A stretch of DNA of 43,209 nt from a virus. The stretch's first letter is position 1, and the number at the start of each line of letters is the position of its first letter. The position numbers and the translations under genes are program-made. The DNA is taken from the IMG/VR virus record IMGVR_UViG_3300036829_000040, positions 1 through 43,209 of that record. One strand, 5' to 3'. This document shows positions 1-43,209 of the stretch, piece after piece. Below the pieces are notes generated by a model. The model was not told where the DNA came from. It worked only from the letters and a program-made list of their open reading frames with translations, and ran no database searches.

Positions 1-584
1 ATGTCCTTAACCCAGTCATCGAGTATACGGAACGATTCAACCGAAACCCATTCAATCCCTTTGGATTTGATCGTCTCGCTGTAAACTTTCAAATCATCGG
101 CCCATCGCTCCGGTACGTAATCTATTTTCTCGCCACGGTCCATCTGATGTGTCAGCTTGTGCAGGCTCGTACCGATGGTCGCCTTGTATTTGTCACCGGC
201 GTAGGTGGCTGCCTCGTTCGCGATGCGATTCAGTTCTGTCTTGTCCTCTAGCGGTTGTTCCTCGTGGCTGTCGGGTTTGCATGCGACAGCGGCGATTTGC
301 AGGTCGGGTCGTTGCGCCATGCCCCATGCGACGAGACGCTTGCCCCATTGTTTCAGCAGGAATTCGTCTTGCATTACGTCGATGAAAGTTGTTGTGCGCC
401 TGTAATATAGGCATTTGCATGTGCCTTTGCGGTACTTGCCGGATTCTTTGCGCACCATGCGTCCGCACGTCTCGCACTTCTTTGAGCCCGGAAGGTGTTT
501 CGCGCCAGGCGGTATCACCAGCGGCCCACCCTCGCCGCCGAAAGATGTTTTACGGCGCGGAATCTCAGTAAGCTGGTAAGCCAT
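1..584 (-). CDS. RecB/Cas4-like exonuclease, N-terminal part (runs off the window)
   Basis: Reading leftward from ATG at 584 the frame stays open for 194 codons to the window edge, so the C-terminus is missing. The start has a good ribosome site (AGGAAC) and overlaps the previous stop by 20 bases. Residues about 37-60 hold four cysteines (CETC...CKC), a zinc- or iron-sulphur-type knuckle. Residues about 125-195 contain GTSLHKLTHQMDRGE and a later VSVESFRILDDW, which match the helical N-terminal motif and the approach to the catalytic strand of PD-(D/E)XK RecB/Cas4-family nucleases of actinobacteriophages. The decisive D and ExK residues lie outside the window. Family assignment is by motif recognition; a recombination or replication role is inferred. 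Confidence 0.7.
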   Translation of the reverse strand, partial: MAYQLTEIPRRKTSFGGEGGPLVIPPGAKHLPGSKKCETCGRMVRKESGKYRKGTCKCLYYRRTTTFIDVMQDEFLLKQWGKRLVAWGMAQRPDLQIAAVACKPDSHEEQPLEDKTELNRIANEAATYAGDKYKATIGTSLHKLTHQMDRGEKIDYVPERWADDLKVYSETIKSKGIEWVSVESFRILDDWVKD

Positions 585-684
585 CGTTGTTCCTGTTCAG
601 CTCGATGTTGCCGAATTCCATCGGGCCAATGTTGTTGTCGCTGATGTACTTTGCGAGGTCGAATGTGTTGTGCTCGTCAGGCAT
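565..684 (-). CDS. small hypothetical protein, 39 aa
   Basis: The ATG at 684 follows a clear ribosome site (GAAGGA, 7 bases away) and overlaps the end of the upstream gene. The protein begins MPDEHNTFDLAKY and is acidic, with no recognised domain. A longer in-frame extension to 786 exists, but that part overlaps the upstream gene and lacks a ribosome site, so the short start is preferred. It sits in a chain of tightly overlapping early genes; function unknown. Confidence 0.6.
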   Translation of the reverse strand: MPDEHNTFDLAKYISDNNIGPMEFGNIELNRNNDGLPAY

Positions 685-859
685 GAGATTTCCTTCTATC
701 GTGTCGCACCCAGTCCAACGCTTCGGCCCAGGTGTCAAATCTGTTGGAACTGTTCGCAATAACGTAAGGCATCGGTCCATCATCAATGTGACGCTTGTAC
801 GCGTACCAAACGCCTTTACGTTTCATGATGCGCCACTTAGACTTTCGTTTCATGCTCAT
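677..859 (-). CDS. small basic hypothetical protein, 60 aa
   Basis: ORF of 60 codons starting at ATG 859 (an alternative ATG two codons later), overlapping the end of the upstream gene and the start of the downstream one. The protein is rich in Lys, Arg and Trp (begins MSMKRKSKWRIMKRKG, then a WAEALDWVRHDRR helix). The pattern of a short beta hairpin followed by a Trp-rich helix resembles small phage proteins of unknown role. Good gene from its overlaps and composition; no function assigned. Confidence 0.65.
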   Translation of the reverse strand: MSMKRKSKWRIMKRKGVWYAYKRHIDDGPMPYVIANSSNRFDTWAEALDWVRHDRRKSHA

Positions 860-1067
860 CTATTCTCTGCTGTTGTTCCGGTGACAACTCGTAGCCCAGA
901 TCACGCATGATCACAGCGTGCCGGTAAAGCGCTGCGTCCCAATCGACCCGCTGCGACGGCCGGTTGCCCAGGAATTTGAAACCGGAGTAATCGCGCATAT
1001 CCGGTTTGCCGATGTAGCGTGGCCGCTGCGTGCCAACCAGGGGTCGTGGTGTTCTGCGTGCTGGCAT
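837..1067 (-). CDS. hypothetical protein, 76 aa
   Basis: The start is taken at ATG 1067, which overlaps the stop of the previous gene as TAATG; a longer in-frame ORF to 1139 would overlap that zinc-finger gene. The N-terminal third is basic (MPARRTPRPLVGTQRPRY), followed by a helical, charged C-terminus ending LSPEQQQRIDEHETKV. No domain recognised. Part of the early leftward operon. Confidence 0.6.
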   Translation of the reverse strand: MPARRTPRPLVGTQRPRYIGKPDMRDYSGFKFLGNRPSQRVDWDAALYRHAVIMRDLGYELSPEQQQRIDEHETKV

Positions 1068-1264
1068 TACATGTGCCTCGCATGCGCGGACAGTCTGCCG
1101 TCTTTGCGGACCCGATAGTCGTTGTGGCAGAACGAACACACGCCACGCCCGTGCTCGTCGGCGTGTACTTTCTCGTGTGAGCCGGGGCAGCCACGCGGAT
1201 TCGGCATCCGCGCAACATATCCCGTACGCAGTATTGCGTGAGGTCCACTGTTACGGTTTGTCAT
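1067..1264 (-). CDS. small zinc-finger protein, 65 aa
   Basis: The ATG at 1264 has a GGGAGACA ribosome site and overlaps the stop of the upstream gene; the longer in-frame form to 1357 is ruled out by that overlap. The C-terminal half has CSFC followed about 13 residues later by HARH, a CCHH zinc-finger spacing, and a CPGSHEKVH segment before it that could supply more ligands. Likely a small nucleic-acid- or protein-binding factor; target unknown. It is one of several mini zinc-finger genes in this part of the early operon. Confidence 0.65.
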   Translation of the reverse strand: MTNRNSGPHAILRTGYVARMPNPRGCPGSHEKVHADEHGRGVCSFCHNDYRVRKDGRLSAHARHM

Positions 1265-1442
1265 TGTCTCCCTTGCCTTTCCATTGCGGGAACGCTTCGG
1301 CCCACCACGGCACTGACTCGCGTACATGATGCACATGCGGCGGCGGGTCTGAATCATGTGATTCAGTCGGTTTCATGCAGTCGTGGTCGTATGCGGCTGC
1401 CTCGTCATCTGTCTCGAACTCACACATCGCACAGATGTACAT
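1251..1442 (-). CDS. small CxxC protein, 63 aa
   Basis: ATG at 1442 with ribosome site CAGGAGAC. The N-terminus MYICAMCEFETDDEAA followed by YDHDC gives a Cys-x2-Cys...His-x-Cys set, typical of a small zinc knuckle. The rest is acidic and low in complexity. The coding sequence contains one of the five 18-bp palindromes (1349-1366), read as T-E-S-H-D-S. It is the first gene after the terminator-like hairpin at 1512-1550, so it may begin its own transcript. Function unknown. Confidence 0.65.
   Translation of the reverse strand: MYICAMCEFETDDEAAAYDHDCMKPTESHDSDPPPHVHHVRESVPWWAEAFPQWKGKGDNDKP
1349..1366. repeat. 18-bp dispersed palindrome, copy A
   Basis: CTGAATCATGTGATTCAG, arms CTGAATCA/TGATTCAG around a 2-base centre (8 of 8 arm bases pair). 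It lies inside the gene at 1251-1442. Four other copies share the plan CTGAAtCAnnTGntTCAG (3989, 14675, 35766, 42820). Likely a protein-binding site such as an operator, stoperator or centromere-like site. Confidence 0.65.
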
Positions 1443-1511
1443 TGGTCGTCTCCTGCAAAACTCGAAAATATGCGTTGTGGGGATTTTTCAAAAACCTACC
1501 GTAGAGAGCCG

Positions 1512-1550
1512 AAAACCCTTGCCGCCCAGGAGTAGTAGAGGCGACAAGGG
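1512..1550 (-). terminator. terminator-like hairpin after the 1560-1850 gene
   Basis: In the leftward RNA, CCCTTGTCGCC (1550-1540) pairs with GGCGGCAAGGG (1526-1516) with one mismatch, and TTTT follows immediately (1515-1512). It sits directly after the stop of the gene ending at 1560 and before the gene starting at 1442. The loop of 13 bases is long and the U-run short, so it may be only a partial terminator. Confidence 0.55.
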
Positions 1551-1559
1551 CCGCTCCGG

Positions 1560-1850
1560 TCAGACTTCGGATACTTCGGCTTCGGTGTCTGCTACCTCAG
1601 CCGTGGACTCACGTAGCCCCCAGTATTCGCGCATGTGCGCGAGCTGGTCCTTGTCGTAGCCGGGGTCGTTGTCGATCTGCTCAGCGTCGGTTTTGCTTGC
1701 CCGACCCGGCCGCTGTAGTTCGTCCCGCTCCGCTTCCAGTGCTTCCAGGTCTGGGTCGCTCGGGAACGTCACTGCTTCCGCTACGAAGCCCAACTTCGCT
1801 GAGTCCTGGCTCCGCGCTTGGCTTTTCGCCGCTGTCTTCTTGCTTGCCAT
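1560..1850 (-). CDS. hypothetical acidic protein, 96 aa
   Basis: ATG at 1850 with ribosome site AAAGGA 7 bases upstream; an in-frame ATG five codons earlier is less well placed. The protein has a basic start (MASKKTAAKSQARS) and a long acidic helical body with LEALEAERDELQRPG and a C-terminus rich in Glu and Asp. No domain recognised. The first 170 bases overlap the upstream zinc-finger ORF in another frame. Composition and ribosome site make this the stronger of the two overlapping readings. Confidence 0.65.
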   Translation of the reverse strand: MASKKTAAKSQARSQDSAKLGFVAEAVTFPSDPDLEALEAERDELQRPGRASKTDAEQIDNDPGYDKDQLAHMREYWGLRESTAEVADTEAEVSEV

Positions 1851-1977
1851 GGTATGTCCTTTCATGCAGTGTCGGGTTCCAAACTATTGCGCCGCAACGC
1901 ATGCAGCACGTCAATGCTACCTCGCCCAGACGGGCGTTGAAAAACCGTGTCGTGTACGGCTGTTCCTGTTCGGCCAT
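1681..1977 (-). CDS. small zinc-finger protein with out-of-frame C-terminal overlap, 98 aa
   Basis: ATG at 1977 with strong ribosome site GAGAGGAATGTG; a GTG at 1980 is in frame. Residues about 24-43 read CCMRCG...HERTYH, a CCHH zinc finger. After the finger the protein becomes Gly, Ser and Arg rich, and this part overlaps the gene at 1560-1850 for 170 bases in a different frame. Either the overlap is real, or a mutation removed a stop that once lay just after the finger. The N-terminal 45 residues look genuine; the tail is doubtful. Confidence 0.5.
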   Translation of the reverse strand: MAEQEQPYTTRFFNARLGEVALTCCMRCGAIVWNPTLHERTYHGKQEDSGEKPSAEPGLSEVGLRSGSSDVPERPRPGSTGSGAGRTTAAGSGKQNRR

Positions 1978-1987
1978 CACATTCCTC

Positions 1988-2467
1988 TCAGTATTGAATC
2001 ATTGTGGTATTTGCTTCTGGATAGCGTTGCTCCACAACACCATTCGGGTAGCAGATAATCACCGGCTTGTTCATCCGCTGCGCGAAGTCCACCGTGTACC
2101 ACGTACCGCCCCACAGCATACGCTCAGGCTGTTCGTTGTGTTTCGGTAGTGCCACCAAACCCGCTGCGGCGCCGACGATTTGACGGTCACGGTCCAGGTA
2201 TTGCATACGCGGATGAATCGTCACCTTGGTAAATGGCGGCGAAAGGCATTCAGGTGCAACGTATTTCATGTTCACCGGTGGCCACACGTGGATAAACAGA
2301 TCGTTGTCTATCGCCGCTGCATGCACGGCAGCGTCAGCACCGAGACACGCGCCGTGATGAACCTCTTTGATCGTGCCATCCCGCTTGCCCATCTCCAAAG
2401 TCTCGTATAGCCAAGCCAATTGAAGATCAGTCAGCTTCTCACGTGTGCCGGTGAATCCGATGATCAT
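1988..2467 (-). CDS. SLOG-family (DprA/LOG-like Rossmann) protein
   Basis: The start is ATG 2467, overlapping the previous stop as ATGA, giving 159 residues. The N-terminus MIIGFTGTRE is the first strand and glycine loop of a SLOG/DprA-type Rossmann fold, and HHGACLGADAAVHAAA is the characteristic second glycine-rich nucleotide-binding motif (G-x-x-x-G-A-D). The next strand, DLFIHVWPP, fits the fold. SLOG proteins bind nucleotides or nucleotide-derived signals. In phages such genes sit among replication genes and are usually uncharacterised; DNA processing or nucleotide metabolism is an inference. Confidence 0.7.
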   Translation of the reverse strand: MIIGFTGTREKLTDLQLAWLYETLEMGKRDGTIKEVHHGACLGADAAVHAAAIDNDLFIHVWPPVNMKYVAPECLSPPFTKVTIHPRMQYLDRDRQIVGAAAGLVALPKHNEQPERMLWGGTWYTVDFAQRMNKPVIICYPNGVVEQRYPEANTTMIQY

Positions 2468-2688
2468 CGTGTCACCGGTGGCCAGTGCCACGTACCAGGC
2501 TTGCCACCCTCGTCGTGTTCAACGTCCATCAACCAGACCGGTGATGCGCCAGGCGGAAACGCCGTGCACCCTATGGTGCCGTCGCTGCCAAGCACCGCTG
2601 TCACGATGGCAGGCAGTGTAACGGGCGGTGCCTCAAAGTGCACAATGCGCCCGATGGTTGGTTGTGTTGGTCCGATAGGATGGCTCAT
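2464..2688 (-). CDS. hypothetical protein, 74 aa
   Basis: The ATG at 2688 has a GAGG ribosome site 8 bases away; a longer in-frame ORF begins at 2727. The protein starts MSHPIGPTQPTIGRIVHFEA and looks like a small beta-barrel: hydrophobic strands (IGRIVHF, PAIVTAVL, SPVWLMDVEHD) alternate with turns. This layout is common in small actinophage early proteins with an SH3-like fold. No function known. It overlaps the SLOG gene start. Confidence 0.65.
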   Translation of the reverse strand: MSHPIGPTQPTIGRIVHFEAPPVTLPAIVTAVLGSDGTIGCTAFPPGASPVWLMDVEHDEGGKPGTWHWPPVTR

Positions 2689-2769
2689 GCTTTTGTCCTC
2701 AATTCTGTTGCAGCCCAGTCGTTTCATTGGTCGTTTACGGGTGTCGAATGTGTTGGGCTCGAAACCATC

Positions 2770-3093
2770 TCATTTCACGCCGCCTGTTCTGCGCTTACGC
2801 GCTGTCCGTTGTATGCGTGAGCGCATAGGTTGGATACCGCTGCGCCCAAACCTTGTGCTTCGCCGCATGATTCGCGCAGTAACCGATGTCTGATAATGCA
2901 TAGCGTAGGTGTTGCCCTGAAAGTCGCCACGCTCACCCGTGTTTCGGCATGGTGGCGTAGCGGGCGGTTGCCTGGTTGCGTCGAGTTTGTCGGATAGTGT
3001 TGCGAGCCTGGCTTTTTGGTTCTTGCCGAGACGTTTCTTGTCGAGTAAGCCAGCGCGTTCGTGAACCATGTCCCGCATGTCTGCGTATCTCAT
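2770..3093 (-). CDS. hypothetical basic protein, 107 aa
   Basis: ORF from ATG 3093, overlapping the preceding stop as ATGA. The N-terminal 40 residues are helical (MRYADMRDMVHERAGLLDKK). The C-terminal half is very basic and ends TARKRRTGGVK, suggesting nucleic-acid contact. The middle, with RNTGERGDFQGNTYAM, resembles a conserved patch seen in small phage proteins, but no family is named with confidence. An 81-base gap without a gene separates it from the gene at 2688. Confidence 0.55.
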   Translation of the reverse strand: MRYADMRDMVHERAGLLDKKRLGKNQKARLATLSDKLDATRQPPATPPCRNTGERGDFQGNTYAMHYQTSVTARIMRRSTRFGRSGIQPMRSRIQRTARKRRTGGVK

Positions 3094-3365
3094 CAGTCCA
3101 TCCCCGTATCCGGTTTTGCTTGTTGTACGAGGTACCCTGCGCGGTGGAACAGGATCGCCAGAGCGTCACGATTGCCCTGAGACTTGGGTAGCCAGAACGT
3201 GATTGCGCTGCGGTCGTCGTCGCCCGGTACGTCGTGCAGCCGGTCGCTGCTGTGCAGGAACATTCGTACGGCACTGTAGGTGATGCCTGTATCCGCTTCC
3301 TGTTCAACAAGTTCCAGTTGTCGTGGGTCTAGGTTGATTTCTTGGCTGTAAACGTTGATTCTCAT
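3093..3365 (-). CDS. hypothetical protein, 90 aa
   Basis: Start at ATG 3365, overlapping the previous stop (TGA at 3364-3362). The protein begins MRINVYSQEINLDPRQ and reads as alternating strands and helices, including ITYSAVRMFLHSS and a DDDRSAITFWLP strand. It resembles small phage proteins of an unnamed family; no catalytic motif is visible. It is translationally coupled to the P-loop protein upstream. Confidence 0.65.
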   Translation of the reverse strand: MRINVYSQEINLDPRQLELVEQEADTGITYSAVRMFLHSSDRLHDVPGDDDRSAITFWLPKSQGNRDALAILFHRAGYLVQQAKPDTGMD

Positions 3366-3787
3366 AGTGTCCCAACATATTTGGCGTTTTCGTTTGTGAC
3401 TTTTTCGATGTCTATGCTGGCGTTCAGATTGAGTAGCGCCAGCAGTGGCCGGATCGAATTGCGGTCCAGCACAAGTGCTTCGTAGGTGATGCACCAGACG
3501 GGGACGCTGACAAGCCTTATGGCGCACGCGATTTCGTAGTATCCGCATTGTAGTTTCACGCGGGCCTGCTCGCGTGTAAGCCCTTGCGTCTGTTGGCTTT
3601 TCATGGTGGCGACCGGGTCGCGGTACACCACGATCATCGCATTACACGAGTCCACTAACGGCACAAGATCCATCCAGTCATTGTGAAATGTGGCCGACCG
3701 GTGAAATACTTCTGCGCCAGCAGTCCGAAAGATGCGTGACACCAACGATGTACCTGAGGATTCCGGTCCTGTGACAGCAACCCTCAT
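3362..3787 (-). CDS. P-loop protein resembling sulfotransferase/nucleotide kinase family
   Basis: 141 residues from ATG 3787. The N-terminus MRVAVTGPESSGTSLVSR is a P-loop variant (G-x4-G-T-S) as in sulfotransferase-like and some phage nucleoside-kinase-like NTPases. AMIVVYRDPVATMKS matches the sulfotransferase strand-helix motif around R-D-P that contacts the 3'-phosphate. At 141 residues it is shorter than most sulfotransferases, so it may be a compact phage version. Substrate unknown. It overlaps both neighbours by four bases. Confidence 0.6.
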   Translation of the reverse strand: MRVAVTGPESSGTSLVSRIFRTAGAEVFHRSATFHNDWMDLVPLVDSCNAMIVVYRDPVATMKSQQTQGLTREQARVKLQCGYYEIACAIRLVSVPVWCITYEALVLDRNSIRPLLALLNLNASIDIEKVTNENAKYVGTL

Positions 3788-3969
3788 GATGTGAACACCT
3801 CGATCTTGCAGTCCATCGTGGGATCAAGCGAATTAATGTGTGCCGCAGTTTCTTCTACTTGGCTGTAGTCGCGGCTGTGATAGTCGCTAACCGCCCGGCC
3901 TGGCAGCTTGTGCAGCAGCTCAGCCCAGTGCTCAGAGCGGTGCCACGACAGTGCGAATGCGGCAGCCAT
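3784..3969 (-). CDS. hypothetical protein, 61 aa
   Basis: ATG at 3969 overlaps the stop of the SSB-tail-like gene, and its own stop overlaps the P-loop gene start. The protein begins MAAAFALSWHRSEHWAELL, rich in His and Trp, without a recognised motif. Gene call rests on tight coupling to both neighbours. Function unknown. Confidence 0.6.
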   Translation of the reverse strand: MAAAFALSWHRSEHWAELLHKLPGRAVSDYHSRDYSQVEETAAHINSLDPTMDCKIEVFTS

Positions 3970-4262
3970 CAGAACGGTTCTTCGTCGTCTGAATCATTTG
4001 ATTCAGTTGTATCGTCCGGTACCTCAACAGCTTTCGCCCTGCCGCGCTTGGGGCTGGGTGCATACGGGACCTTTGACTTGCCTGTGGTGCCCTTGTCGGG
4101 GTATGTGTCGTCGAAGTGACCGGCAGCAAGTTGGCTGGCACGACCGTCGGCCCACTTGAATAGGTCCGCTATCAGGTCCGGTGTGTGCACCGTATCTGGA
4201 ACACCGTGTGTGTCAAGTGTTCTCGACACAGCTAGCACTGCGTCGATGTCGTTAATGTCCAT
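3969..4262 (-). CDS. small protein with SSB-like acidic C-terminal tail, 97 aa
   Basis: Start taken at ATG 4262 (a TTG three codons upstream is in frame). The body has a helical N-terminus (MDINDIDAVLAVSRTL) and a basic middle (SPKRGRAKAVEV). It ends in TTESNDSDDEEPF, very like the acidic DDxxPF tip by which single-strand-binding proteins recruit replication proteins. The phage's own SSB lies next to it and ends DDDDEPPF. The protein is too short and lacks clear OB-fold strands, so it may be a partner or decoy that binds the same protein pocket. Its tail-coding part contains palindrome copy B. Confidence 0.65.
   Translation of the reverse strand: MDINDIDAVLAVSRTLDTHGVPDTVHTPDLIADLFKWADGRASQLAAGHFDDTYPDKGTTGKSKVPYAPSPKRGRAKAVEVPDDTTESNDSDDEEPF
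3989..4006. repeat. 18-bp dispersed palindrome, copy B
   Basis: CTGAATCATTTGATTCAG, all eight arm positions pairing, within the 3969-4262 gene and read there as T-E-S-N-D-S. A single half-site, GTTTCAGTTG, lies nearby at 4325-4334 just after the SSB stop. Confidence 0.65.
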
Positions 4263-4334
4263 GGTCGTCAATTCTCTTGTGCTTAAGGCCGGTTTCGACG
4301 GTTGTCCAGCAGAGCCGGTGTGCTGTTTCAGTTG

Positions 4335-4775
4335 TTAGAACGGCGGCTCGTCGTCGTCGTCACCGCTGTCGTGGTCGCTGTGATCTTCGCCGGTGGATGA
4401 ATCCACCTGTACCTCATAGACTTTCACGGTGCCGTCCGGTACTTTCTCGAACTGCACCAGCTCGACGCGTACCAGATAGCCGCGTTTGAGGCCCACGTCG
4501 CGGTCGGCTTTCTTAACCGACTTCTTCAAGTTGGCCTGACCGCAGGTGATCGAAAGTTCGTCACCCGGTTCGTAAACCTTGCGCTCGCCCTCTTTGTTGA
4601 CTGACGTAGCTTTGCGGGTCAGCTCGACAGTCAACAGCGGGCACGGATCTTTCGCGTAGTCCCTGCCATCTGTTGCGCTGTAATCGAGGATCTTGCCCTC
4701 TACTACCTGACCTTTTTTGCTGTTACTCCATCCCATGAAGTTGCCAGCCGGTACCTCAATCTTTTTAAACGCCAT
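4335..4775 (-). CDS. ssb: single-stranded DNA-binding protein
   Basis: 146 residues from ATG 4775, preceded by AAAGGAAAGGTGAA. The body shows OB-fold-like strands (KGQVVEGKILDYS, PLLTVELTRKA, DELSITCGQ, YLVRVELVQFEKV), and the end is an acidic linker closing with DDDDEPPF, the hallmark recruiting tip of SSB proteins. It acts by coating single-stranded DNA during phage replication and recombination. It sits with a RecB-like nuclease and a second acidic-tail protein. Family by tail plus strand pattern; fold not verified by alignment. Confidence 0.75.
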   Translation of the reverse strand: MAFKKIEVPAGNFMGWSNSKKGQVVEGKILDYSATDGRDYAKDPCPLLTVELTRKATSVNKEGERKVYEPGDELSITCGQANLKKSVKKADRDVGLKRGYLVRVELVQFEKVPDGTVKVYEVQVDSSTGEDHSDHDSGDDDDEPPF

Positions 4776-4854
4776 GGCATTTCACCTTTCCTTTATTGTG
4801 TGTTGTAGTGCTGCAATCATTTTCACATCACCCGTTGCAGCTCGGGCAGTACGG

Positions 4855-4903
4855 GGGCGCGTGCCGCCGGATCGGAGACAAAGCCATACAGCGGCACGCG
4901 CCC
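4855..4903. terminator. 13-bp perfect inverted repeat between two early genes
   Basis: GGGCGCGTGCCGC (4855-4867) is exactly complementary to GCGGCACGCGCCC (4891-4903) around a 23-base loop. It lies in the 132-base gap between the gene ending at 4908 and the SSB start at 4775. No U-run follows on the leftward strand, so it is not a classical intrinsic terminator; it could be an attenuator or mRNA-stability element. The loop carries GGAGACAAAG, close to the start-associated core, on the plus strand. Confidence 0.55.
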
Positions 4904-4907
4904 GGTT

Positions 4908-5162
4908 TCATACGGTAGGTATCCCGTAAATCTCTTGCACCGCAAGCAATTTCTCTATCACCAGCGCATACGCCAGGCACAGCGCTTTCATGTCATGACC
5001 AGAGTCATGGAATGTGTCAACGATGGTGCACGCCAACCGGATTACATGCTGAGCCTCGCTATCGCCCTTGTACAGGCGGCGTACCGCACGCTCAGCCGCT
5101 ATCAACGCGTCCAGATGCGGCCGGATGGTTTCGACTTCGTTCTCGCATTCAGCGCACATCAT
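4908..5162 (-). CDS. hypothetical protein with N-terminal CxxC, 84 aa
   Basis: ATG at 5162. The N-terminus MMCAECENEVETIRPHL has a CxxC pair, and the rest is all-helical (DALIAAERAVRRLY, VIRLACTIVDTFHD, CLAYALVIEKLLAVQE). No second metal-binding pair is obvious, so the pair could bridge two subunits. Unknown function. The gene is followed by the large inverted repeat at 4855-4903. Confidence 0.65.
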   Translation of the reverse strand: MMCAECENEVETIRPHLDALIAAERAVRRLYKGDSEAQHVIRLACTIVDTFHDSGHDMKALCLAYALVIEKLLAVQEIYGIPTV

Positions 5163-5166
5163 GACC

Positions 5167-5361
5167 TCACCTAAGCTGGTCCGTTGTCACCGGCCCACCG
5201 ACGCGCCACTCTGGCGCATTGACCTCGATAGGCACTGACATGCTGGGCAGCTTTGTCTCGTAGCCGTGTGTCATCTCTGTTAGGCACGCGATTGCGATCT
5301 GCAATTCCGCTTCGGTGTCGGCCGTTACGGTCAAGTCGCCCTTGCTGATTCGGTACGTCAT
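5167..5361 (-). CDS. hypothetical protein, 64 aa
   Basis: ATG 5361 three bases after the stop of the ParB-like gene. Sequence begins MTYRISKGDLTVTADTEAELQIAIACL, a strand-turn-helix layout often seen in small phage proteins. It may be co-expressed with the ParB-like protein. No function assigned. Confidence 0.65.
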   Translation of the reverse strand: MTYRISKGDLTVTADTEAELQIAIACLTEMTHGYETKLPSMSVPIEVNAPEWRVGGPVTTDQLR

Positions 5362-5364
5362 GAT

Positions 5365-6078
5365 TTAGTTTTCCATCAGGTCGTCAATGATAGCCTGTAG
5401 TCCCTGAGAGATTTCGCCGAGAGTGTTGAGGTTGGCCTTGACGACGCGCTTGCGTGCACCGTCCCACTTGGATTCCTGTGCGAGGTCATGCAATTCGGAG
5501 TACGCGGCCCACAGGTTCGCTGTTTCCCCATCGAACGCGGACACGATGTCGACAGCTTTCATCGGCTCCGCTTCGGCTTCCTCGACTTCGGTTTCATCCA
5601 CGTCAAGCGGTTCTTCTTCTTCTTCTTCTTCTGGCTCAACATCTTTCGCCTTGTTGCGCGGACGCTCGGCACCGTCTAACGATGTCACCGTGTCAGATCC
5701 TTCGCCGTCCAAATCGCGGCTGACCGTCATCTGCGAAACGTTGAACACGGCGGCGAGGGCGCGCTGGCTCAGACCGGCGTCTTTCGACAGCTCCCGTACA
5801 AGTTCCTTGCGGCGGAAACGATCCGGCACGGTAACGCGCACGGCGTCTTTGACCCAGACTGTCCATGACTTGACGCCGAGTCCTTTGTGGATTTCGCCGT
5901 CGATGGCCTCTTGGATCAGTTGACCAAGGCCCGCGATTGTGTCATCAAGTGTCGCAAAGCCTCTCGTCACCCGTTCGCTAGCGGCGCGGACCTTCTTATC
6001 CAGCGCTTTGGCGTCCTTCTTGGATAGCGGCGTCGGCATGAGTTCTGCATCTACCGTAGCAATTTCGGTGGTCGTCAT
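5365..6078 (-). CDS. ParB/HTH-type DNA-binding protein with acidic linker
   Basis: ATG 6078 (237 residues) overlaps the upstream stop as ATGA and has a GGAAGGA ribosome site; a TTG at 6096 is in frame. Residues about 100-125 read LSQRALAAVFNVSQMTVSRDL, a clear helix-turn-helix like that of ParB/KorB-type proteins. It is preceded by a basic RFRRKELVREL helix and followed by a run of seven glutamates and further acidic linker. The C-terminal 65 residues form a helical domain, perhaps for dimerisation. It is the best candidate in the window for a protein binding the dispersed 18-bp palindromes, but that link is inference. No ParA was seen. Confidence 0.7.
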   Translation of the reverse strand: MTTTEIATVDAELMPTPLSKKDAKALDKKVRAASERVTRGFATLDDTIAGLGQLIQEAIDGEIHKGLGVKSWTVWVKDAVRVTVPDRFRRKELVRELSKDAGLSQRALAAVFNVSQMTVSRDLDGEGSDTVTSLDGAERPRNKAKDVEPEEEEEEEPLDVDETEVEEAEAEPMKAVDIVSAFDGETANLWAAYSELHDLAQESKWDGARKRVVKANLNTLGEISQGLQAIIDDLMEN

Positions 6079-6404
6079 TGTTCTGGTTCCTTCCAATCTA
6101 GTTGCGTCAGAGGATCATTGTCTGTGCGTGACGCTCGCACAAGTTTGGTGATGGCCGCAGCACACATCAGCAAGGTTGTCTCGTGCGCTGCCCGTCCACC
6201 AACATTCTCAGCCACTTTGATGTAGCCCTTGAGCCAGTCGAAAAGCACTGACGCGTCAGTGTTTTCGCCTGCCATCACATAGATGTCAGGTTCCATCGTT
6301 TTGACGTGCGCGATGATCTTGTCAAGATGATTGAGTGCTTGCGTCCACATTTCATCGGCACCGTGTATACGTGCCGGGTCGCGGTTGACTTCGGGAATGT
6401 CCAT
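6075..6404 (-). CDS. hypothetical protein, 109 aa, start-associated-sequence gene
   Basis: ATG 6404 directly follows the AGATTGGAGACAA start-associated sequence; a longer in-frame form to 6434 is not needed. The protein is helical (MWTQALNHLDKIIAHV, SVLFDWLKGYIKVAENV, TTLLMCAAAITKLVRA) with no known motif. It is the last of the seven start-associated-sequence genes and is coupled to the ParB-like gene downstream. Confidence 0.7.
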   Translation of the reverse strand: MDIPEVNRDPARIHGADEMWTQALNHLDKIIAHVKTMEPDIYVMAGENTDASVLFDWLKGYIKVAENVGGRAAHETTLLMCAAAITKLVRASRTDNDPLTQLDWKEPEQ

Positions 6405-6442
6405 CGTTGTCTCCAATCTCGGACTGTCACACATGTTACAGT
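6405..6442 (-). promoter_or_regulatory. start-associated sequence, copy 7 (with weak hairpin)
   Basis: Leftward RNA: a short stem ACUGU (6442-6438) with ACAGU (6427-6423), then AGATTGGAGACAA ending 2 bases before the ATG at 6404. It lacks the outer GAAA-loop hairpin of the other copies. Confidence 0.55.
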
Positions 6443-6697
6443 TCAGATGGCTACTAGGTACGGGTGCTCGTGGTCGTCACCCAGCTTGCGTGCTGTCACA
6501 ACATCGTTGAACAGTCGGATGACGGATTGTTCTGTCATACAATGGATTAGCGTGCCGTGGTGCTTGCCGCCGTCGATCATCAGCACGTATGCCATGCCGT
6601 GATCGTCTGGATGGTATTCGGCTGTAATGATTTCGGTAGCGCGCGCGAAGCGCATAAGTACGTGCGTCATGTCATCATCAGCTAGGGTGGTCGTCAT
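6443..6697 (-). CDS. hypothetical protein, 84 aa
   Basis: First gene after the intrinsic terminator at 6804-6838. The start is uncertain: ATG 6697 (MTTTLADDDMTHVLMRFARA) is chosen because coding-like sequence begins there, but ATG 6670 and an extension to 6793 are possible, and no strong ribosome site marks any of them. The protein looks like a small alpha/beta domain (MAYVLMIDGGKHHGTLIHC). Function unknown. It needs its own promoter or readthrough of the terminator; no convincing promoter was identified between 6700 and 6803. Confidence 0.6.
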   Translation of the reverse strand: MTTTLADDDMTHVLMRFARATEIITAEYHPDDHGMAYVLMIDGGKHHGTLIHCMTEQSVIRLFNDVVTARKLGDDHEHPYLVAI

Positions 6698-6803
6698 CTG
6701 CTGGACAGTACGCCTACCTGGTGACAATTGACCGCCCTGGTACATCAGCCGTATATACGCTCTGCGATGCCCATTGCTGGCTCTCAGATCCATTCTAAGA
6801 CAT

Positions 6804-6838
6804 AAAAAAAGCCGATACCCACGAATGGGTACCGGCTC
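6804..6838 (-). terminator. intrinsic terminator (UUCG loop, U7 tract)
   Basis: In the leftward RNA GCCGGUACCCA pairs with UGGGUAUCGGC (11 pairs, one G-U) around a UUCG tetraloop and is followed by seven U residues at 6810-6804. This is the best terminator in the window. It follows the ribbon-helix-helix gene and closes the start-associated-sequence block. Confidence 0.92.
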
Positions 6839-6852
6839 TCTCTATTTGTCTC

Positions 6853-6984
6853 CTAGCGGACGTAAGCGAATAATAGCCTACGTATCACTGTTGAAATTTC
6901 GTCTCCCTCACGTTTCGCCTTGATTTTGGCGCGATCCCACAGGTCGTCTGGTACGCGAACTGTGCGAATCTTCATGTCTGCCAT
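6853..6984 (-). CDS. ribbon-helix-helix DNA-binding protein, 43 aa
   Basis: Short gene from ATG 6984 to TAG 6853. The sequence MADMKIRTVRVPDDLWDRAK and then EISTVIRRLLFAYV is the standard ribbon-helix-helix (CopG/Arc/MetJ) pattern: a short strand ending in V-P-D-D-L-W, a helix, then a second helix with S-x-V-I-R. Such proteins are dimeric repressors. It lies between the DUF732 gene and the strong terminator. Its operator is not known; the 20-bp palindrome at 11932 and the 18-bp family are both possible. Confidence 0.75.
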   Translation of the reverse strand: MADMKIRTVRVPDDLWDRAKIKAKREGDEISTVIRRLLFAYVR

Positions 6985-6993
6985 AGCATTTGG

Positions 6994-7332
6994 TCACGCT
7001 TTCGTTGTTGGATACAGCCAGGCATTCAGCGCTGGCTCGTTTGACGGGCACAGCTCGGACACTGCAACCACGATGATGACCGACGTTGTGTGGGCCGAAA
7101 CTCCTGCTGCCACAGCGTTGTTCACGTCAGCCTGGATACCGGCGACACCGTAATACGAGATGTCACCGCATATCTGGTGTCCCAGCGTCAGCACTGCCTG
7201 CGACGGTTCGACACCGTAGCTTGCGACGCTGTTGATGTAGGACGATTCGTCGGCGTGTGCATCTTGAGCCATGCTCAAGGCAATCGCCGCCAGTGCACCC
7301 GCTGCCGCCGCGACTACTACAGACTTGTTCAT
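6994..7332 (-). CDS. DUF732-type secreted protein
   Basis: 112 residues from ATG 7332, placed directly after a start-associated sequence; a longer in-frame ORF to 7470 runs through the repeat and is rejected. Residues 1-27 (MNKSVVVAAAAGALAAIALS...) form a signal peptide ending near AHA-D. The mature part has YINSVASYGV, GHQICGDI and VSELCPSNEPAL, matching DUF732, a small two-cysteine helical secreted domain abundant in mycobacteria. Export would place it outside the membrane or in the envelope. Role unknown; a host-derived gene expressed early, possibly altering the envelope or superinfection, is an inference. Confidence 0.8.
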   Translation of the reverse strand: MNKSVVVAAAAGALAAIALSMAQDAHADESSYINSVASYGVEPSQAVLTLGHQICGDISYYGVAGIQADVNNAVAAGVSAHTTSVIIVVAVSELCPSNEPALNAWLYPTTKA

Positions 7333-7398
7333 TGTTGTCTCCAATCTAATTTGTTGTTGTGGGTTGAATAACCCAGCAGCACAGCCTCTTTCGAGGCT
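7333..7398 (-). promoter_or_regulatory. start-associated RNA cassette, copy 6
   Basis: Leftward RNA: hairpin AGCCUC-GAAA-GAGGCU (7398-7383), hairpin GGGUU-AUUC-AACCC (7374-7361), then AGATTGGAGACAACA before the ATG at 7332. The stem of the second hairpin differs from other copies but still pairs. Confidence 0.8.
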
Positions 7399-7411
7399 GG
7401 CTGAGTGCGAT

Positions 7412-7612
7412 TCATCTCCCTTTGTAGATCCGGACACGCCAGCGTGCCATCGGCCAACCATCCGGATCATGGGTTATGCCAATGGGTTTCACTTCGATCT
7501 GGTCGCCCGTTTCGGCTTGGCCGTCGCGCGCCACCTTCATTGTTGCGTCGTGTATCAGCAGCTCCGTCGTGCTTGGCAGAAACATCGGTGTGCAAACAAT
7601 TTCCTCGATCAT
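7412..7612 (-). CDS. hypothetical protein, 66 aa
   Basis: ATG 7612, directly after the stop of the 51-aa gene. It begins MIEEIVCTPMFLPS and ends WRVRIYKGR; hydrophobic strands suggest a small beta barrel. No family recognised. Its stop lies 14 bases before the outer hairpin of the next start-associated cassette. Confidence 0.65.
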   Translation of the reverse strand: MIEEIVCTPMFLPSTTELLIHDATMKVARDGQAETGDQIEVKPIGITHDPDGWPMARWRVRIYKGR

Positions 7613-7613
7613 G

Positions 7614-7769
7614 TCATTGCCCCATCATCGAGCGCGCGTAGCGCATTGTTGAGTCAATGACACGTTCGGCTTGCTGCCGCTGCTCCGGTGTGACCTTGGC
7701 CGGGTCAATCTTGAGTAGCAGCAACAGGTTTGACACTGCATCATGTTTGAACCAGTTGTAGCCGCTCAT
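7614..7769 (-). CDS. small hypothetical protein, 51 aa
   Basis: Short gene read directly from the sequence: ATG 7769 overlaps the previous stop as ATGA and the stop TGA lies at 7616-7614, just before the next ATG. It begins MSGYNWFKHDAVSNLLLLLK, then KVTPEQRQQAERVIDS, an amphipathic helical protein. No function assigned; supported by end-to-end coupling. Confidence 0.6.
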   Translation of the reverse strand: MSGYNWFKHDAVSNLLLLLKIDPAKVTPEQRQQAERVIDSTMRYARSMMGQ

Positions 7770-7972
7770 CGCTTGTGCGCCTTAAGCCAGTCCTGAAACG
7801 TTACGAGCTTGCCGCCCTTGGCTTTCCAGTGCGCGATGTCGGCTTCGTAATCGCCGGTGAATCTCTCACGCTGTACCTTTTGCCGTAACCGTTCTAGCCG
7901 GTAATCCCACACCAGTTCGGCGTGAGCCGGTGAACACGACGTGTGCCTTGGACTGCATGGTGTGAACGTCAT
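7766..7972 (-). CDS. hypothetical protein, 68 aa
   Basis: ATG 7972 has ribosome site GAGAGG and overlaps the stop of the 38-aa membrane protein as ATGA; the longer GTG form at 8002 overlaps that gene and is less likely. It begins MTFTPCSPRHTSC, then a charged helix (RLERLRQKVQRERF) and a WKAKGGKLVTFQDW segment. No domain recognised. Confidence 0.65.
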   Translation of the reverse strand: MTFTPCSPRHTSCSPAHAELVWDYRLERLRQKVQRERFTGDYEADIAHWKAKGGKLVTFQDWLKAHKR

Positions 7973-8085
7973 TTCCGGTACCTCTCTTGCTGTTTCGGCC
8001 ACGGTTTAGCTGTCGCTCTGGCGTAGGCTACTGCGACGTTGGTGATCAGCACCCACGCCGCAACGCTTATCCACAGCCACAGCAT
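7969..8085 (-). CDS. tiny membrane protein, 38 aa
   Basis: Start ATG 8085 overlaps the previous stop (TGATG) and the stop at 7971-7969 overlaps the next start. The N-terminus MLWLWISVAAWVLITNVAV is one membrane segment, followed by a basic tail (ARATAKPWPKQQERYRK) expected in the cytoplasm. Function unknown. Confidence 0.65.
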   Translation of the reverse strand: MLWLWISVAAWVLITNVAVAYARATAKPWPKQQERYRK

Positions 8086-8294
8086 CAGCCGACCTCTTTC
8101 GTGATGTCGAATGACCAGACGTCCCAAATGTGCACTTCGCCATCGACTTTCACGCCGTAGCGAAACTTGCCGCCAAAGGGCATGATGTCATGCACGGCAC
8201 CGAACCGACGAGGCTGGTTGGGCCAGCGAAACGACACCCGGTCACCGATACTGATACCATCCAGATCGACTGGCGGGCAGTTGATTTCGTTCAT
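8085..8294 (-). CDS. SH3-like small protein, 69 aa
   Basis: ATG 8294 after a start-associated cassette. The pattern ISIGDRVSFRW...RRFGAVHDIM...FRYGVKVDGEVHIWDVW is a small beta-barrel (SH3/KOW-like), in which a strand with G-D-R-V is followed by strands carrying G-V-K-V-D. Possibly a nucleic-acid- or protein-binding adaptor. Function unknown. Confidence 0.7.
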   Translation of the reverse strand: MNEINCPPVDLDGISIGDRVSFRWPNQPRRFGAVHDIMPFGGKFRYGVKVDGEVHIWDVWSFDITKEVG

Positions 8295-8350
8295 TTTGTC
8301 TCCAATCTCTGTGGACTGAGTTGTCCAGCGGCAGCACTGTTTCCAGTGCT
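8295..8350 (-). promoter_or_regulatory. start-associated RNA cassette, copy 5
   Basis: Leftward RNA: hairpin AGCACUG-GAAA-CAGUGCU (8350-8333), hairpin GGAC-AACUCA-GUCC (8326-8313), then AGATTGGAGACAAA before the ATG at 8294. The outer stem differs from the AGCCUC form in several bases on both arms while pairing is kept. Confidence 0.82.
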
Positions 8351-8364
8351 ACCTTCCTAACTAC

Positions 8365-8703
8365 TCAGTGAGTCGACCAGGTACTACCGTCGTCATGACT
8401 GTGCACACCAGCGGCCAGCGCGCCACGACTGACGCTGCGGCCCGCTAGCTGTTCTGCACGTGCAATGGCCATCTTGGTAGCGGCGGAACCGCTACGTGAG
8501 AGCATCCGGTAGACGCAAGCGTCAGTCATGCCGGAACGGTCGGAATCGCTTATGCCGGTGAACCTTACGCCACCTTGCGGACCAACCTTGATGCCCACTT
8601 TGCGTTGCGCTATGAGCTTGTCGATGATGGATGCTGCTTTGCGTACTTGTTCTTTGCGTTGCGCCAGTGTTTGACGTGGCGCAAGTATTGTGTCGCATGC
8701 CAT
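8365..8703 (-). CDS. hypothetical protein, 112 aa
   Basis: ATG 8703 directly after a start-associated cassette. The protein has a helical N-terminus (QTLAQRKEQVRKAASIIDKL), a strand-turn-strand KVGIKVGPQGGVRFTG and a helical, Ser/Ala-rich C-terminus. It lies two genes downstream of the Ycf46-like ATPase and may work with it. No domain named. Confidence 0.7.
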   Translation of the reverse strand: MACDTILAPRQTLAQRKEQVRKAASIIDKLIAQRKVGIKVGPQGGVRFTGISDSDRSGMTDACVYRMLSRSGSAATKMAIARAEQLAGRSVSRGALAAGVHSHDDGSTWSTH

Positions 8704-8776
8704 TTTGTCTCCAATCTTTAGTGGACTGAGTTGTCCACCGGCACAGCCTTTTTCAAGGCTGGCCGAGTACCACTCA
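8704..8776 (-). promoter_or_regulatory. start-associated RNA cassette, copy 4
   Basis: Covers the whole gap from the upstream stop (TGA 8776-8774). Leftward RNA: hairpin AGCCUU-GAAA-AAGGCU (8760-8745), hairpin GUGGAC-AACUCA-GUCCAC (8738-8721), then AGATTGGAGACAAA and the ATG at 8703. Confidence 0.82.
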
Positions 8777-9502
8777 GGCGGACAGGTCGAGGTTACGTCC
8801 CCGCGGTTTCGGTTCCGCCAGTTCGGCTACCTCAGTGTTGATGTCCAGGAACGCTGTTCGGGCCTTGCTGATCTTGCGTAGTGTGGTGCGGTCAATTTCT
8901 TTGGCCGCTACCTCACCGGCTTTCACCATCTTCGTTGCTGCCGCGCGTGCTGCCTTGATGGCAACCACTGTGCGGCCCTTGGCTTCCGGTGAAAGCATCT
9001 TGCCGACTTCGGTCAGTTGGTTCGCAGCAGCGCGAATAACCTTGGGGTCCAAGGCTTTTACGCCTCGCTGCATGTCTTCCATCAGCGAGCGAACCTCGCC
9101 GGTGATGACTCGCACAGTTTCTACGTCATCCTGTGCGATGCGACCGCAGATAACCCGAAACTCGATGTGCGTGGTTCTAGCGCTGGCGTTGAACTTGTCT
9201 GCCAGTGTTCGTCCTTGCGCGATAGCCTCGCGTAGCTCTGCTTCGCGACTGTTGGGGCACAGCAGCGCAAACTGAGACTTGGTGCATACCGACAGGATCA
9301 ATCCGCAGATCTTGGTGCGTTCCTTGATGGCGCGTTCCTGCTCATCAATGTCTACGACGAGCTTGCGGGTATGAATGTCGGTTATCTCAGACCGATCAAC
9401 GTATTTCACGTCACGGTCGTTGATCTGATATGTCACGTTGCCCTTGACAGCGGTACTCATGTGCACCAACAGACCAGGCTGTAGCGTACGAAATTCTGTC
9501 AT
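8774..9502 (-). CDS. hypothetical helical protein, probable ATPase companion, 242 aa
   Basis: ATG 9502 follows a start-associated cassette; the frame is open 21 codons upstream only because the cassette happens to lack a stop there. The N-terminal 60 residues are strand rich (LQPGLLVHMSTAV, NVTYQINDRDV), the rest is long helices (EAELREAIAQGRTLADKFN, GRTVVAIKAARAAATKMV). Position next to the AAA ATPase with a nearly identical leader suggests joint expression and perhaps a complex. No family recognised. Confidence 0.75.
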   Translation of the reverse strand: MTEFRTLQPGLLVHMSTAVKGNVTYQINDRDVKYVDRSEITDIHTRKLVVDIDEQERAIKERTKICGLILSVCTKSQFALLCPNSREAELREAIAQGRTLADKFNASARTTHIEFRVICGRIAQDDVETVRVITGEVRSLMEDMQRGVKALDPKVIRAAANQLTEVGKMLSPEAKGRTVVAIKAARAAATKMVKAGEVAAKEIDRTTLRKISKARTAFLDINTEVAELAEPKPRGRNLDLSA

Positions 9503-9575
9503 TTTGTCTCCAATCTCTGTTGAGCTGAATTGCTCACTGGCACAGCCTCTTTCGAGGCTGGCCAAGTGCTACTCA
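9503..9575 (-). promoter_or_regulatory. start-associated RNA cassette, copy 3
   Basis: Stop-to-start cassette. Leftward RNA: the ATPase stop TGA (9575-9573), hairpin AGCCUC-GAAA-GAGGCU (9559-9544), hairpin GAGC-AAUUCA-GCUC (9535-9522), AGATTGGAGACAAA, ATG 9502. It differs from copy 2 at a single base over about 76 bases. Confidence 0.85.
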
Positions 9576-11129
9576 GTTAAGGTCCAGCACCCTTGCTTTG
9601 GCACCCTTGCGGGGAGCCTCAACGATGGCTGCTGTGGCGGGGCGTGCGCGTCCCGCCCAGTATTCGCGCAGCTTGCCGATTTTCTCGGAAGCTGTTTTCG
9701 CAAGCGGCACAACAACTTTAGCCGCAAGCAACAGATCATCCGTTGTGACCTCGCGGGCACCGTCATTGAATGCTGCGAACATTGCATCCGGTACCAGAGC
9801 TGCAAGCTCAGCACCGGTGAATGAGTCGGTAGCGTCTGCGACGGTAGCGAAGTCAATCTTGCTGGCGTCACGTTTGTTGGTGCGTAGCGCCGCTGCGATG
9901 ATGGACTCACGTTCGACGTGGTTGGGTAGGTCAACCCACCAAACCTCGTCAAATCGGCCCTTGCGCAATAACTCTGGCGGCAGTTTCTCTGCATTGTTCG
10001 CTGTGGCTATGACGAATGCTTCGCCTTGGCGTTCCTGCATCCATGAGAGCAGGAATCCGAGAGCGTCTGCACTCACGCCACCGTCTGCCGATCCGTCAGT
10101 TGAGCCAGCTAGGGCCTTTTCAATTTCATCGACCCACACCACGCAACGCCCGATAGCCTCGATCATGCTAAAGGTGTTGCGCAGATTGGCTTCTGACTCA
10201 CCTACGTACTTGCCTTTCAGCGCGGCCAGGTCGATCCGGATAACCGGGATCTTCCATTCCGTGCCGATTGTCTTGCAGGCAAGTGACTTACCGCAACCAG
10301 GAACGCCGACTAGGATGGCACCCTTGGGGGCAGGCAGCCCGTATTCACGAGCTGCTGGGCTGTAAGCGCTGGCCCGCGAGACGAGCCAGGATTTCAGATT
10401 GTCAAGTCCACCAAGTGCTTTCAGGCCACCCTCGATTGGGTCGAACCATTCGGCACCGCCAGCCTTGGCAACGACGCGCTTCTTTTCAGCAGCTATGACA
10501 GCGGGGTCGATTCGCTTGGTCTGCACCAGCGAGCGAGCGAAGGTTGCTTGCGCTTGTTCGCCCGAAAGCCCTACTGCTGCATCAATTGCCGCGTCCCGGC
10601 TGCCGTTGATCATAGCGTCGGGCAGATCCTCGATTGTGACATCGAGTATCGCGGCGATTTCCTCGCGGTCAGGCAGCGGCCATTCGTAAACCGTTGTGTC
10701 GTCTGCCAATTCGGCAGGCACGTCCTTTGTAGGTGAGATGATGATGACGGCTTGTGCCTGGTCGCTGTCGCGGCCTGGCAGTGAGCGCGCAAGATTCCTC
10801 AAGCGCCGCAACGTAAGCAGACCGACCGGCGGATTGAGCCATGCGGGTAAGTCCCGCATGATCCACAGCCGTCGTTTTGTGCTGTTGTTGATTGCGTCAA
10901 GAGCTGCATCGGGGTCACCGACTGCATTGTCGTACGTGCTAAGCGGTTTACCGTTCAAACTGGTGAATCCTGCTGCCACGTCCCAGAATACGGGTTCGTA
11001 GTCCACAGTCGCACCGGCCTCGAACAGGTAGGGCTCAACGCGTCCTTCTTCGCGGGTCACTACCCAAAGCATTGGGTTGCGTGCGCGAAGCGATGCGGTG
11101 ATGTCCTGTGCCATCTCTTGTGATTTCAT
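9573..11129 (-). CDS. Ycf46-like AAA ATPase
   Basis: 518 residues from ATG 11129, set by the start-associated sequence. The N-terminal 200 residues (LRARNPMLWVVTREEGRVEP, RRLWIMRDLPAWL, AVIIISPTKDVPAEL) resemble the inactive first domain of Ycf46-type ATPases. The classical AAA core follows: Walker A GVPGCGKS near 280, Walker B VVWVDEIEKA near 335, sensor-1 VIATANN near 385, and an arginine-finger segment RKGRFDEVWWVDLP near 400, then the helical lid. It should form an ATP-driven ring or hexamer; the substrate is unknown. Phage copies are usually found among replication genes. It lies between two genes with matching leaders. Confidence 0.85.
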   Translation of the reverse strand: MKSQEMAQDITASLRARNPMLWVVTREEGRVEPYLFEAGATVDYEPVFWDVAAGFTSLNGKPLSTYDNAVGDPDAALDAINNSTKRRLWIMRDLPAWLNPPVGLLTLRRLRNLARSLPGRDSDQAQAVIIISPTKDVPAELADDTTVYEWPLPDREEIAAILDVTIEDLPDAMINGSRDAAIDAAVGLSGEQAQATFARSLVQTKRIDPAVIAAEKKRVVAKAGGAEWFDPIEGGLKALGGLDNLKSWLVSRASAYSPAAREYGLPAPKGAILVGVPGCGKSLACKTIGTEWKIPVIRIDLAALKGKYVGESEANLRNTFSMIEAIGRCVVWVDEIEKALAGSTDGSADGGVSADALGFLLSWMQERQGEAFVIATANNAEKLPPELLRKGRFDEVWWVDLPNHVERESIIAAALRTNKRDASKIDFATVADATDSFTGAELAALVPDAMFAAFNDGAREVTTDDLLLAAKVVVPLAKTASEKIGKLREYWAGRARPATAAIVEAPRKGAKARVLDLN

Positions 11130-11202
11130 TTTGTCTCCAATCTCTGTTGAGCTGAATTGCTCACTGGCACAGCCTCTTTCGAGGCTGGCCAAGCGCTACT
11201 CA
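11130..11202 (-). promoter_or_regulatory. start-associated RNA cassette, copy 2
   Basis: Stop-to-start cassette: TGA (11202-11200), hairpin AGCCUC-GAAA-GAGGCU (11186-11171), hairpin GAGC-AAUUCA-GCUC (11162-11149), AGATTGGAGACAAA, ATG 11129. Nearly identical to copy 3, which points to recent duplication or gene conversion. Confidence 0.85.
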
Positions 11203-11481
11203 GATCGTCTCGTATCCCCCCTGCTGAATCATGCTCACCAGGTATTCGACGCTCTCGGTTCTTTCCATGCCGTTGCTCGTGATCCACACGTAGGCATCGC
11301 GCACGTCCGTACCGTAGGGCATCATCCCAAAGTTGTTGGGACCGACGACAAGTGAGCGAAGCTCACCAGTGCGAATGTCGCTGTCGTTGGCCATCCAGCG
11401 GATCTTGGCCTTACTGCTGATGTTGTTCAGCAGTTCGCCAAGCGCGAAAGCATAAGCCGTGGTCAGGGTCGATTCTTTCAT
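11200..11481 (-). CDS. hypothetical protein, 93 aa, first gene of the early operon
   Basis: ATG 11481 after the start-associated sequence; an in-frame codon 4 positions earlier lies inside that sequence. The protein has a helical N-terminus (TTAYAFALGELLNNISSKAK), strands (LRSLVVGPNNFGMM, DAYVWITSNG) and a C-terminal helix. It is the promoter-proximal gene below the leftward promoter at 11950. No domain recognised. Confidence 0.7.
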   Translation of the reverse strand: MKESTLTTAYAFALGELLNNISSKAKIRWMANDSDIRTGELRSLVVGPNNFGMMPYGTDVRDAYVWITSNGMERTESVEYLVSMIQQGGYETI

Positions 11482-11554
11482 GTTTGTCTCCAATCTATTT
11501 GGTAGAGAATTGGTTTCAATTCCCTTGAAAGCCAGCCGATCGAAACCGGCTGGC
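11482..11554 (-). promoter_or_regulatory. start-associated RNA cassette, copy 1
   Basis: Leftward RNA: hairpin GCCAGCCG...CGGCUGGC with 8-base loop (11554-11531), hairpin GAAUUG-AAAC-CAAUUC (11522-11507), AGATTGGAGACAAAC, ATG 11481. Both stems differ completely in sequence from the other copies. A partial plus-strand copy of the core (AGATTGAAGGAGACAAGG) lies just beyond at 11563-11580. Confidence 0.78.
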
Positions 11555-11949
11555 AGTCAAGAAGATTGAAGGAGACAAGGATCGTACGAAATTGGGCCTT
11601 ACACTGACGCGGCCAGGTTGTGACGTGGTGTCCCACGTGTGCCCCTACTCAGTCTCGAAACCTTTTGGGTTGATACACTCACTGGTCTTACGCGAATCCC
11701 CTATGAAGCCAACATGTTTCAGCTGGTCTGACACAATGTGCGGGGGGACTTACTCTAAGCCCTATTCGCCAAATCCTGTGTTGCGCAACGCGGCTCGTCG
11801 TGTGCCCGAGTCTTACGCGTGTGCGAGAACCTGCTGTGCTTGGGTGACTTCTGCCGTGGTCCCCGCGTGTGCGAGAGGGGCGTGCGATGTGCCCCGGCGC
11901 GTCCTGCTGTGCTTGTTCTCTTTCGCGTCGTATTGACCGCTTGCGGTCA
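11555..11949 (-). other. long untranslated leader or non-coding RNA region
   Basis: No credible gene on either strand; the ORFs present are Cys/Arg-rich and lack ribosome sites. The leftward RNA predicted from the promoter at 11950 would carry about 460 bases ahead of ATG 11481. It contains a strong hairpin ACGTGG-4-CCACGT (11623-11638) and two pairs of direct repeats: CGTGTGCGAGA near 11818 and 11866, and CCTGCTGTGCTTG near 11830 and 11903. Could be an antitermination leader, a small RNA, or part of an origin; not resolved. Confidence 0.5.
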
Positions 11950-11951
11950 AT
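11932..11951. promoter_or_regulatory. 20-bp palindrome at the early promoter (candidate operator)
   Basis: ATTGACCGC TT GCGGTCAAT, a perfect 9-bp inverted repeat, abutting and partly overlapping the -10 box of the leftward promoter, so it covers the expected start site. This is a typical position for a repressor operator. No other copy was noticed. Confidence 0.6.
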
Positions 11952-11977
11952 CCTATCGTGTATATACAGAATGTCAA
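11950..11977 (-). promoter_or_regulatory. leftward sigma-A-type early promoter
   Basis: On the minus strand TTGACA (11977-11972), a 16-base spacer, and TAGGAT (11955-11950). The -35 is a perfect consensus and the -10 fits the TAnnnT pattern of actinobacterial housekeeping promoters. Start would be near 11943. It is well placed to drive the early operon from 11481 leftward. Confidence 0.7.
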
Positions 11978-12059
11978 CTACGGTAGAGGCCAGCAAACGG
12001 CCGGCATCGAGTTTGGAGCTCCATTGTTGCAGGTGGGAGCGTTCCTATGAGTATCCGAG

Positions 12060-12178
12060 CAAAGTAACAATTTTAACAGTGGCCTCAAAGATAACAGGCC
12101 GAAATGCCCTGTTCAGACAGGACAATTGGTGAATCCCGTTGCGGGACAGTGACTTTCAAAATGCAGGTTTACCTGCGG
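12060..12178 (-). terminator. hairpin cluster ending the late operon
   Basis: Leftward RNA after the last small gene holds GCAGG-UAAA-CCUGC followed by AUUUUG (12176-12156), then TCCCG-CAA-CGGGA, CCTGT-CTGA-ACAGG and GGCCT...AGGCC. The first looks like a weak intrinsic terminator; together they form a structured end region between late and early operons. No gene was found in 11982-12178. Confidence 0.5.
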
Positions 12179-12259
12179 TTATATACCGTAGCCGCTCGTG
12201 ATCATGGCCAGGGTAGGCAGGAACACGAACAGCACCCACCACGTAGGAATCCCAGACAT
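12179..12259 (-). CDS. tiny membrane protein, 26 aa
   Basis: ATG 12259 overlaps the previous stop (TGATG); TAA ends at 12179. The product is one hydrophobic segment, MSGIPTWWVLFVFLPTLAMI then TSGYGI. Last gene of the late operon. Very short, so the call rests on coupling and membrane-segment composition. Could contribute to lysis or superinfection control; unknown. Confidence 0.5.
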   Translation of the reverse strand: MSGIPTWWVLFVFLPTLAMITSGYGI

Positions 12260-12345
12260 CAGTGCGGCACAGTCGAACTCACGTAGTAGATCAGCAAAAG
12301 CATTGCTGTGTAAGCGATTATGATCGCCAGCCACAGCTTCCACAC
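12259..12345 (-). CDS. tiny membrane protein, 28 aa
   Basis: GTG 12345 starts one base after the stop of the upstream gene. The product MWKLWLAIIIAYTAMLLLIY is a single membrane segment with a short polar end (VSSTVPH). Like its downstream neighbour it is only supported by gene packing and hydrophobicity. Function unknown. Confidence 0.5.
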   Translation of the reverse strand: MWKLWLAIIIAYTAMLLLIYYVSSTVPH

Positions 12346-12346
12346 G

Positions 12347-12757
12347 CTATCTCACCGGCTCTGCTATCGGCGGCTGGCAGCCAAGCTGGACGCGCTGTTG
12401 ATAGATCACGTGGTATTGCGCGTCGTAGCGAGCCGCATTCGATGCCTTGGCACGCTGCTCCGGTGTATCCGCTGAAATGAACAGCGTGTTGAGGTTGCAC
12501 TCAGCCTCATGGATGGTGGACTGATTATCCGAAACCTGTTGCTGTAGATGGCTTTGCTCGTTGAGGATGACCCCGAACGCCACCGTCAACGAGATGTCGA
12601 GCACCATTCCGATGACAGCCACCCATGTCATGATTCGCATTCTGCGAACGGAGCGTTTCAGGTCGGCGTAAATCGCTTCTCCACGTTGCAGACTCGCGAT
12701 GTTCACGCCCAGCTCATCGAGCAACTGTTGCGCGCGAGCCTCATTGTTCAGCGGCAT
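12347..12757 (-). CDS. membrane protein with coiled-coil, 136 aa
   Basis: ATG 12757 (MPLNNEARAQQLLDELGV) is chosen over the longer form to 12793 because the latter overlaps the upstream gene more. A cytoplasmic helical N-terminus of about 40 residues is followed by one membrane segment (MTWVAVIGMVLDISLTVAFGV) and an external helical region with two cysteines. This layout suits a lysis-cassette accessory or spanin-like protein, though no lipoprotein motif is seen. Confidence 0.65.
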   Translation of the reverse strand: MPLNNEARAQQLLDELGVNIASLQRGEAIYADLKRSVRRMRIMTWVAVIGMVLDISLTVAFGVILNEQSHLQQQVSDNQSTIHEAECNLNTLFISADTPEQRAKASNAARYDAQYHVIYQQRVQLGCQPPIAEPVR

Positions 12758-12863
12758 CGTCTGCCTCCTTACGTTCGTGTTGCACCAGTTCAACCACGTC
12801 GTCTATCTGTTCGCGAATCTTGCGTAGTAGCAACAGGACTGGGTCGTGTTCTTCATCCACCAT
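12741..12863 (-). CDS. small helical protein, 40 aa
   Basis: ATG 12863 overlaps the end of the upstream membrane protein gene; the stop overlaps the start of the next. The product begins MVDEEHDPVLLLLRKI and continues as one charged amphipathic helix. Probably a peripheral partner of the adjacent membrane proteins. A longer in-frame ORF to 13028 is a shadow of the upstream gene. Confidence 0.55.
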   Translation of the reverse strand: MVDEEHDPVLLLLRKIREQIDDVVELVQHERKEADDAAEQ

Positions 12864-13155
12864 GATGCCTGTCTTCAATCCTTCTCTCAATCTCGCGTTC
12901 TCGTAACAGGCTTTGCACGTCGGCCATAACCCGCGACACATCGGCCAAGACAAGCAACGATTGTTTCTGCCTGTCTTCCATGCGATCCCGAACAGCCGAC
13001 GCCTCGATGCGGAGTTGGTTACGTTCATCCTGACAATCTTTCAGCGCTGCGGCGCTGGACTGGATTAGCAGCTTGAACACGTAGCCGATGATCGCGCCCA
13101 GCGTCATTGCGACGAGGCCAGCCAGCCCGTACTGACCCCACGTTACCGGGTCCAC
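12853..13155 (-). CDS. membrane protein with long coiled coil, 100 aa
   Basis: GTG 13155. One N-terminal membrane segment (LAGLVAMTLGAIIGYVFKLL) is followed by about 65 residues of charged helix (KDCQDERNQLRIEASAVRDR...), an N-in or N-out single-span protein with a coiled coil. It sits immediately downstream of the holin-like gene, in the place where actinophages often encode a lysis accessory membrane protein. Exact role unknown. Confidence 0.65.
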   Translation of the reverse strand: MDPVTWGQYGLAGLVAMTLGAIIGYVFKLLIQSSAAALKDCQDERNQLRIEASAVRDRMEDRQKQSLLVLADVSRVMADVQSLLREREIERRIEDRHHGG

Positions 13156-13239
13156 CTTAAAAGCCTTTCAGGAGTGGCCATTGCTGGCTCCCAGCGCCAC
13201 GCTGAGCGACTTTTAGGTGGAACCCGGCTAGGTGGTGCC

Positions 13240-13446
13240 TTAAGCAGCCTCATGCTTGCCAGCAGTCTTGTTGGCTGGCCCGCCCGCTACCGCTCCGGTA
13301 GTGCCGAAAACCGTTACAGCCCACAGCGCCCAACCCGAAGCGGTTGTAGGCCATGGCTGTCCGGTTTCTACCCACAGCACAACTGCAGGTAGCACAACGG
13401 TGCTGCCGAACGACAGGATCGCTTTCCAATATGCTTGCCACTTCAT
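13240..13446 (-). CDS. holin-like protein, 68 aa
   Basis: ATG 13446 has the strongest ribosome site in the region (AGGAGG, 8 bases upstream); a GTG at 13455 is inside that site. Two membrane segments (ILSFGSTVVLPAVVLWV and WALWAVTVFGTTGAVAGG) joined by a short loop with a PTTASGW turn, then a basic tail, fit the small two-span holins of mycobacteriophages. Holins set lysis timing by opening the membrane. It lies just after the secreted hydrolase and one gene cluster away from the endolysin. Confidence 0.75.
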   Translation of the reverse strand: MKWQAYWKAILSFGSTVVLPAVVLWVETGQPWPTTASGWALWAVTVFGTTGAVAGGPANKTAGKHEAA

Positions 13447-13458
13447 AACTTTCACCTC

Positions 13459-14316
13459 CTAACAGGGGGAATCGCCGGGAGTGAAATACCCGCCCTCACA
13501 TGGCTGTTCGCCGAAGAAACTCGGAACCGGCGAATGTACCGGCGTCAGCTCAGGATTCACAAATGGATTATCCTGCGGCGGAACAGTAGTTGGCAGCGGA
13601 TCGCCGTAAACCTCTTGTTTCACACCGTCGCTGGTTTTGAAAGTGGCTGTCGGCGAACCGGACTGGATGAAATGCTGCGGCGGCTGATCATCGCAACCAT
13701 TCAAGCAAGACAGGTTGACAATCTCAGATGGAAGCGATTGCGTTGCGTCATCGGCGAATCCGTCGTTGACGTTGAACCTGTTCTCACTACCCGCTACCTG
13801 ATCAATGTGTGTCGGAATAGGAACGAACGGTGCGCCGATGTTGATTCCGATACCGACGATGCCTGCCTGTCCGCCGAACACGCCTGGCTTGCCCCACGCG
13901 TTGCCCTCAGTGATGACATGTGTGTTGGAGCCTGGCTTGTCTGCTCCGACATCGTTGCCGACGATGGCCACTGGTGCCGCGCCAATCGAGAAGCCGTGCA
14001 GCGTGCATTGCTCAACACCGTTGGCGCAGTTAGCGTCCCACGCTTGTCGGGTCACAGCGACACCCTGATCAATCGCCACGTTCGCAGGCGTGCTGCCGAG
14101 GTACGGTGCGAAATCGCCGTCGCACGTACCGAATTGGACCGCCACACTGTGACGCCCAAGCTGTTCGTTACCGTCCGCATGCTGATAGCTCTGCGATGTG
14201 CAGTCAGTGTTTCCGCCAACCCAGATGTCCGTTTGAGCCAGCGCCAACACAGCGGGCGCACCGAAAGACAATGCGACACCGGCCATTGCAGCTAGAATAT
14301 ACTTTTTGGTAAACAT
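13459..14316 (-). CDS. secreted PE-PPE-like serine hydrolase
   Basis: 285 residues from ATG 14316. Residues 1-27 are a signal peptide (MFTKKYILAAMAGVALSFGA..., cleavage near ALA-Q). Residues 107-113 read HGFSIGA, a nucleophile elbow G-x-S-x-G with Ser110. Around 184-207 VNDGFADDATQ and then a LNG turn match the Y-D-G-F-A-D region of the mycobacterial PE-PPE (alpha/beta hydrolase) domain. Six or more cysteines suit an exported protein. No cutinase-type LysB was found, so this may be the esterase that attacks outer-envelope mycolyl or other lipids at lysis. The C-terminal 50 residues are Pro-rich. Activity is inferred. Confidence 0.65.
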   Translation of the reverse strand: MFTKKYILAAMAGVALSFGAPAVLALAQTDIWVGGNTDCTSQSYQHADGNEQLGRHSVAVQFGTCDGDFAPYLGSTPANVAIDQGVAVTRQAWDANCANGVEQCTLHGFSIGAAPVAIVGNDVGADKPGSNTHVITEGNAWGKPGVFGGQAGIVGIGINIGAPFVPIPTHIDQVAGSENRFNVNDGFADDATQSLPSEIVNLSCLNGCDDQPPQHFIQSGSPTATFKTSDGVKQEVYGDPLPTTVPPQDNPFVNPELTPVHSPVPSFFGEQPCEGGYFTPGDSPC

Positions 14317-14323
14317 ATTAAGT

Positions 14324-14345
14324 TATCCCCCTTTCATCGGGGATA
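14324..14345 (-). promoter_or_regulatory. hairpin over the ribosome site of the secreted hydrolase
   Basis: Leftward RNA UAUCCCC (14345-14339) pairs with GGGGAUA (14330-14324) around an 8-base loop; the GGGG arm is the ribosome site of ATG 14316. Pairing would hide that site, suggesting translational control of hydrolase synthesis. Confidence 0.45.
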
Positions 14346-14392
14346 CCGTTTTCTTCTGTCCCGCAACAGGATTAGTTGCGAAAGATTTGGTG

Positions 14393-14398
14393 TATGCT
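14393..14398 (+). promoter_or_regulatory. -10 box of a leaderless rightward transcript (candidate)
   Basis: TATGCT lies seven bases before the ATG at 14406, so transcription would begin at or next to the start codon. No ribosome site precedes the ATG, which fits a leaderless mRNA as is common in actinobacteria. No good -35 hexamer is visible at the usual distance. Confidence 0.45.
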
Positions 14399-14405
14399 GA
14401 TCGCC

Positions 14406-14678
14406 ATGACGAACGAGCTGGCCAACAAATGGTGGCCGCTACCGCCCGAAAAGTTTTTTACCGCGCAGCGAGCACCAGACATATGGTTCGCGGATGAGCT
14501 GCCGCCTACGTTGCAGGACGAAATGCGCAGTCCTGTTGTGACACAAGCGAAAGCGATGCTGGCGTTTCAGATTTATCAGCAGCTCATGATCGGCGAACGC
14601 CGACAGATCATGCAAGCACAGACGCGCAGATACGCGCAGGCCCGCTCACACATAGGCAAGCGGGCCAAACGGCACTGA
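14406..14678 (+). CDS. lone rightward gene of unknown function, 90 aa
   Basis: The only credible plus-strand gene. ATG 14406 is preceded by TATGCT seven bases away and no ribosome site. The product begins MTNELANKWWPLPPEKFF, with Trp/Pro-rich N-terminal part, then helices (VTQAKAMLAFQIYQQLMIG) and a very basic C-terminus (RRYAQARSHIGKRAKRH). It converges on the lysis gene at 14689-14784, and the stop lies in palindrome copy C. An opposite-strand gene with its own promoter inside a late operon would be expressed independently, perhaps in a lysogen or early; no domain recognised. Confidence 0.65.
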   Translation: MTNELANKWWPLPPEKFFTAQRAPDIWFADELPPTLQDEMRSPVVTQAKAMLAFQIYQQLMIGERRQIMQAQTRRYAQARSHIGKRAKRH

Positions 14679-14692
14679 AACAAATGGTTCAG
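14675..14692. repeat. 18-bp dispersed palindrome, copy C, at convergent stops
   Basis: CTGAAACAAATGGTTCAG. Its left TGA (14676-14678) is the stop of the plus gene and its right TCA (14689-14691) is the stop of the minus gene. One arm mismatch relative to a perfect palindrome. Confidence 0.6.
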
Positions 14693-14784
14693 TTGATAAA
14701 GAAGCGCTTAATGCTGGCGCGGTAATCCCAAGAGACACTTGCGATTACCAGCACTATCAGCAGAAACACGCTGAACCCGATCAT
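14689..14784 (-). CDS. small membrane protein next to endolysin (possible holin), 31 aa
   Basis: ATG 14784 overlaps the endolysin stop as ATGA. The product MIGFSVFLLIVLVIASVSW is one membrane segment, followed by a basic tail DYRASIKRFFIN. A single-span protein coupled to an endolysin is a natural holin or antiholin candidate. It may cooperate with the two-span holin-like protein at 13240. Confidence 0.6.
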   Translation of the reverse strand: MIGFSVFLLIVLVIASVSWDYRASIKRFFIN

Positions 14785-15671
14785 TTTGTGTTGGGCTTGA
14801 CAACCTCGTCGGCGATTGCGTCGACCAGCGTACGGTCCTGTCCCGCAGCGTTTTTCCCAAGCTGCGGCCAAGGCTTCGCCACCTGATCGCGCACGTCTGC
14901 GAGCGCATCGACAACTGTTCTGCCGCCGAGCTGCGGCCAGCCTGTCGCCTGGTCAGCCCGATTCGGGTCTGTCGGCCCGAGAAGCTGATCGCTGATAAGC
15001 CGCACGCGGGCAAGCAATTCGGCCTGCTCTGCATCGTTGAGTGCCATGAGCCATCCTCCTGTTTGATAGTACGTCCATTGTCCGAAATCTTGTTGCAACG
15101 ATTCGTCGTAATCGCATTGCACGCCACCGACATTGACGTACATGCCGCCTGGCCTGTTGAAGTCCTGATAAATGTGTGCACGTGCCTCACGATTGGGTGG
15201 CCAGCCTGACCATGCTGAGGTCTGCCAGCCCCACCGTATAGTTCCATTGTCGAAGCAGCGCTTGACAACCCAGTAGCCACCGTAGACGCCAACGTTTTCC
15301 ACGCCGAGCACTGTGGCAGCGCCGCGCAGGTAGTCGTCAATGGCTCCCTGTTGGCCTGGTGTTGCGTCGATGTCGCAACTGAAATAGATTGGCCTGTCAC
15401 GTCTTCCGCCGCAGACAAGTACCTGATTCAGTCCAGCTTGTGCATCGTATCGTCCTGCATCGAAACCGGCTAGCATCCTGTCTGCCGTTGTCTCCCAGTT
15501 GGATACGATGTCCACGCCGTTGGCGAGCAAGTCGCGTGCCTCGTCGGGTAGTAGCAGCTTGCCGGGTAGGCTTGGTCCGCCGTAAGTCAGGTAGCGGCAG
15601 ACGAAATCGTAACCGGCGCTTTTGATTACAGCTCCGCTGATTCTGCCACCTGCGTAGTCTATTCCTCTCAC
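14781..15671 (-). CDS. endolysin with DUF1906 glycoside-hydrolase-like domain
   Basis: 296 residues from GTG 15671, overlapping the zinc-ribbon gene stop as GTGA. Residues 1-200 (RGIDYAGGRIS, FVCRYLTYGGPSLPGKLL, DIVSNWETTADRML, PIYFSCDIDATPGQ, VGVYGGYWVV) are the TIM-barrel-like DUF1906/Rv2525c domain, related to GH25 lysozymes. The C-terminus has two copies of a P-Q-L-G...T-L/V-V-D-A motif (GWPQLGGRTVVDALADV and the end), as in mycobacteriophage lysin A wall-binding regions. Expected to cut peptidoglycan glycan strands or a related bond at lysis. No signal peptide, so it would need the holin. Confidence 0.85.
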   Translation of the reverse strand: MRGIDYAGGRISGAVIKSAGYDFVCRYLTYGGPSLPGKLLLPDEARDLLANGVDIVSNWETTADRMLAGFDAGRYDAQAGLNQVLVCGGRRDRPIYFSCDIDATPGQQGAIDDYLRGAATVLGVENVGVYGGYWVVKRCFDNGTIRWGWQTSAWSGWPPNREARAHIYQDFNRPGGMYVNVGGVQCDYDESLQQDFGQWTYYQTGGWLMALNDAEQAELLARVRLISDQLLGPTDPNRADQATGWPQLGGRTVVDALADVRDQVAKPWPQLGKNAAGQDRTLVDAIADEVVKPNTK

Positions 15672-15778
15672 TGTGTCTCCTTTTCAACGTTGCCGCAGTT
15701 AGGACAATACCACGTCAGGCAATAGGTCATTTGGTCGCCGCAGATCCCACAGGGATGGTCGGGACACTCGATAGTCAT
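15668..15778 (-). CDS. zinc-ribbon microprotein, 36 aa
   Basis: Short gene read from the sequence between the HNH endonuclease and the endolysin: ATG 15778 to TGA 15668. The product MTIECPDHPCGICGDQMTYC then YCPNCGNVEKETQ contains CxxC pairs (CGIC, CPNC), a compact zinc ribbon. It is coupled to the endolysin start (GTGA). Function unknown. Confidence 0.6.
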   Translation of the reverse strand: MTIECPDHPCGICGDQMTYCLTWYCPNCGNVEKETQ

Positions 15779-15780
15779 TG

Positions 15781-16107
15781 CTATTCCCCCTCATTGGGGA
15801 TGAGGTTCGCTGTGCCCGCGAGTACGGCTTGGTTGTAACCGCTGAGTGCTATCGCGGCGCGTTTCCTGTTCCGCAGTGATAACGCAATTGTGAAGCGCCC
15901 GTTGACTTTCAGGTCATGCAGCAGTGCGTGGACCGCATAGTGGCAACTGTCGCAGAGGCTCACAAGGTTGGTGGCTTCCGTCTTGCCGCCACATACTTGC
16001 GGCAGAATGTGATGCCACACGTAGCGTATAGGTTTGGGTGAATGATACGACGAGACAACGCAATTCGTCGCATAGCCGACAGGGGGAAGGTAGCCGGAAA
16101 GGTTCAT
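15781..16107 (-). CDS. HNH endonuclease
   Basis: ATG 16107 overlaps the upstream stop as ATGA; the longer in-frame form to 16314 is a shadow of the YegP-like gene. 108 residues: VWHHILPQVCGGKTEATNLV is the HH-containing first half of an HNH motif, and SLCDSCHYAVH supplies the zinc CxxC and final histidine. Basic C-terminal half (LRNRKRAAIAL). Phage HNH enzymes may assist packaging or be homing nucleases; its place inside the lysis cassette rather than beside the terminase suggests a free-standing homing type, but that is inference. Confidence 0.8.
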   Translation of the reverse strand: MNLSGYLPPVGYATNCVVSSYHSPKPIRYVWHHILPQVCGGKTEATNLVSLCDSCHYAVHALLHDLKVNGRFTIALSLRNRKRAAIALSGYNQAVLAGTANLIPNEGE

Positions 16108-16307
16108 CGCTTGCCGGGCTTTCGTGTTGCGAGGTTGCCACGCTTGGTCAGATCCACTACCTGATCGTTTGGGAATGCTTTGCGCGCAGCGCGTTTCGCG
16201 TTCCACTTGCGTCTGTGCGATTCTCCCTCGGCGGTGATTGAGCCGTTGAGAGCTCGTCTGCGCCAACGGAATTGACCGGCTGTGTCGCGGTAAATCTCTA
16301 ACCTCAT
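16104..16307 (-). CDS. YegP-like (DUF1508) protein, 67 aa
   Basis: ATG 16307 overlaps the peptidase stop; its own stop overlaps the HNH start. The pattern RLEIYRDTAGQFRWRRRALN and then G-S-I-T-A-E-G-E-S-H and NAKRAARKAFP matches the DUF1508/YegP fold (strand F-E-I-Y-x-D, G-x-Y/F-R-W-R, then a helix). Function of this family is not established. Very basic C-terminus. Confidence 0.75.
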   Translation of the reverse strand: MRLEIYRDTAGQFRWRRRALNGSITAEGESHRRKWNAKRAARKAFPNDQVVDLTKRGNLATRKPGKR

Positions 16308-17077
16308 CGCACACTGCGTAGCTGTTTGATGTAGTCAGTCAGCTTGGCGTAGTTGAACCCTTGCAGGTCAACACCGTTCGCCAGTTTCTCCGGTGTCAGA
16401 TACGCGTATGCCTCGTCTGATGTCTGAGCGTATGCGCCGAGCGTCAGTTCGACTTTCGCGCCCCACGATACGATGACCGGCCTGTGATCGCGGAACGACA
16501 CCGCCGAAATATAGTGCCCACCAACATAATCCGGACTTTTGAGAGCGGGCCAGACACGACCACCCTGCGAAAATAGGTCCATCCATTGCTGCGGGAAGTT
16601 GACGCCGATACCGACACCATCGAAGTAGTATGCGGCGTAACGCAATTGATCTGCATTCCCCGGTTCAAGGCTGATGTAAGCACCGATCTTGTGTGGCTTA
16701 CCGTGATCGTCCAGAAACCCAACCTTGCGTCGGTATGAAAGCCATTGCGCGACATCGGTTCCCTGATCTGTTGGATTTTCACCCGTCGTCGGGTCTATCT
16801 GTGACGGGTCGTAGCCGGTCCATTCGTAGTTCTTGAGCGTCGTCGCGTCTGAAATGTCGACTGTCTTGCCGACTTCGGCGTTCCACAGCATGATTTCATG
16901 TTTCGCGCCCGCGAACACACAGTCACCGGCTACGTCGTTGCCGCCCATGCCCCACCGTCTGATCAGCTTCTCATGCCCGAAATTGGCTGGCGGAGCGGCC
17001 ATCTGGGAGATGCTAGCGAAGTCGCTGAATTTGAATGTGACCGCGCCGGGTCGTGCCGGTTGCTTACCTAGTTTCAT
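16304..17077 (-). CDS. papain/C39-like cysteine peptidase, probable second lysin
   Basis: ATG 17077 (MKLGKQPARPGAVTF) overlaps the small membrane gene stop as ATGA; the 14-codon extension to 17119 is excluded. 257 residues. GNDVAGDCVFAGAKHE places a nucleophile Cys53 at a helix start, SPDYVGGHYISAVSF gives His188, and IVSWGAKVEL resembles the papain N-S-W-G strand with the Asn replaced by Val. This is the C1/C39-like cysteine peptidase layout. In mycolata phages such domains act on peptidoglycan peptides within lysin A; here it is a separate gene near the DUF1906 lysin. A tail or polyprotein role is the alternative. Confidence 0.7.
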   Translation of the reverse strand: MKLGKQPARPGAVTFKFSDFASISQMAAPPANFGHEKLIRRWGMGGNDVAGDCVFAGAKHEIMLWNAEVGKTVDISDATTLKNYEWTGYDPSQIDPTTGENPTDQGTDVAQWLSYRRKVGFLDDHGKPHKIGAYISLEPGNADQLRYAAYYFDGVGIGVNFPQQWMDLFSQGGRVWPALKSPDYVGGHYISAVSFRDHRPVIVSWGAKVELTLGAYAQTSDEAYAYLTPEKLANGVDLQGFNYAKLTDYIKQLRSVR

Positions 17078-17163
17078 AGCCGATCCCTTAGTATTGGCCA
17101 ACCTTGATATTTGATCCACTCATAGACCAAAATTGTTGCTACGCAAATCAATACGGTTTTCAC
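17074..17163 (-). CDS. tiny membrane protein, 29 aa
   Basis: GTG 17163 overlaps the stop of the preceding tiny gene (GTGA) and the stop overlaps the peptidase ATG. The product MKTVLICVATILVYEWIKYQ is a single membrane segment with a basic end. Supported by two overlaps; function unknown, possibly lysis related. Confidence 0.55.
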   Translation of the reverse strand: MKTVLICVATILVYEWIKYQGWPILRDRL

Positions 17164-17267
17164 CAGCCGTACTCCTGTCGTCCGTCCAGTAGTTCAAAGC
17201 TGAGCCACACTGCTATCGGTGACAGCATCAGTCCTATCGCCGCGCCGATGAGTATCGCCTTGATCAC
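17160..17267 (-). CDS. tiny membrane protein, 35 aa
   Basis: GTG 17267 overlaps the previous stop (GTGA) and the TGA at 17162-17160 overlaps the next GTG. The product MIKAILIGAAIGLMLSPIAV followed by WLSFELLDGRQEYGW is one membrane segment with an acidic C-terminus. With its neighbour it forms a pair of coupled single-span proteins ahead of the lysin genes, a possible holin/antiholin pair. Confidence 0.55.
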   Translation of the reverse strand: MIKAILIGAAIGLMLSPIAVWLSFELLDGRQEYGW

Positions 17268-17542
17268 GGTAACCATTCCAGGCCGTGCGGTACCAGTGTC
17301 GAATAGCCGTCATTGGGACTGACTTTCAGTGCGAGGTCGACCATTGCCTTGATGACGTTCCCGCGTGGCGGCTGATCAGCCGCTGCGGCAGGCACTTTCA
17401 CGTTCTTGTGTTTCGCAGCTTCCAGTGTCCACACTCCGTTGATGCGTTCGGCTGAAACGATGGCGTCGAAACTGTTGCTGTCTACCAATATCATTCGGTC
17501 GCCTGCGCCACCGATGATCTGATGGTCTGTCTGTACGTGCAT
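17264..17542 (-). CDS. hypothetical protein, 92 aa
   Basis: ATG 17542 has ribosome site AGGAGA; the longer in-frame form to 17626 runs inside the upstream fibre gene. Begins MHVQTDHQIIGGAGDRMILV with strand-rich sequence (SFDAIVSAERI, VWTLEAAKHKN) and a C-terminal helix. Possibly a small structural or accessory tail protein; not recognised. Confidence 0.6.
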   Translation of the reverse strand: MHVQTDHQIIGGAGDRMILVDSNSFDAIVSAERINGVWTLEAAKHKNVKVPAAAADQPPRGNVIKAMVDLALKVSPNDGYSTLVPHGLEWLP

Positions 17543-17549
17543 GTCTCTC

Positions 17550-17897
17550 CTAGACTGTGATGCTTGGTGTGACGTTGATACTAGCACCTGCACCTGAGAC
17601 GATAACGTTGCCGCCGCTGAATGCATTCGAGCCTACGAACGTTCCGGCTGTGACAGCCGAGAAGATGCCGCCCTCTGTGTATGTGCCTGCGGCACAAAGG
17701 ATGTTGACCTGTGGCCCGGTGTTGGTGCCGGTGCTGTTAGGTGTCCACGGTGTTGATTGCACACGAGAATAGCCGCCACCTGTCGCCTCGTTAGCACCGG
17801 TCGTACCACCACCGGCACCGGTATGCAGACTTATCCAGTTGCCCAGTGCAGCAACAGCATTGGATGCTACTTGATGAGTGTTGTTCGGAATTCCCAT
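17550..17897 (-). CDS. small tail fibre-like protein, 115 aa
   Basis: ATG 17897. The protein is Gly/Thr/Ser rich (HTGAGGGTTGANEATGGGY) and ends in short strands (AFSGGNVIVSGAGASINV), typical of a small fibre or receptor-binding tip. Related short proteins follow fibre genes in many actinophages. It belongs to the minor tail cluster. Confidence 0.65.
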   Translation of the reverse strand: MGIPNNTHQVASNAVAALGNWISLHTGAGGGTTGANEATGGGYSRVQSTPWTPNSTGTNTGPQVNILCAAGTYTEGGIFSAVTAGTFVGSNAFSGGNVIVSGAGASINVTPSITV

Positions 17898-17912
17898 GTT
17901 TGATTCTCCTTT

Positions 17913-18641
17913 TTATGCTACGCCCGAGAAGTGGCGCAGCCGTGTGATGGCCGTGTAGGCACCACCAGAGTTGTTGGAGTTAATGCCCCAGCCGATTTGG
18001 TTTGGGATGATGAAATCTGTTCGCCCGACACTATGAAAGATTATCCAGTCAATCGCATTGTAGGAATATTCGAGGAATCGAGTAGTTGCATCGTCGCGGA
18101 CTCGAAGCCAGTTGGGGATGCCCCTATTGAGAGTGGTTATCGTTCTTTGAAGATAGTCAGCGCTAAAAGCGGTGACACTAGTCCATTTTATCGATCTGAG
18201 TATCCAACCGCCACTTTCGTAATAGGACCCGTAAGTAATGATGCTGCCACCGCCGGAATTTTTCAGAATTATGCCGCTACCTGAAATATTGGTTCCAAGA
18301 CTAACCCAATCGAAATAAAACGTCGCCGTGTAACTGCTTGCCGGGGTGAGGGTTCGGAGTTCGCCTTTCCATGCGTCTCCCGTGCTGGACGCTAGCGAGC
18401 TGACGCGACCGTTGATATCGGTAGTGACCGTACCGGAGTTCAGTGCTGACCAGCCAGCAGACGGCGGGAAGGTGAAAGGCACATCTGTCCACCAGCCCAG
18501 AGCAGCCCACGAAGTGACGCCATCTCCCAACTTCATATGTCCGAGCGTGGTGTCTAGTCCCGGTTCACCAAGGGCTAGAACAGGATTGACCGATGCCCAG
18601 TTAACGGACGTATCGGCTCGAACTTGTATCTGATAACTCAT
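17913..18641 (-). CDS. tail fibre/tropism protein with MTD-type N-terminal domain
   Basis: 242 residues from ATG 18641. The first 55 residues (QVRADTSVNWASVNPVLALG, EPGLDTTLGHMKLGDGVTSW) are the repeated fibre-attachment motif of the Mtd/gp37-like N-terminal domain (G-E-P-G-L-D...K-x-G-D-G). The remainder is strand rich with an aromatic pattern like a lectin or concanavalin-type domain. A receptor-binding fibre is likely. Confidence 0.75.
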   Translation of the reverse strand: MSYQIQVRADTSVNWASVNPVLALGEPGLDTTLGHMKLGDGVTSWAALGWWTDVPFTFPPSAGWSALNSGTVTTDINGRVSSLASSTGDAWKGELRTLTPASSYTATFYFDWVSLGTNISGSGIILKNSGGGSIITYGSYYESGGWILRSIKWTSVTAFSADYLQRTITTLNRGIPNWLRVRDDATTRFLEYSYNAIDWIIFHSVGRTDFIIPNQIGWGINSNNSGGAYTAITRLRHFSGVA

Positions 18642-18853
18642 GCGTTACCCCCACTCATTACACCTTGAGTGCCGGTACTAGCGGCGGTACCTCCGACGAC
18701 CATGCCTTGGGTGCCGGTACTGGCTGCGGTGCCTCCGTAAATCACGGTTGGACCCGCGGGCGGTACGGCGGCGAATGCCCATCCACGATTACGTTGTCTG
18801 CGTGGATTAGCTTGAATCGCAGCATATGTCGGGTCAGGTAGGAATAGAGGCAT
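18638..18853 (-). CDS. repeat-containing small tail protein, 71 aa
   Basis: ATG 18853 overlaps the upstream stop. The N-terminus (MPLFLPDPTYAAIQANPRRQ) is followed by two copies of G-G-T-A-A-S-T-G-T-Q-G about 14 residues apart. The repeat looks like a short oligomerisation or linker element. Lies between two minor tail genes. Function unknown. Confidence 0.6.
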   Translation of the reverse strand: MPLFLPDPTYAAIQANPRRQRNRGWAFAAVPPAGPTVIYGGTAASTGTQGMVVGGTAASTGTQGVMSGGNA

Positions 18854-19326
18854 TACAGTTCACGCACCCACACTGTGCCCGACATTGTGGCATCATCAGC
18901 TAGTGCAGTCAGTAGTCTCACGCAAAGCAGGTCTGCCCCTTGGGTTTTGGGACGCATCAGCTCTGGATAGATCATCATCAAATTTGCACGAATATTGAAT
19001 GTATCCGCCACCAATGTCACTGCGGTACCAGCTGTGGCGGGAGTGGAACCTACTACTTTCGCGGTAAACGAAGCAGCACCGTCCGAGGCATCCAAAGCCC
19101 TTGGGGTAGTTGACGTTCCGTTACTTGTGGTGGTATTGCCGCGCACAATAGAGTAGGCAACCATCTCCTCTTGCACATCCCCCACCTCAGATTTGTTAGC
19201 AATTGAAAGTGCCACAATCTCGATCGGTTTCTCCGCTGCCGCGTCCAACTCAAAGAAATCGTAGTCGCCACTAGCGGCAGCGATTGTCTGCTGATCGAAA
19301 ACGACCGTGTAAATACCTCGTGCCAT
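18853..19326 (-). CDS. minor tail/structural protein, 157 aa
   Basis: ATG 19326. Strand-rich sequence (GIYTVVFDQQTIAA, KPIEIVALSIANKS, GTAVTLVADTFNI, SGTVWVREL) suggests a beta-sandwich. Its place directly downstream of the glycosidase fibre and upstream of fibre genes supports a tail role. No named family. Confidence 0.6.
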   Translation of the reverse strand: MARGIYTVVFDQQTIAAASGDYDFFELDAAAEKPIEIVALSIANKSEVGDVQEEMVAYSIVRGNTTTSNGTSTTPRALDASDGAASFTAKVVGSTPATAGTAVTLVADTFNIRANLMMIYPELMRPKTQGADLLCVRLLTALADDATMSGTVWVREL

Positions 19327-19343
19327 CTCTTTTTCTCCCTTTC

Positions 19344-21467
19344 TTAAACCTGCAGCAGCGCACCGTAATTGGGGCGTTTAACCGGCGGGTAGAAGTTGGG
19401 TGCCACCACTGGCAGATTGTTGAAGTTGTCGAATAGTGCTGTGCCGGAACCGGTGTCGCCGCCCCAGTTCTCGTTATAAAGAATCAGATAGACCGAGTTC
19501 AATAGTAATCCCGGCGTAAAGGATCGTTTGTTCACCCAAGTTACCCCGTCAGCAGATACATCCCAATAAACCGTCCCGTTCCCCACTCCGGTATGCGGAT
19601 CAGCGCGTAGCCGCAACCAACGATGGTCTGTCGCTGAATATGCTTCCGTTGTCTCATTTACAGTTCCGGTGTCATACCGGTATTTCATAGTGTTACCGTC
19701 GATGATGAATCCGAGAAGATTGTTGGCGTATGGCGCTTGCGTCGGCTGCACATACATACCGCAACCGCTGTTACCAACACCGGGGTTTTTTACCACGAAT
19801 TCGACAATAACGGTTGAATCGGTCAAATCGTACGTGATGTTGCTGCTGAATGCGGAGCCGCCACTTGCTGCGCTGGGCAACGATGCCATTCCACTAGAGA
19901 CAGTAGCGCCGGAACGCGCCGTCCATTTAGCCGAGTCGAACAAGCTGAAAACATCAACAAGGGTTTGAGACTTAGGTGGTGTGGCAGGCGCGGGAGTTTG
20001 CATTGTACTGGCATGATTAGCCAATTGTGTTGCGCGGGTAATCATATCGGAGTTGTCACCAGGATAGTGCAGCGTGAAACCGTCACCCCAGGATGTCAAC
20101 GGGGCCAACAGATCCCAGAAATTATCCCCATCCAAGAAAGGAGATCCCTCTATCATTGATAACATCTGTCCCAGAATCCAACTCAAAGCAGAGCCGTTGA
20201 CCTGTTTGTCTGTCCACGAATATTCGTCTACGACATACGCTTTACCGTATAAATGGGCTGCCTGTGCTTCTTTACTGACCCAACTGGGAATTCGGAAGTT
20301 ATCGTAGCAATGGTTCGCGAAGACATCAACGTACGGCAGCGACATCCGAACGGAATCAAACGTGACATTATCGCTGCTGATACCCGTGCAACCCCACATA
20401 ACAAGCTGTTGTGCGCTTTCGGTGACTTTGATGTGCTGCGAAATCGTGTCATGCCATGCGCTGAATGACGCGTCTGCAAGCCCGGAATCTGTAAGTTCAT
20501 TGCCGAACTGCCACGCCACAATTGCCGGATCATCTTTGTATTTCAGTCCCGTGTATTGGTTGACGTGGTTCAAAACGAAACTGATCAAACCTTTGAATGA
20601 GTTAATGATGGTGGTGTTCGTATAGAACTGTGTCGCATCAGCATCCGGTGTGACACCGTTGGCGCTGCAATACCAAGATCTGTCACTGTTCCCGACCAGG
20701 GGCAGAATGACCTTAATTCCACGTATGCCGCACTGTTGAAGTAAGTAATCGACATTCTCCAAAGCACTAGCATTGTAAACACCCATACTGGAATGCACTG
20801 CAAGAGAATGGTTTACAGACATCACTCCCCATGATCTAATCGCTGTCGCGTTCATGGACACGGCGGAACTCAGATAAGCATCAATCTGACTGTGAGTGGC
20901 CAGATATGAACCGCTAACTACCGTGCCGCCGTAAGCGTTGCCGTTGGCCGACGAGGGCATACCGGTGTCGTTGACTGCGTTGCCGCCTGCGAAGCGGAAA
21001 CGCTGCCCGTTGTGTATCAGATTACCGGTTGCAGAATCACGGGTAACCAGGCCACTAAGCGCAACCATGTTTATCGACAACGACATTGAGAGCCCAAACA
21101 CGGCAGGAGTCCTACTTCCCCCGACCATCCCGATTGTCGGTGTCAGGCCCAGGCTGAAGCTGCGTGCATACTGTTCCTTGCCAATCATCGAAAGTGCGGG
21201 CGAGAGTGCAAGATTGAAGCTAGCAGTAGTCGGTGCGGGTGTAGCGATGCCGATAGTCAGCCCCGGTAGTGACAGGTTGAAACTGCTGACCGAGATTGAC
21301 GTTGGTACCATCTGAATTGATGGCAATAATGAAAGTCCGAATGCGGCAGAGGATGCGCCCCCCTCAATTATGCCGATACTAGGTGACAGTGACAGTTGAA
21401 ACGCGTAATTCAGTGCGGCCCACCATGATACGCCGCCAGGCTTCAGTAACCCTTGGAACGTTGTCAT
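19344..21467 (-). CDS. tail protein with GH5-type (mannanase-like) glycosidase domain
   Basis: 707 residues from ATG 21467, which abuts the upstream gene's stop. Residues 20-135 hold six tandem 20-residue units of the form F-x-L-S-L-S-P-S-I-G-M-V. Residues about 140-490 match GH5 endo-mannanases: NQYTGLKYKDDPAIVAWQFG then NE gives acid/base Glu324, and AYVVDEYSW gives nucleophile Glu415. The last 200 residues are strand rich, like a concanavalin-type binding domain. It probably cuts a surface polysaccharide (mannan-containing glycan or arabinogalactan-linked) during adsorption. Substrate is inferred from family. Confidence 0.8.
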   Translation of the reverse strand: MTTFQGLLKPGGVSWWAALNYAFQLSLSPSIGIIEGGASSAAFGLSLLPSIQMVPTSISVSSFNLSLPGLTIGIATPAPTTASFNLALSPALSMIGKEQYARSFSLGLTPTIGMVGGSRTPAVFGLSMSLSINMVALSGLVTRDSATGNLIHNGQRFRFAGGNAVNDTGMPSSANGNAYGGTVVSGSYLATHSQIDAYLSSAVSMNATAIRSWGVMSVNHSLAVHSSMGVYNASALENVDYLLQQCGIRGIKVILPLVGNSDRSWYCSANGVTPDADATQFYTNTTIINSFKGLISFVLNHVNQYTGLKYKDDPAIVAWQFGNELTDSGLADASFSAWHDTISQHIKVTESAQQLVMWGCTGISSDNVTFDSVRMSLPYVDVFANHCYDNFRIPSWVSKEAQAAHLYGKAYVVDEYSWTDKQVNGSALSWILGQMLSMIEGSPFLDGDNFWDLLAPLTSWGDGFTLHYPGDNSDMITRATQLANHASTMQTPAPATPPKSQTLVDVFSLFDSAKWTARSGATVSSGMASLPSAASGGSAFSSNITYDLTDSTVIVEFVVKNPGVGNSGCGMYVQPTQAPYANNLLGFIIDGNTMKYRYDTGTVNETTEAYSATDHRWLRLRADPHTGVGNGTVYWDVSADGVTWVNKRSFTPGLLLNSVYLILYNENWGGDTGSGTALFDNFNNLPVVAPNFYPPVKRPNYGALLQV

Positions 21468-23687
21468 TTATGACTGCCTCGCTGTGATCGAAACATAGCC
21501 GTCCGCACCGGTAGCGCCGGGATCAGTGTATGGACCCGCGCCGCTACCTCCCGCGCCGGGATAGCCCGCAGTAGGTGTGTACAAAGTTGTTGGCCCGCCA
21601 AAGTATCGCTGCCCCTGCCAGGTAAAGTCGCCGGGACCGATACCTTGTGACGCCGAATCATGAAGCGGGAACCCGCCGACGCCACCCTGTGATCCACCGG
21701 CACATATGAGAGTGTGCACAACACTAGAGGAGTCAGTCCATTGGATGGTCGTTGCACCGCCAGGGAGTCCGCTGGCACCGCCACCGCCATGGCCACCATT
21801 GCCGACGACGATAGTCAAAGATGTTGCAGTAGTAGGATAGTCGACGCCGCACACCAACGTTATCGCATTCCAGCTCCCATTCAAACCGCCCTCACCAGCG
21901 AGGAAGAAACCTGAGCCGCCGCCGCCGCCGCCCGCACCGAGCCCAACGAGGTCGAGCAATGTGCCTGCAACTTTGGCGAAGTCGGGGATGGTGTAGGTGT
22001 AGGTGCCGTCAGTGAAGTATTCTTCAATCTGGTTCGGCATGTAACCCGCTGGCACGTCACGGATTCCGAAGTTGATGTAGGGCAGGATGCCGTTGTAGGT
22101 GATCTGCGCATCGGTGATGGACGCGGGTGAGGCACCGCCCGTGCCCGAAATGGTGCGTACCGCAGCAACATTGATAGGGTAAGCGGTTGGGTGGTTCGGT
22201 ATCGGAATCTGTTTGGTAGCAACGGATAACGTGCCGGTACCGGCGTTGACTATCTCCAAGGTGAACAGATCACTAGGGGCGACTGTTGGTTGACTGCCGC
22301 TGGGAATTAATGCTCTCACGTAGCCAACCGTTCCGTTGGGTACCGTCGATGAAATGTCTGCTGAATTCCATAGCGCTGTCTTGACTCCGGTGGATACGTT
22401 CACTTTGTAGACGTTGACGAAAATGCTTGCGCCGCCGTTACCTTGGGCTAGGAACTCAAAGAAGCCCTTCTTGGCGTCTTCGGCTGGCCGGAAGTGCGCC
22501 ATAATCGAGGTTCCCGCTGCCACAGCAGTCATCGGTGTTGTACTACCAGCGGTGAAATCCGTTAGATGGAAAGTGGATTCGCTTGTCGGGTCTAATCCGG
22601 CGCGCACCGGCTTGTTGGTACGTTGCGTTAGCGTCTGCTGGTGAAAGATGGCGAGATTGATTGCGTCGTAAGCCTGTTGGCCGGTCGTCTGTAGCAGGCT
22701 GAAAATTTGGGACAGGTCGATACCGTCTCTGGGTGCGTTGGCCAGCGCCGAGCCAAGGCCGTCAAACAACCGGTTGAAAGTCGACACCAAATCTTCGATA
22801 CCCTGCATTCCGTCGACGTTGGTACCGGGAACTTGCGGAATGTTGAGCATGTTTCCGAGCCAGCTTGCATCGAGGACACCGTTAAGATCGTGCACAGCAT
22901 CGTCATACCAAATCTGTCCCGACGAAACCGTAGCAGTGACTTCCAAACACAGTGTGACATAAGCTGTTCCAGCGGGAGCTTGATGGGTGCCTGAAAGCTT
23001 TTGCCACACAGGCTGATCCAGTACAGGACTAGAGATAGAACTAACAACCCGCTCGGGGTCCGCGATGATATTATGATTCTTGTCCCAACTGTTGGCGCAC
23101 AACGAGATTGCCACACCGGGACCAGCGGTCACATTCTCCCATGAAGTCCAGACCTCGAAATCTGTTGTCTGGCCCGCTTTTGTCACGATGGGTACGCCAT
23201 TAAACTGACGTAGCACACTGGCTCCGGTAGTGTAAACAGACCCGACTATGGTGGAATTGACGGTGCGCCCGACAGTGCCGCTCCAAGACCAAAGCCCTTC
23301 TCCGTCAATAACATCGGCGGTATCGAAGCCGGGATCAGGTAGCAGATTCTTACCGCCACCAGCCGGTTGAGCGCCCGGTGATGCGTTGCTAAACAGGTTG
23401 GGCGGTATCGGTGTTCGAGTTGTCAGTGTGCCCTTAGCCACGAACAGGTCGAGGAATTCGTCCCACAGCGGGTCAGGGGAAGTGAGCCCTAGCACGCCGT
23501 GCAGGTCAATTCCTGTTACGAGATAAAGCAAGTCGAGGAAACTGTTGACCGCACCAGTCTCCACCGCAAGAGTCATCTCGTCATACGGATTCTTCCCCAC
23601 GACGCCCATAGGGTCGCCATTGATGGTGACTGTCGGATCGTGGGTGATCTTTTGAGCGGATTCGTTGATCTGAATTCTGTTGGGCAT
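21468..23687 (-). CDS. minor tail protein with glycine-rich C-terminal domain
   Basis: 739 residues from ATG 23687. The N-terminal half has a helical region (NSFLDLLYLVTGIDLHG) and carbohydrate-binding-like strand-rich parts. The final 190 residues are Gly-rich with LGAGGGGGGSGFFLAGEGG, the glycine-rich polyproline-II-like domain common on mycobacteriophage tail fibres, ending DGYVSITARQS. Presumably the receptor-proximal fibre. Neighbours are also tail genes. Confidence 0.75.
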   Translation of the reverse strand: MPNRIQINESAQKITHDPTVTINGDPMGVVGKNPYDEMTLAVETGAVNSFLDLLYLVTGIDLHGVLGLTSPDPLWDEFLDLFVAKGTLTTRTPIPPNLFSNASPGAQPAGGGKNLLPDPGFDTADVIDGEGLWSWSGTVGRTVNSTIVGSVYTTGASVLRQFNGVPIVTKAGQTTDFEVWTSWENVTAGPGVAISLCANSWDKNHNIIADPERVVSSISSPVLDQPVWQKLSGTHQAPAGTAYVTLCLEVTATVSSGQIWYDDAVHDLNGVLDASWLGNMLNIPQVPGTNVDGMQGIEDLVSTFNRLFDGLGSALANAPRDGIDLSQIFSLLQTTGQQAYDAINLAIFHQQTLTQRTNKPVRAGLDPTSESTFHLTDFTAGSTTPMTAVAAGTSIMAHFRPAEDAKKGFFEFLAQGNGGASIFVNVYKVNVSTGVKTALWNSADISSTVPNGTVGYVRALIPSGSQPTVAPSDLFTLEIVNAGTGTLSVATKQIPIPNHPTAYPINVAAVRTISGTGGASPASITDAQITYNGILPYINFGIRDVPAGYMPNQIEEYFTDGTYTYTIPDFAKVAGTLLDLVGLGAGGGGGGSGFFLAGEGGLNGSWNAITLVCGVDYPTTATSLTIVVGNGGHGGGGASGLPGGATTIQWTDSSSVVHTLICAGGSQGGVGGFPLHDSASQGIGPGDFTWQGQRYFGGPTTLYTPTAGYPGAGGSGAGPYTDPGATGADGYVSITARQS

Positions 23688-23696
23688 GAGCTTATC

Positions 23697-25208
23697 TCAC
23701 TGTGGGACCGGCATCTGTAGCACTGACAGTGCTGCGTTGGATGCGTCGAAGTTGAATGTGCCTGCCATGCCTTGGTTTATCAGATTGATGTACAAGGTTC
23801 CTGCGTTACCAACATGATTCGCCACCACGAGCCCGACGCCGTTGGTCGGTGTCATCGCCGTAGACGGATTGGCCGGATCAGACGTGTGAGGGATAAACGT
23901 CACGTAGCCAAGGTTATTGGAGAATCCGCGGGCAACGATCTGCCCTGTTGTCGGATTGCCGAGCCTGATTTCCGCGCCGATGAGCAGCGGCGTGAAACTG
24001 ATGTTCAAGCCGAAGCACAGTAGTTGTCCGAAGACGTATGGCTTCCACGCCCAGGCTGCTTTGGGGACAGCGAAACTGCCTATGGCGAACGATGTTCCAC
24101 CGATACCAGATGCGCTGGTGAACGCTGCTTCCGGCATTGTGTAGATCAGCGGGAACATTTGCAGCGGTGGCTGTGGAACCCAAATGTTGCGTCCTGCAAC
24201 GACTCCCGTGGATGGGATGGTTGCGGGTGTGGAGCTTGAGCCGTCATCGAGGAAAGTTACTGTGGCACCGTCTGTTACGACTCCGACGAGCTTGTTCTCC
24301 TGGCCGATCACTGTGCCCCGATAAATCTTGTATCCGGTAGCGCCGCCGTTAGCCGGTGCAGTCCAGTTCAGGATGACGCTGTTCGTTGCGCCGGTGAGCG
24401 CGCCAGTCGTTACCTCGTTGCCCCCCAACGTTTCTCCGTTGGTCATCGTCGCAGTGACTTTGTAGAAGTACGTACCGGCAGGCAGCGTACCACCAGTGCC
24501 GAGCGGCGTGATCGTCAAACCCGTTGGAGCACCGGGTGTTTTGCGTGCCGTGCAGACGAGAGTGTCGCCTGCTTGCGGTGCCCGCGTTGTGAAATCTATG
24601 TCGGGGCATGATCCAAGCGCGGCGCTTGGTCCCGGAAGTCCTTGTGGCGCAGCGATATGGAACGTGAATTGCGGATTTGACGCGATGCCGTCAACATGAA
24701 TCCACGAGTCCTGACCCTCTGGTCCATGGCCCGAACCTTGTGGTTCGAGAACGATGTGCGGCGTGATGAGCGGGTACGGTCCAGGTGGGCCTGGCGCGCC
24801 GACAGGTAGTTGCCGCCAGCCGATGACAGTGCCCCACCACACGTACATCGTTGTGGCAACAGTGTTTCCAAGCTCGTCGGTGACACCGAACACCCAGAAC
24901 TTGCCTTTATCCGCTGCGGTATCGCCGAGGTCTGTTGGTAGCTGCGATGGGTCGATTTTGTCATCGTTCTGCCATTGCAGCGCGAACGACGGCTCACCAG
25001 GCACACCCTGAACGCCTTGCAGCACAGGCACAGTCAGCAAGGCTTGCCGCTGGTATGCCTGCATCGTCGCGGCGAACATGTTGGGATTGTTGGGGTCGGT
25101 GACCAGCCCCATGAGGAACATGTTCAGCAAGATGTTGCCGATTGGTACCGTGTCTCCGATGCCTAGCTGAATGATTTCAGCCTGTGGCGGAATCGTTGGC
25201 GTCGTCAT
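23697..25208 (-). CDS. minor tail protein with Fn3-like domain, 503 aa
   Basis: ATG 25208 overlaps the previous stop as ATGA. The first 60 residues are helical with LGIGDTVPIGNILLNMFLMG. The middle has collagen-like G-V-Q-G-V-P-G-E-P and G-A-P-G-P-P-G turns. Residues about 225-310 read GAPTGLTITPLGTGGTLPAG, YFYKVTATMTNGET and ATGYKIYRGT, a fibronectin-III-like domain. The C-terminus is strand rich. A tail-fibre role is likely. Confidence 0.72.
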   Translation of the reverse strand: MTTPTIPPQAEIIQLGIGDTVPIGNILLNMFLMGLVTDPNNPNMFAATMQAYQRQALLTVPVLQGVQGVPGEPSFALQWQNDDKIDPSQLPTDLGDTAADKGKFWVFGVTDELGNTVATTMYVWWGTVIGWRQLPVGAPGPPGPYPLITPHIVLEPQGSGHGPEGQDSWIHVDGIASNPQFTFHIAAPQGLPGPSAALGSCPDIDFTTRAPQAGDTLVCTARKTPGAPTGLTITPLGTGGTLPAGTYFYKVTATMTNGETLGGNEVTTGALTGATNSVILNWTAPANGGATGYKIYRGTVIGQENKLVGVVTDGATVTFLDDGSSSTPATIPSTGVVAGRNIWVPQPPLQMFPLIYTMPEAAFTSASGIGGTSFAIGSFAVPKAAWAWKPYVFGQLLCFGLNISFTPLLIGAEIRLGNPTTGQIVARGFSNNLGYVTFIPHTSDPANPSTAMTPTNGVGLVVANHVGNAGTLYINLINQGMAGTFNFDASNAALSVLQMPVPQ

Positions 25209-25480
25209 TTGTCCTGTGTCCCTTCATGTTCGATATGATCGACGTAGTTCACTTTCGCGTGGCCTACCGACCACATCTGAGGTTCCTCAACTTCATCCGG
25301 CTTGGGTGTGTCCACAATGCGCCACATCGGCGCGTCAACCATGGCCTGATGCAACCGTTTTGCCGCTTGCGCCATCGCAACCATGTGCGGCATGGCTGTT
25401 TTGAAGTCCTTTTGAAATTTACCGAGAGCAGCTTGTTGCTCACCGCTCAGTAGGTGAATGTTGTTGGGTTTCTTGGTCAT
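25205..25480 (-). CDS. small helical tail-region protein, 91 aa
   Basis: ATG 25480 overlaps the upstream stop as ATGA, and its own stop overlaps the next gene. Begins MTKKPNNIHLLSGEQQAALG, with helices (FQKDFKTAMPHMVAMAQAAK) and an acidic C-terminus. Possibly an accessory or assembly factor for the tail tip. No family named. Confidence 0.65.
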   Translation of the reverse strand: MTKKPNNIHLLSGEQQAALGKFQKDFKTAMPHMVAMAQAAKRLHQAMVDAPMWRIVDTPKPDEVEEPQMWSVGHAKVNYVDHIEHEGTQDK

Positions 25481-27405
25481 CCGAATATCAGCCCTTCGCC
25501 GAGGAATGCGCCGAACATTGTGTACAACGCTTGCACCGCTCGCATGGTGCGTGCTTGCGGATCATTTTTGTCTTTGTCGTCGCCAATTGTCAGTGTGGCC
25601 TTGAGTCCTGACTTGCGGTCCACGCTGCGTTTGTCGCCGTATATCTGATCGACCCACAGCACGCCGTCGAACTCAAATGCGTTGCGGTCGCCCAATTCTG
25701 TGTCTTCGTCTATCGTCCACGGATGTCCGTTGCGCACAACAGCTTTGAAGCTTTGGAATGCGCGCGTCTTCCACAAAGCTGTTCGCAGAGTGAGGAATCC
25801 GGCGAGTGTGTACGCTGTCGAGCTTCCGCGTTCAAAGTATTCCTGATAGGACAGATCGCCATTCCACAAGGCGCGCAACGGATCTGTCCAGCGTTCCCAG
25901 GCAAACAGCACATTGTCTAGCTGACCTTGATACAGGTTGTCGAGTCCTGGCGTCAACGGCATTTGGAATGCTGTGTTGACCATTGTGCCGATACCCACGT
26001 TGATCATATCGCTCAATTGCGCTAAACCCCAACGTATTCCGAACGTCTGAAGCTCGTTCACAAGCGTAGGGCTACGACCGCCGGTCATCACCGTTCGAGG
26101 CGAACCCTTGTGTAGCGTATGAGTCGCTTCAACGATGGCCGTGAACTGCCCCTCACGCCAAATCACCTTGGGCACAGATCTAGCCACGCCGAACAACGAC
26201 TGAAAGACTGGGAAGTTGCTGCCCTCTATCTCGAAAACTGGCTCACCATCAAGAGATAGGCCGGTGTTGCCGTCAATCAGTGTGGTAGACAACAGATCAT
26301 CTAGGCTGACGCCAACCACATCGAGCAGTCCGTCGTAAGCGGTCCCGGTCGGCCCAGCATGGCCAGACTTGTCCTCAAATTTGAAGATGACACAGTTACG
26401 GGTAGGCCGCGCAACAGCATTCGCGACACTCTCTAGCCCGCTAAAACCAAGCAACCCTGACAGCTCGTCGTACGGATTCCAGCTGTCGCCCACAAGGTAG
26501 GTGTACGCGCGCATCATGCAGCCTGCGTCTTTGAGCATATCCATTGTGGTGGAATGCCAGTCGGTCCATGTAGCGCCGAGCACGGTCCAACTGCTGGTAT
26601 CCAGAACAGGATTCACGAAAGCTACCTGTATCGGCCAACTTAACGGGTTGACCTGGAATAGCGAATCGACTGACAGCGGATCGAGCCAGCTTGCCGGATT
26701 GAATATGTTCGTGATGAACGACAGCCCCGGCACGAAAAGTCTTGCGAGATTGACGAAGCAGGACATGAACAGCACCGTGCGAATCGGCCCTGGCATGATC
26801 CACATCTTCGGTAACTGGACCTCTGGCGGCAGGAAAACTGAGGCAGCGAACAGGAGTCGTTTCGCGTGTTCCCGGTTTGAAATGGCAAGCATCTCAACGG
26901 TACTCGTGCCGTCAGCGTGACGCGCAATGTTGATCGTGTGTATCTTGCCGCCCCAACGCCTACGAGCGTCATCGGGTTTCGACGGATTCTTGTCGATAAT
27001 CAGGTGCAAGTCTTCTTCGACCCGCGTCAGGTTCACGATGTAGTCGACAAGCCAATTGTCGTAGCGCACAACATATCTGGCGGTACCAGAGTCCATCATC
27101 AATTCCTCGAACTCGGTAGACATTTCGCCTGTCAGTTCGCCGACGACGTTTAAGTTCTTGTCCCCCAACCGGAATAGCGGACGCTGCTGCGCGGAGCGCT
27201 CGATGATGTCCCGCTTGTTGCGAATATAGTTAAATGCGCCAGCGGGATTCAGCTTGCCGTCAGGGCACCCGTTCACACCTTCTGGCGCAAACAGCGGATC
27301 GCCGAGCGGATTACGCCAGAGGTTCGTGAACCGCACTGGCTGCTCAGTACCCAAGTGGTCAATTGGGTTGAGCGGCAAGCCGAATAGCTCTGTTGTCACA
27401 GACAT
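25477..27405 (-). CDS. tail tip/baseplate hub protein (ReqiPepy6 Gp37-like)
   Basis: 642 residues from ATG 27405, overlapping the upstream stop as TGATG. The N-terminal part (FTNLWRNPLGDPLF, FRLGDKNLNVVGELTGEM, SGTARYVVRYDNWLVDYIV) matches the Gp37-like minor tail family found after the distal tail gene in actinobacteriophages, thought to form the tail-tip hub. Two hydrophobic stretches (VLFMSCFVNLARLFVPGLSF) may be membrane-interacting. Order tape measure, distal tail, hub, fibres supports the call. Confidence 0.78.
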   Translation of the reverse strand: MSVTTELFGLPLNPIDHLGTEQPVRFTNLWRNPLGDPLFAPEGVNGCPDGKLNPAGAFNYIRNKRDIIERSAQQRPLFRLGDKNLNVVGELTGEMSTEFEELMMDSGTARYVVRYDNWLVDYIVNLTRVEEDLHLIIDKNPSKPDDARRRWGGKIHTINIARHADGTSTVEMLAISNREHAKRLLFAASVFLPPEVQLPKMWIMPGPIRTVLFMSCFVNLARLFVPGLSFITNIFNPASWLDPLSVDSLFQVNPLSWPIQVAFVNPVLDTSSWTVLGATWTDWHSTTMDMLKDAGCMMRAYTYLVGDSWNPYDELSGLLGFSGLESVANAVARPTRNCVIFKFEDKSGHAGPTGTAYDGLLDVVGVSLDDLLSTTLIDGNTGLSLDGEPVFEIEGSNFPVFQSLFGVARSVPKVIWREGQFTAIVEATHTLHKGSPRTVMTGGRSPTLVNELQTFGIRWGLAQLSDMINVGIGTMVNTAFQMPLTPGLDNLYQGQLDNVLFAWERWTDPLRALWNGDLSYQEYFERGSSTAYTLAGFLTLRTALWKTRAFQSFKAVVRNGHPWTIDEDTELGDRNAFEFDGVLWVDQIYGDKRSVDRKSGLKATLTIGDDKDKNDPQARTMRAVQALYTMFGAFLGEGLIFG

Positions 27406-28466
27406 CAGCGCGACCTCTTGAATCGCTGCGACATCCTCGCAACGATCTGCGCATCAGGGTTATTGGCCTTAACATGCAAGTGCGCCACCGTCTTTGGTGG
27501 AGTCTGGTAGATGAACCGTATGTACTGCCGTAGCCAGAGCGCTTCCCCCGAAAGGGCTTGCGTTGGTGTCAGCAGGAAGTTGAGCAGACCAGCCGCTCGC
27601 AGCACCTTGTAAAACTCGTCGTCGTGCGGATCGTTCTCTGAGACAAGGGTTTTCTTAGTCGGGTCAGTGTCTACTGTGATTTGCCCGTCTGCCGCGAAGA
27701 TAGGGCTGACGGTTTGTGTGCGTTCCATGATGTTGTCTTGCAGGACAACTGTTCCAGCACAATCGGTTAGCAGATATTCGACGTAGCTGCCGATGTCACC
27801 CATATTCGGAATGGCAAGTGTCCCATGATAAAAGCCGTCTTTGTCTGGTGCGCCTGCCTTGTTCGCAAGCCACGGCGAGGTAAGCAGCGATGGGGTGCTG
27901 TAGTACGGTACCGGACAAATCCAGTTGATGTCCCAGATTGCCTGGTTGTTGTCGTAGGCAACAGGGTCCATCTTCTGTGCTGTATCAACAGTTTTCATCG
28001 GAAACACACGAATCCAACGCATCCCTGAGAACCGTGTGAACACGCCGAGCCAACCGCCGAGCTGTTCGTCCTGGCCTGCCCAGAAGTGGTCCTCGCATGC
28101 ACGGTAAGTAATGTTGTTCATGCCGGGTCGGCCGATGAACACGCGCAGATTGATTTTGCGCGCAAGGTAATTCACGCGTTCGATGGTCGCACCGAACTGG
28201 TATGCGCTCTCTGTGACGACCTGCTCAAAGAATAGGTGATGTTCACCCTGTAAGTTCTGGGCGAACCGGACGCCCTCACGTCCTGCGTTGGGTCCGTTTA
28301 GATGCCAAACTTCACCGTTGAAAGAAACGTAGACCATGACGGTTTCCATAGCCTGCAACGGGTAGGGGACGTCCTCGATATGTTCGTATGTGGCAAGGAC
28401 TTCCGGCCGTAGATAGTCGGCAGCCGGAATCTTGATCAGAGGTTGACCGGGAATCGGAATCGCCAT
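27405..28466 (-). CDS. distal tail-like minor tail protein, 353 aa
   Basis: ATG 28466 (MAIPIPGQPLIKIPAADYLR) starts just past the tape-measure stop; the open frame extends 99 codons upstream into the tape measure, but that part is Arg/Ser-rich shadow sequence. Strand-rich N-terminus (ETVMVYVSFNGEVWHLNGPN) and a C-terminal half with ITVDTDPTKKTLVSEND fit the minor tail proteins that follow the tape measure and cap the tail tube. Role by position and weak similarity. Confidence 0.75.
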   Translation of the reverse strand: MAIPIPGQPLIKIPAADYLRPEVLATYEHIEDVPYPLQAMETVMVYVSFNGEVWHLNGPNAGREGVRFAQNLQGEHHLFFEQVVTESAYQFGATIERVNYLARKINLRVFIGRPGMNNITYRACEDHFWAGQDEQLGGWLGVFTRFSGMRWIRVFPMKTVDTAQKMDPVAYDNNQAIWDINWICPVPYYSTPSLLTSPWLANKAGAPDKDGFYHGTLAIPNMGDIGSYVEYLLTDCAGTVVLQDNIMERTQTVSPIFAADGQITVDTDPTKKTLVSENDPHDDEFYKVLRAAGLLNFLLTPTQALSGEALWLRQYIRFIYQTPPKTVAHLHVKANNPDAQIVARMSQRFKRSR

Positions 28467-28468
28467 TG

Positions 28469-31400
28469 TCACTGTGCTGGTACCCCTCCGTGTAGATACG
28501 TGTTCGCTGTTGAAGCTTGCGCGTTGCGCTGTTCCTGCACGGGTCCGAGAACAGCACTCGGATCTACGTTGGGGGACACATTGATTGGCATGTAGTCGCC
28601 TTGGATCACCGGTCCTGGTGGCTGGCCCTGTCCCATGCCGTGCTGTGTCGTACCAGGTTGCACGGGAATAACATTCGGCCCGCTGGACACGCTGGCTTTC
28701 GGTAGGTTGATTCCGACAGAACCCGCCAATCCCGAAAGTGCCGAGCTGCCTTGCTGATCCCATCCCGCTATCGGCTGGAATCCGGTCATGCCGGTGTGTC
28801 CTTTACCGATTTCGTCGGCCCACGCGTTGGCTGTACCGAGAGCCCAACTTGCCGCTCCGGTAAGCAGTTTCACCGCTCCCCATTCCCACGGCGGTTTGGC
28901 GAACAAGTCGCCGAATCCAAGTTCCTCACCGATGCCACCGAGCAGCGAGCTGCCTAGCTGACTGAACTCCGATTCACCAACAGCTTTCTGCGTTGTCGTT
29001 GTGCCGCTTGGCTTTTTATACATGGCCTCTTGCTGTTTGCGTTGCGCGTCAGTGATATTGGCGTCCTGCTCAGTGCGTTCACGCTGCGAAACGGTCAATT
29101 GGTATGTGGCCTCGTTCAATTGATCGTTGAGCTGCTTGCGCTTTTCCTCGTCCTGTTTCTGCTCGTCGGGTGTGCGTGCTATCGGCAGTCCGAGCGCGCC
29201 TGTCTTGGTTGACGTTCCGACTTGTGCGAGTTGAGTTTTCAGATCGTCAATGCGTTTCTGGTTCTGTTGCACCGTGTGGTCGAGGTCTGCGGCACGGTCC
29301 CTTGCTTCTTGCACAGATTTTTCGGCCGCGCGCCGCGCATCCTCTGTCTCGCCGCCATATACGCCGCCGCCGCCGTATTGGCCTGTCATGCCGGGGAATG
29401 AAGCACCCGTAGTACCCCCTGGTGTCGACCCTGCGCCACCAAATCCCATCGCTGCTATGGCAGACGGGGTATTGCTTGTTTGGCCGCTTGACGGGGCAGC
29501 GAAACCGGATTGATCCGCGCCCGGTGGGAAGCCGCCGCCGAGCGTCCGGACATGTACATGGTCCATGTGATTCGCTGTCGCACCACCACGGTCAGCCATC
29601 TTGGATTTCGTACCGTCAGGGTTCCACTGCGTCTGCTGCCACAGCAAATACTGCACACCGAACTGTCCCGCATTCTGCAAAAAGTATTGCGCCACTTGGT
29701 CGCCCATAGACTTGTTAGTACCGACCATGACATCAGCAGCCTCACCGGAGGCGTGTTCGTTGTATCCGTCTGCGCTGCGGTACATTCCAATGTCGTTGAT
29801 GCCGAACAGTTGTTGCGCTGCTTCAGCTACAGCGATTGTATCTACTTGCGCGCCTTTGGTATCCAAGCTGCTTCCGGGTTGACCGCCGCCCTGAAACGCG
29901 TATGCGGTGCCCTGATGCAAGGCTTTGATGAGCCAACCGTATTTGTCGACTGTCTCTGTGTCCCAAACGTATTCACCTTTACCGAGCAAAGAGGCTACAT
30001 CATCACCCTGTCCGCTACCGGACGTGATCATTCCGCCTTTTTGTTTCCTCTCGACGTAGGTGCTGCCGCCAGCCCACGCTTTCGGACCCTGACCGGGCCT
30101 AGTGCCCCAACCGTTGAGGATTCGTTCAGCGATAGCGATCTGCTGTTCTTTCGTTGCCTGATAAGGCAATTGGGCATATGCGAGGCCACCGAACTCATAC
30201 CAAGTATCGGATTTGATTTGCAGCCCACCACCATAGGGCACCGGGCCGGGAGTTGGCACGGTCCATCTACCGCTAGATTCCTGCTGCGCGATAGCATCCC
30301 AGTCCGCGTGATGCCCGCCCGGTCCTACTGGTGGTCCAGGTGGCGGTGCTGCTGCACCTGGTGCAGGGAACCACGGCTGCCCACCTGGACCGCCAAGGCC
30401 GAAGCTGCCTGTCGGGCCAGGCGCGGGAAATGAGCTGGGTGGTGGTGGCCCCCAACCACTGGAACCTGGTGCGCCAGAAGGTGTTGCGCCTGGTTGCCCT
30501 AATCCGGTTCCGACTGTTGTTGGCATGCGAGCGGCCGCGTCAGCCGTAGCGTCCCAGCTTGCTTTGATGTCGGCTGAGTCGTATTTAATGTTACGGATAC
30601 CATCGGCCAGCGTCTTGGTCATGTCGCCAATTTTCGATGGATCGAAATTGGCGGTCGCCACCAGTAAGTCTTTGGCATCTTTGAAATGCCCTGAGAGAGC
30701 GAGGAATCCGGCACCAGCGGCAGCGAGTGTAGTGGCTACCGGCTCGAACATTTGTAGTAGCGCTTCAGCGAAAGTGCCCGCCAGTTCGATGGCGTTGGCT
30801 ACCCATTCTTGGATCACAGGGAACAGGTCGATTAGCTTGTCGCCCCAGCCTTTTATCTTCTCGATGATTTCAGTGTGGTGGACAGTGAACCATGTGGAAA
30901 TGGAGTTAAGCCCGGTCGCGACAACGTTTTTCGCTGCCACGCCGAAAGGCTTGAACGCATCCTCAGCTTGATGCTTGAATGCTTCGATTTTGTTACTGAG
31001 TTGTTCTGTCTCACTAAGGAATTCACGTGTGGCGCTTGTGTTAGCGTGGAATGCTTCTGGGCCTTTGTTTACTACGTCAACGTAGTCTTGGACGGCTTGC
31101 ATTGCGACGGCCCAACGCCTTGTGCCGAACAGCTTTTCGGCTAGGTCTTGACCTTCTGCGGTATCCCCCAGCTCTTTTAGACGTTCACCAGCCATCTTCA
31201 TACCATCGCCGAATGAAAGCCCTTCTTGCCCAAAGTCTTTCATAGCAGCTTGCAAGCCCATCATGACCGCACGCCCAGAAGCACCCATCTTCAACAGGTC
31301 GCTCATGAACGCACCGGCTTGTTCGATGTTCAGGCCAGCCTCATGCAGTGTGATAGCCGCATCACCGGACAGCGCCGACGTGAGCTGCCCTAGATCCTGA

Positions 31401-32458
31401 CCGGAATTGCGTGCGCTCTGTAGAAATGACGCTAGAGCTGCATCCGCTTCTGCCGCAGGGGTTTTGAACGCAACAAAAATAGACCCAAGGTCAGCTGCCT
31501 TGAGGGTAGTGAACCGACCTTGGAGTTCTTCAAAATTGTGTACCAGACCTGTGATGGACTCACCCGACACGCCCAGCATGGACGACAGTTGCGCCATCGT
31601 CTTACCGGTGTCGCTGCCTGCAACATCAAGTGTTGAAAACACCCGTTGCGCTGAGGATTCCAGGCTCTCGAAATCTGCGCCGGTCGCCGACGAAAACTCG
31701 TGAATCTGAATCCCTATGTGTTCGTAAGTTTCTCCTAACTCGACTGTCTGTTTCGCTAGTTCTACCGTTAACTCGACGGATTTCTCGAACCCCTCCGCTA
31801 CCGTCTCTACGAAAGATTCGACCGCATGTACCGCGAGCTGCGCGCCGAGAACGATTGCGCCGCCCATGATTCCGGCCATGATCTTGCCGCCATCAGCGGC
31901 CTTGCTCAGTTCATCGCTGAGCTTGCCGTTGACAACGGTGTAGTTTTCAAGCGCCCCCGCAGCTTTGGTGTGAGCTTCGGTTAAATCCTTTTGCGCCGTA
32001 CTGTTCGCCTGAACTAGCGGTAGAACAATTGACGCTTTGTTAATCCCGTTGTCCCGCGCCACATTTAAGCGGTTCTCTGCTTCGGTAGCGCGACCCTGAG
32101 CTGCCGCAAGATTGTCCCACTCAGTGCGATAGGACTGAAGTGCTTGTGTCGCTTCGCCTCTGAGCTTCTTAACGACTTTCTCATCTACGTCACCACTGAA
32201 CTTGTCGAGGAACCCGCTCAGGCCGTACGGTAGATCAAAGTTCTTGAATTCCTTACTAAGTGAGCCAGCGAGCTTGGAACCGTAAGACTGTCCCAAAGAT
32301 TCCGGCGAAGCACCGGAGTTGAAGCCTTGCTCGAATTGGCGTTTGGCTTCACTGCCAGCCTTTTTCATCTCCTCGCCCATGTGCGAGGTTTCCGGCATGA
32401 CCGGAATCCACAGTGCAGCAAGGTTGATGTCGTTGCCGCGACCGCTAGGCTGTGTCAT
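28469..32458 (-). CDS. tape measure protein with two peptidoglycan-hydrolase-like domains
   Basis: 1329 residues from ATG 32458, overlapping the chaperone stop. Residues 190-215 and 565-595 are hydrophobic (IMAGIMGGAIVLGAQLAVHA; a later Ala/Leu-rich stretch). Long helical parts dominate 1-650, then a Pro/Gly-rich linker. Residues about 718-797 (HADWDAIAQQESSGRW, GGGLQIKSDTWYEFGG) form an RPF/lysozyme-like transglycosylase domain with Glu727. Residues about 872-970 (YNEHASGEAADV, HMDHVHV) resemble M15/ARB-07466-type peptidases with His902, Asp909 and His967/969. They would help DNA entry through the cell wall. The length sets the tail length, and the C-terminus has a coiled coil. Confidence 0.9.
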   Translation of the reverse strand: MTQPSGRGNDINLAALWIPVMPETSHMGEEMKKAGSEAKRQFEQGFNSGASPESLGQSYGSKLAGSLSKEFKNFDLPYGLSGFLDKFSGDVDEKVVKKLRGEATQALQSYRTEWDNLAAAQGRATEAENRLNVARDNGINKASIVLPLVQANSTAQKDLTEAHTKAAGALENYTVVNGKLSDELSKAADGGKIMAGIMGGAIVLGAQLAVHAVESFVETVAEGFEKSVELTVELAKQTVELGETYEHIGIQIHEFSSATGADFESLESSAQRVFSTLDVAGSDTGKTMAQLSSMLGVSGESITGLVHNFEELQGRFTTLKAADLGSIFVAFKTPAAEADAALASFLQSARNSGQDLGQLTSALSGDAAITLHEAGLNIEQAGAFMSDLLKMGASGRAVMMGLQAAMKDFGQEGLSFGDGMKMAGERLKELGDTAEGQDLAEKLFGTRRWAVAMQAVQDYVDVVNKGPEAFHANTSATREFLSETEQLSNKIEAFKHQAEDAFKPFGVAAKNVVATGLNSISTWFTVHHTEIIEKIKGWGDKLIDLFPVIQEWVANAIELAGTFAEALLQMFEPVATTLAAAGAGFLALSGHFKDAKDLLVATANFDPSKIGDMTKTLADGIRNIKYDSADIKASWDATADAAARMPTTVGTGLGQPGATPSGAPGSSGWGPPPPSSFPAPGPTGSFGLGGPGGQPWFPAPGAAAPPPGPPVGPGGHHADWDAIAQQESSGRWTVPTPGPVPYGGGLQIKSDTWYEFGGLAYAQLPYQATKEQQIAIAERILNGWGTRPGQGPKAWAGGSTYVERKQKGGMITSGSGQGDDVASLLGKGEYVWDTETVDKYGWLIKALHQGTAYAFQGGGQPGSSLDTKGAQVDTIAVAEAAQQLFGINDIGMYRSADGYNEHASGEAADVMVGTNKSMGDQVAQYFLQNAGQFGVQYLLWQQTQWNPDGTKSKMADRGGATANHMDHVHVRTLGGGFPPGADQSGFAAPSSGQTSNTPSAIAAMGFGGAGSTPGGTTGASFPGMTGQYGGGGVYGGETEDARRAAEKSVQEARDRAADLDHTVQQNQKRIDDLKTQLAQVGTSTKTGALGLPIARTPDEQKQDEEKRKQLNDQLNEATYQLTVSQRERTEQDANITDAQRKQQEAMYKKPSGTTTTQKAVGESEFSQLGSSLLGGIGEELGFGDLFAKPPWEWGAVKLLTGAASWALGTANAWADEIGKGHTGMTGFQPIAGWDQQGSSALSGLAGSVGINLPKASVSSGPNVIPVQPGTTQHGMGQGQPPGPVIQGDYMPINVSPNVDPSAVLGPVQEQRNAQASTANTYLHGGVPAQ

Positions 32459-33278
32459 TCTCGTTTCTCCGGTTGGCTTGCCGCTCCCAAACGGGCAAGT
32501 CGTTGGCGCTCTTTAAGTTTCGCCGTGAATTCATCTACGGGCGCAGCATCAAGACGGATACCCTTGTACGGTGCGAGGGTATCCATTTCGCTGCGTGGCT
32601 TGGCAGGAGCCGAATCTACGCCTGGCCGAGCGTATCTCGCATTGATGTCGAACACTCCGGCCTGCTGTTCACTCAAGTTGGCCAGCAGCTCGTCAGTCTT
32701 CGACCAGCTACCGGAGAAGTGGTGAACAGCAGTACCAGGTGGCGCAGCAACAACAATCGAAATCAGTTCGCAGGTATCAAGTTTCGTCCCTATATCGTCA
32801 GCGTGATAACCCATAGCGAGGAGGTCACGCTCGACAGCATGCCAGTTGTTTCTGATGGCCGCTGCGAGCGCAATCATTTCCCCGCTGTCATAGCACCTTT
32901 CGGAGCGTTCTGGATTTTCATCGCCGCGAACCACTCATCGAACATCGCGAAATACTCTCTGTCAGGCAGCATTTGAGTCTGACGCTGAATGTCCTTCGGA
33001 ATCTTCGCCCGTTCCATCCACGCCCAGGTCTGAGACAGGATCGGAAGCTGAGCGGTATCGAAATGCCACAACTTATCCGGTACCTCAAACCCGTTCATAG
33101 CCAACAGAATTGAATCGCTGCCGTCCTTCGGCTGATACGCGTAGACGCGCACATTCTTCGGATACGGCGACTTCGCCTCTGCCTCAACAACATCGGGCTT
33201 GGGCAGTTCGATGTGCTGCGTCGGTGGCCGCTTCTTGGTCGTATTCGCCCGCGTAGCGCGGCTTTTCGCAGCGGTCAT
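32455..33278 (-). CDS. tail assembly chaperone, long frameshift product (gpGT-like)
   Basis: Produced from the same ATG 33278 as the short chaperone by a -1 shift at GGGGAAA (32883-32877). The first 133 residues match the short form through ...G-A-M-T-A-G; after the slip the frame continues E-M-I-A-L-A-A-A-I-R to the stop at 32455, about 274 residues in total. The second part alone has no good start of its own. Both products guide tail-tube polymerisation on the tape measure, as in lambda gpG/gpGT. Confidence 0.82.
32874..33278 (-). CDS. tail assembly chaperone, short form (gpG-like)
   Basis: 134 residues from ATG 33278, overlapping the major tail stop (TAATG). Basic N-terminus (MTAAKSRATRANTTKKRPP), then an alpha/beta body (LWHFDTAQLPILSQTWAWME). 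Position between major tail and tape measure is diagnostic for the gpG equivalent. It ends with the stop at 32876-32874 right after the slippery GGGGAAA. Confidence 0.8.
   Translation of the reverse strand: MTAAKSRATRANTTKKRPPTQHIELPKPDVVEAEAKSPYPKNVRVYAYQPKDGSDSILLAMNGFEVPDKLWHFDTAQLPILSQTWAWMERAKIPKDIQRQTQMLPDREYFAMFDEWFAAMKIQNAPKGAMTAGK
32877..32883 (-). promoter_or_regulatory. -1 programmed frameshift site GGGGAAA
   Basis: Zero-frame codons GCG GGG AAA TGA; slipping back one base re-pairs GGG on GGG and continues GAA ATG ATT in the frame of the downstream chaperone half. The stop codon follows directly. Such sites are typical of tail-chaperone genes. Confidence 0.85.
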
Positions 33279-33886
33279 TACGTGGTCACTCCGTCGTTGA
33301 CGTAGAGGTAGCCGTGGTTCTTGTTGCTATCGGGGTACGCCTTGAGCGTGCACTCGATGGTCATGTACGCCTTGTGAGTCATGTCGACCTCACCGACCGT
33401 CACGACGCGACCGATCGGAATCACGATGCGGACAAGGGATTCCGCGTAGAAGCCGTCGAACACCCACGACCTGGTATCGAGTAGCTTCGGGTTCAGCTTG
33501 ACGGCAATTTCCTTGCCGTTTGTCGAAGTCGCCGGAATCACAGACACATTCGATATGCCGTAGGCGGCCGAGAGGACTTCGGTGTTGCGGAACTGCATGA
33601 GCCGGAACGTCATTGTCCGGTCATACTGGGTCTGCAACGTTCCGGCTAGATCGCCGCCCCAGACGAATACGTCTGTGGTGGAACGCGTTTCACGCTGTTT
33701 AAGTCCGTTGTCGTCGGCGAAGCCGAGGTCAGCGAACCCGGTCGTGGGTGTGCCGTCGAGGTCCGCGTAACTCGTTGTGGGAAGCGCTGTTCCGATGGGC
33801 GCCCACAGAATCGAGCCGGACGTGCGGGGTGACGGAGCCAGTAGTTCAAGCACATTGTCTGCTGTTACTGGCACTGGTGCAGTCAT
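33278..33886 (-). CDS. major tail (tube) protein
   Basis: 202 residues from ATG 33886. Begins MTAPVPVTADNVLELLAPSP; beta-rich (GSILWAPIGTALPTTSYADL, TDVFVWGGDLAGTLQ), with VTVGEVDMTHKAYMTIECTL typical of actinophage tube proteins. Position upstream of the chaperone frameshift pair fixes the identity. Assembles into the tail tube through which DNA passes. Confidence 0.85.
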   Translation of the reverse strand: MTAPVPVTADNVLELLAPSPRTSGSILWAPIGTALPTTSYADLDGTPTTGFADLGFADDNGLKQRETRSTTDVFVWGGDLAGTLQTQYDRTMTFRLMQFRNTEVLSAAYGISNVSVIPATSTNGKEIAVKLNPKLLDTRSWVFDGFYAESLVRIVIPIGRVVTVGEVDMTHKAYMTIECTLKAYPDSNKNHGYLYVNDGVTT

Positions 33887-33946
33887 TTGCGTTGCCTTTC
33901 AATGTGTTTCGGTTGGTATTTAGTTGTGTATTCGGTTGTTATTCAA

Positions 33947-34366
33947 TTAGTATGGGCGACCGCGCACCCGCCACGTCAGCGCAGAACGGTAACGTGGTAA
34001 GTTTATTTCTGGGTTCGGGATCTTTTCTCCCCCAATAGCATTCACTACGCCGATGACATACCAGCCCATTATGGTTAGCCCCTGCACGGCTGTACCGTGA
34101 CCCATAACTTTGCGGCTGATGTCAGCGGCTTCTGCTTCAACCGGTGAGTAAGCATGCAGTATGAAGCTCAAATCCCATGCCGCTAAACCGAATCGGCTTG
34201 CCGGTGCAGCCTCGATGGTCAGGAACCCGTTAGCGGTATCTCTGTCGTCGTCGGGGCGTGGCATCCTGGTGTCGACTAGCGTGGGCGCGAGGATGGGGGT
34301 GTAGTAGTAGATGCCCAGATCCTCGACGTCTGCCGAATCCAGCGGCGGCACAACGTAGCTGGTCAT
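33947..34366 (-). CDS. tail terminator
   Basis: 139 residues from ATG 34366, overlapping the upstream stop as ATGA. Alpha/beta fold pattern (LDSADVEDLGIYYYTPILAP, FGLAAWDLSFILHAYS) and a C-terminus LPRYRSALTWRVRGRPY, a hallmark ending of actinophage tail terminators. Lies directly before the major tail gene. It caps the tube at the neck end. Confidence 0.75.
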   Translation of the reverse strand: MTSYVVPPLDSADVEDLGIYYYTPILAPTLVDTRMPRPDDDRDTANGFLTIEAAPASRFGLAAWDLSFILHAYSPVEAEAADISRKVMGHGTAVQGLTIMGWYVIGVVNAIGGEKIPNPEINLPRYRSALTWRVRGRPY

Positions 34367-34671
34367 TGGCCCGACATTCCCAATGCTACTTTGAGTAGCA
34401 CGGCTTGTGAAAGTTCCTCGTGTATGCCCTCGTTGTTGTTCGGCGCGACATAGGCACGTGGCCGCTGCGTCTGCTGTTGCGTCTGCGACACGATGGTAAA
34501 GTTGGATGAGCCGGTCGAATTCTTCAGTTGCGCAGCTTTTTCCAACATGCGTTCGATGACCTGTGGCATGTGCCGGATTCGCCGGTCAATCTCCTCAGTG
34601 ATGCCGGGATCATATTCGCCGGTCATATCCACTTTGAGCTGGTTTCCGTTGGCGCTGAACAGGTCCGGCAT
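34363..34671 (-). CDS. neck/head-tail connector protein (putative), 102 aa
   Basis: ATG 34671 overlaps the upstream stop as TAATG. All-helical body with QVIERMLEKAAQLKNSTG, a Gln/Pro/Arg-rich middle and a C-terminal helix (EELSQAVLLKVALG). Position between head closure and tail terminator matches the HK97 gp10-like connector. Sequence alone does not prove it. Confidence 0.65.
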   Translation of the reverse strand: MPDLFSANGNQLKVDMTGEYDPGITEEIDRRIRHMPQVIERMLEKAAQLKNSTGSSNFTIVSQTQQQTQRPRAYVAPNNNEGIHEELSQAVLLKVALGMSGQ

Positions 34672-35054
34672 TACGTCACCCGCTTGATGAGTATTGAGCC
34701 GCCGAACATGTCATCGTATTCACTCATGATCTGCAAACCGTCGCCCCACCCTTGGAAGTCTGGAAGTCCTTGCACGACAAAGGAAACGCCGTTGATGAGC
34801 ACAGTGTCGCGTTGCTTGTACACTGACGGGTCCGGTACATCCATCAGCAGATCGGTGACGGTTTTGTCCAAGTCTTCTAGGTTTATCGGGTCCGGTACGG
34901 GACGTTGCCAGCGCGCCGGATACACCTGATACGCAAAGCGTTCAATCGGATCGGAAAGCGTTCCCTCTTGCGCACTCCCGTGCCTACCCGTTGAGCCGGT
35001 GTTCTCCACGAATACACGGTGGCTTACGGGTACCTGAGCCTCAAGCACAGCCAC
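34671..35054 (-). CDS. head closure (stopper) protein
   Basis: 127 residues from ATG 35054. Strand-rich, with DTVLINGVSFVVQGLPDFQG and a C-terminus SGSILIKRVT-like strand layout (here F-G-G-S-I-L-I-K-R-V-T) as in small phage stopper proteins with an SH3-like fold. Follows the gp6-like adaptor. Role inferred mainly from position and fold pattern. Confidence 0.68.
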   Translation of the reverse strand: MAVLEAQVPVSHRVFVENTGSTGRHGSAQEGTLSDPIERFAYQVYPARWQRPVPDPINLEDLDKTVTDLLMDVPDPSVYKQRDTVLINGVSFVVQGLPDFQGWGDGLQIMSEYDDMFGGSILIKRVT

Positions 35055-35056
35055 TT

Positions 35057-35599
35057 TCAGACCCTCATTACCCTGTATGGCCCGAGACGGCTTTTCTGGT
35101 CCTCAGAGAGGACGACACCGAACTCTCCGAATTCCATGTTGGTCGGCCCACGCTGTATTTTCGTCACGATTCCGGCAGGCTTTTCGAGCACACGTCCGGT
35201 CAGTTCGTAGCCGACTTCTGCAACAGCTTTCGGCAACGTCTCATAGCCGTGCGTGAAATCGACTGTGACCCAAGCGTTTCGCATGCCCCTAAACCATTGG
35301 CTACCAAAGTACGGGTTGCGCTGCTGCAACCAGCCAGAGTCGTGCACGTCGTAGGAATCTGCTGGCATGTCGGTGCTGCACCATGAAAGTCGTTCTACAG
35401 ACACAAGATTCAGCGTCGGCAGCATGATGATACCTTGATTGCCTATCTTGGCCTGTACGTCGGTGACTGAGATGATCGGTGCGATGTGCCAGTTGCAGTA
35501 GTCGCGTATCGTTTCGCCGACAGCGCCGAGGAACCAATCTTGGTCCTTCGCTTGGAATTTCGCGAAGTCTACCGGGTTGAGAAGCGGATCAACGGTCAC
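35057..35599 (-). CDS. head-tail adaptor (gp6-like connector)
   Basis: 180 residues from GTG 35599, overlapping the 52-aa gene stop as GTGA. The start MTVDPLLNPVDFAKFQAKDQ and helices such as FLGAVGETIRDYCNWHI match HK97-gp6-like adaptors, followed by a strand part (IISVTDVQAKIGNQGIIMLP). Forms the ring under the portal. Confidence 0.75.
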   Translation of the reverse strand: MTVDPLLNPVDFAKFQAKDQDWFLGAVGETIRDYCNWHIAPIISVTDVQAKIGNQGIIMLPTLNLVSVERLSWCSTDMPADSYDVHDSGWLQQRNPYFGSQWFRGMRNAWVTVDFTHGYETLPKAVAEVGYELTGRVLEKPAGIVTKIQRGPTNMEFGEFGVVLSEDQKSRLGPYRVMRV

Positions 35600-35754
35600 G
35601 GTCGTGGTTTCCGCACAACGACTGTCTTGGGTTGCCCGTCGCCGCCGTCGACACCGGGGAACGTCGAAACAACGTCTGTCGCAGTGTCTTCGCCGTATTC
35701 GTGCGTAATTCCGAGGTCGCTCTCATCGTTCTCGTATGGCCATGTTCCTGGCAT
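35596..35754 (-). CDS. small head-region protein, 52 aa
   Basis: Short gene between capsid and connector: ATG 35754 with an excellent ribosome site (GGAGG, 5-6 bases upstream), TGA at 35598-35596 overlapping the next GTG. The product MPGTWPYENDESDLGITHEY... is acidic at first and ends in TVVVRKPRP. Possibly a head or neck accessory protein. Located just after palindrome copy D and the 14-bp inverted repeat. Confidence 0.7.
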   Translation of the reverse strand: MPGTWPYENDESDLGITHEYGEDTATDVVSTFPGVDGGDGQPKTVVVRKPRP

Positions 35755-35765
35755 CAGTCCTCCAA

Positions 35766-35783
35766 CTGAATCATTTGTTTCAG
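35766..35783. repeat. 18-bp dispersed palindrome, copy D
   Basis: CTGAATCATTTGTTTCAG in the gap between the capsid gene and the 52-aa gene, 12 bases before the start codon of the latter and overlapping the mRNA leader. It differs from a perfect palindrome at one arm position. Only copy clearly outside coding sequence. Confidence 0.65.
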
Positions 35784-35787
35784 ACTG

Positions 35788-35831
35788 GCTGTGGTACCGG
35801 GGAGACGACCAGATCGACCCGGTACCACAGC
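35788..35831. terminator. 14-bp perfect inverted repeat after the capsid gene
   Basis: GCTGTGGTACCGGG (35788-35801) is exactly complementary to CCCGGTACCACAGC (35818-35831), loop 16 bases. It lies 28 bases after the capsid stop. No U-run follows, so it may act as a processing or stability hairpin, or an attenuator that lets the capsid mRNA be more abundant than downstream genes. Confidence 0.6.
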
Positions 35832-35858
35832 AGCCCCTTCAACGTAAAGCCTTGCGAC

Positions 35859-37415
35859 TTACGCGAATTGGACTATCTCGAACAGTTCGGGACGCTTGAC
35901 CTGTAGGCCCGCCCGAATCTCTGAACGCATGGTCCAGAGGTTCTGCTCGAAATCGAACCCGTTCATGTTGGTGACGTCGACACGCATGCCGCCGCGACGG
36001 AGAATCTTGCCGCCGTCTCGGAAGTCGCCAACAATCGGAAGCCCAAGCGGCTGAACAGGAGTCGACACGACCCGCTTGTTCCACAGCGTCAGATTGTCCT
36101 CGATACCGACCTGCCCGTTGTTAGCGGCGAGGCCGTAGTTGGTGCCGAAGAATGAACCACCGAGATACTGCCCGTTCGCGTCCTTCGCCAGCCGGATTGT
36201 GGTCCAGTCGGTTGGGTTGAGCAGCATGGCATCCGGCTCGAAGAAGTACGTGACCCGAATGTCGGTGACCGCCTGCAACAGCGCTTCCGCCGCCGCCGTT
36301 CCCTTGGTGTTATCCCCTGGGAGCGTGTACTTTCGGCCTGGCGTGATGCTGGCGACCGTCGAAGACGATGCACCGGAACCGACGCCACCACCGATGACGA
36401 CGTTCGCCACAGCGGTAACGACAGTCGGAAGCAGGAACCCTGACGGGTACGCCAGACCACCGGCTGGCGCGTTGCGGTTGAGCAGCCCGTTGATACCGGG
36501 CATCCCTGTGCCAGCGAGCAATTCAACCTCAAACTTGCGTGACACACCGAGCACGCCGTCCTGTTGGACTAGTGCCCAGAACTGCGGTGCGTCCTCGATT
36601 GTTTCATCGGTGACGCGTTCCAGGTTGGTGATCTTGCCGATGGTGTCCGTGTATCGTGCCACGGCAACGGAGCTCGTCGGCTTGGTCGCACCTTCTGGTG
36701 TGGCTGCCGCGTTGTTCGTCATGCCGGTCTGTTTCACGTACGACACTATTCCCGCGTTGACTGGGACACTTGGGAACAGTGACTCAATCACGTTGGGGTA
36801 GAACCGAAGTTCCGCGATGCCCGGCTCGAATTCCGGCTCGACGAGCGTGGCAGCGGCACCGCCTGTCAGGAAGTACGCACCCGGTGCGGGCGTTCCTGTG
36901 GCGGGAACCGTTGTGCCAGCGGCGGTTACGCCTTGCAGGCCGGCAACACCTTGTGCCTTTTCGTGCCACTCAGTGTCTTCCGGTAGCTTGACTTCCCACG
37001 GGTCGTTGACCCGTTTGAGTGCGATATCAAACGAGTATGACCCCTGGTTCTGTCCGGTACCGCCTGAGACGATGTTGCGCGCGTTCTCCGCAGCCATCTG
37101 CTGAAGGTTCTTGTAGCGCGCCCAATTCTCCTTTGCCCGTTTGACTTTCAGCGATTCCGGGCGGTCAGGCGGTGCACCTTCGCCGGGTCCACGGTCGGCA
37201 CCGTCCTTGATGCCCATCGCAGCGTTGTACGCCTTGATGCCGTCACCGATTTCCTTGTCGCGTGCGATAGCGCCGGTTTGGCCGTCGCCGTTGCCGTTCA
37301 TGTACTGTGTGAAATCGGCGAGCGTAATCGTGCCGTCGTCAACGGCTTTCAGCTTTTCCGATGTTTCTCGTTGAAGCTCCACAGCTTGCTGCTTCAACGC
37401 CAATACGTTAGGCAT
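35859..37415 (-). CDS. major capsid protein (HK97 fold)
   Basis: 518 residues from ATG 37415. Residues 1-150 are helical and charged (LALKQQAVELQRETSEKLKA), a delta/scaffold-like N-terminal domain. The rest has HK97-fold signatures: RFYPNVIESLFPSVPVNAG, SYVKQTGMTNNAAATPEGAT, KPTSSVAVARYTDTIGKITN, and near the end RVDVTNMNGFDFEQNLWTMR then EIRAGLQVKRPELFEIVQF. Preceded by the protease gene that would remove the N-terminal domain. Coat of the head. Confidence 0.9.
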   Translation of the reverse strand: MPNVLALKQQAVELQRETSEKLKAVDDGTITLADFTQYMNGNGDGQTGAIARDKEIGDGIKAYNAAMGIKDGADRGPGEGAPPDRPESLKVKRAKENWARYKNLQQMAAENARNIVSGGTGQNQGSYSFDIALKRVNDPWEVKLPEDTEWHEKAQGVAGLQGVTAAGTTVPATGTPAPGAYFLTGGAAATLVEPEFEPGIAELRFYPNVIESLFPSVPVNAGIVSYVKQTGMTNNAAATPEGATKPTSSVAVARYTDTIGKITNLERVTDETIEDAPQFWALVQQDGVLGVSRKFEVELLAGTGMPGINGLLNRNAPAGGLAYPSGFLLPTVVTAVANVVIGGGVGSGASSSTVASITPGRKYTLPGDNTKGTAAAEALLQAVTDIRVTYFFEPDAMLLNPTDWTTIRLAKDANGQYLGGSFFGTNYGLAANNGQVGIEDNLTLWNKRVVSTPVQPLGLPIVGDFRDGGKILRRGGMRVDVTNMNGFDFEQNLWTMRSEIRAGLQVKRPELFEIVQFA

Positions 37416-37429
37416 TATTTTCCCTTTCG

Positions 37430-38227
37430 TTAAACCAAATGCCTTGTTTGCATGGACATTGCAGCGGCCTTGAGCTTGTCAAGTGCGGCTGCATCATCTT
37501 CCGGCGGGTCAGCTTGGGGGTCAGCCTCTTTCGGGGGTGCCCCTTCCGGTGCCTGCGAAAGTTCTTGTTTGGCAAGCAATTCCGTGAACTGCTTGACAGT
37601 CAGGTCTGAGAGCAATGTGTCGTCGTCCAGCTCGTCAACACCCTTGGACGCCAACACCCTTGCCCCTGTGTTGGATGGAACGACGACAAAGCTACCGTTG
37701 ACCAGCTCGCGAGATACAGTACCCGCCTTTTTATCCCGCTTCTCACGGTAAGCAACAGACACGTACGGTACATGCTTAATTACCTTGCGGGTGTCCTGCG
37801 CGCTGTCTGTTGCGGCCCACTCGCCTTTGCAGATGATCTTACCGTCCACCAATTCTGGTGCAGCAGAACCGACTACGTTCGCCATCTTGTGAATGTGGTC
37901 GTTGACAAACGTGATCTGTTGCGGCAGTGGTGTTTCCCACTCGTCACCCTTGAGTGTTTCGCCGTCCCGGTCGAGTGATTCGTTGGACAGTTCGACCATG
38001 AACGTGCCGGGGAATTCCTCGGCGTTGGCCGATGTGTCCTCGATGGTGGCGTTGACTGCTTTGGTCCGAATCTCCATGTGTCCCTTGTCCTTATCCGCAT
38101 TGTTTGCATGCAAGGCCGCAAGTTGCTTATCAGCATCCGCTTCTGTGTCGTGCGTGCCTTTCACGTCGCCCGTCTCGGTGTTGACGACCTGAAACTTATT
38201 GCCCTGCTTACGCTTTCCGAATGGCAT
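37430..38227 (-). CDS. prohead protease (U35-like)
   Basis: 265 residues from ATG 38227. The core has LSNESLDRDGETLKGDEWET, QITFVNDHIHKMANVVGS (catalytic His region), VPYVSVAYREKRDK (catalytic Ser in a V-S-V strand) and VNGSFVVVPSNTGARVLASK, the U35/S78 prohead protease pattern. The C-terminal 60 residues are acidic and helical, like a scaffold segment. It matures the capsid by cutting scaffold and coat. Confidence 0.85.
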   Translation of the reverse strand: MPFGKRKQGNKFQVVNTETGDVKGTHDTEADADKQLAALHANNADKDKGHMEIRTKAVNATIEDTSANAEEFPGTFMVELSNESLDRDGETLKGDEWETPLPQQITFVNDHIHKMANVVGSAAPELVDGKIICKGEWAATDSAQDTRKVIKHVPYVSVAYREKRDKKAGTVSRELVNGSFVVVPSNTGARVLASKGVDELDDDTLLSDLTVKQFTELLAKQELSQAPEGAPPKEADPQADPPEDDAAALDKLKAAAMSMQTRHLV

Positions 38228-38236
38228 TGTTCCTCC

Positions 38237-38575
38237 TTACACTGACATGGCTACTGCGGCCGACACTGTGCCACCGACGACAGCCGTAGTGATCTTGGCA
38301 CGCAATGCACGCACCGGCGAAGCGGCAACTGCCACAGGCGGAAACGTGGTGCTCGCTGCGTTGGTTGTGACGGCAGCTCCGAGGTTGAACCAGTTCACGG
38401 TGTCGATGCTGCCTTGTAGCTGCACAGCGCCAGCGGTGACACCAGCATTGCTAGTGACCACGAGGACTGAGTTGGCCCGTATCTCGCCTGCATCAATCAC
38501 TGCGCCAACGGTATTCAGCGCCGACTGATTGACCAAGCTTTGGCCGTTGTCATCGAATGCCTGCGGGAATGTCAT
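38237..38575 (-). CDS. small head protein, possible decoration protein, 112 aa
   Basis: ATG 38575 overlaps the portal stop as ATGA. Strand-rich and Ala/Val/Thr-rich (SVLVVTSNAGVTAGAVQLQG, VAVAASPVRALRAKITTAVV) with no charge-rich helices, as in small beta-sandwich decoration or spike proteins. Placed between portal and protease. Family not certain. Confidence 0.6.
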   Translation of the reverse strand: MTFPQAFDDNGQSLVNQSALNTVGAVIDAGEIRANSVLVVTSNAGVTAGAVQLQGSIDTVNWFNLGAAVTTNAASTTFPPVAVAASPVRALRAKITTAVVGGTVSAAVAMSV

Positions 38576-40059
38576 TGGTTACCTTCCATGAGAATGTGCA
38601 GGCAGGCAACCTGAATGTCCTGTCTGTCACTGGGATTTCGATCCATCAGTTTGTGCGCAACCTCGTCCCACGACTTGCCGCGACCAAGACCTGAGAAAAT
38701 CTGATTCATGTACATTTTGGCCTTATCCGTAAGTGCCGGAACACGTTTCGGCAGGTCACCCTGCGGATTCGGATTGCTGTTGTTGCTCGGATGCCCACTC
38801 GGAAGCGCAAGCGGCCCAGCCGGTGTCGGTGGTTCTGGCGGATTAAGCGCCATCTCAAGGGATTTGAGAGCCTGGTTGCCGAACAGTTGGTCAGCATCGG
38901 GTCCAGCATCGCCGAGACCGAGCCAGCTTCGCCCTTCGGAGGGCTTAAGTACGAAGCTCTGCACGAGCTGCACGATAGCCGGTGCCAGTATCTCGATGTC
39001 CGCGCGCAACGAGTTGTTGACCTCGAAGCGAAATTCCTTGGGACCGTTAAACTCACAGCCGACATAGAAGTCGAACGTGGACTCCAAATCCCTGAGCCGA
39101 TGGTCGATGCTGGACTTATAGATGTCTTTGGTGATGACAGGCAGCGCTGTCGCGTTGGTGTTCTCATTGATCTGTGCCGCAGCAGGGTTCAGATCATAGA
39201 CCTCAAAACACTCGTCCCGGTTGAGCTTTCGAGTTTCAATGTACTGCATTTCCTCCGCGTCGAGCTGCATCCGCGTGGCGGTCACTTCATCCTCTAGCAG
39301 CATCACACCACCCGCACCATCAACGCCGCTGGAAGACTGCACAGCAGCTTCTAGCCGCTTAAATCCCGCTTCCCCCAGCACTTTCGGCGTCGTCAACACG
39401 TAGCTAGGTCGCATCATGTTGTCTGACAATGCTTTTGACGCTCGTCGCAGCGAATCCTCGTTCATGAGAGTCTGTCTCAGCGGTTCCATACGTGACAGTC
39501 CGCGCATTCTGTTGTCAGGATTGTAGCGGCGGAACGGCACAATCTCCGACTCTGGAAACCACATGTCAGGCATGCCGGTGAACCCGTACAACAGACCACC
39601 GTCGTCGCTGCGGTGCACGTAGGTGTTTACGGGGTGCATCGGTACGAATCCCATTATCTTGCCGCGTGATCCGTCGCTGGTGGGCACCCGGTTCTTGACG
39701 AGATACGCCTCACCATATGTCTCGTACGTAGTCGAAACCCAGTGGTAAAACTTGAACCGGTCTAGCGTCGAGCACGGATTGCGCATCAGTTTGGCATACG
39801 GCCCTTTACGATCCAACACGTCCCCGCTGTCTGGTGCTGTATCGTAAACTCCGACAGACAGTTTCGCGATCAGGTTCGCAATCTTGTCGATTGCAGTGAA
39901 CAAGTGTGGCTGTACACGGTACATCAGCCCGTAGGTTGCGACCTGTGTCTGTAGCTGAATCCCGGTGCGAGGCGCGAAGTATGCCTCTGTCAGTTGCGGT
40001 GCTGTCTCGGCGAACGCTTGTGGCGCGATTGTACGGAATACGCCGCTACTCATCAGCAT
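38572..40059 (-). CDS. portal protein
   Basis: 495 residues. ATG 40059 has AGGAG 8 bases upstream; a longer in-frame form to 40110 overlaps the upstream gene. Hallmarks of HK97-type portals: LMRNPCSTLDRFKFYHW, GEAYLVKNRVP, VNTYVHRSDDGGLLYGF, RYNPDNRMRGLSRMEPLRQT and DECFEVYDLNPAAAQINENT followed by a long helix. C-terminal Pro/Asn linker plus a helical tail (RGKSWDEVAHKLMDRNP). Forms the DNA gate of the head. Confidence 0.9.
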   Translation of the reverse strand: MLMSSGVFRTIAPQAFAETAPQLTEAYFAPRTGIQLQTQVATYGLMYRVQPHLFTAIDKIANLIAKLSVGVYDTAPDSGDVLDRKGPYAKLMRNPCSTLDRFKFYHWVSTTYETYGEAYLVKNRVPTSDGSRGKIMGFVPMHPVNTYVHRSDDGGLLYGFTGMPDMWFPESEIVPFRRYNPDNRMRGLSRMEPLRQTLMNEDSLRRASKALSDNMMRPSYVLTTPKVLGEAGFKRLEAAVQSSSGVDGAGGVMLLEDEVTATRMQLDAEEMQYIETRKLNRDECFEVYDLNPAAAQINENTNATALPVITKDIYKSSIDHRLRDLESTFDFYVGCEFNGPKEFRFEVNNSLRADIEILAPAIVQLVQSFVLKPSEGRSWLGLGDAGPDADQLFGNQALKSLEMALNPPEPPTPAGPLALPSGHPSNNSNPNPQGDLPKRVPALTDKAKMYMNQIFSGLGRGKSWDEVAHKLMDRNPSDRQDIQVACLHILMEGNQ

Positions 40060-40357
40060 TCGCAATCTCCTGAATCTCTTGGTAGTACAGGATGTTTCGG
40101 TACGGCACATGCAGTTGCCCCGGTGCTGCCGCCATCACGGCAGCGCCAGGGTTAGTCGGCGTGATCCGAACATCCTCGAAAGTCCAATAGTTCCAACGCT
40201 TTCCGGTACATAATGCTATGAAAGCGCCCTCGTTATGCTTCAAAGTCACTGCATAACGTACAGCCTTAATACGCCTTTGCCGCAGAAACACAACTAAAGC
40301 TGCGGCACAAGCTACCTGGATTACCGAAAGTCCAAGCAGCGCAACGTCAGCCAGCAT
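40046..40357 (-). CDS. membrane-anchored small protein, 103 aa
   Basis: Start ATG 40357 overlaps the terminase stop (TGATG); the 27-codon extension is in the terminase. Residues 1-32 (MLADVALLGLSVIQVACAAA then LVVFLRQRRIK) form one membrane segment with a basic stop-transfer. The remainder is soluble with KRWNYWTFEDVRITPTNPGA and ends EIQEIANADE. A similar protein between terminase and portal is occasionally seen; unknown role. Confidence 0.68.
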   Translation of the reverse strand: MLADVALLGLSVIQVACAAALVVFLRQRRIKAVRYAVTLKHNEGAFIALCTGKRWNYWTFEDVRITPTNPGAAVMAAAPGQLHVPYRNILYYQEIQEIANADE

Positions 40358-42000
40358 CAAAATCCTCGTCTCTGTATCACTCGCACGTCTCGCGTGGCGT
40401 AGATGCTGACCGCTTCCGGCAGGTGATCCATGCCCCACACGGCACCAATGGCGGCATATAAAGGTGCCGTATCTGTTGGTGATCGGCGAATATCAATACG
40501 CCACCCACCGCCAGGGTTGATAAGCGGAATCGCAGTTGCCGCAGCAACATCCATCCCTTTGTGAGGCAGATGCTCGATTGCTTTCTGAGACAGACGATCT
40601 GTAATGTCAGCATGAGCCGCTTGCACGTCAGGGCCGGTCCACTCGATAATCGGGAGTCGTGCGTCGTCACCGTTATCCAGCTTGGCATTTCGCAAGTCCT
40701 CTAACAGATTAACCGTTGGTGCGCCAGCCTCAGACCGAATGACTATGCCTTTGTAGGTATCTCGCGTATCAACCAATTCCTTTACAACCCAGTCGATTCC
40801 AGGCTGATCCTGCGAAATGCCAACTACCGCAATGTCGCTGTTCTGATACACACTAGGCGTGGTGCGCTCATACCGACCGGCACGTGCGATGAACGCCGCA
40901 TCCCTACGCGACGAAACTTCCACGCACACAACGATTTCCGCGTCCTCGCCGGGTGTAGCTTCCGGGTCACGGGTAGCGTCCCACGTTCCTTGCGGGAACG
41001 GCCCACCGTCTGCACCGGGAACGAACCGGCACAGCACTTCCATGTCATACTCAAGCGGCGGCGTAGAGCGAAGCGCCGCAAGCAAACTGCGCGTTGTAGG
41101 ACAGTTGATCGTAACCTCGCTGTGGTTCAACGACGGATTGGCCTGCGCCAACGCATCAATGTCGGTGCGCTTCGCATCGGGCGGTGCAGACCACTCAAAG
41201 AATCCCGTGGTGATTTCATCCCAACCGTCCGGTAGGTCAACTTCATCGACCCCGGCCCAGATGTCCGAATCCGCGCCCAACAGCTCCGCGTCGTCGTCCC
41301 CGTCAGGCCAGCCAAGTTCCCTGTGCGCCAACGCTCTCTGATACCGCAGAACGACGCCCAGAGCGTCACCAGCGTTGGAGAATGCGAACGCTTGCGCAAA
41401 CGGTCTGGCGTTCATCGTGTTCGTCACAGAGGCCCACGAATCGAACGAATGATGCTCTCGCAGTTCGTCTAACAGAATCAGATCACCGGAGAAGCCACGA
41501 GCGCCGCGACGGCTCGCTGCGGCTACCCGATACTCGCAACCGTTGTCGAGGTTAAAGAACTTGGGATGACCGAAGTTTCGTTCCTCAATCATCTCGTTGA
41601 GCTCGTCGTCCAACTCAGCCAGTGCGAGACAGTCTTTCCACGCTTCCTCGCTGCGGTCGAGGTTCTGCGCTGTGCCGATCACTAGGCCGGATTCCAGTGA
41701 GTACATGTGCCACAACGCCAGAATATTCTCTACGGTAGTTTTTCCGTTCTGGCGGGCAACCATCGTGAGAACAATGCGGAAGCGGTAAAGCGTGTTCGTC
41801 TCATCCAGCTCTAGGGCATGGTTCAAAAGCCATATCTGCCAAGAGAATAGCGCGATTCCCAGTATCTTGGTGGCGAACGCTATCGCTGCCGGTCCGTCTG
41901 TGTACTCGTCCAGCAGCTCACCGGTGAGCGGATTACAGTGCGCTGCAAGCGGTTTGGTGTAGATTCTCGGAGTTGTCTTGCCGAGAACCGCTGTGGGCAC
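40357..42000 (-). CDS. terL: terminase large subunit
   Basis: 547 residues from GTG 42000. Walker A-like VARQNGKTT at residues 81-89 and Walker B LILLDEL near 174-180 in the ATPase half, with the coupling motif in ASVTNTMNARPFAQAFAFSN. The C-terminal nuclease half has AEIVVCVEVSSRRDAAFIAR and a later acidic site at VAVVGISQD-like strands and WGMDHLPEAVSIYATRD. Packages DNA into the head with the small subunit. Confidence 0.93.
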   Translation of the reverse strand: MPTAVLGKTTPRIYTKPLAAHCNPLTGELLDEYTDGPAAIAFATKILGIALFSWQIWLLNHALELDETNTLYRFRIVLTMVARQNGKTTVENILALWHMYSLESGLVIGTAQNLDRSEEAWKDCLALAELDDELNEMIEERNFGHPKFFNLDNGCEYRVAAASRRGARGFSGDLILLDELREHHSFDSWASVTNTMNARPFAQAFAFSNAGDALGVVLRYQRALAHRELGWPDGDDDAELLGADSDIWAGVDEVDLPDGWDEITTGFFEWSAPPDAKRTDIDALAQANPSLNHSEVTINCPTTRSLLAALRSTPPLEYDMEVLCRFVPGADGGPFPQGTWDATRDPEATPGEDAEIVVCVEVSSRRDAAFIARAGRYERTTPSVYQNSDIAVVGISQDQPGIDWVVKELVDTRDTYKGIVIRSEAGAPTVNLLEDLRNAKLDNGDDARLPIIEWTGPDVQAAHADITDRLSQKAIEHLPHKGMDVAAATAIPLINPGGGWRIDIRRSPTDTAPLYAAIGAVWGMDHLPEAVSIYATRDVRVIQRRGF

Positions 42001-42002
42001 TG

Positions 42003-42185
42003 CTAGTACCAGTAGCGTCTACCGCCGACGCTGCGACCGCTGGCGGACAGCAGCAACAGGATCAAGCCGACGACAACACCAATCCAGCCCAAAACCGTTA
42101 GCACATGGACGATTCCGGGAGGCACAGCCACCACGTCAGGCAGCAGCCACGCCACCAGCAGCAGAATGATTCCGAGAACGATCAT
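42003..42185 (-). CDS. small two-span membrane protein, 60 aa
   Basis: ATG 42185 overlaps the previous stop as ATGA. Two hydrophobic segments, MIVLGIILLLVAWLLPDVVA and a second VLGWIGVVVGLILLLLSAS, then a basic tail SGRSVGGRRYWY. Holin-like in layout, but located upstream of the terminase rather than in the lysis region. Role unknown. Confidence 0.65.
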   Translation of the reverse strand: MIVLGIILLLVAWLLPDVVAVPPGIVHVLTVLGWIGVVVGLILLLLSASGRSVGGRRYWY

Positions 42186-42412
42186 GGCTTGTTGCTTTCG
42201 CCGGTCGGATCTTCACCGACATGCTTACGCTTATTCGGGTCCAGCTTTGGGTTGTCCCACTGCGTCACCGGCACTCCCCGCGCGTTGAGCTTCGCGGACT
42301 TGGCGGGCGCGCTGGATCGCTTGCTGGACTTGCTCTTTGGGGTTACGCGCTGACTCGACTTGTTGGTCACCGTCCCCGACGCTTCCGCTGTCCTGACTTC
42401 CGTTTCGCCCAT
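42182..42412 (-). CDS. small basic protein overlapping the upstream ORF, 76 aa
   Basis: ATG 42412 with an excellent ribosome site (AGAGAGGA, 7 bases) located inside the upstream ORF. The product has Ser/Lys-rich N-terminal half (SKSSKRSSAPAKSAKLNARG) then VPVTQWDNPKLDPNKRKH, a likely nucleic-acid binding protein. It overlaps ORF 42231-42539 by 182 bases in another frame. Downstream part clearly coding by its end coupling with the next gene. Confidence 0.65.
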   Translation of the reverse strand: MGETEVRTAEASGTVTNKSSQRVTPKSKSSKRSSAPAKSAKLNARGVPVTQWDNPKLDPNKRKHVGEDPTGESNKP

Positions 42413-42539
42413 TTCCGATTCCTCTCTTTAGGTGTGGATGCTGTTGCAACCACTGATCTTCGGGCACTTCCTCATTGTTGATGAAGTGATGGCGGTTGCC
42501 GTCGTCGTCGTATGAGGCGTACAGGTTGTTGATTGTCAT
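42231..42539 (-). CDS. hypothetical protein overlapping the next gene out of frame, 102 aa
   Basis: ATG 42539 overlaps the small terminase stop as ATGA. The first 40 residues (MTINNLYASYDDDGNRHHFI then NNEEVPEDQWLQQHPHLKRG) look genuine. The rest is Gly/Ser and Gln/Arg rich (NPKEQVQQAIQRARQVREAQ) and lies over the next gene in another frame. As at 1681, the start of the overlapping gene is 127 bases downstream of this one's start; either a true overlap or loss of an old stop. Function unknown. Confidence 0.5.
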   Translation of the reverse strand: MTINNLYASYDDDGNRHHFINNEEVPEDQWLQQHPHLKRGIGNGRNGSQDSGSVGDGDQQVESARNPKEQVQQAIQRARQVREAQRAGSAGDAVGQPKAGPE

Positions 42540-43072
42540 TGTGCCCGTTTCACTTTCGTCAGATTGCCTACGGTAGCCAACCGACCGCCCGACTTTTTAC
42601 GCCCAGTCGCGCTAGTCTTAGCCTTGTCGCCATGCAGATCAGCAAGTATCGCCATGATCTGCTTCGTCGTCGTTGTGTGAATACTCGACATCTTGGGCGT
42701 ATCAACGATTTTCGCCAGATTACGCGCAGCGACGACGAGAGCCGGTCGCTCTACTGCGCGAGCCAGCCCTTCGCACTCTTTGATGACAGCCGATTCCATC
42801 GCCCCGACAGCTTTCGAGACTGAAACATCTGATTCAGTTCGTTTCACCGGCTTCGCCGTACGTACCCTGCCCTGACTCTTGACATACCGTGCCTCACGTT
42901 TCGCCGATAGCTCATCAGCTTGAGTTTGGCGCTGCTGCTTACGCCTCGCACGACCCTCGCGGTTGTACTTGTTGATCGCTGCCTTGCATATCGGACAGTC
43001 GCAGTAGTACGGCTTGCGGGCACCCTTCAATCCATGGGGTATGCCGTCGTCAGTTTTGCCGGTTACAGACAC
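42536..43072 (-). CDS. terS: terminase small subunit (putative)
   Basis: 178 residues from GTG 43072. The N-terminus (KGARKPYYCDCPICKAAINK then YNREGRARRKQ) carries C-D-C-P-I-C, a small zinc knuckle in front of a basic helix, as in actinophage small terminases. Helical core (SVSKAVGAMESAVIKECEGL, LVVAARNLAKIVDT) and a Lys-rich C-terminus. It lies upstream of the large terminase and near the window end, where the genome end (cos or pac) may be. It also contains palindrome copy E. Confidence 0.7.
   Translation of the reverse strand: MSVTGKTDDGIPHGLKGARKPYYCDCPICKAAINKYNREGRARRKQQRQTQADELSAKREARYVKSQGRVRTAKPVKRTESDVSVSKAVGAMESAVIKECEGLARAVERPALVVAARNLAKIVDTPKMSSIHTTTTKQIMAILADLHGDKAKTSATGRKKSGGRLATVGNLTKVKRAQ
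42820..42837. repeat. 18-bp dispersed palindrome, copy E
   Basis: CTGAAACATCTGATTCAG inside the small terminase gene, read in the minus frame as T-E-S-D-V-S. One arm mismatch. It occupies the same codon phase as copies A and B. Confidence 0.62.
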
Positions 43073-43128
43073 TTGCGTTGCTCGTTTCGGATAATTCGGT
43101 CGTCTCGAAAGTCGTTATCCCACACCAT
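43063..43128 (-). CDS. tiny ORF overlapping the small terminase start, 21 aa
   Basis: ATG 43128 to TAA 43063, product MVWDNDFRDDRIIRNEQRKC-L, overlapping the GTG of the small terminase by 10 bases in another frame. A weak ribosome-like GAGATTGAAAG precedes it. Could be a coupling leader peptide for terminase translation; support is thin. Confidence 0.35.
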   Translation of the reverse strand: MVWDNDFRDDRIIRNEQRKCL

Positions 43129-43209
43129 CTTTCAATCTCACTGTTTTCGCAGGTCAGAGGCACTTTCTAGCGAGATTTTCTGGATTTCCTTCTCCGCGAA
43201 AATCCCGAG
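43129..43209. other. non-coding right edge
   Basis: No gene. In the leftward direction this is the leader to the packaging genes and could hold a late promoter or the genome end; no confident promoter, cos site or terminal repeat could be identified. Confidence 0.4.

Follow-up and report, generated by a model that had tools for sequence, protein, structure and literature searches.

Phage T7 has intergenic hairpins in its early region at which RNase III processes the polycistronic message. In cluster K mycobacteriophages, a motif of about 13 nt (SAS) surrounds the Shine-Dalgarno sequence a few nucleotides before many gene starts, a second element (ESAS) lies upstream, and one antisense copy is present in several genomes (Pope 2011, PMC3203893); each of these three features has a counterpart in the locus described here. 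ESAS is a pair of imperfect 17-bp inverted repeats with a fixed consensus, and those who described it judged an mRNA hairpin to be poorly supported (PMC3203893). Several type II hammerhead ribozymes flank single prophage genes; their cleavage has been shown in vitro, and processing of long phage transcripts has been suggested as their role (Perreault 2011, PMC3088659). Natural classes of self-cleaving ribozyme are few; a 2019 review counted nine (PMC6707401).

The window analysed here comprises all 43,209 bases of one IMG/VR virus record. The terminase shares 49% identity with that of a Mycobacterium abscessus prophage and the AAA ATPase 52% with those of cluster O mycobacteriophages, and one of the genes described below encodes a DUF732 domain; the host is likely mycobacterial or related. 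An operon on the minus strand has a predicted SigA-like promoter (TTGACA-16-TAGGAT, 11950..11977), the TTGACA of which is kept in all four phages compared below. As an earlier note on this DNA had claimed, seven genes of this strand share a motif that ends 1-3 nt before the ATG, AGATTGGAGACAA, and all seven copies are exact. They lie at 11484..11496 (first gene, start 11481), 11131..11143 (AAA ATPase, start 11129), 9504..9516 (phrog_11021, start 9502), 8705..8717 (a 112-aa protein, phrog_11784, start 8703), 8296..8308 (a 69-aa protein, start 8294), 7335..7347 (DUF732, start 7332) and 6407..6419 (last gene, start 6404). The arrangement TGGAGACA-N1-5-ATG is found 7 times, against 0.08 expected by chance. 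Like SAS, the motif overlaps the Shine-Dalgarno sequence directly before many non-structural gene starts, and GGAG accounts for just four of its bases. It is not SAS by sequence, since SAS reads GGGATAGGAGCCC as against AGATTGGAGACAA here.

Five of the seven genes (starts 7332, 8294, 8703, 9502 and 11129) are preceded by one homologous RNA element, called type A hereafter, on the minus strand at 7358..7415, 8310..8368, 8720..8777, 9519..9576 and 11146..11203, respectively. The near- and far-hairpin stems quoted in the earlier note are all present in the sequence. The note had counted six double-hairpin copies, and the sixth, ahead of the gene starting at 11481, proved to be a different pair of hairpins: a far hairpin of 10 bp with a UUCG loop (11531..11554, minus strand) and a near hairpin, GAAUU-GAAACC-AAUUC (11507..11522, minus strand), with the loop of which a GGUUUC in the far hairpin could form a kissing interaction. 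Where the note saw three copies running from the upstream stop to the next start, all five homologous copies begin at the upstream stop codon. From 5' to 3', type A consists of a UGAGU strand (a), a variable stem (b) with loops that are mostly of the GNRA or UUCG type, and a near hairpin c-linker-a'-c' of fixed dimensions (4 nt, 1 linker, 5 nt and 4 nt), whose 5-nt stretch is the partner of a. Thus the near-hairpin loop, ACUCA or AUUCA, is complementary to UGAGU or UGAAU 38-62 nt upstream, and the stop codon of the preceding gene falls within this strand in all five window copies; the copy of the AAA ATPase gene, for example, starts at the upstream TGA and fits as UGAGU / GAGC-A-AUUCA-GCUC. 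Pairing of the near-hairpin loop with upstream sequence was absent from the earlier note.

A strict template of this layout is matched at five of the seven window loci and by 14 of 15 copies overall in four phages, as against 44 matches among 3000 genomic 85-mers taken at random. The DUF732 copy fits it with wholly different letters (UGAAU / GGGU-U-AUUCA-ACCC; 2/300 shuffles). In an alignment of 15 copies including those of relatives, three rows of which were misaligned by MAFFT, 89.1% of the cells are paired (98.3% in the near hairpin), both sides have changed in 11 of 22 pairs, and 26 cells are compensatory, compared with 7.2 on average after shuffling (0/500). In the long-range helix, pair 4 is G-C, G-U or A-U depending on the copy, and sliding the partner strands lowers pairing to 31-41%. 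The covariance model proposed in the earlier note was built from 11 copies (R1) and searched; three held-out copies were recovered at E about 1e-8 to 1e-9. Within the window, R1 scores 74.2 bits for the DUF732 gene, 39.8 bits for the 69-aa gene (E 1.6e-9, held out of the model), 83.9 bits for the 112-aa gene, 82.8 bits for phrog_11021 and 80.0 bits for the AAA ATPase, the template being matched in each. The conclusion that compensatory change reflects conservation of RNA structure, drawn earlier from the window, is therefore supported by covariation across related phages as well as by the model, the consensus itself being a thin one of 15 copies from four phages. The stem is the most variable part of type A and the small core of loop-upstream pairing the most conserved; the hairpin core tolerates many changes, and the unpaired letters AGUACU, the linker A and the tail CACAAC are conserved.

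Because the near-hairpin loop pairs around the upstream stop codon, type A is, as read from its sequence, either a pseudoknot, in which a and c are paired at once, or a two-state switch, in which they alternate. Both are possible, since the two folds lie within about 7 kcal/mol (approximately 0.6-6.7 kcal/mol apart by MFE in the seven copies tested). Alternation might serve a non-cleaving switch that couples translation: as long as the upstream gene is untranslated, UGAGU would pair with ACUCA, and the freed UCC strand would mask the downstream Shine-Dalgarno sequence, while a ribosome at the stop codon would block the UGAGU pairing, so that the near hairpin can form, leaving the motif accessible. 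Such a switch would suit the stop codon within the upstream strand in 5/5 window copies, the small distance between the folds and the pairing of the freed strand with UUGGA in some a-stem folds. However, in the GGGU/ACCC and GGGC/GCCC copies the freed strand pairs only weakly with the motif, and the switch leaves unexplained an exchange with cleaving hammerheads, described below; we consider it unlikely.

Three related viral contigs were found via the AAA ATPase, with ATPase identities of 89% (G001), 72% (G002) and 65% (G003); they share the start motif of the window and are the only place outside it where type A was found, the G003 copy ahead of the 69-aa gene being a loose fit. When scanned for core and stems, they yielded nine intact type II hammerheads (G001, one; G002, six; G003, two); the same scan gave none in the 43-kb window or on the opposite strands. 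All nine have the type II core (GAAA, CUGANGA and GUC), stems I-III and a loop I complementary to the 3' tail, which makes the loop I pseudoknot. Rfam recognises type II hammerheads in G001 and G003, those of G002 being sub-threshold; two of the nine pass the gathering score, and seven are below the cut-off or unreported by Rfam. Each lies either in a stop-to-motif gap between two genes or in the leader upstream of the first gene with the motif. By orthology, the AAA ATPase gene is preceded by type A in the window and G001 and by a hammerhead in G002 and G003, whereas phrog_11021 and the 112-aa gene are preceded by a hammerhead in G002 and by type A in the window, G001 and G003. At the DUF732 gene the direction is reversed: the hammerhead-rich G002 has type A, as have the window and G001, and G003 has the hammerhead. 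At no locus are the two found together, and at least four exchanges are needed for these four orthologous genes. Both kinds of element begin at or within a few nucleotides of the upstream stop codon and finish at the same start motif. One slot is thus occupied by two unrelated RNA folds, of which one, the hammerhead, is known to cleave itself and has a conserved catalytic core. In partial literature coverage, no report linking hammerheads to mycobacteriophages was found.

The last motif gene is preceded by a simple hairpin only (ACUGU..ACAGU, 6423..6442, minus strand), between the stop codon and the motif, and its ortholog G001_7601 has a different 7-bp hairpin. This difference would fit a passive insulator, any stable structure sufficing to protect mRNA ends or to space genes, with hammerheads present for their structure alone. 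Retention of the full catalytic core in 9/9 hammerheads and of a specific core in type A, not of any hairpin, makes such an insulator the least probable of the alternatives considered.

Type A is not itself a hammerhead: no copy has the GAAA, NUH and CUGANGA core, and the scan of the window was negative. Nor is it pistol, twister, hatchet, HDV-like or another Rfam ribozyme, as the covariance models of these families were not matched; Rfam ribozyme models gave no match at E<=10 in 6000-12000 of the window, and the type A cassette has no Rfam match. It also differs from ESAS, in that its stems change sequence yet keep pairing while the ESAS consensus is fixed. The likeness to SAS and ESAS suggested earlier accordingly holds for the position of the start motif and for one antisense copy in a hairpin (see below), but neither for the sequence nor for the two-hairpin element. 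No near DNA match to 8-20 kb of the window was present among 50,697 phage records, among which the cassettes gave only chance similarity. A first loose pattern scan of IMG/VR yielded an excess of chance matches, scans for TGAGTRGTACT...ACTCAGTCC and for TGGACAACTCAGTCCA returned the three relatives and chance matches in unrelated sequence, and those for CAAC-GATTGG... and the leader anti-motif (see below) no further members. More distant AAA ATPase relatives, among them cluster O mycobacteriophages (Catdawg was examined), lack both the motif and the cassettes, and so does a 45%-identity relative; the two MAG contigs found by a GTDB search with the ATPase have no cassettes. A 17-bp repeat of cluster O was rejected as a counterpart, being a different DNA palindrome.

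Type A and the type II hammerhead (RF02276; PMC3088659) have in common an intergenic place in the relatives, two hairpins, a loop-to-strand pseudoknot and several copies flanking single phage genes. Cleavage by the hammerhead leaves a hairpin on the 3' end of its upstream product (stem III) and another on the 5' end of the downstream one (stem I), and the layout of type A is alike, although it lacks the GAAA...NUH...CUGANGA core and its loop pairs upstream, not downstream. The pistol ribozyme (PMC4604425) is likewise a small phage-associated RNA with stems and a hairpin-loop pseudoknot, found near ribozyme-associated genes, but its P1 loop pairs with the P2-P3 junction, whereas in type A the loop of the last hairpin pairs with the 5' strand. 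The RNase III sites of T7 have no conserved pseudoknot core and no exchange with ribozymes. By analogy to them, RNase III or another host RNase might cut the intergenic stem in place of hammerhead function; a stable stem of 10-14 bp is present at every copy of type A, in the same position as the hammerheads. Since the stem is the most variable part and a conserved loop-upstream core is needless for a double-strand RNase, we regard this as quite improbable. The conserved unpaired letters might instead be recognised by an RNA-binding protein, of phage or host origin, in the control of translation; no candidate protein was found, and the hammerhead exchange would be unexplained, so that the probability of such a binding site is put very low.

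The job shared by type A and the hammerheads is most simply mRNA processing between the stop codon and the start motif. This role, raised in the earlier note, is favoured because related phages place hammerheads in the same gaps, and type A is probably an mRNA-processing element of some kind. Spanning the gap from the upstream stop codon to the Shine-Dalgarno motif of the next gene, it would be the point at which the polycistronic phage mRNA is cut, most likely via a pseudoknot that cleaves itself; each message would then be capped by a hairpin, the upstream one at its 3' end by the 5' hairpin and the downstream one at its 5' end by the 3' hairpin. Because type A is exchanged with hammerheads and has a pseudoknot core, we infer cleavage, and a site for it, within type A itself, at slightly less than an even chance. 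Sharing a location with ribozymes does not prove ribozyme activity. The RAGATH series of motifs was named for an association with ribozyme-linked genes. Its RAGATH-18 motif gave guide RNAs (PMC11061315). None of the four phages has RtcB ligase, an enzyme that would join ribozyme ends.

The genes separated by type A carry one start motif, which would be open to pairing with an antisense hairpin. At 4855..4903 on the minus (operon) strand, beginning 4 nt past a stop codon, a 15-bp hairpin presents in its loop TTTGTCTCCGATC, the complement of the start motif. In all four phages such a hairpin, of at least 15 bp, follows closely on a stop codon, and its z-scores are -5.5 to -6.5; six pairs of its stem have changed on both sides among the four sequences (0/500 shuffles). 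The loop TTTGTCTCC(A/G)ATC is kept, the A-to-G change of the window giving a G-U pair. On the operon strand, a full complement (G-U allowed) of the 10-nt core GATTGGAGAC occurs in one place per operon region examined in the three relatives, again the hairpin loop, and in the whole window at the hairpin and at one G-U-rich site elsewhere. The loop and the start motif are predicted by MFE to form a 13-bp duplex of -19.6 to -19.9 kcal/mol, as compared with -9.3 kcal/mol for the duplex with a typical mycobacterial 16S rRNA end. The loop, which is exposed, is thus the complement of several of the genome's own ribosome binding sites, as in trans-acting antisense RNAs. Antisense control of all start-motif genes by the hairpin is suggested, in which pairing would repress them jointly. 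The bases of the motif beyond GGAG would be explained if pairing with another RNA were required. In the leader before the first gene, GTCTCCTTCAATC is kept in 4/4 phages and can, as judged from complementarity, pair with the start motif of that gene; in the window this anti-motif, TTGTCTCCTTCAATC (11564..11578, minus strand), matches the complement of the start motif but for 3 bulged bases.

In Adephagia and Angelica, a long hairpin carries the single antisense SAS copy of cluster K in its loop, as it also does in Anaya, Validus, Niklas and SgtBeansprout. The hairpin is kept in DarthP and Ekdilam with one loop base missing, the SAS of DarthP being unchanged, and was not found in the stretches read of Pixie, Hurricane, SirPhilip and Nergal. 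All of its 128 pair cells are kept, and only one pair shows double changes, not above shuffles. By analogy only, this hairpin lends support to antisense pairing with the start motif and makes the SAS question testable.

The explanation as a whole, in which type A cuts the mRNA, most likely by self-cleavage, and the genes so separated can be repressed together by an antisense hairpin that pairs with their start motif, is in our estimate evenly poised between right and wrong. As a one-for-one substitute for hammerheads at orthologous genes, type A is an unusually strong candidate for a new ribozyme class. That it is such a self-cleaving class and also part of an all-RNA circuit, with single-gene messages whose start motif is silenced by one antisense hairpin, is a tentative and somewhat doubtful proposal. 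For cluster K-like phages, the antisense hairpin provides a concrete hypothesis for a repeated 13-nt start motif that exceeds the Shine-Dalgarno core, and, if true, the same logic would explain the cluster K SAS, the role of which has been open since 2011.

A hairpin whose loop is complementary to the start motif, the conserved motif lying 1-3 nt before the ATG of seven operon genes, is kept in the window and all three of its relatives. It lies shortly 3' of a stop codon in each of the four phages, and its stems covary among them. The hairpin is located at 4855-4903 (- strand) in the window, at about 9636-9684 (+ strand) in L169, and on the reverse complement at about 10651 in L170 and about 11386 in L171, the latter three being stretches from the related contigs.

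In the cluster K mycobacteriophages Adephagia (L204:28650-28725) and Angelica (L205:28600-28680), the one antisense copy of SAS, a start-associated element, sits at the tip of a long hairpin, in its apical loop. Further Anayavirus genomes retain this hairpin; in DarthP and Ekdilam its loop differs by 1 nt. Cluster K phages carrying SAS/ESAS also encode an RtcB RNA ligase (L204:23827-25020, L205:23259-24446 and, in a further cluster K stretch, L216:24405-25595); RtcB is missing from all four phages of the window group. Ribozymes leave 2',3'-cyclic phosphate and 5'-OH ends, which are the ends ligated by RtcB.

Two orthologous genes (L169:7329 and the reverse complement of L171:9224) have the start motif with neither the putative pseudoknot cassette (type A) nor a hammerhead upstream, where a different structure shares ACGACCAA.

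A SigA-like promoter, TTGACA-16-TAGGAT, is predicted at 11950-11977 (- strand) of the window, and the leader following such a promoter is 340-500 nt long and mostly unconserved in all four phages. The first-gene cassette (11507-11554, - strand) has two hairpins with perfectly complementary loops, GGUUUC and GAAACC, which from their sequences may form a kissing pair. The first-gene leader (11484-11578, - strand) contains an anti-motif that may mask the first start motif. Since the matching stretch in G001-G003 is the 5' strand of hammerhead stem II, ribozyme folding and masking would compete.
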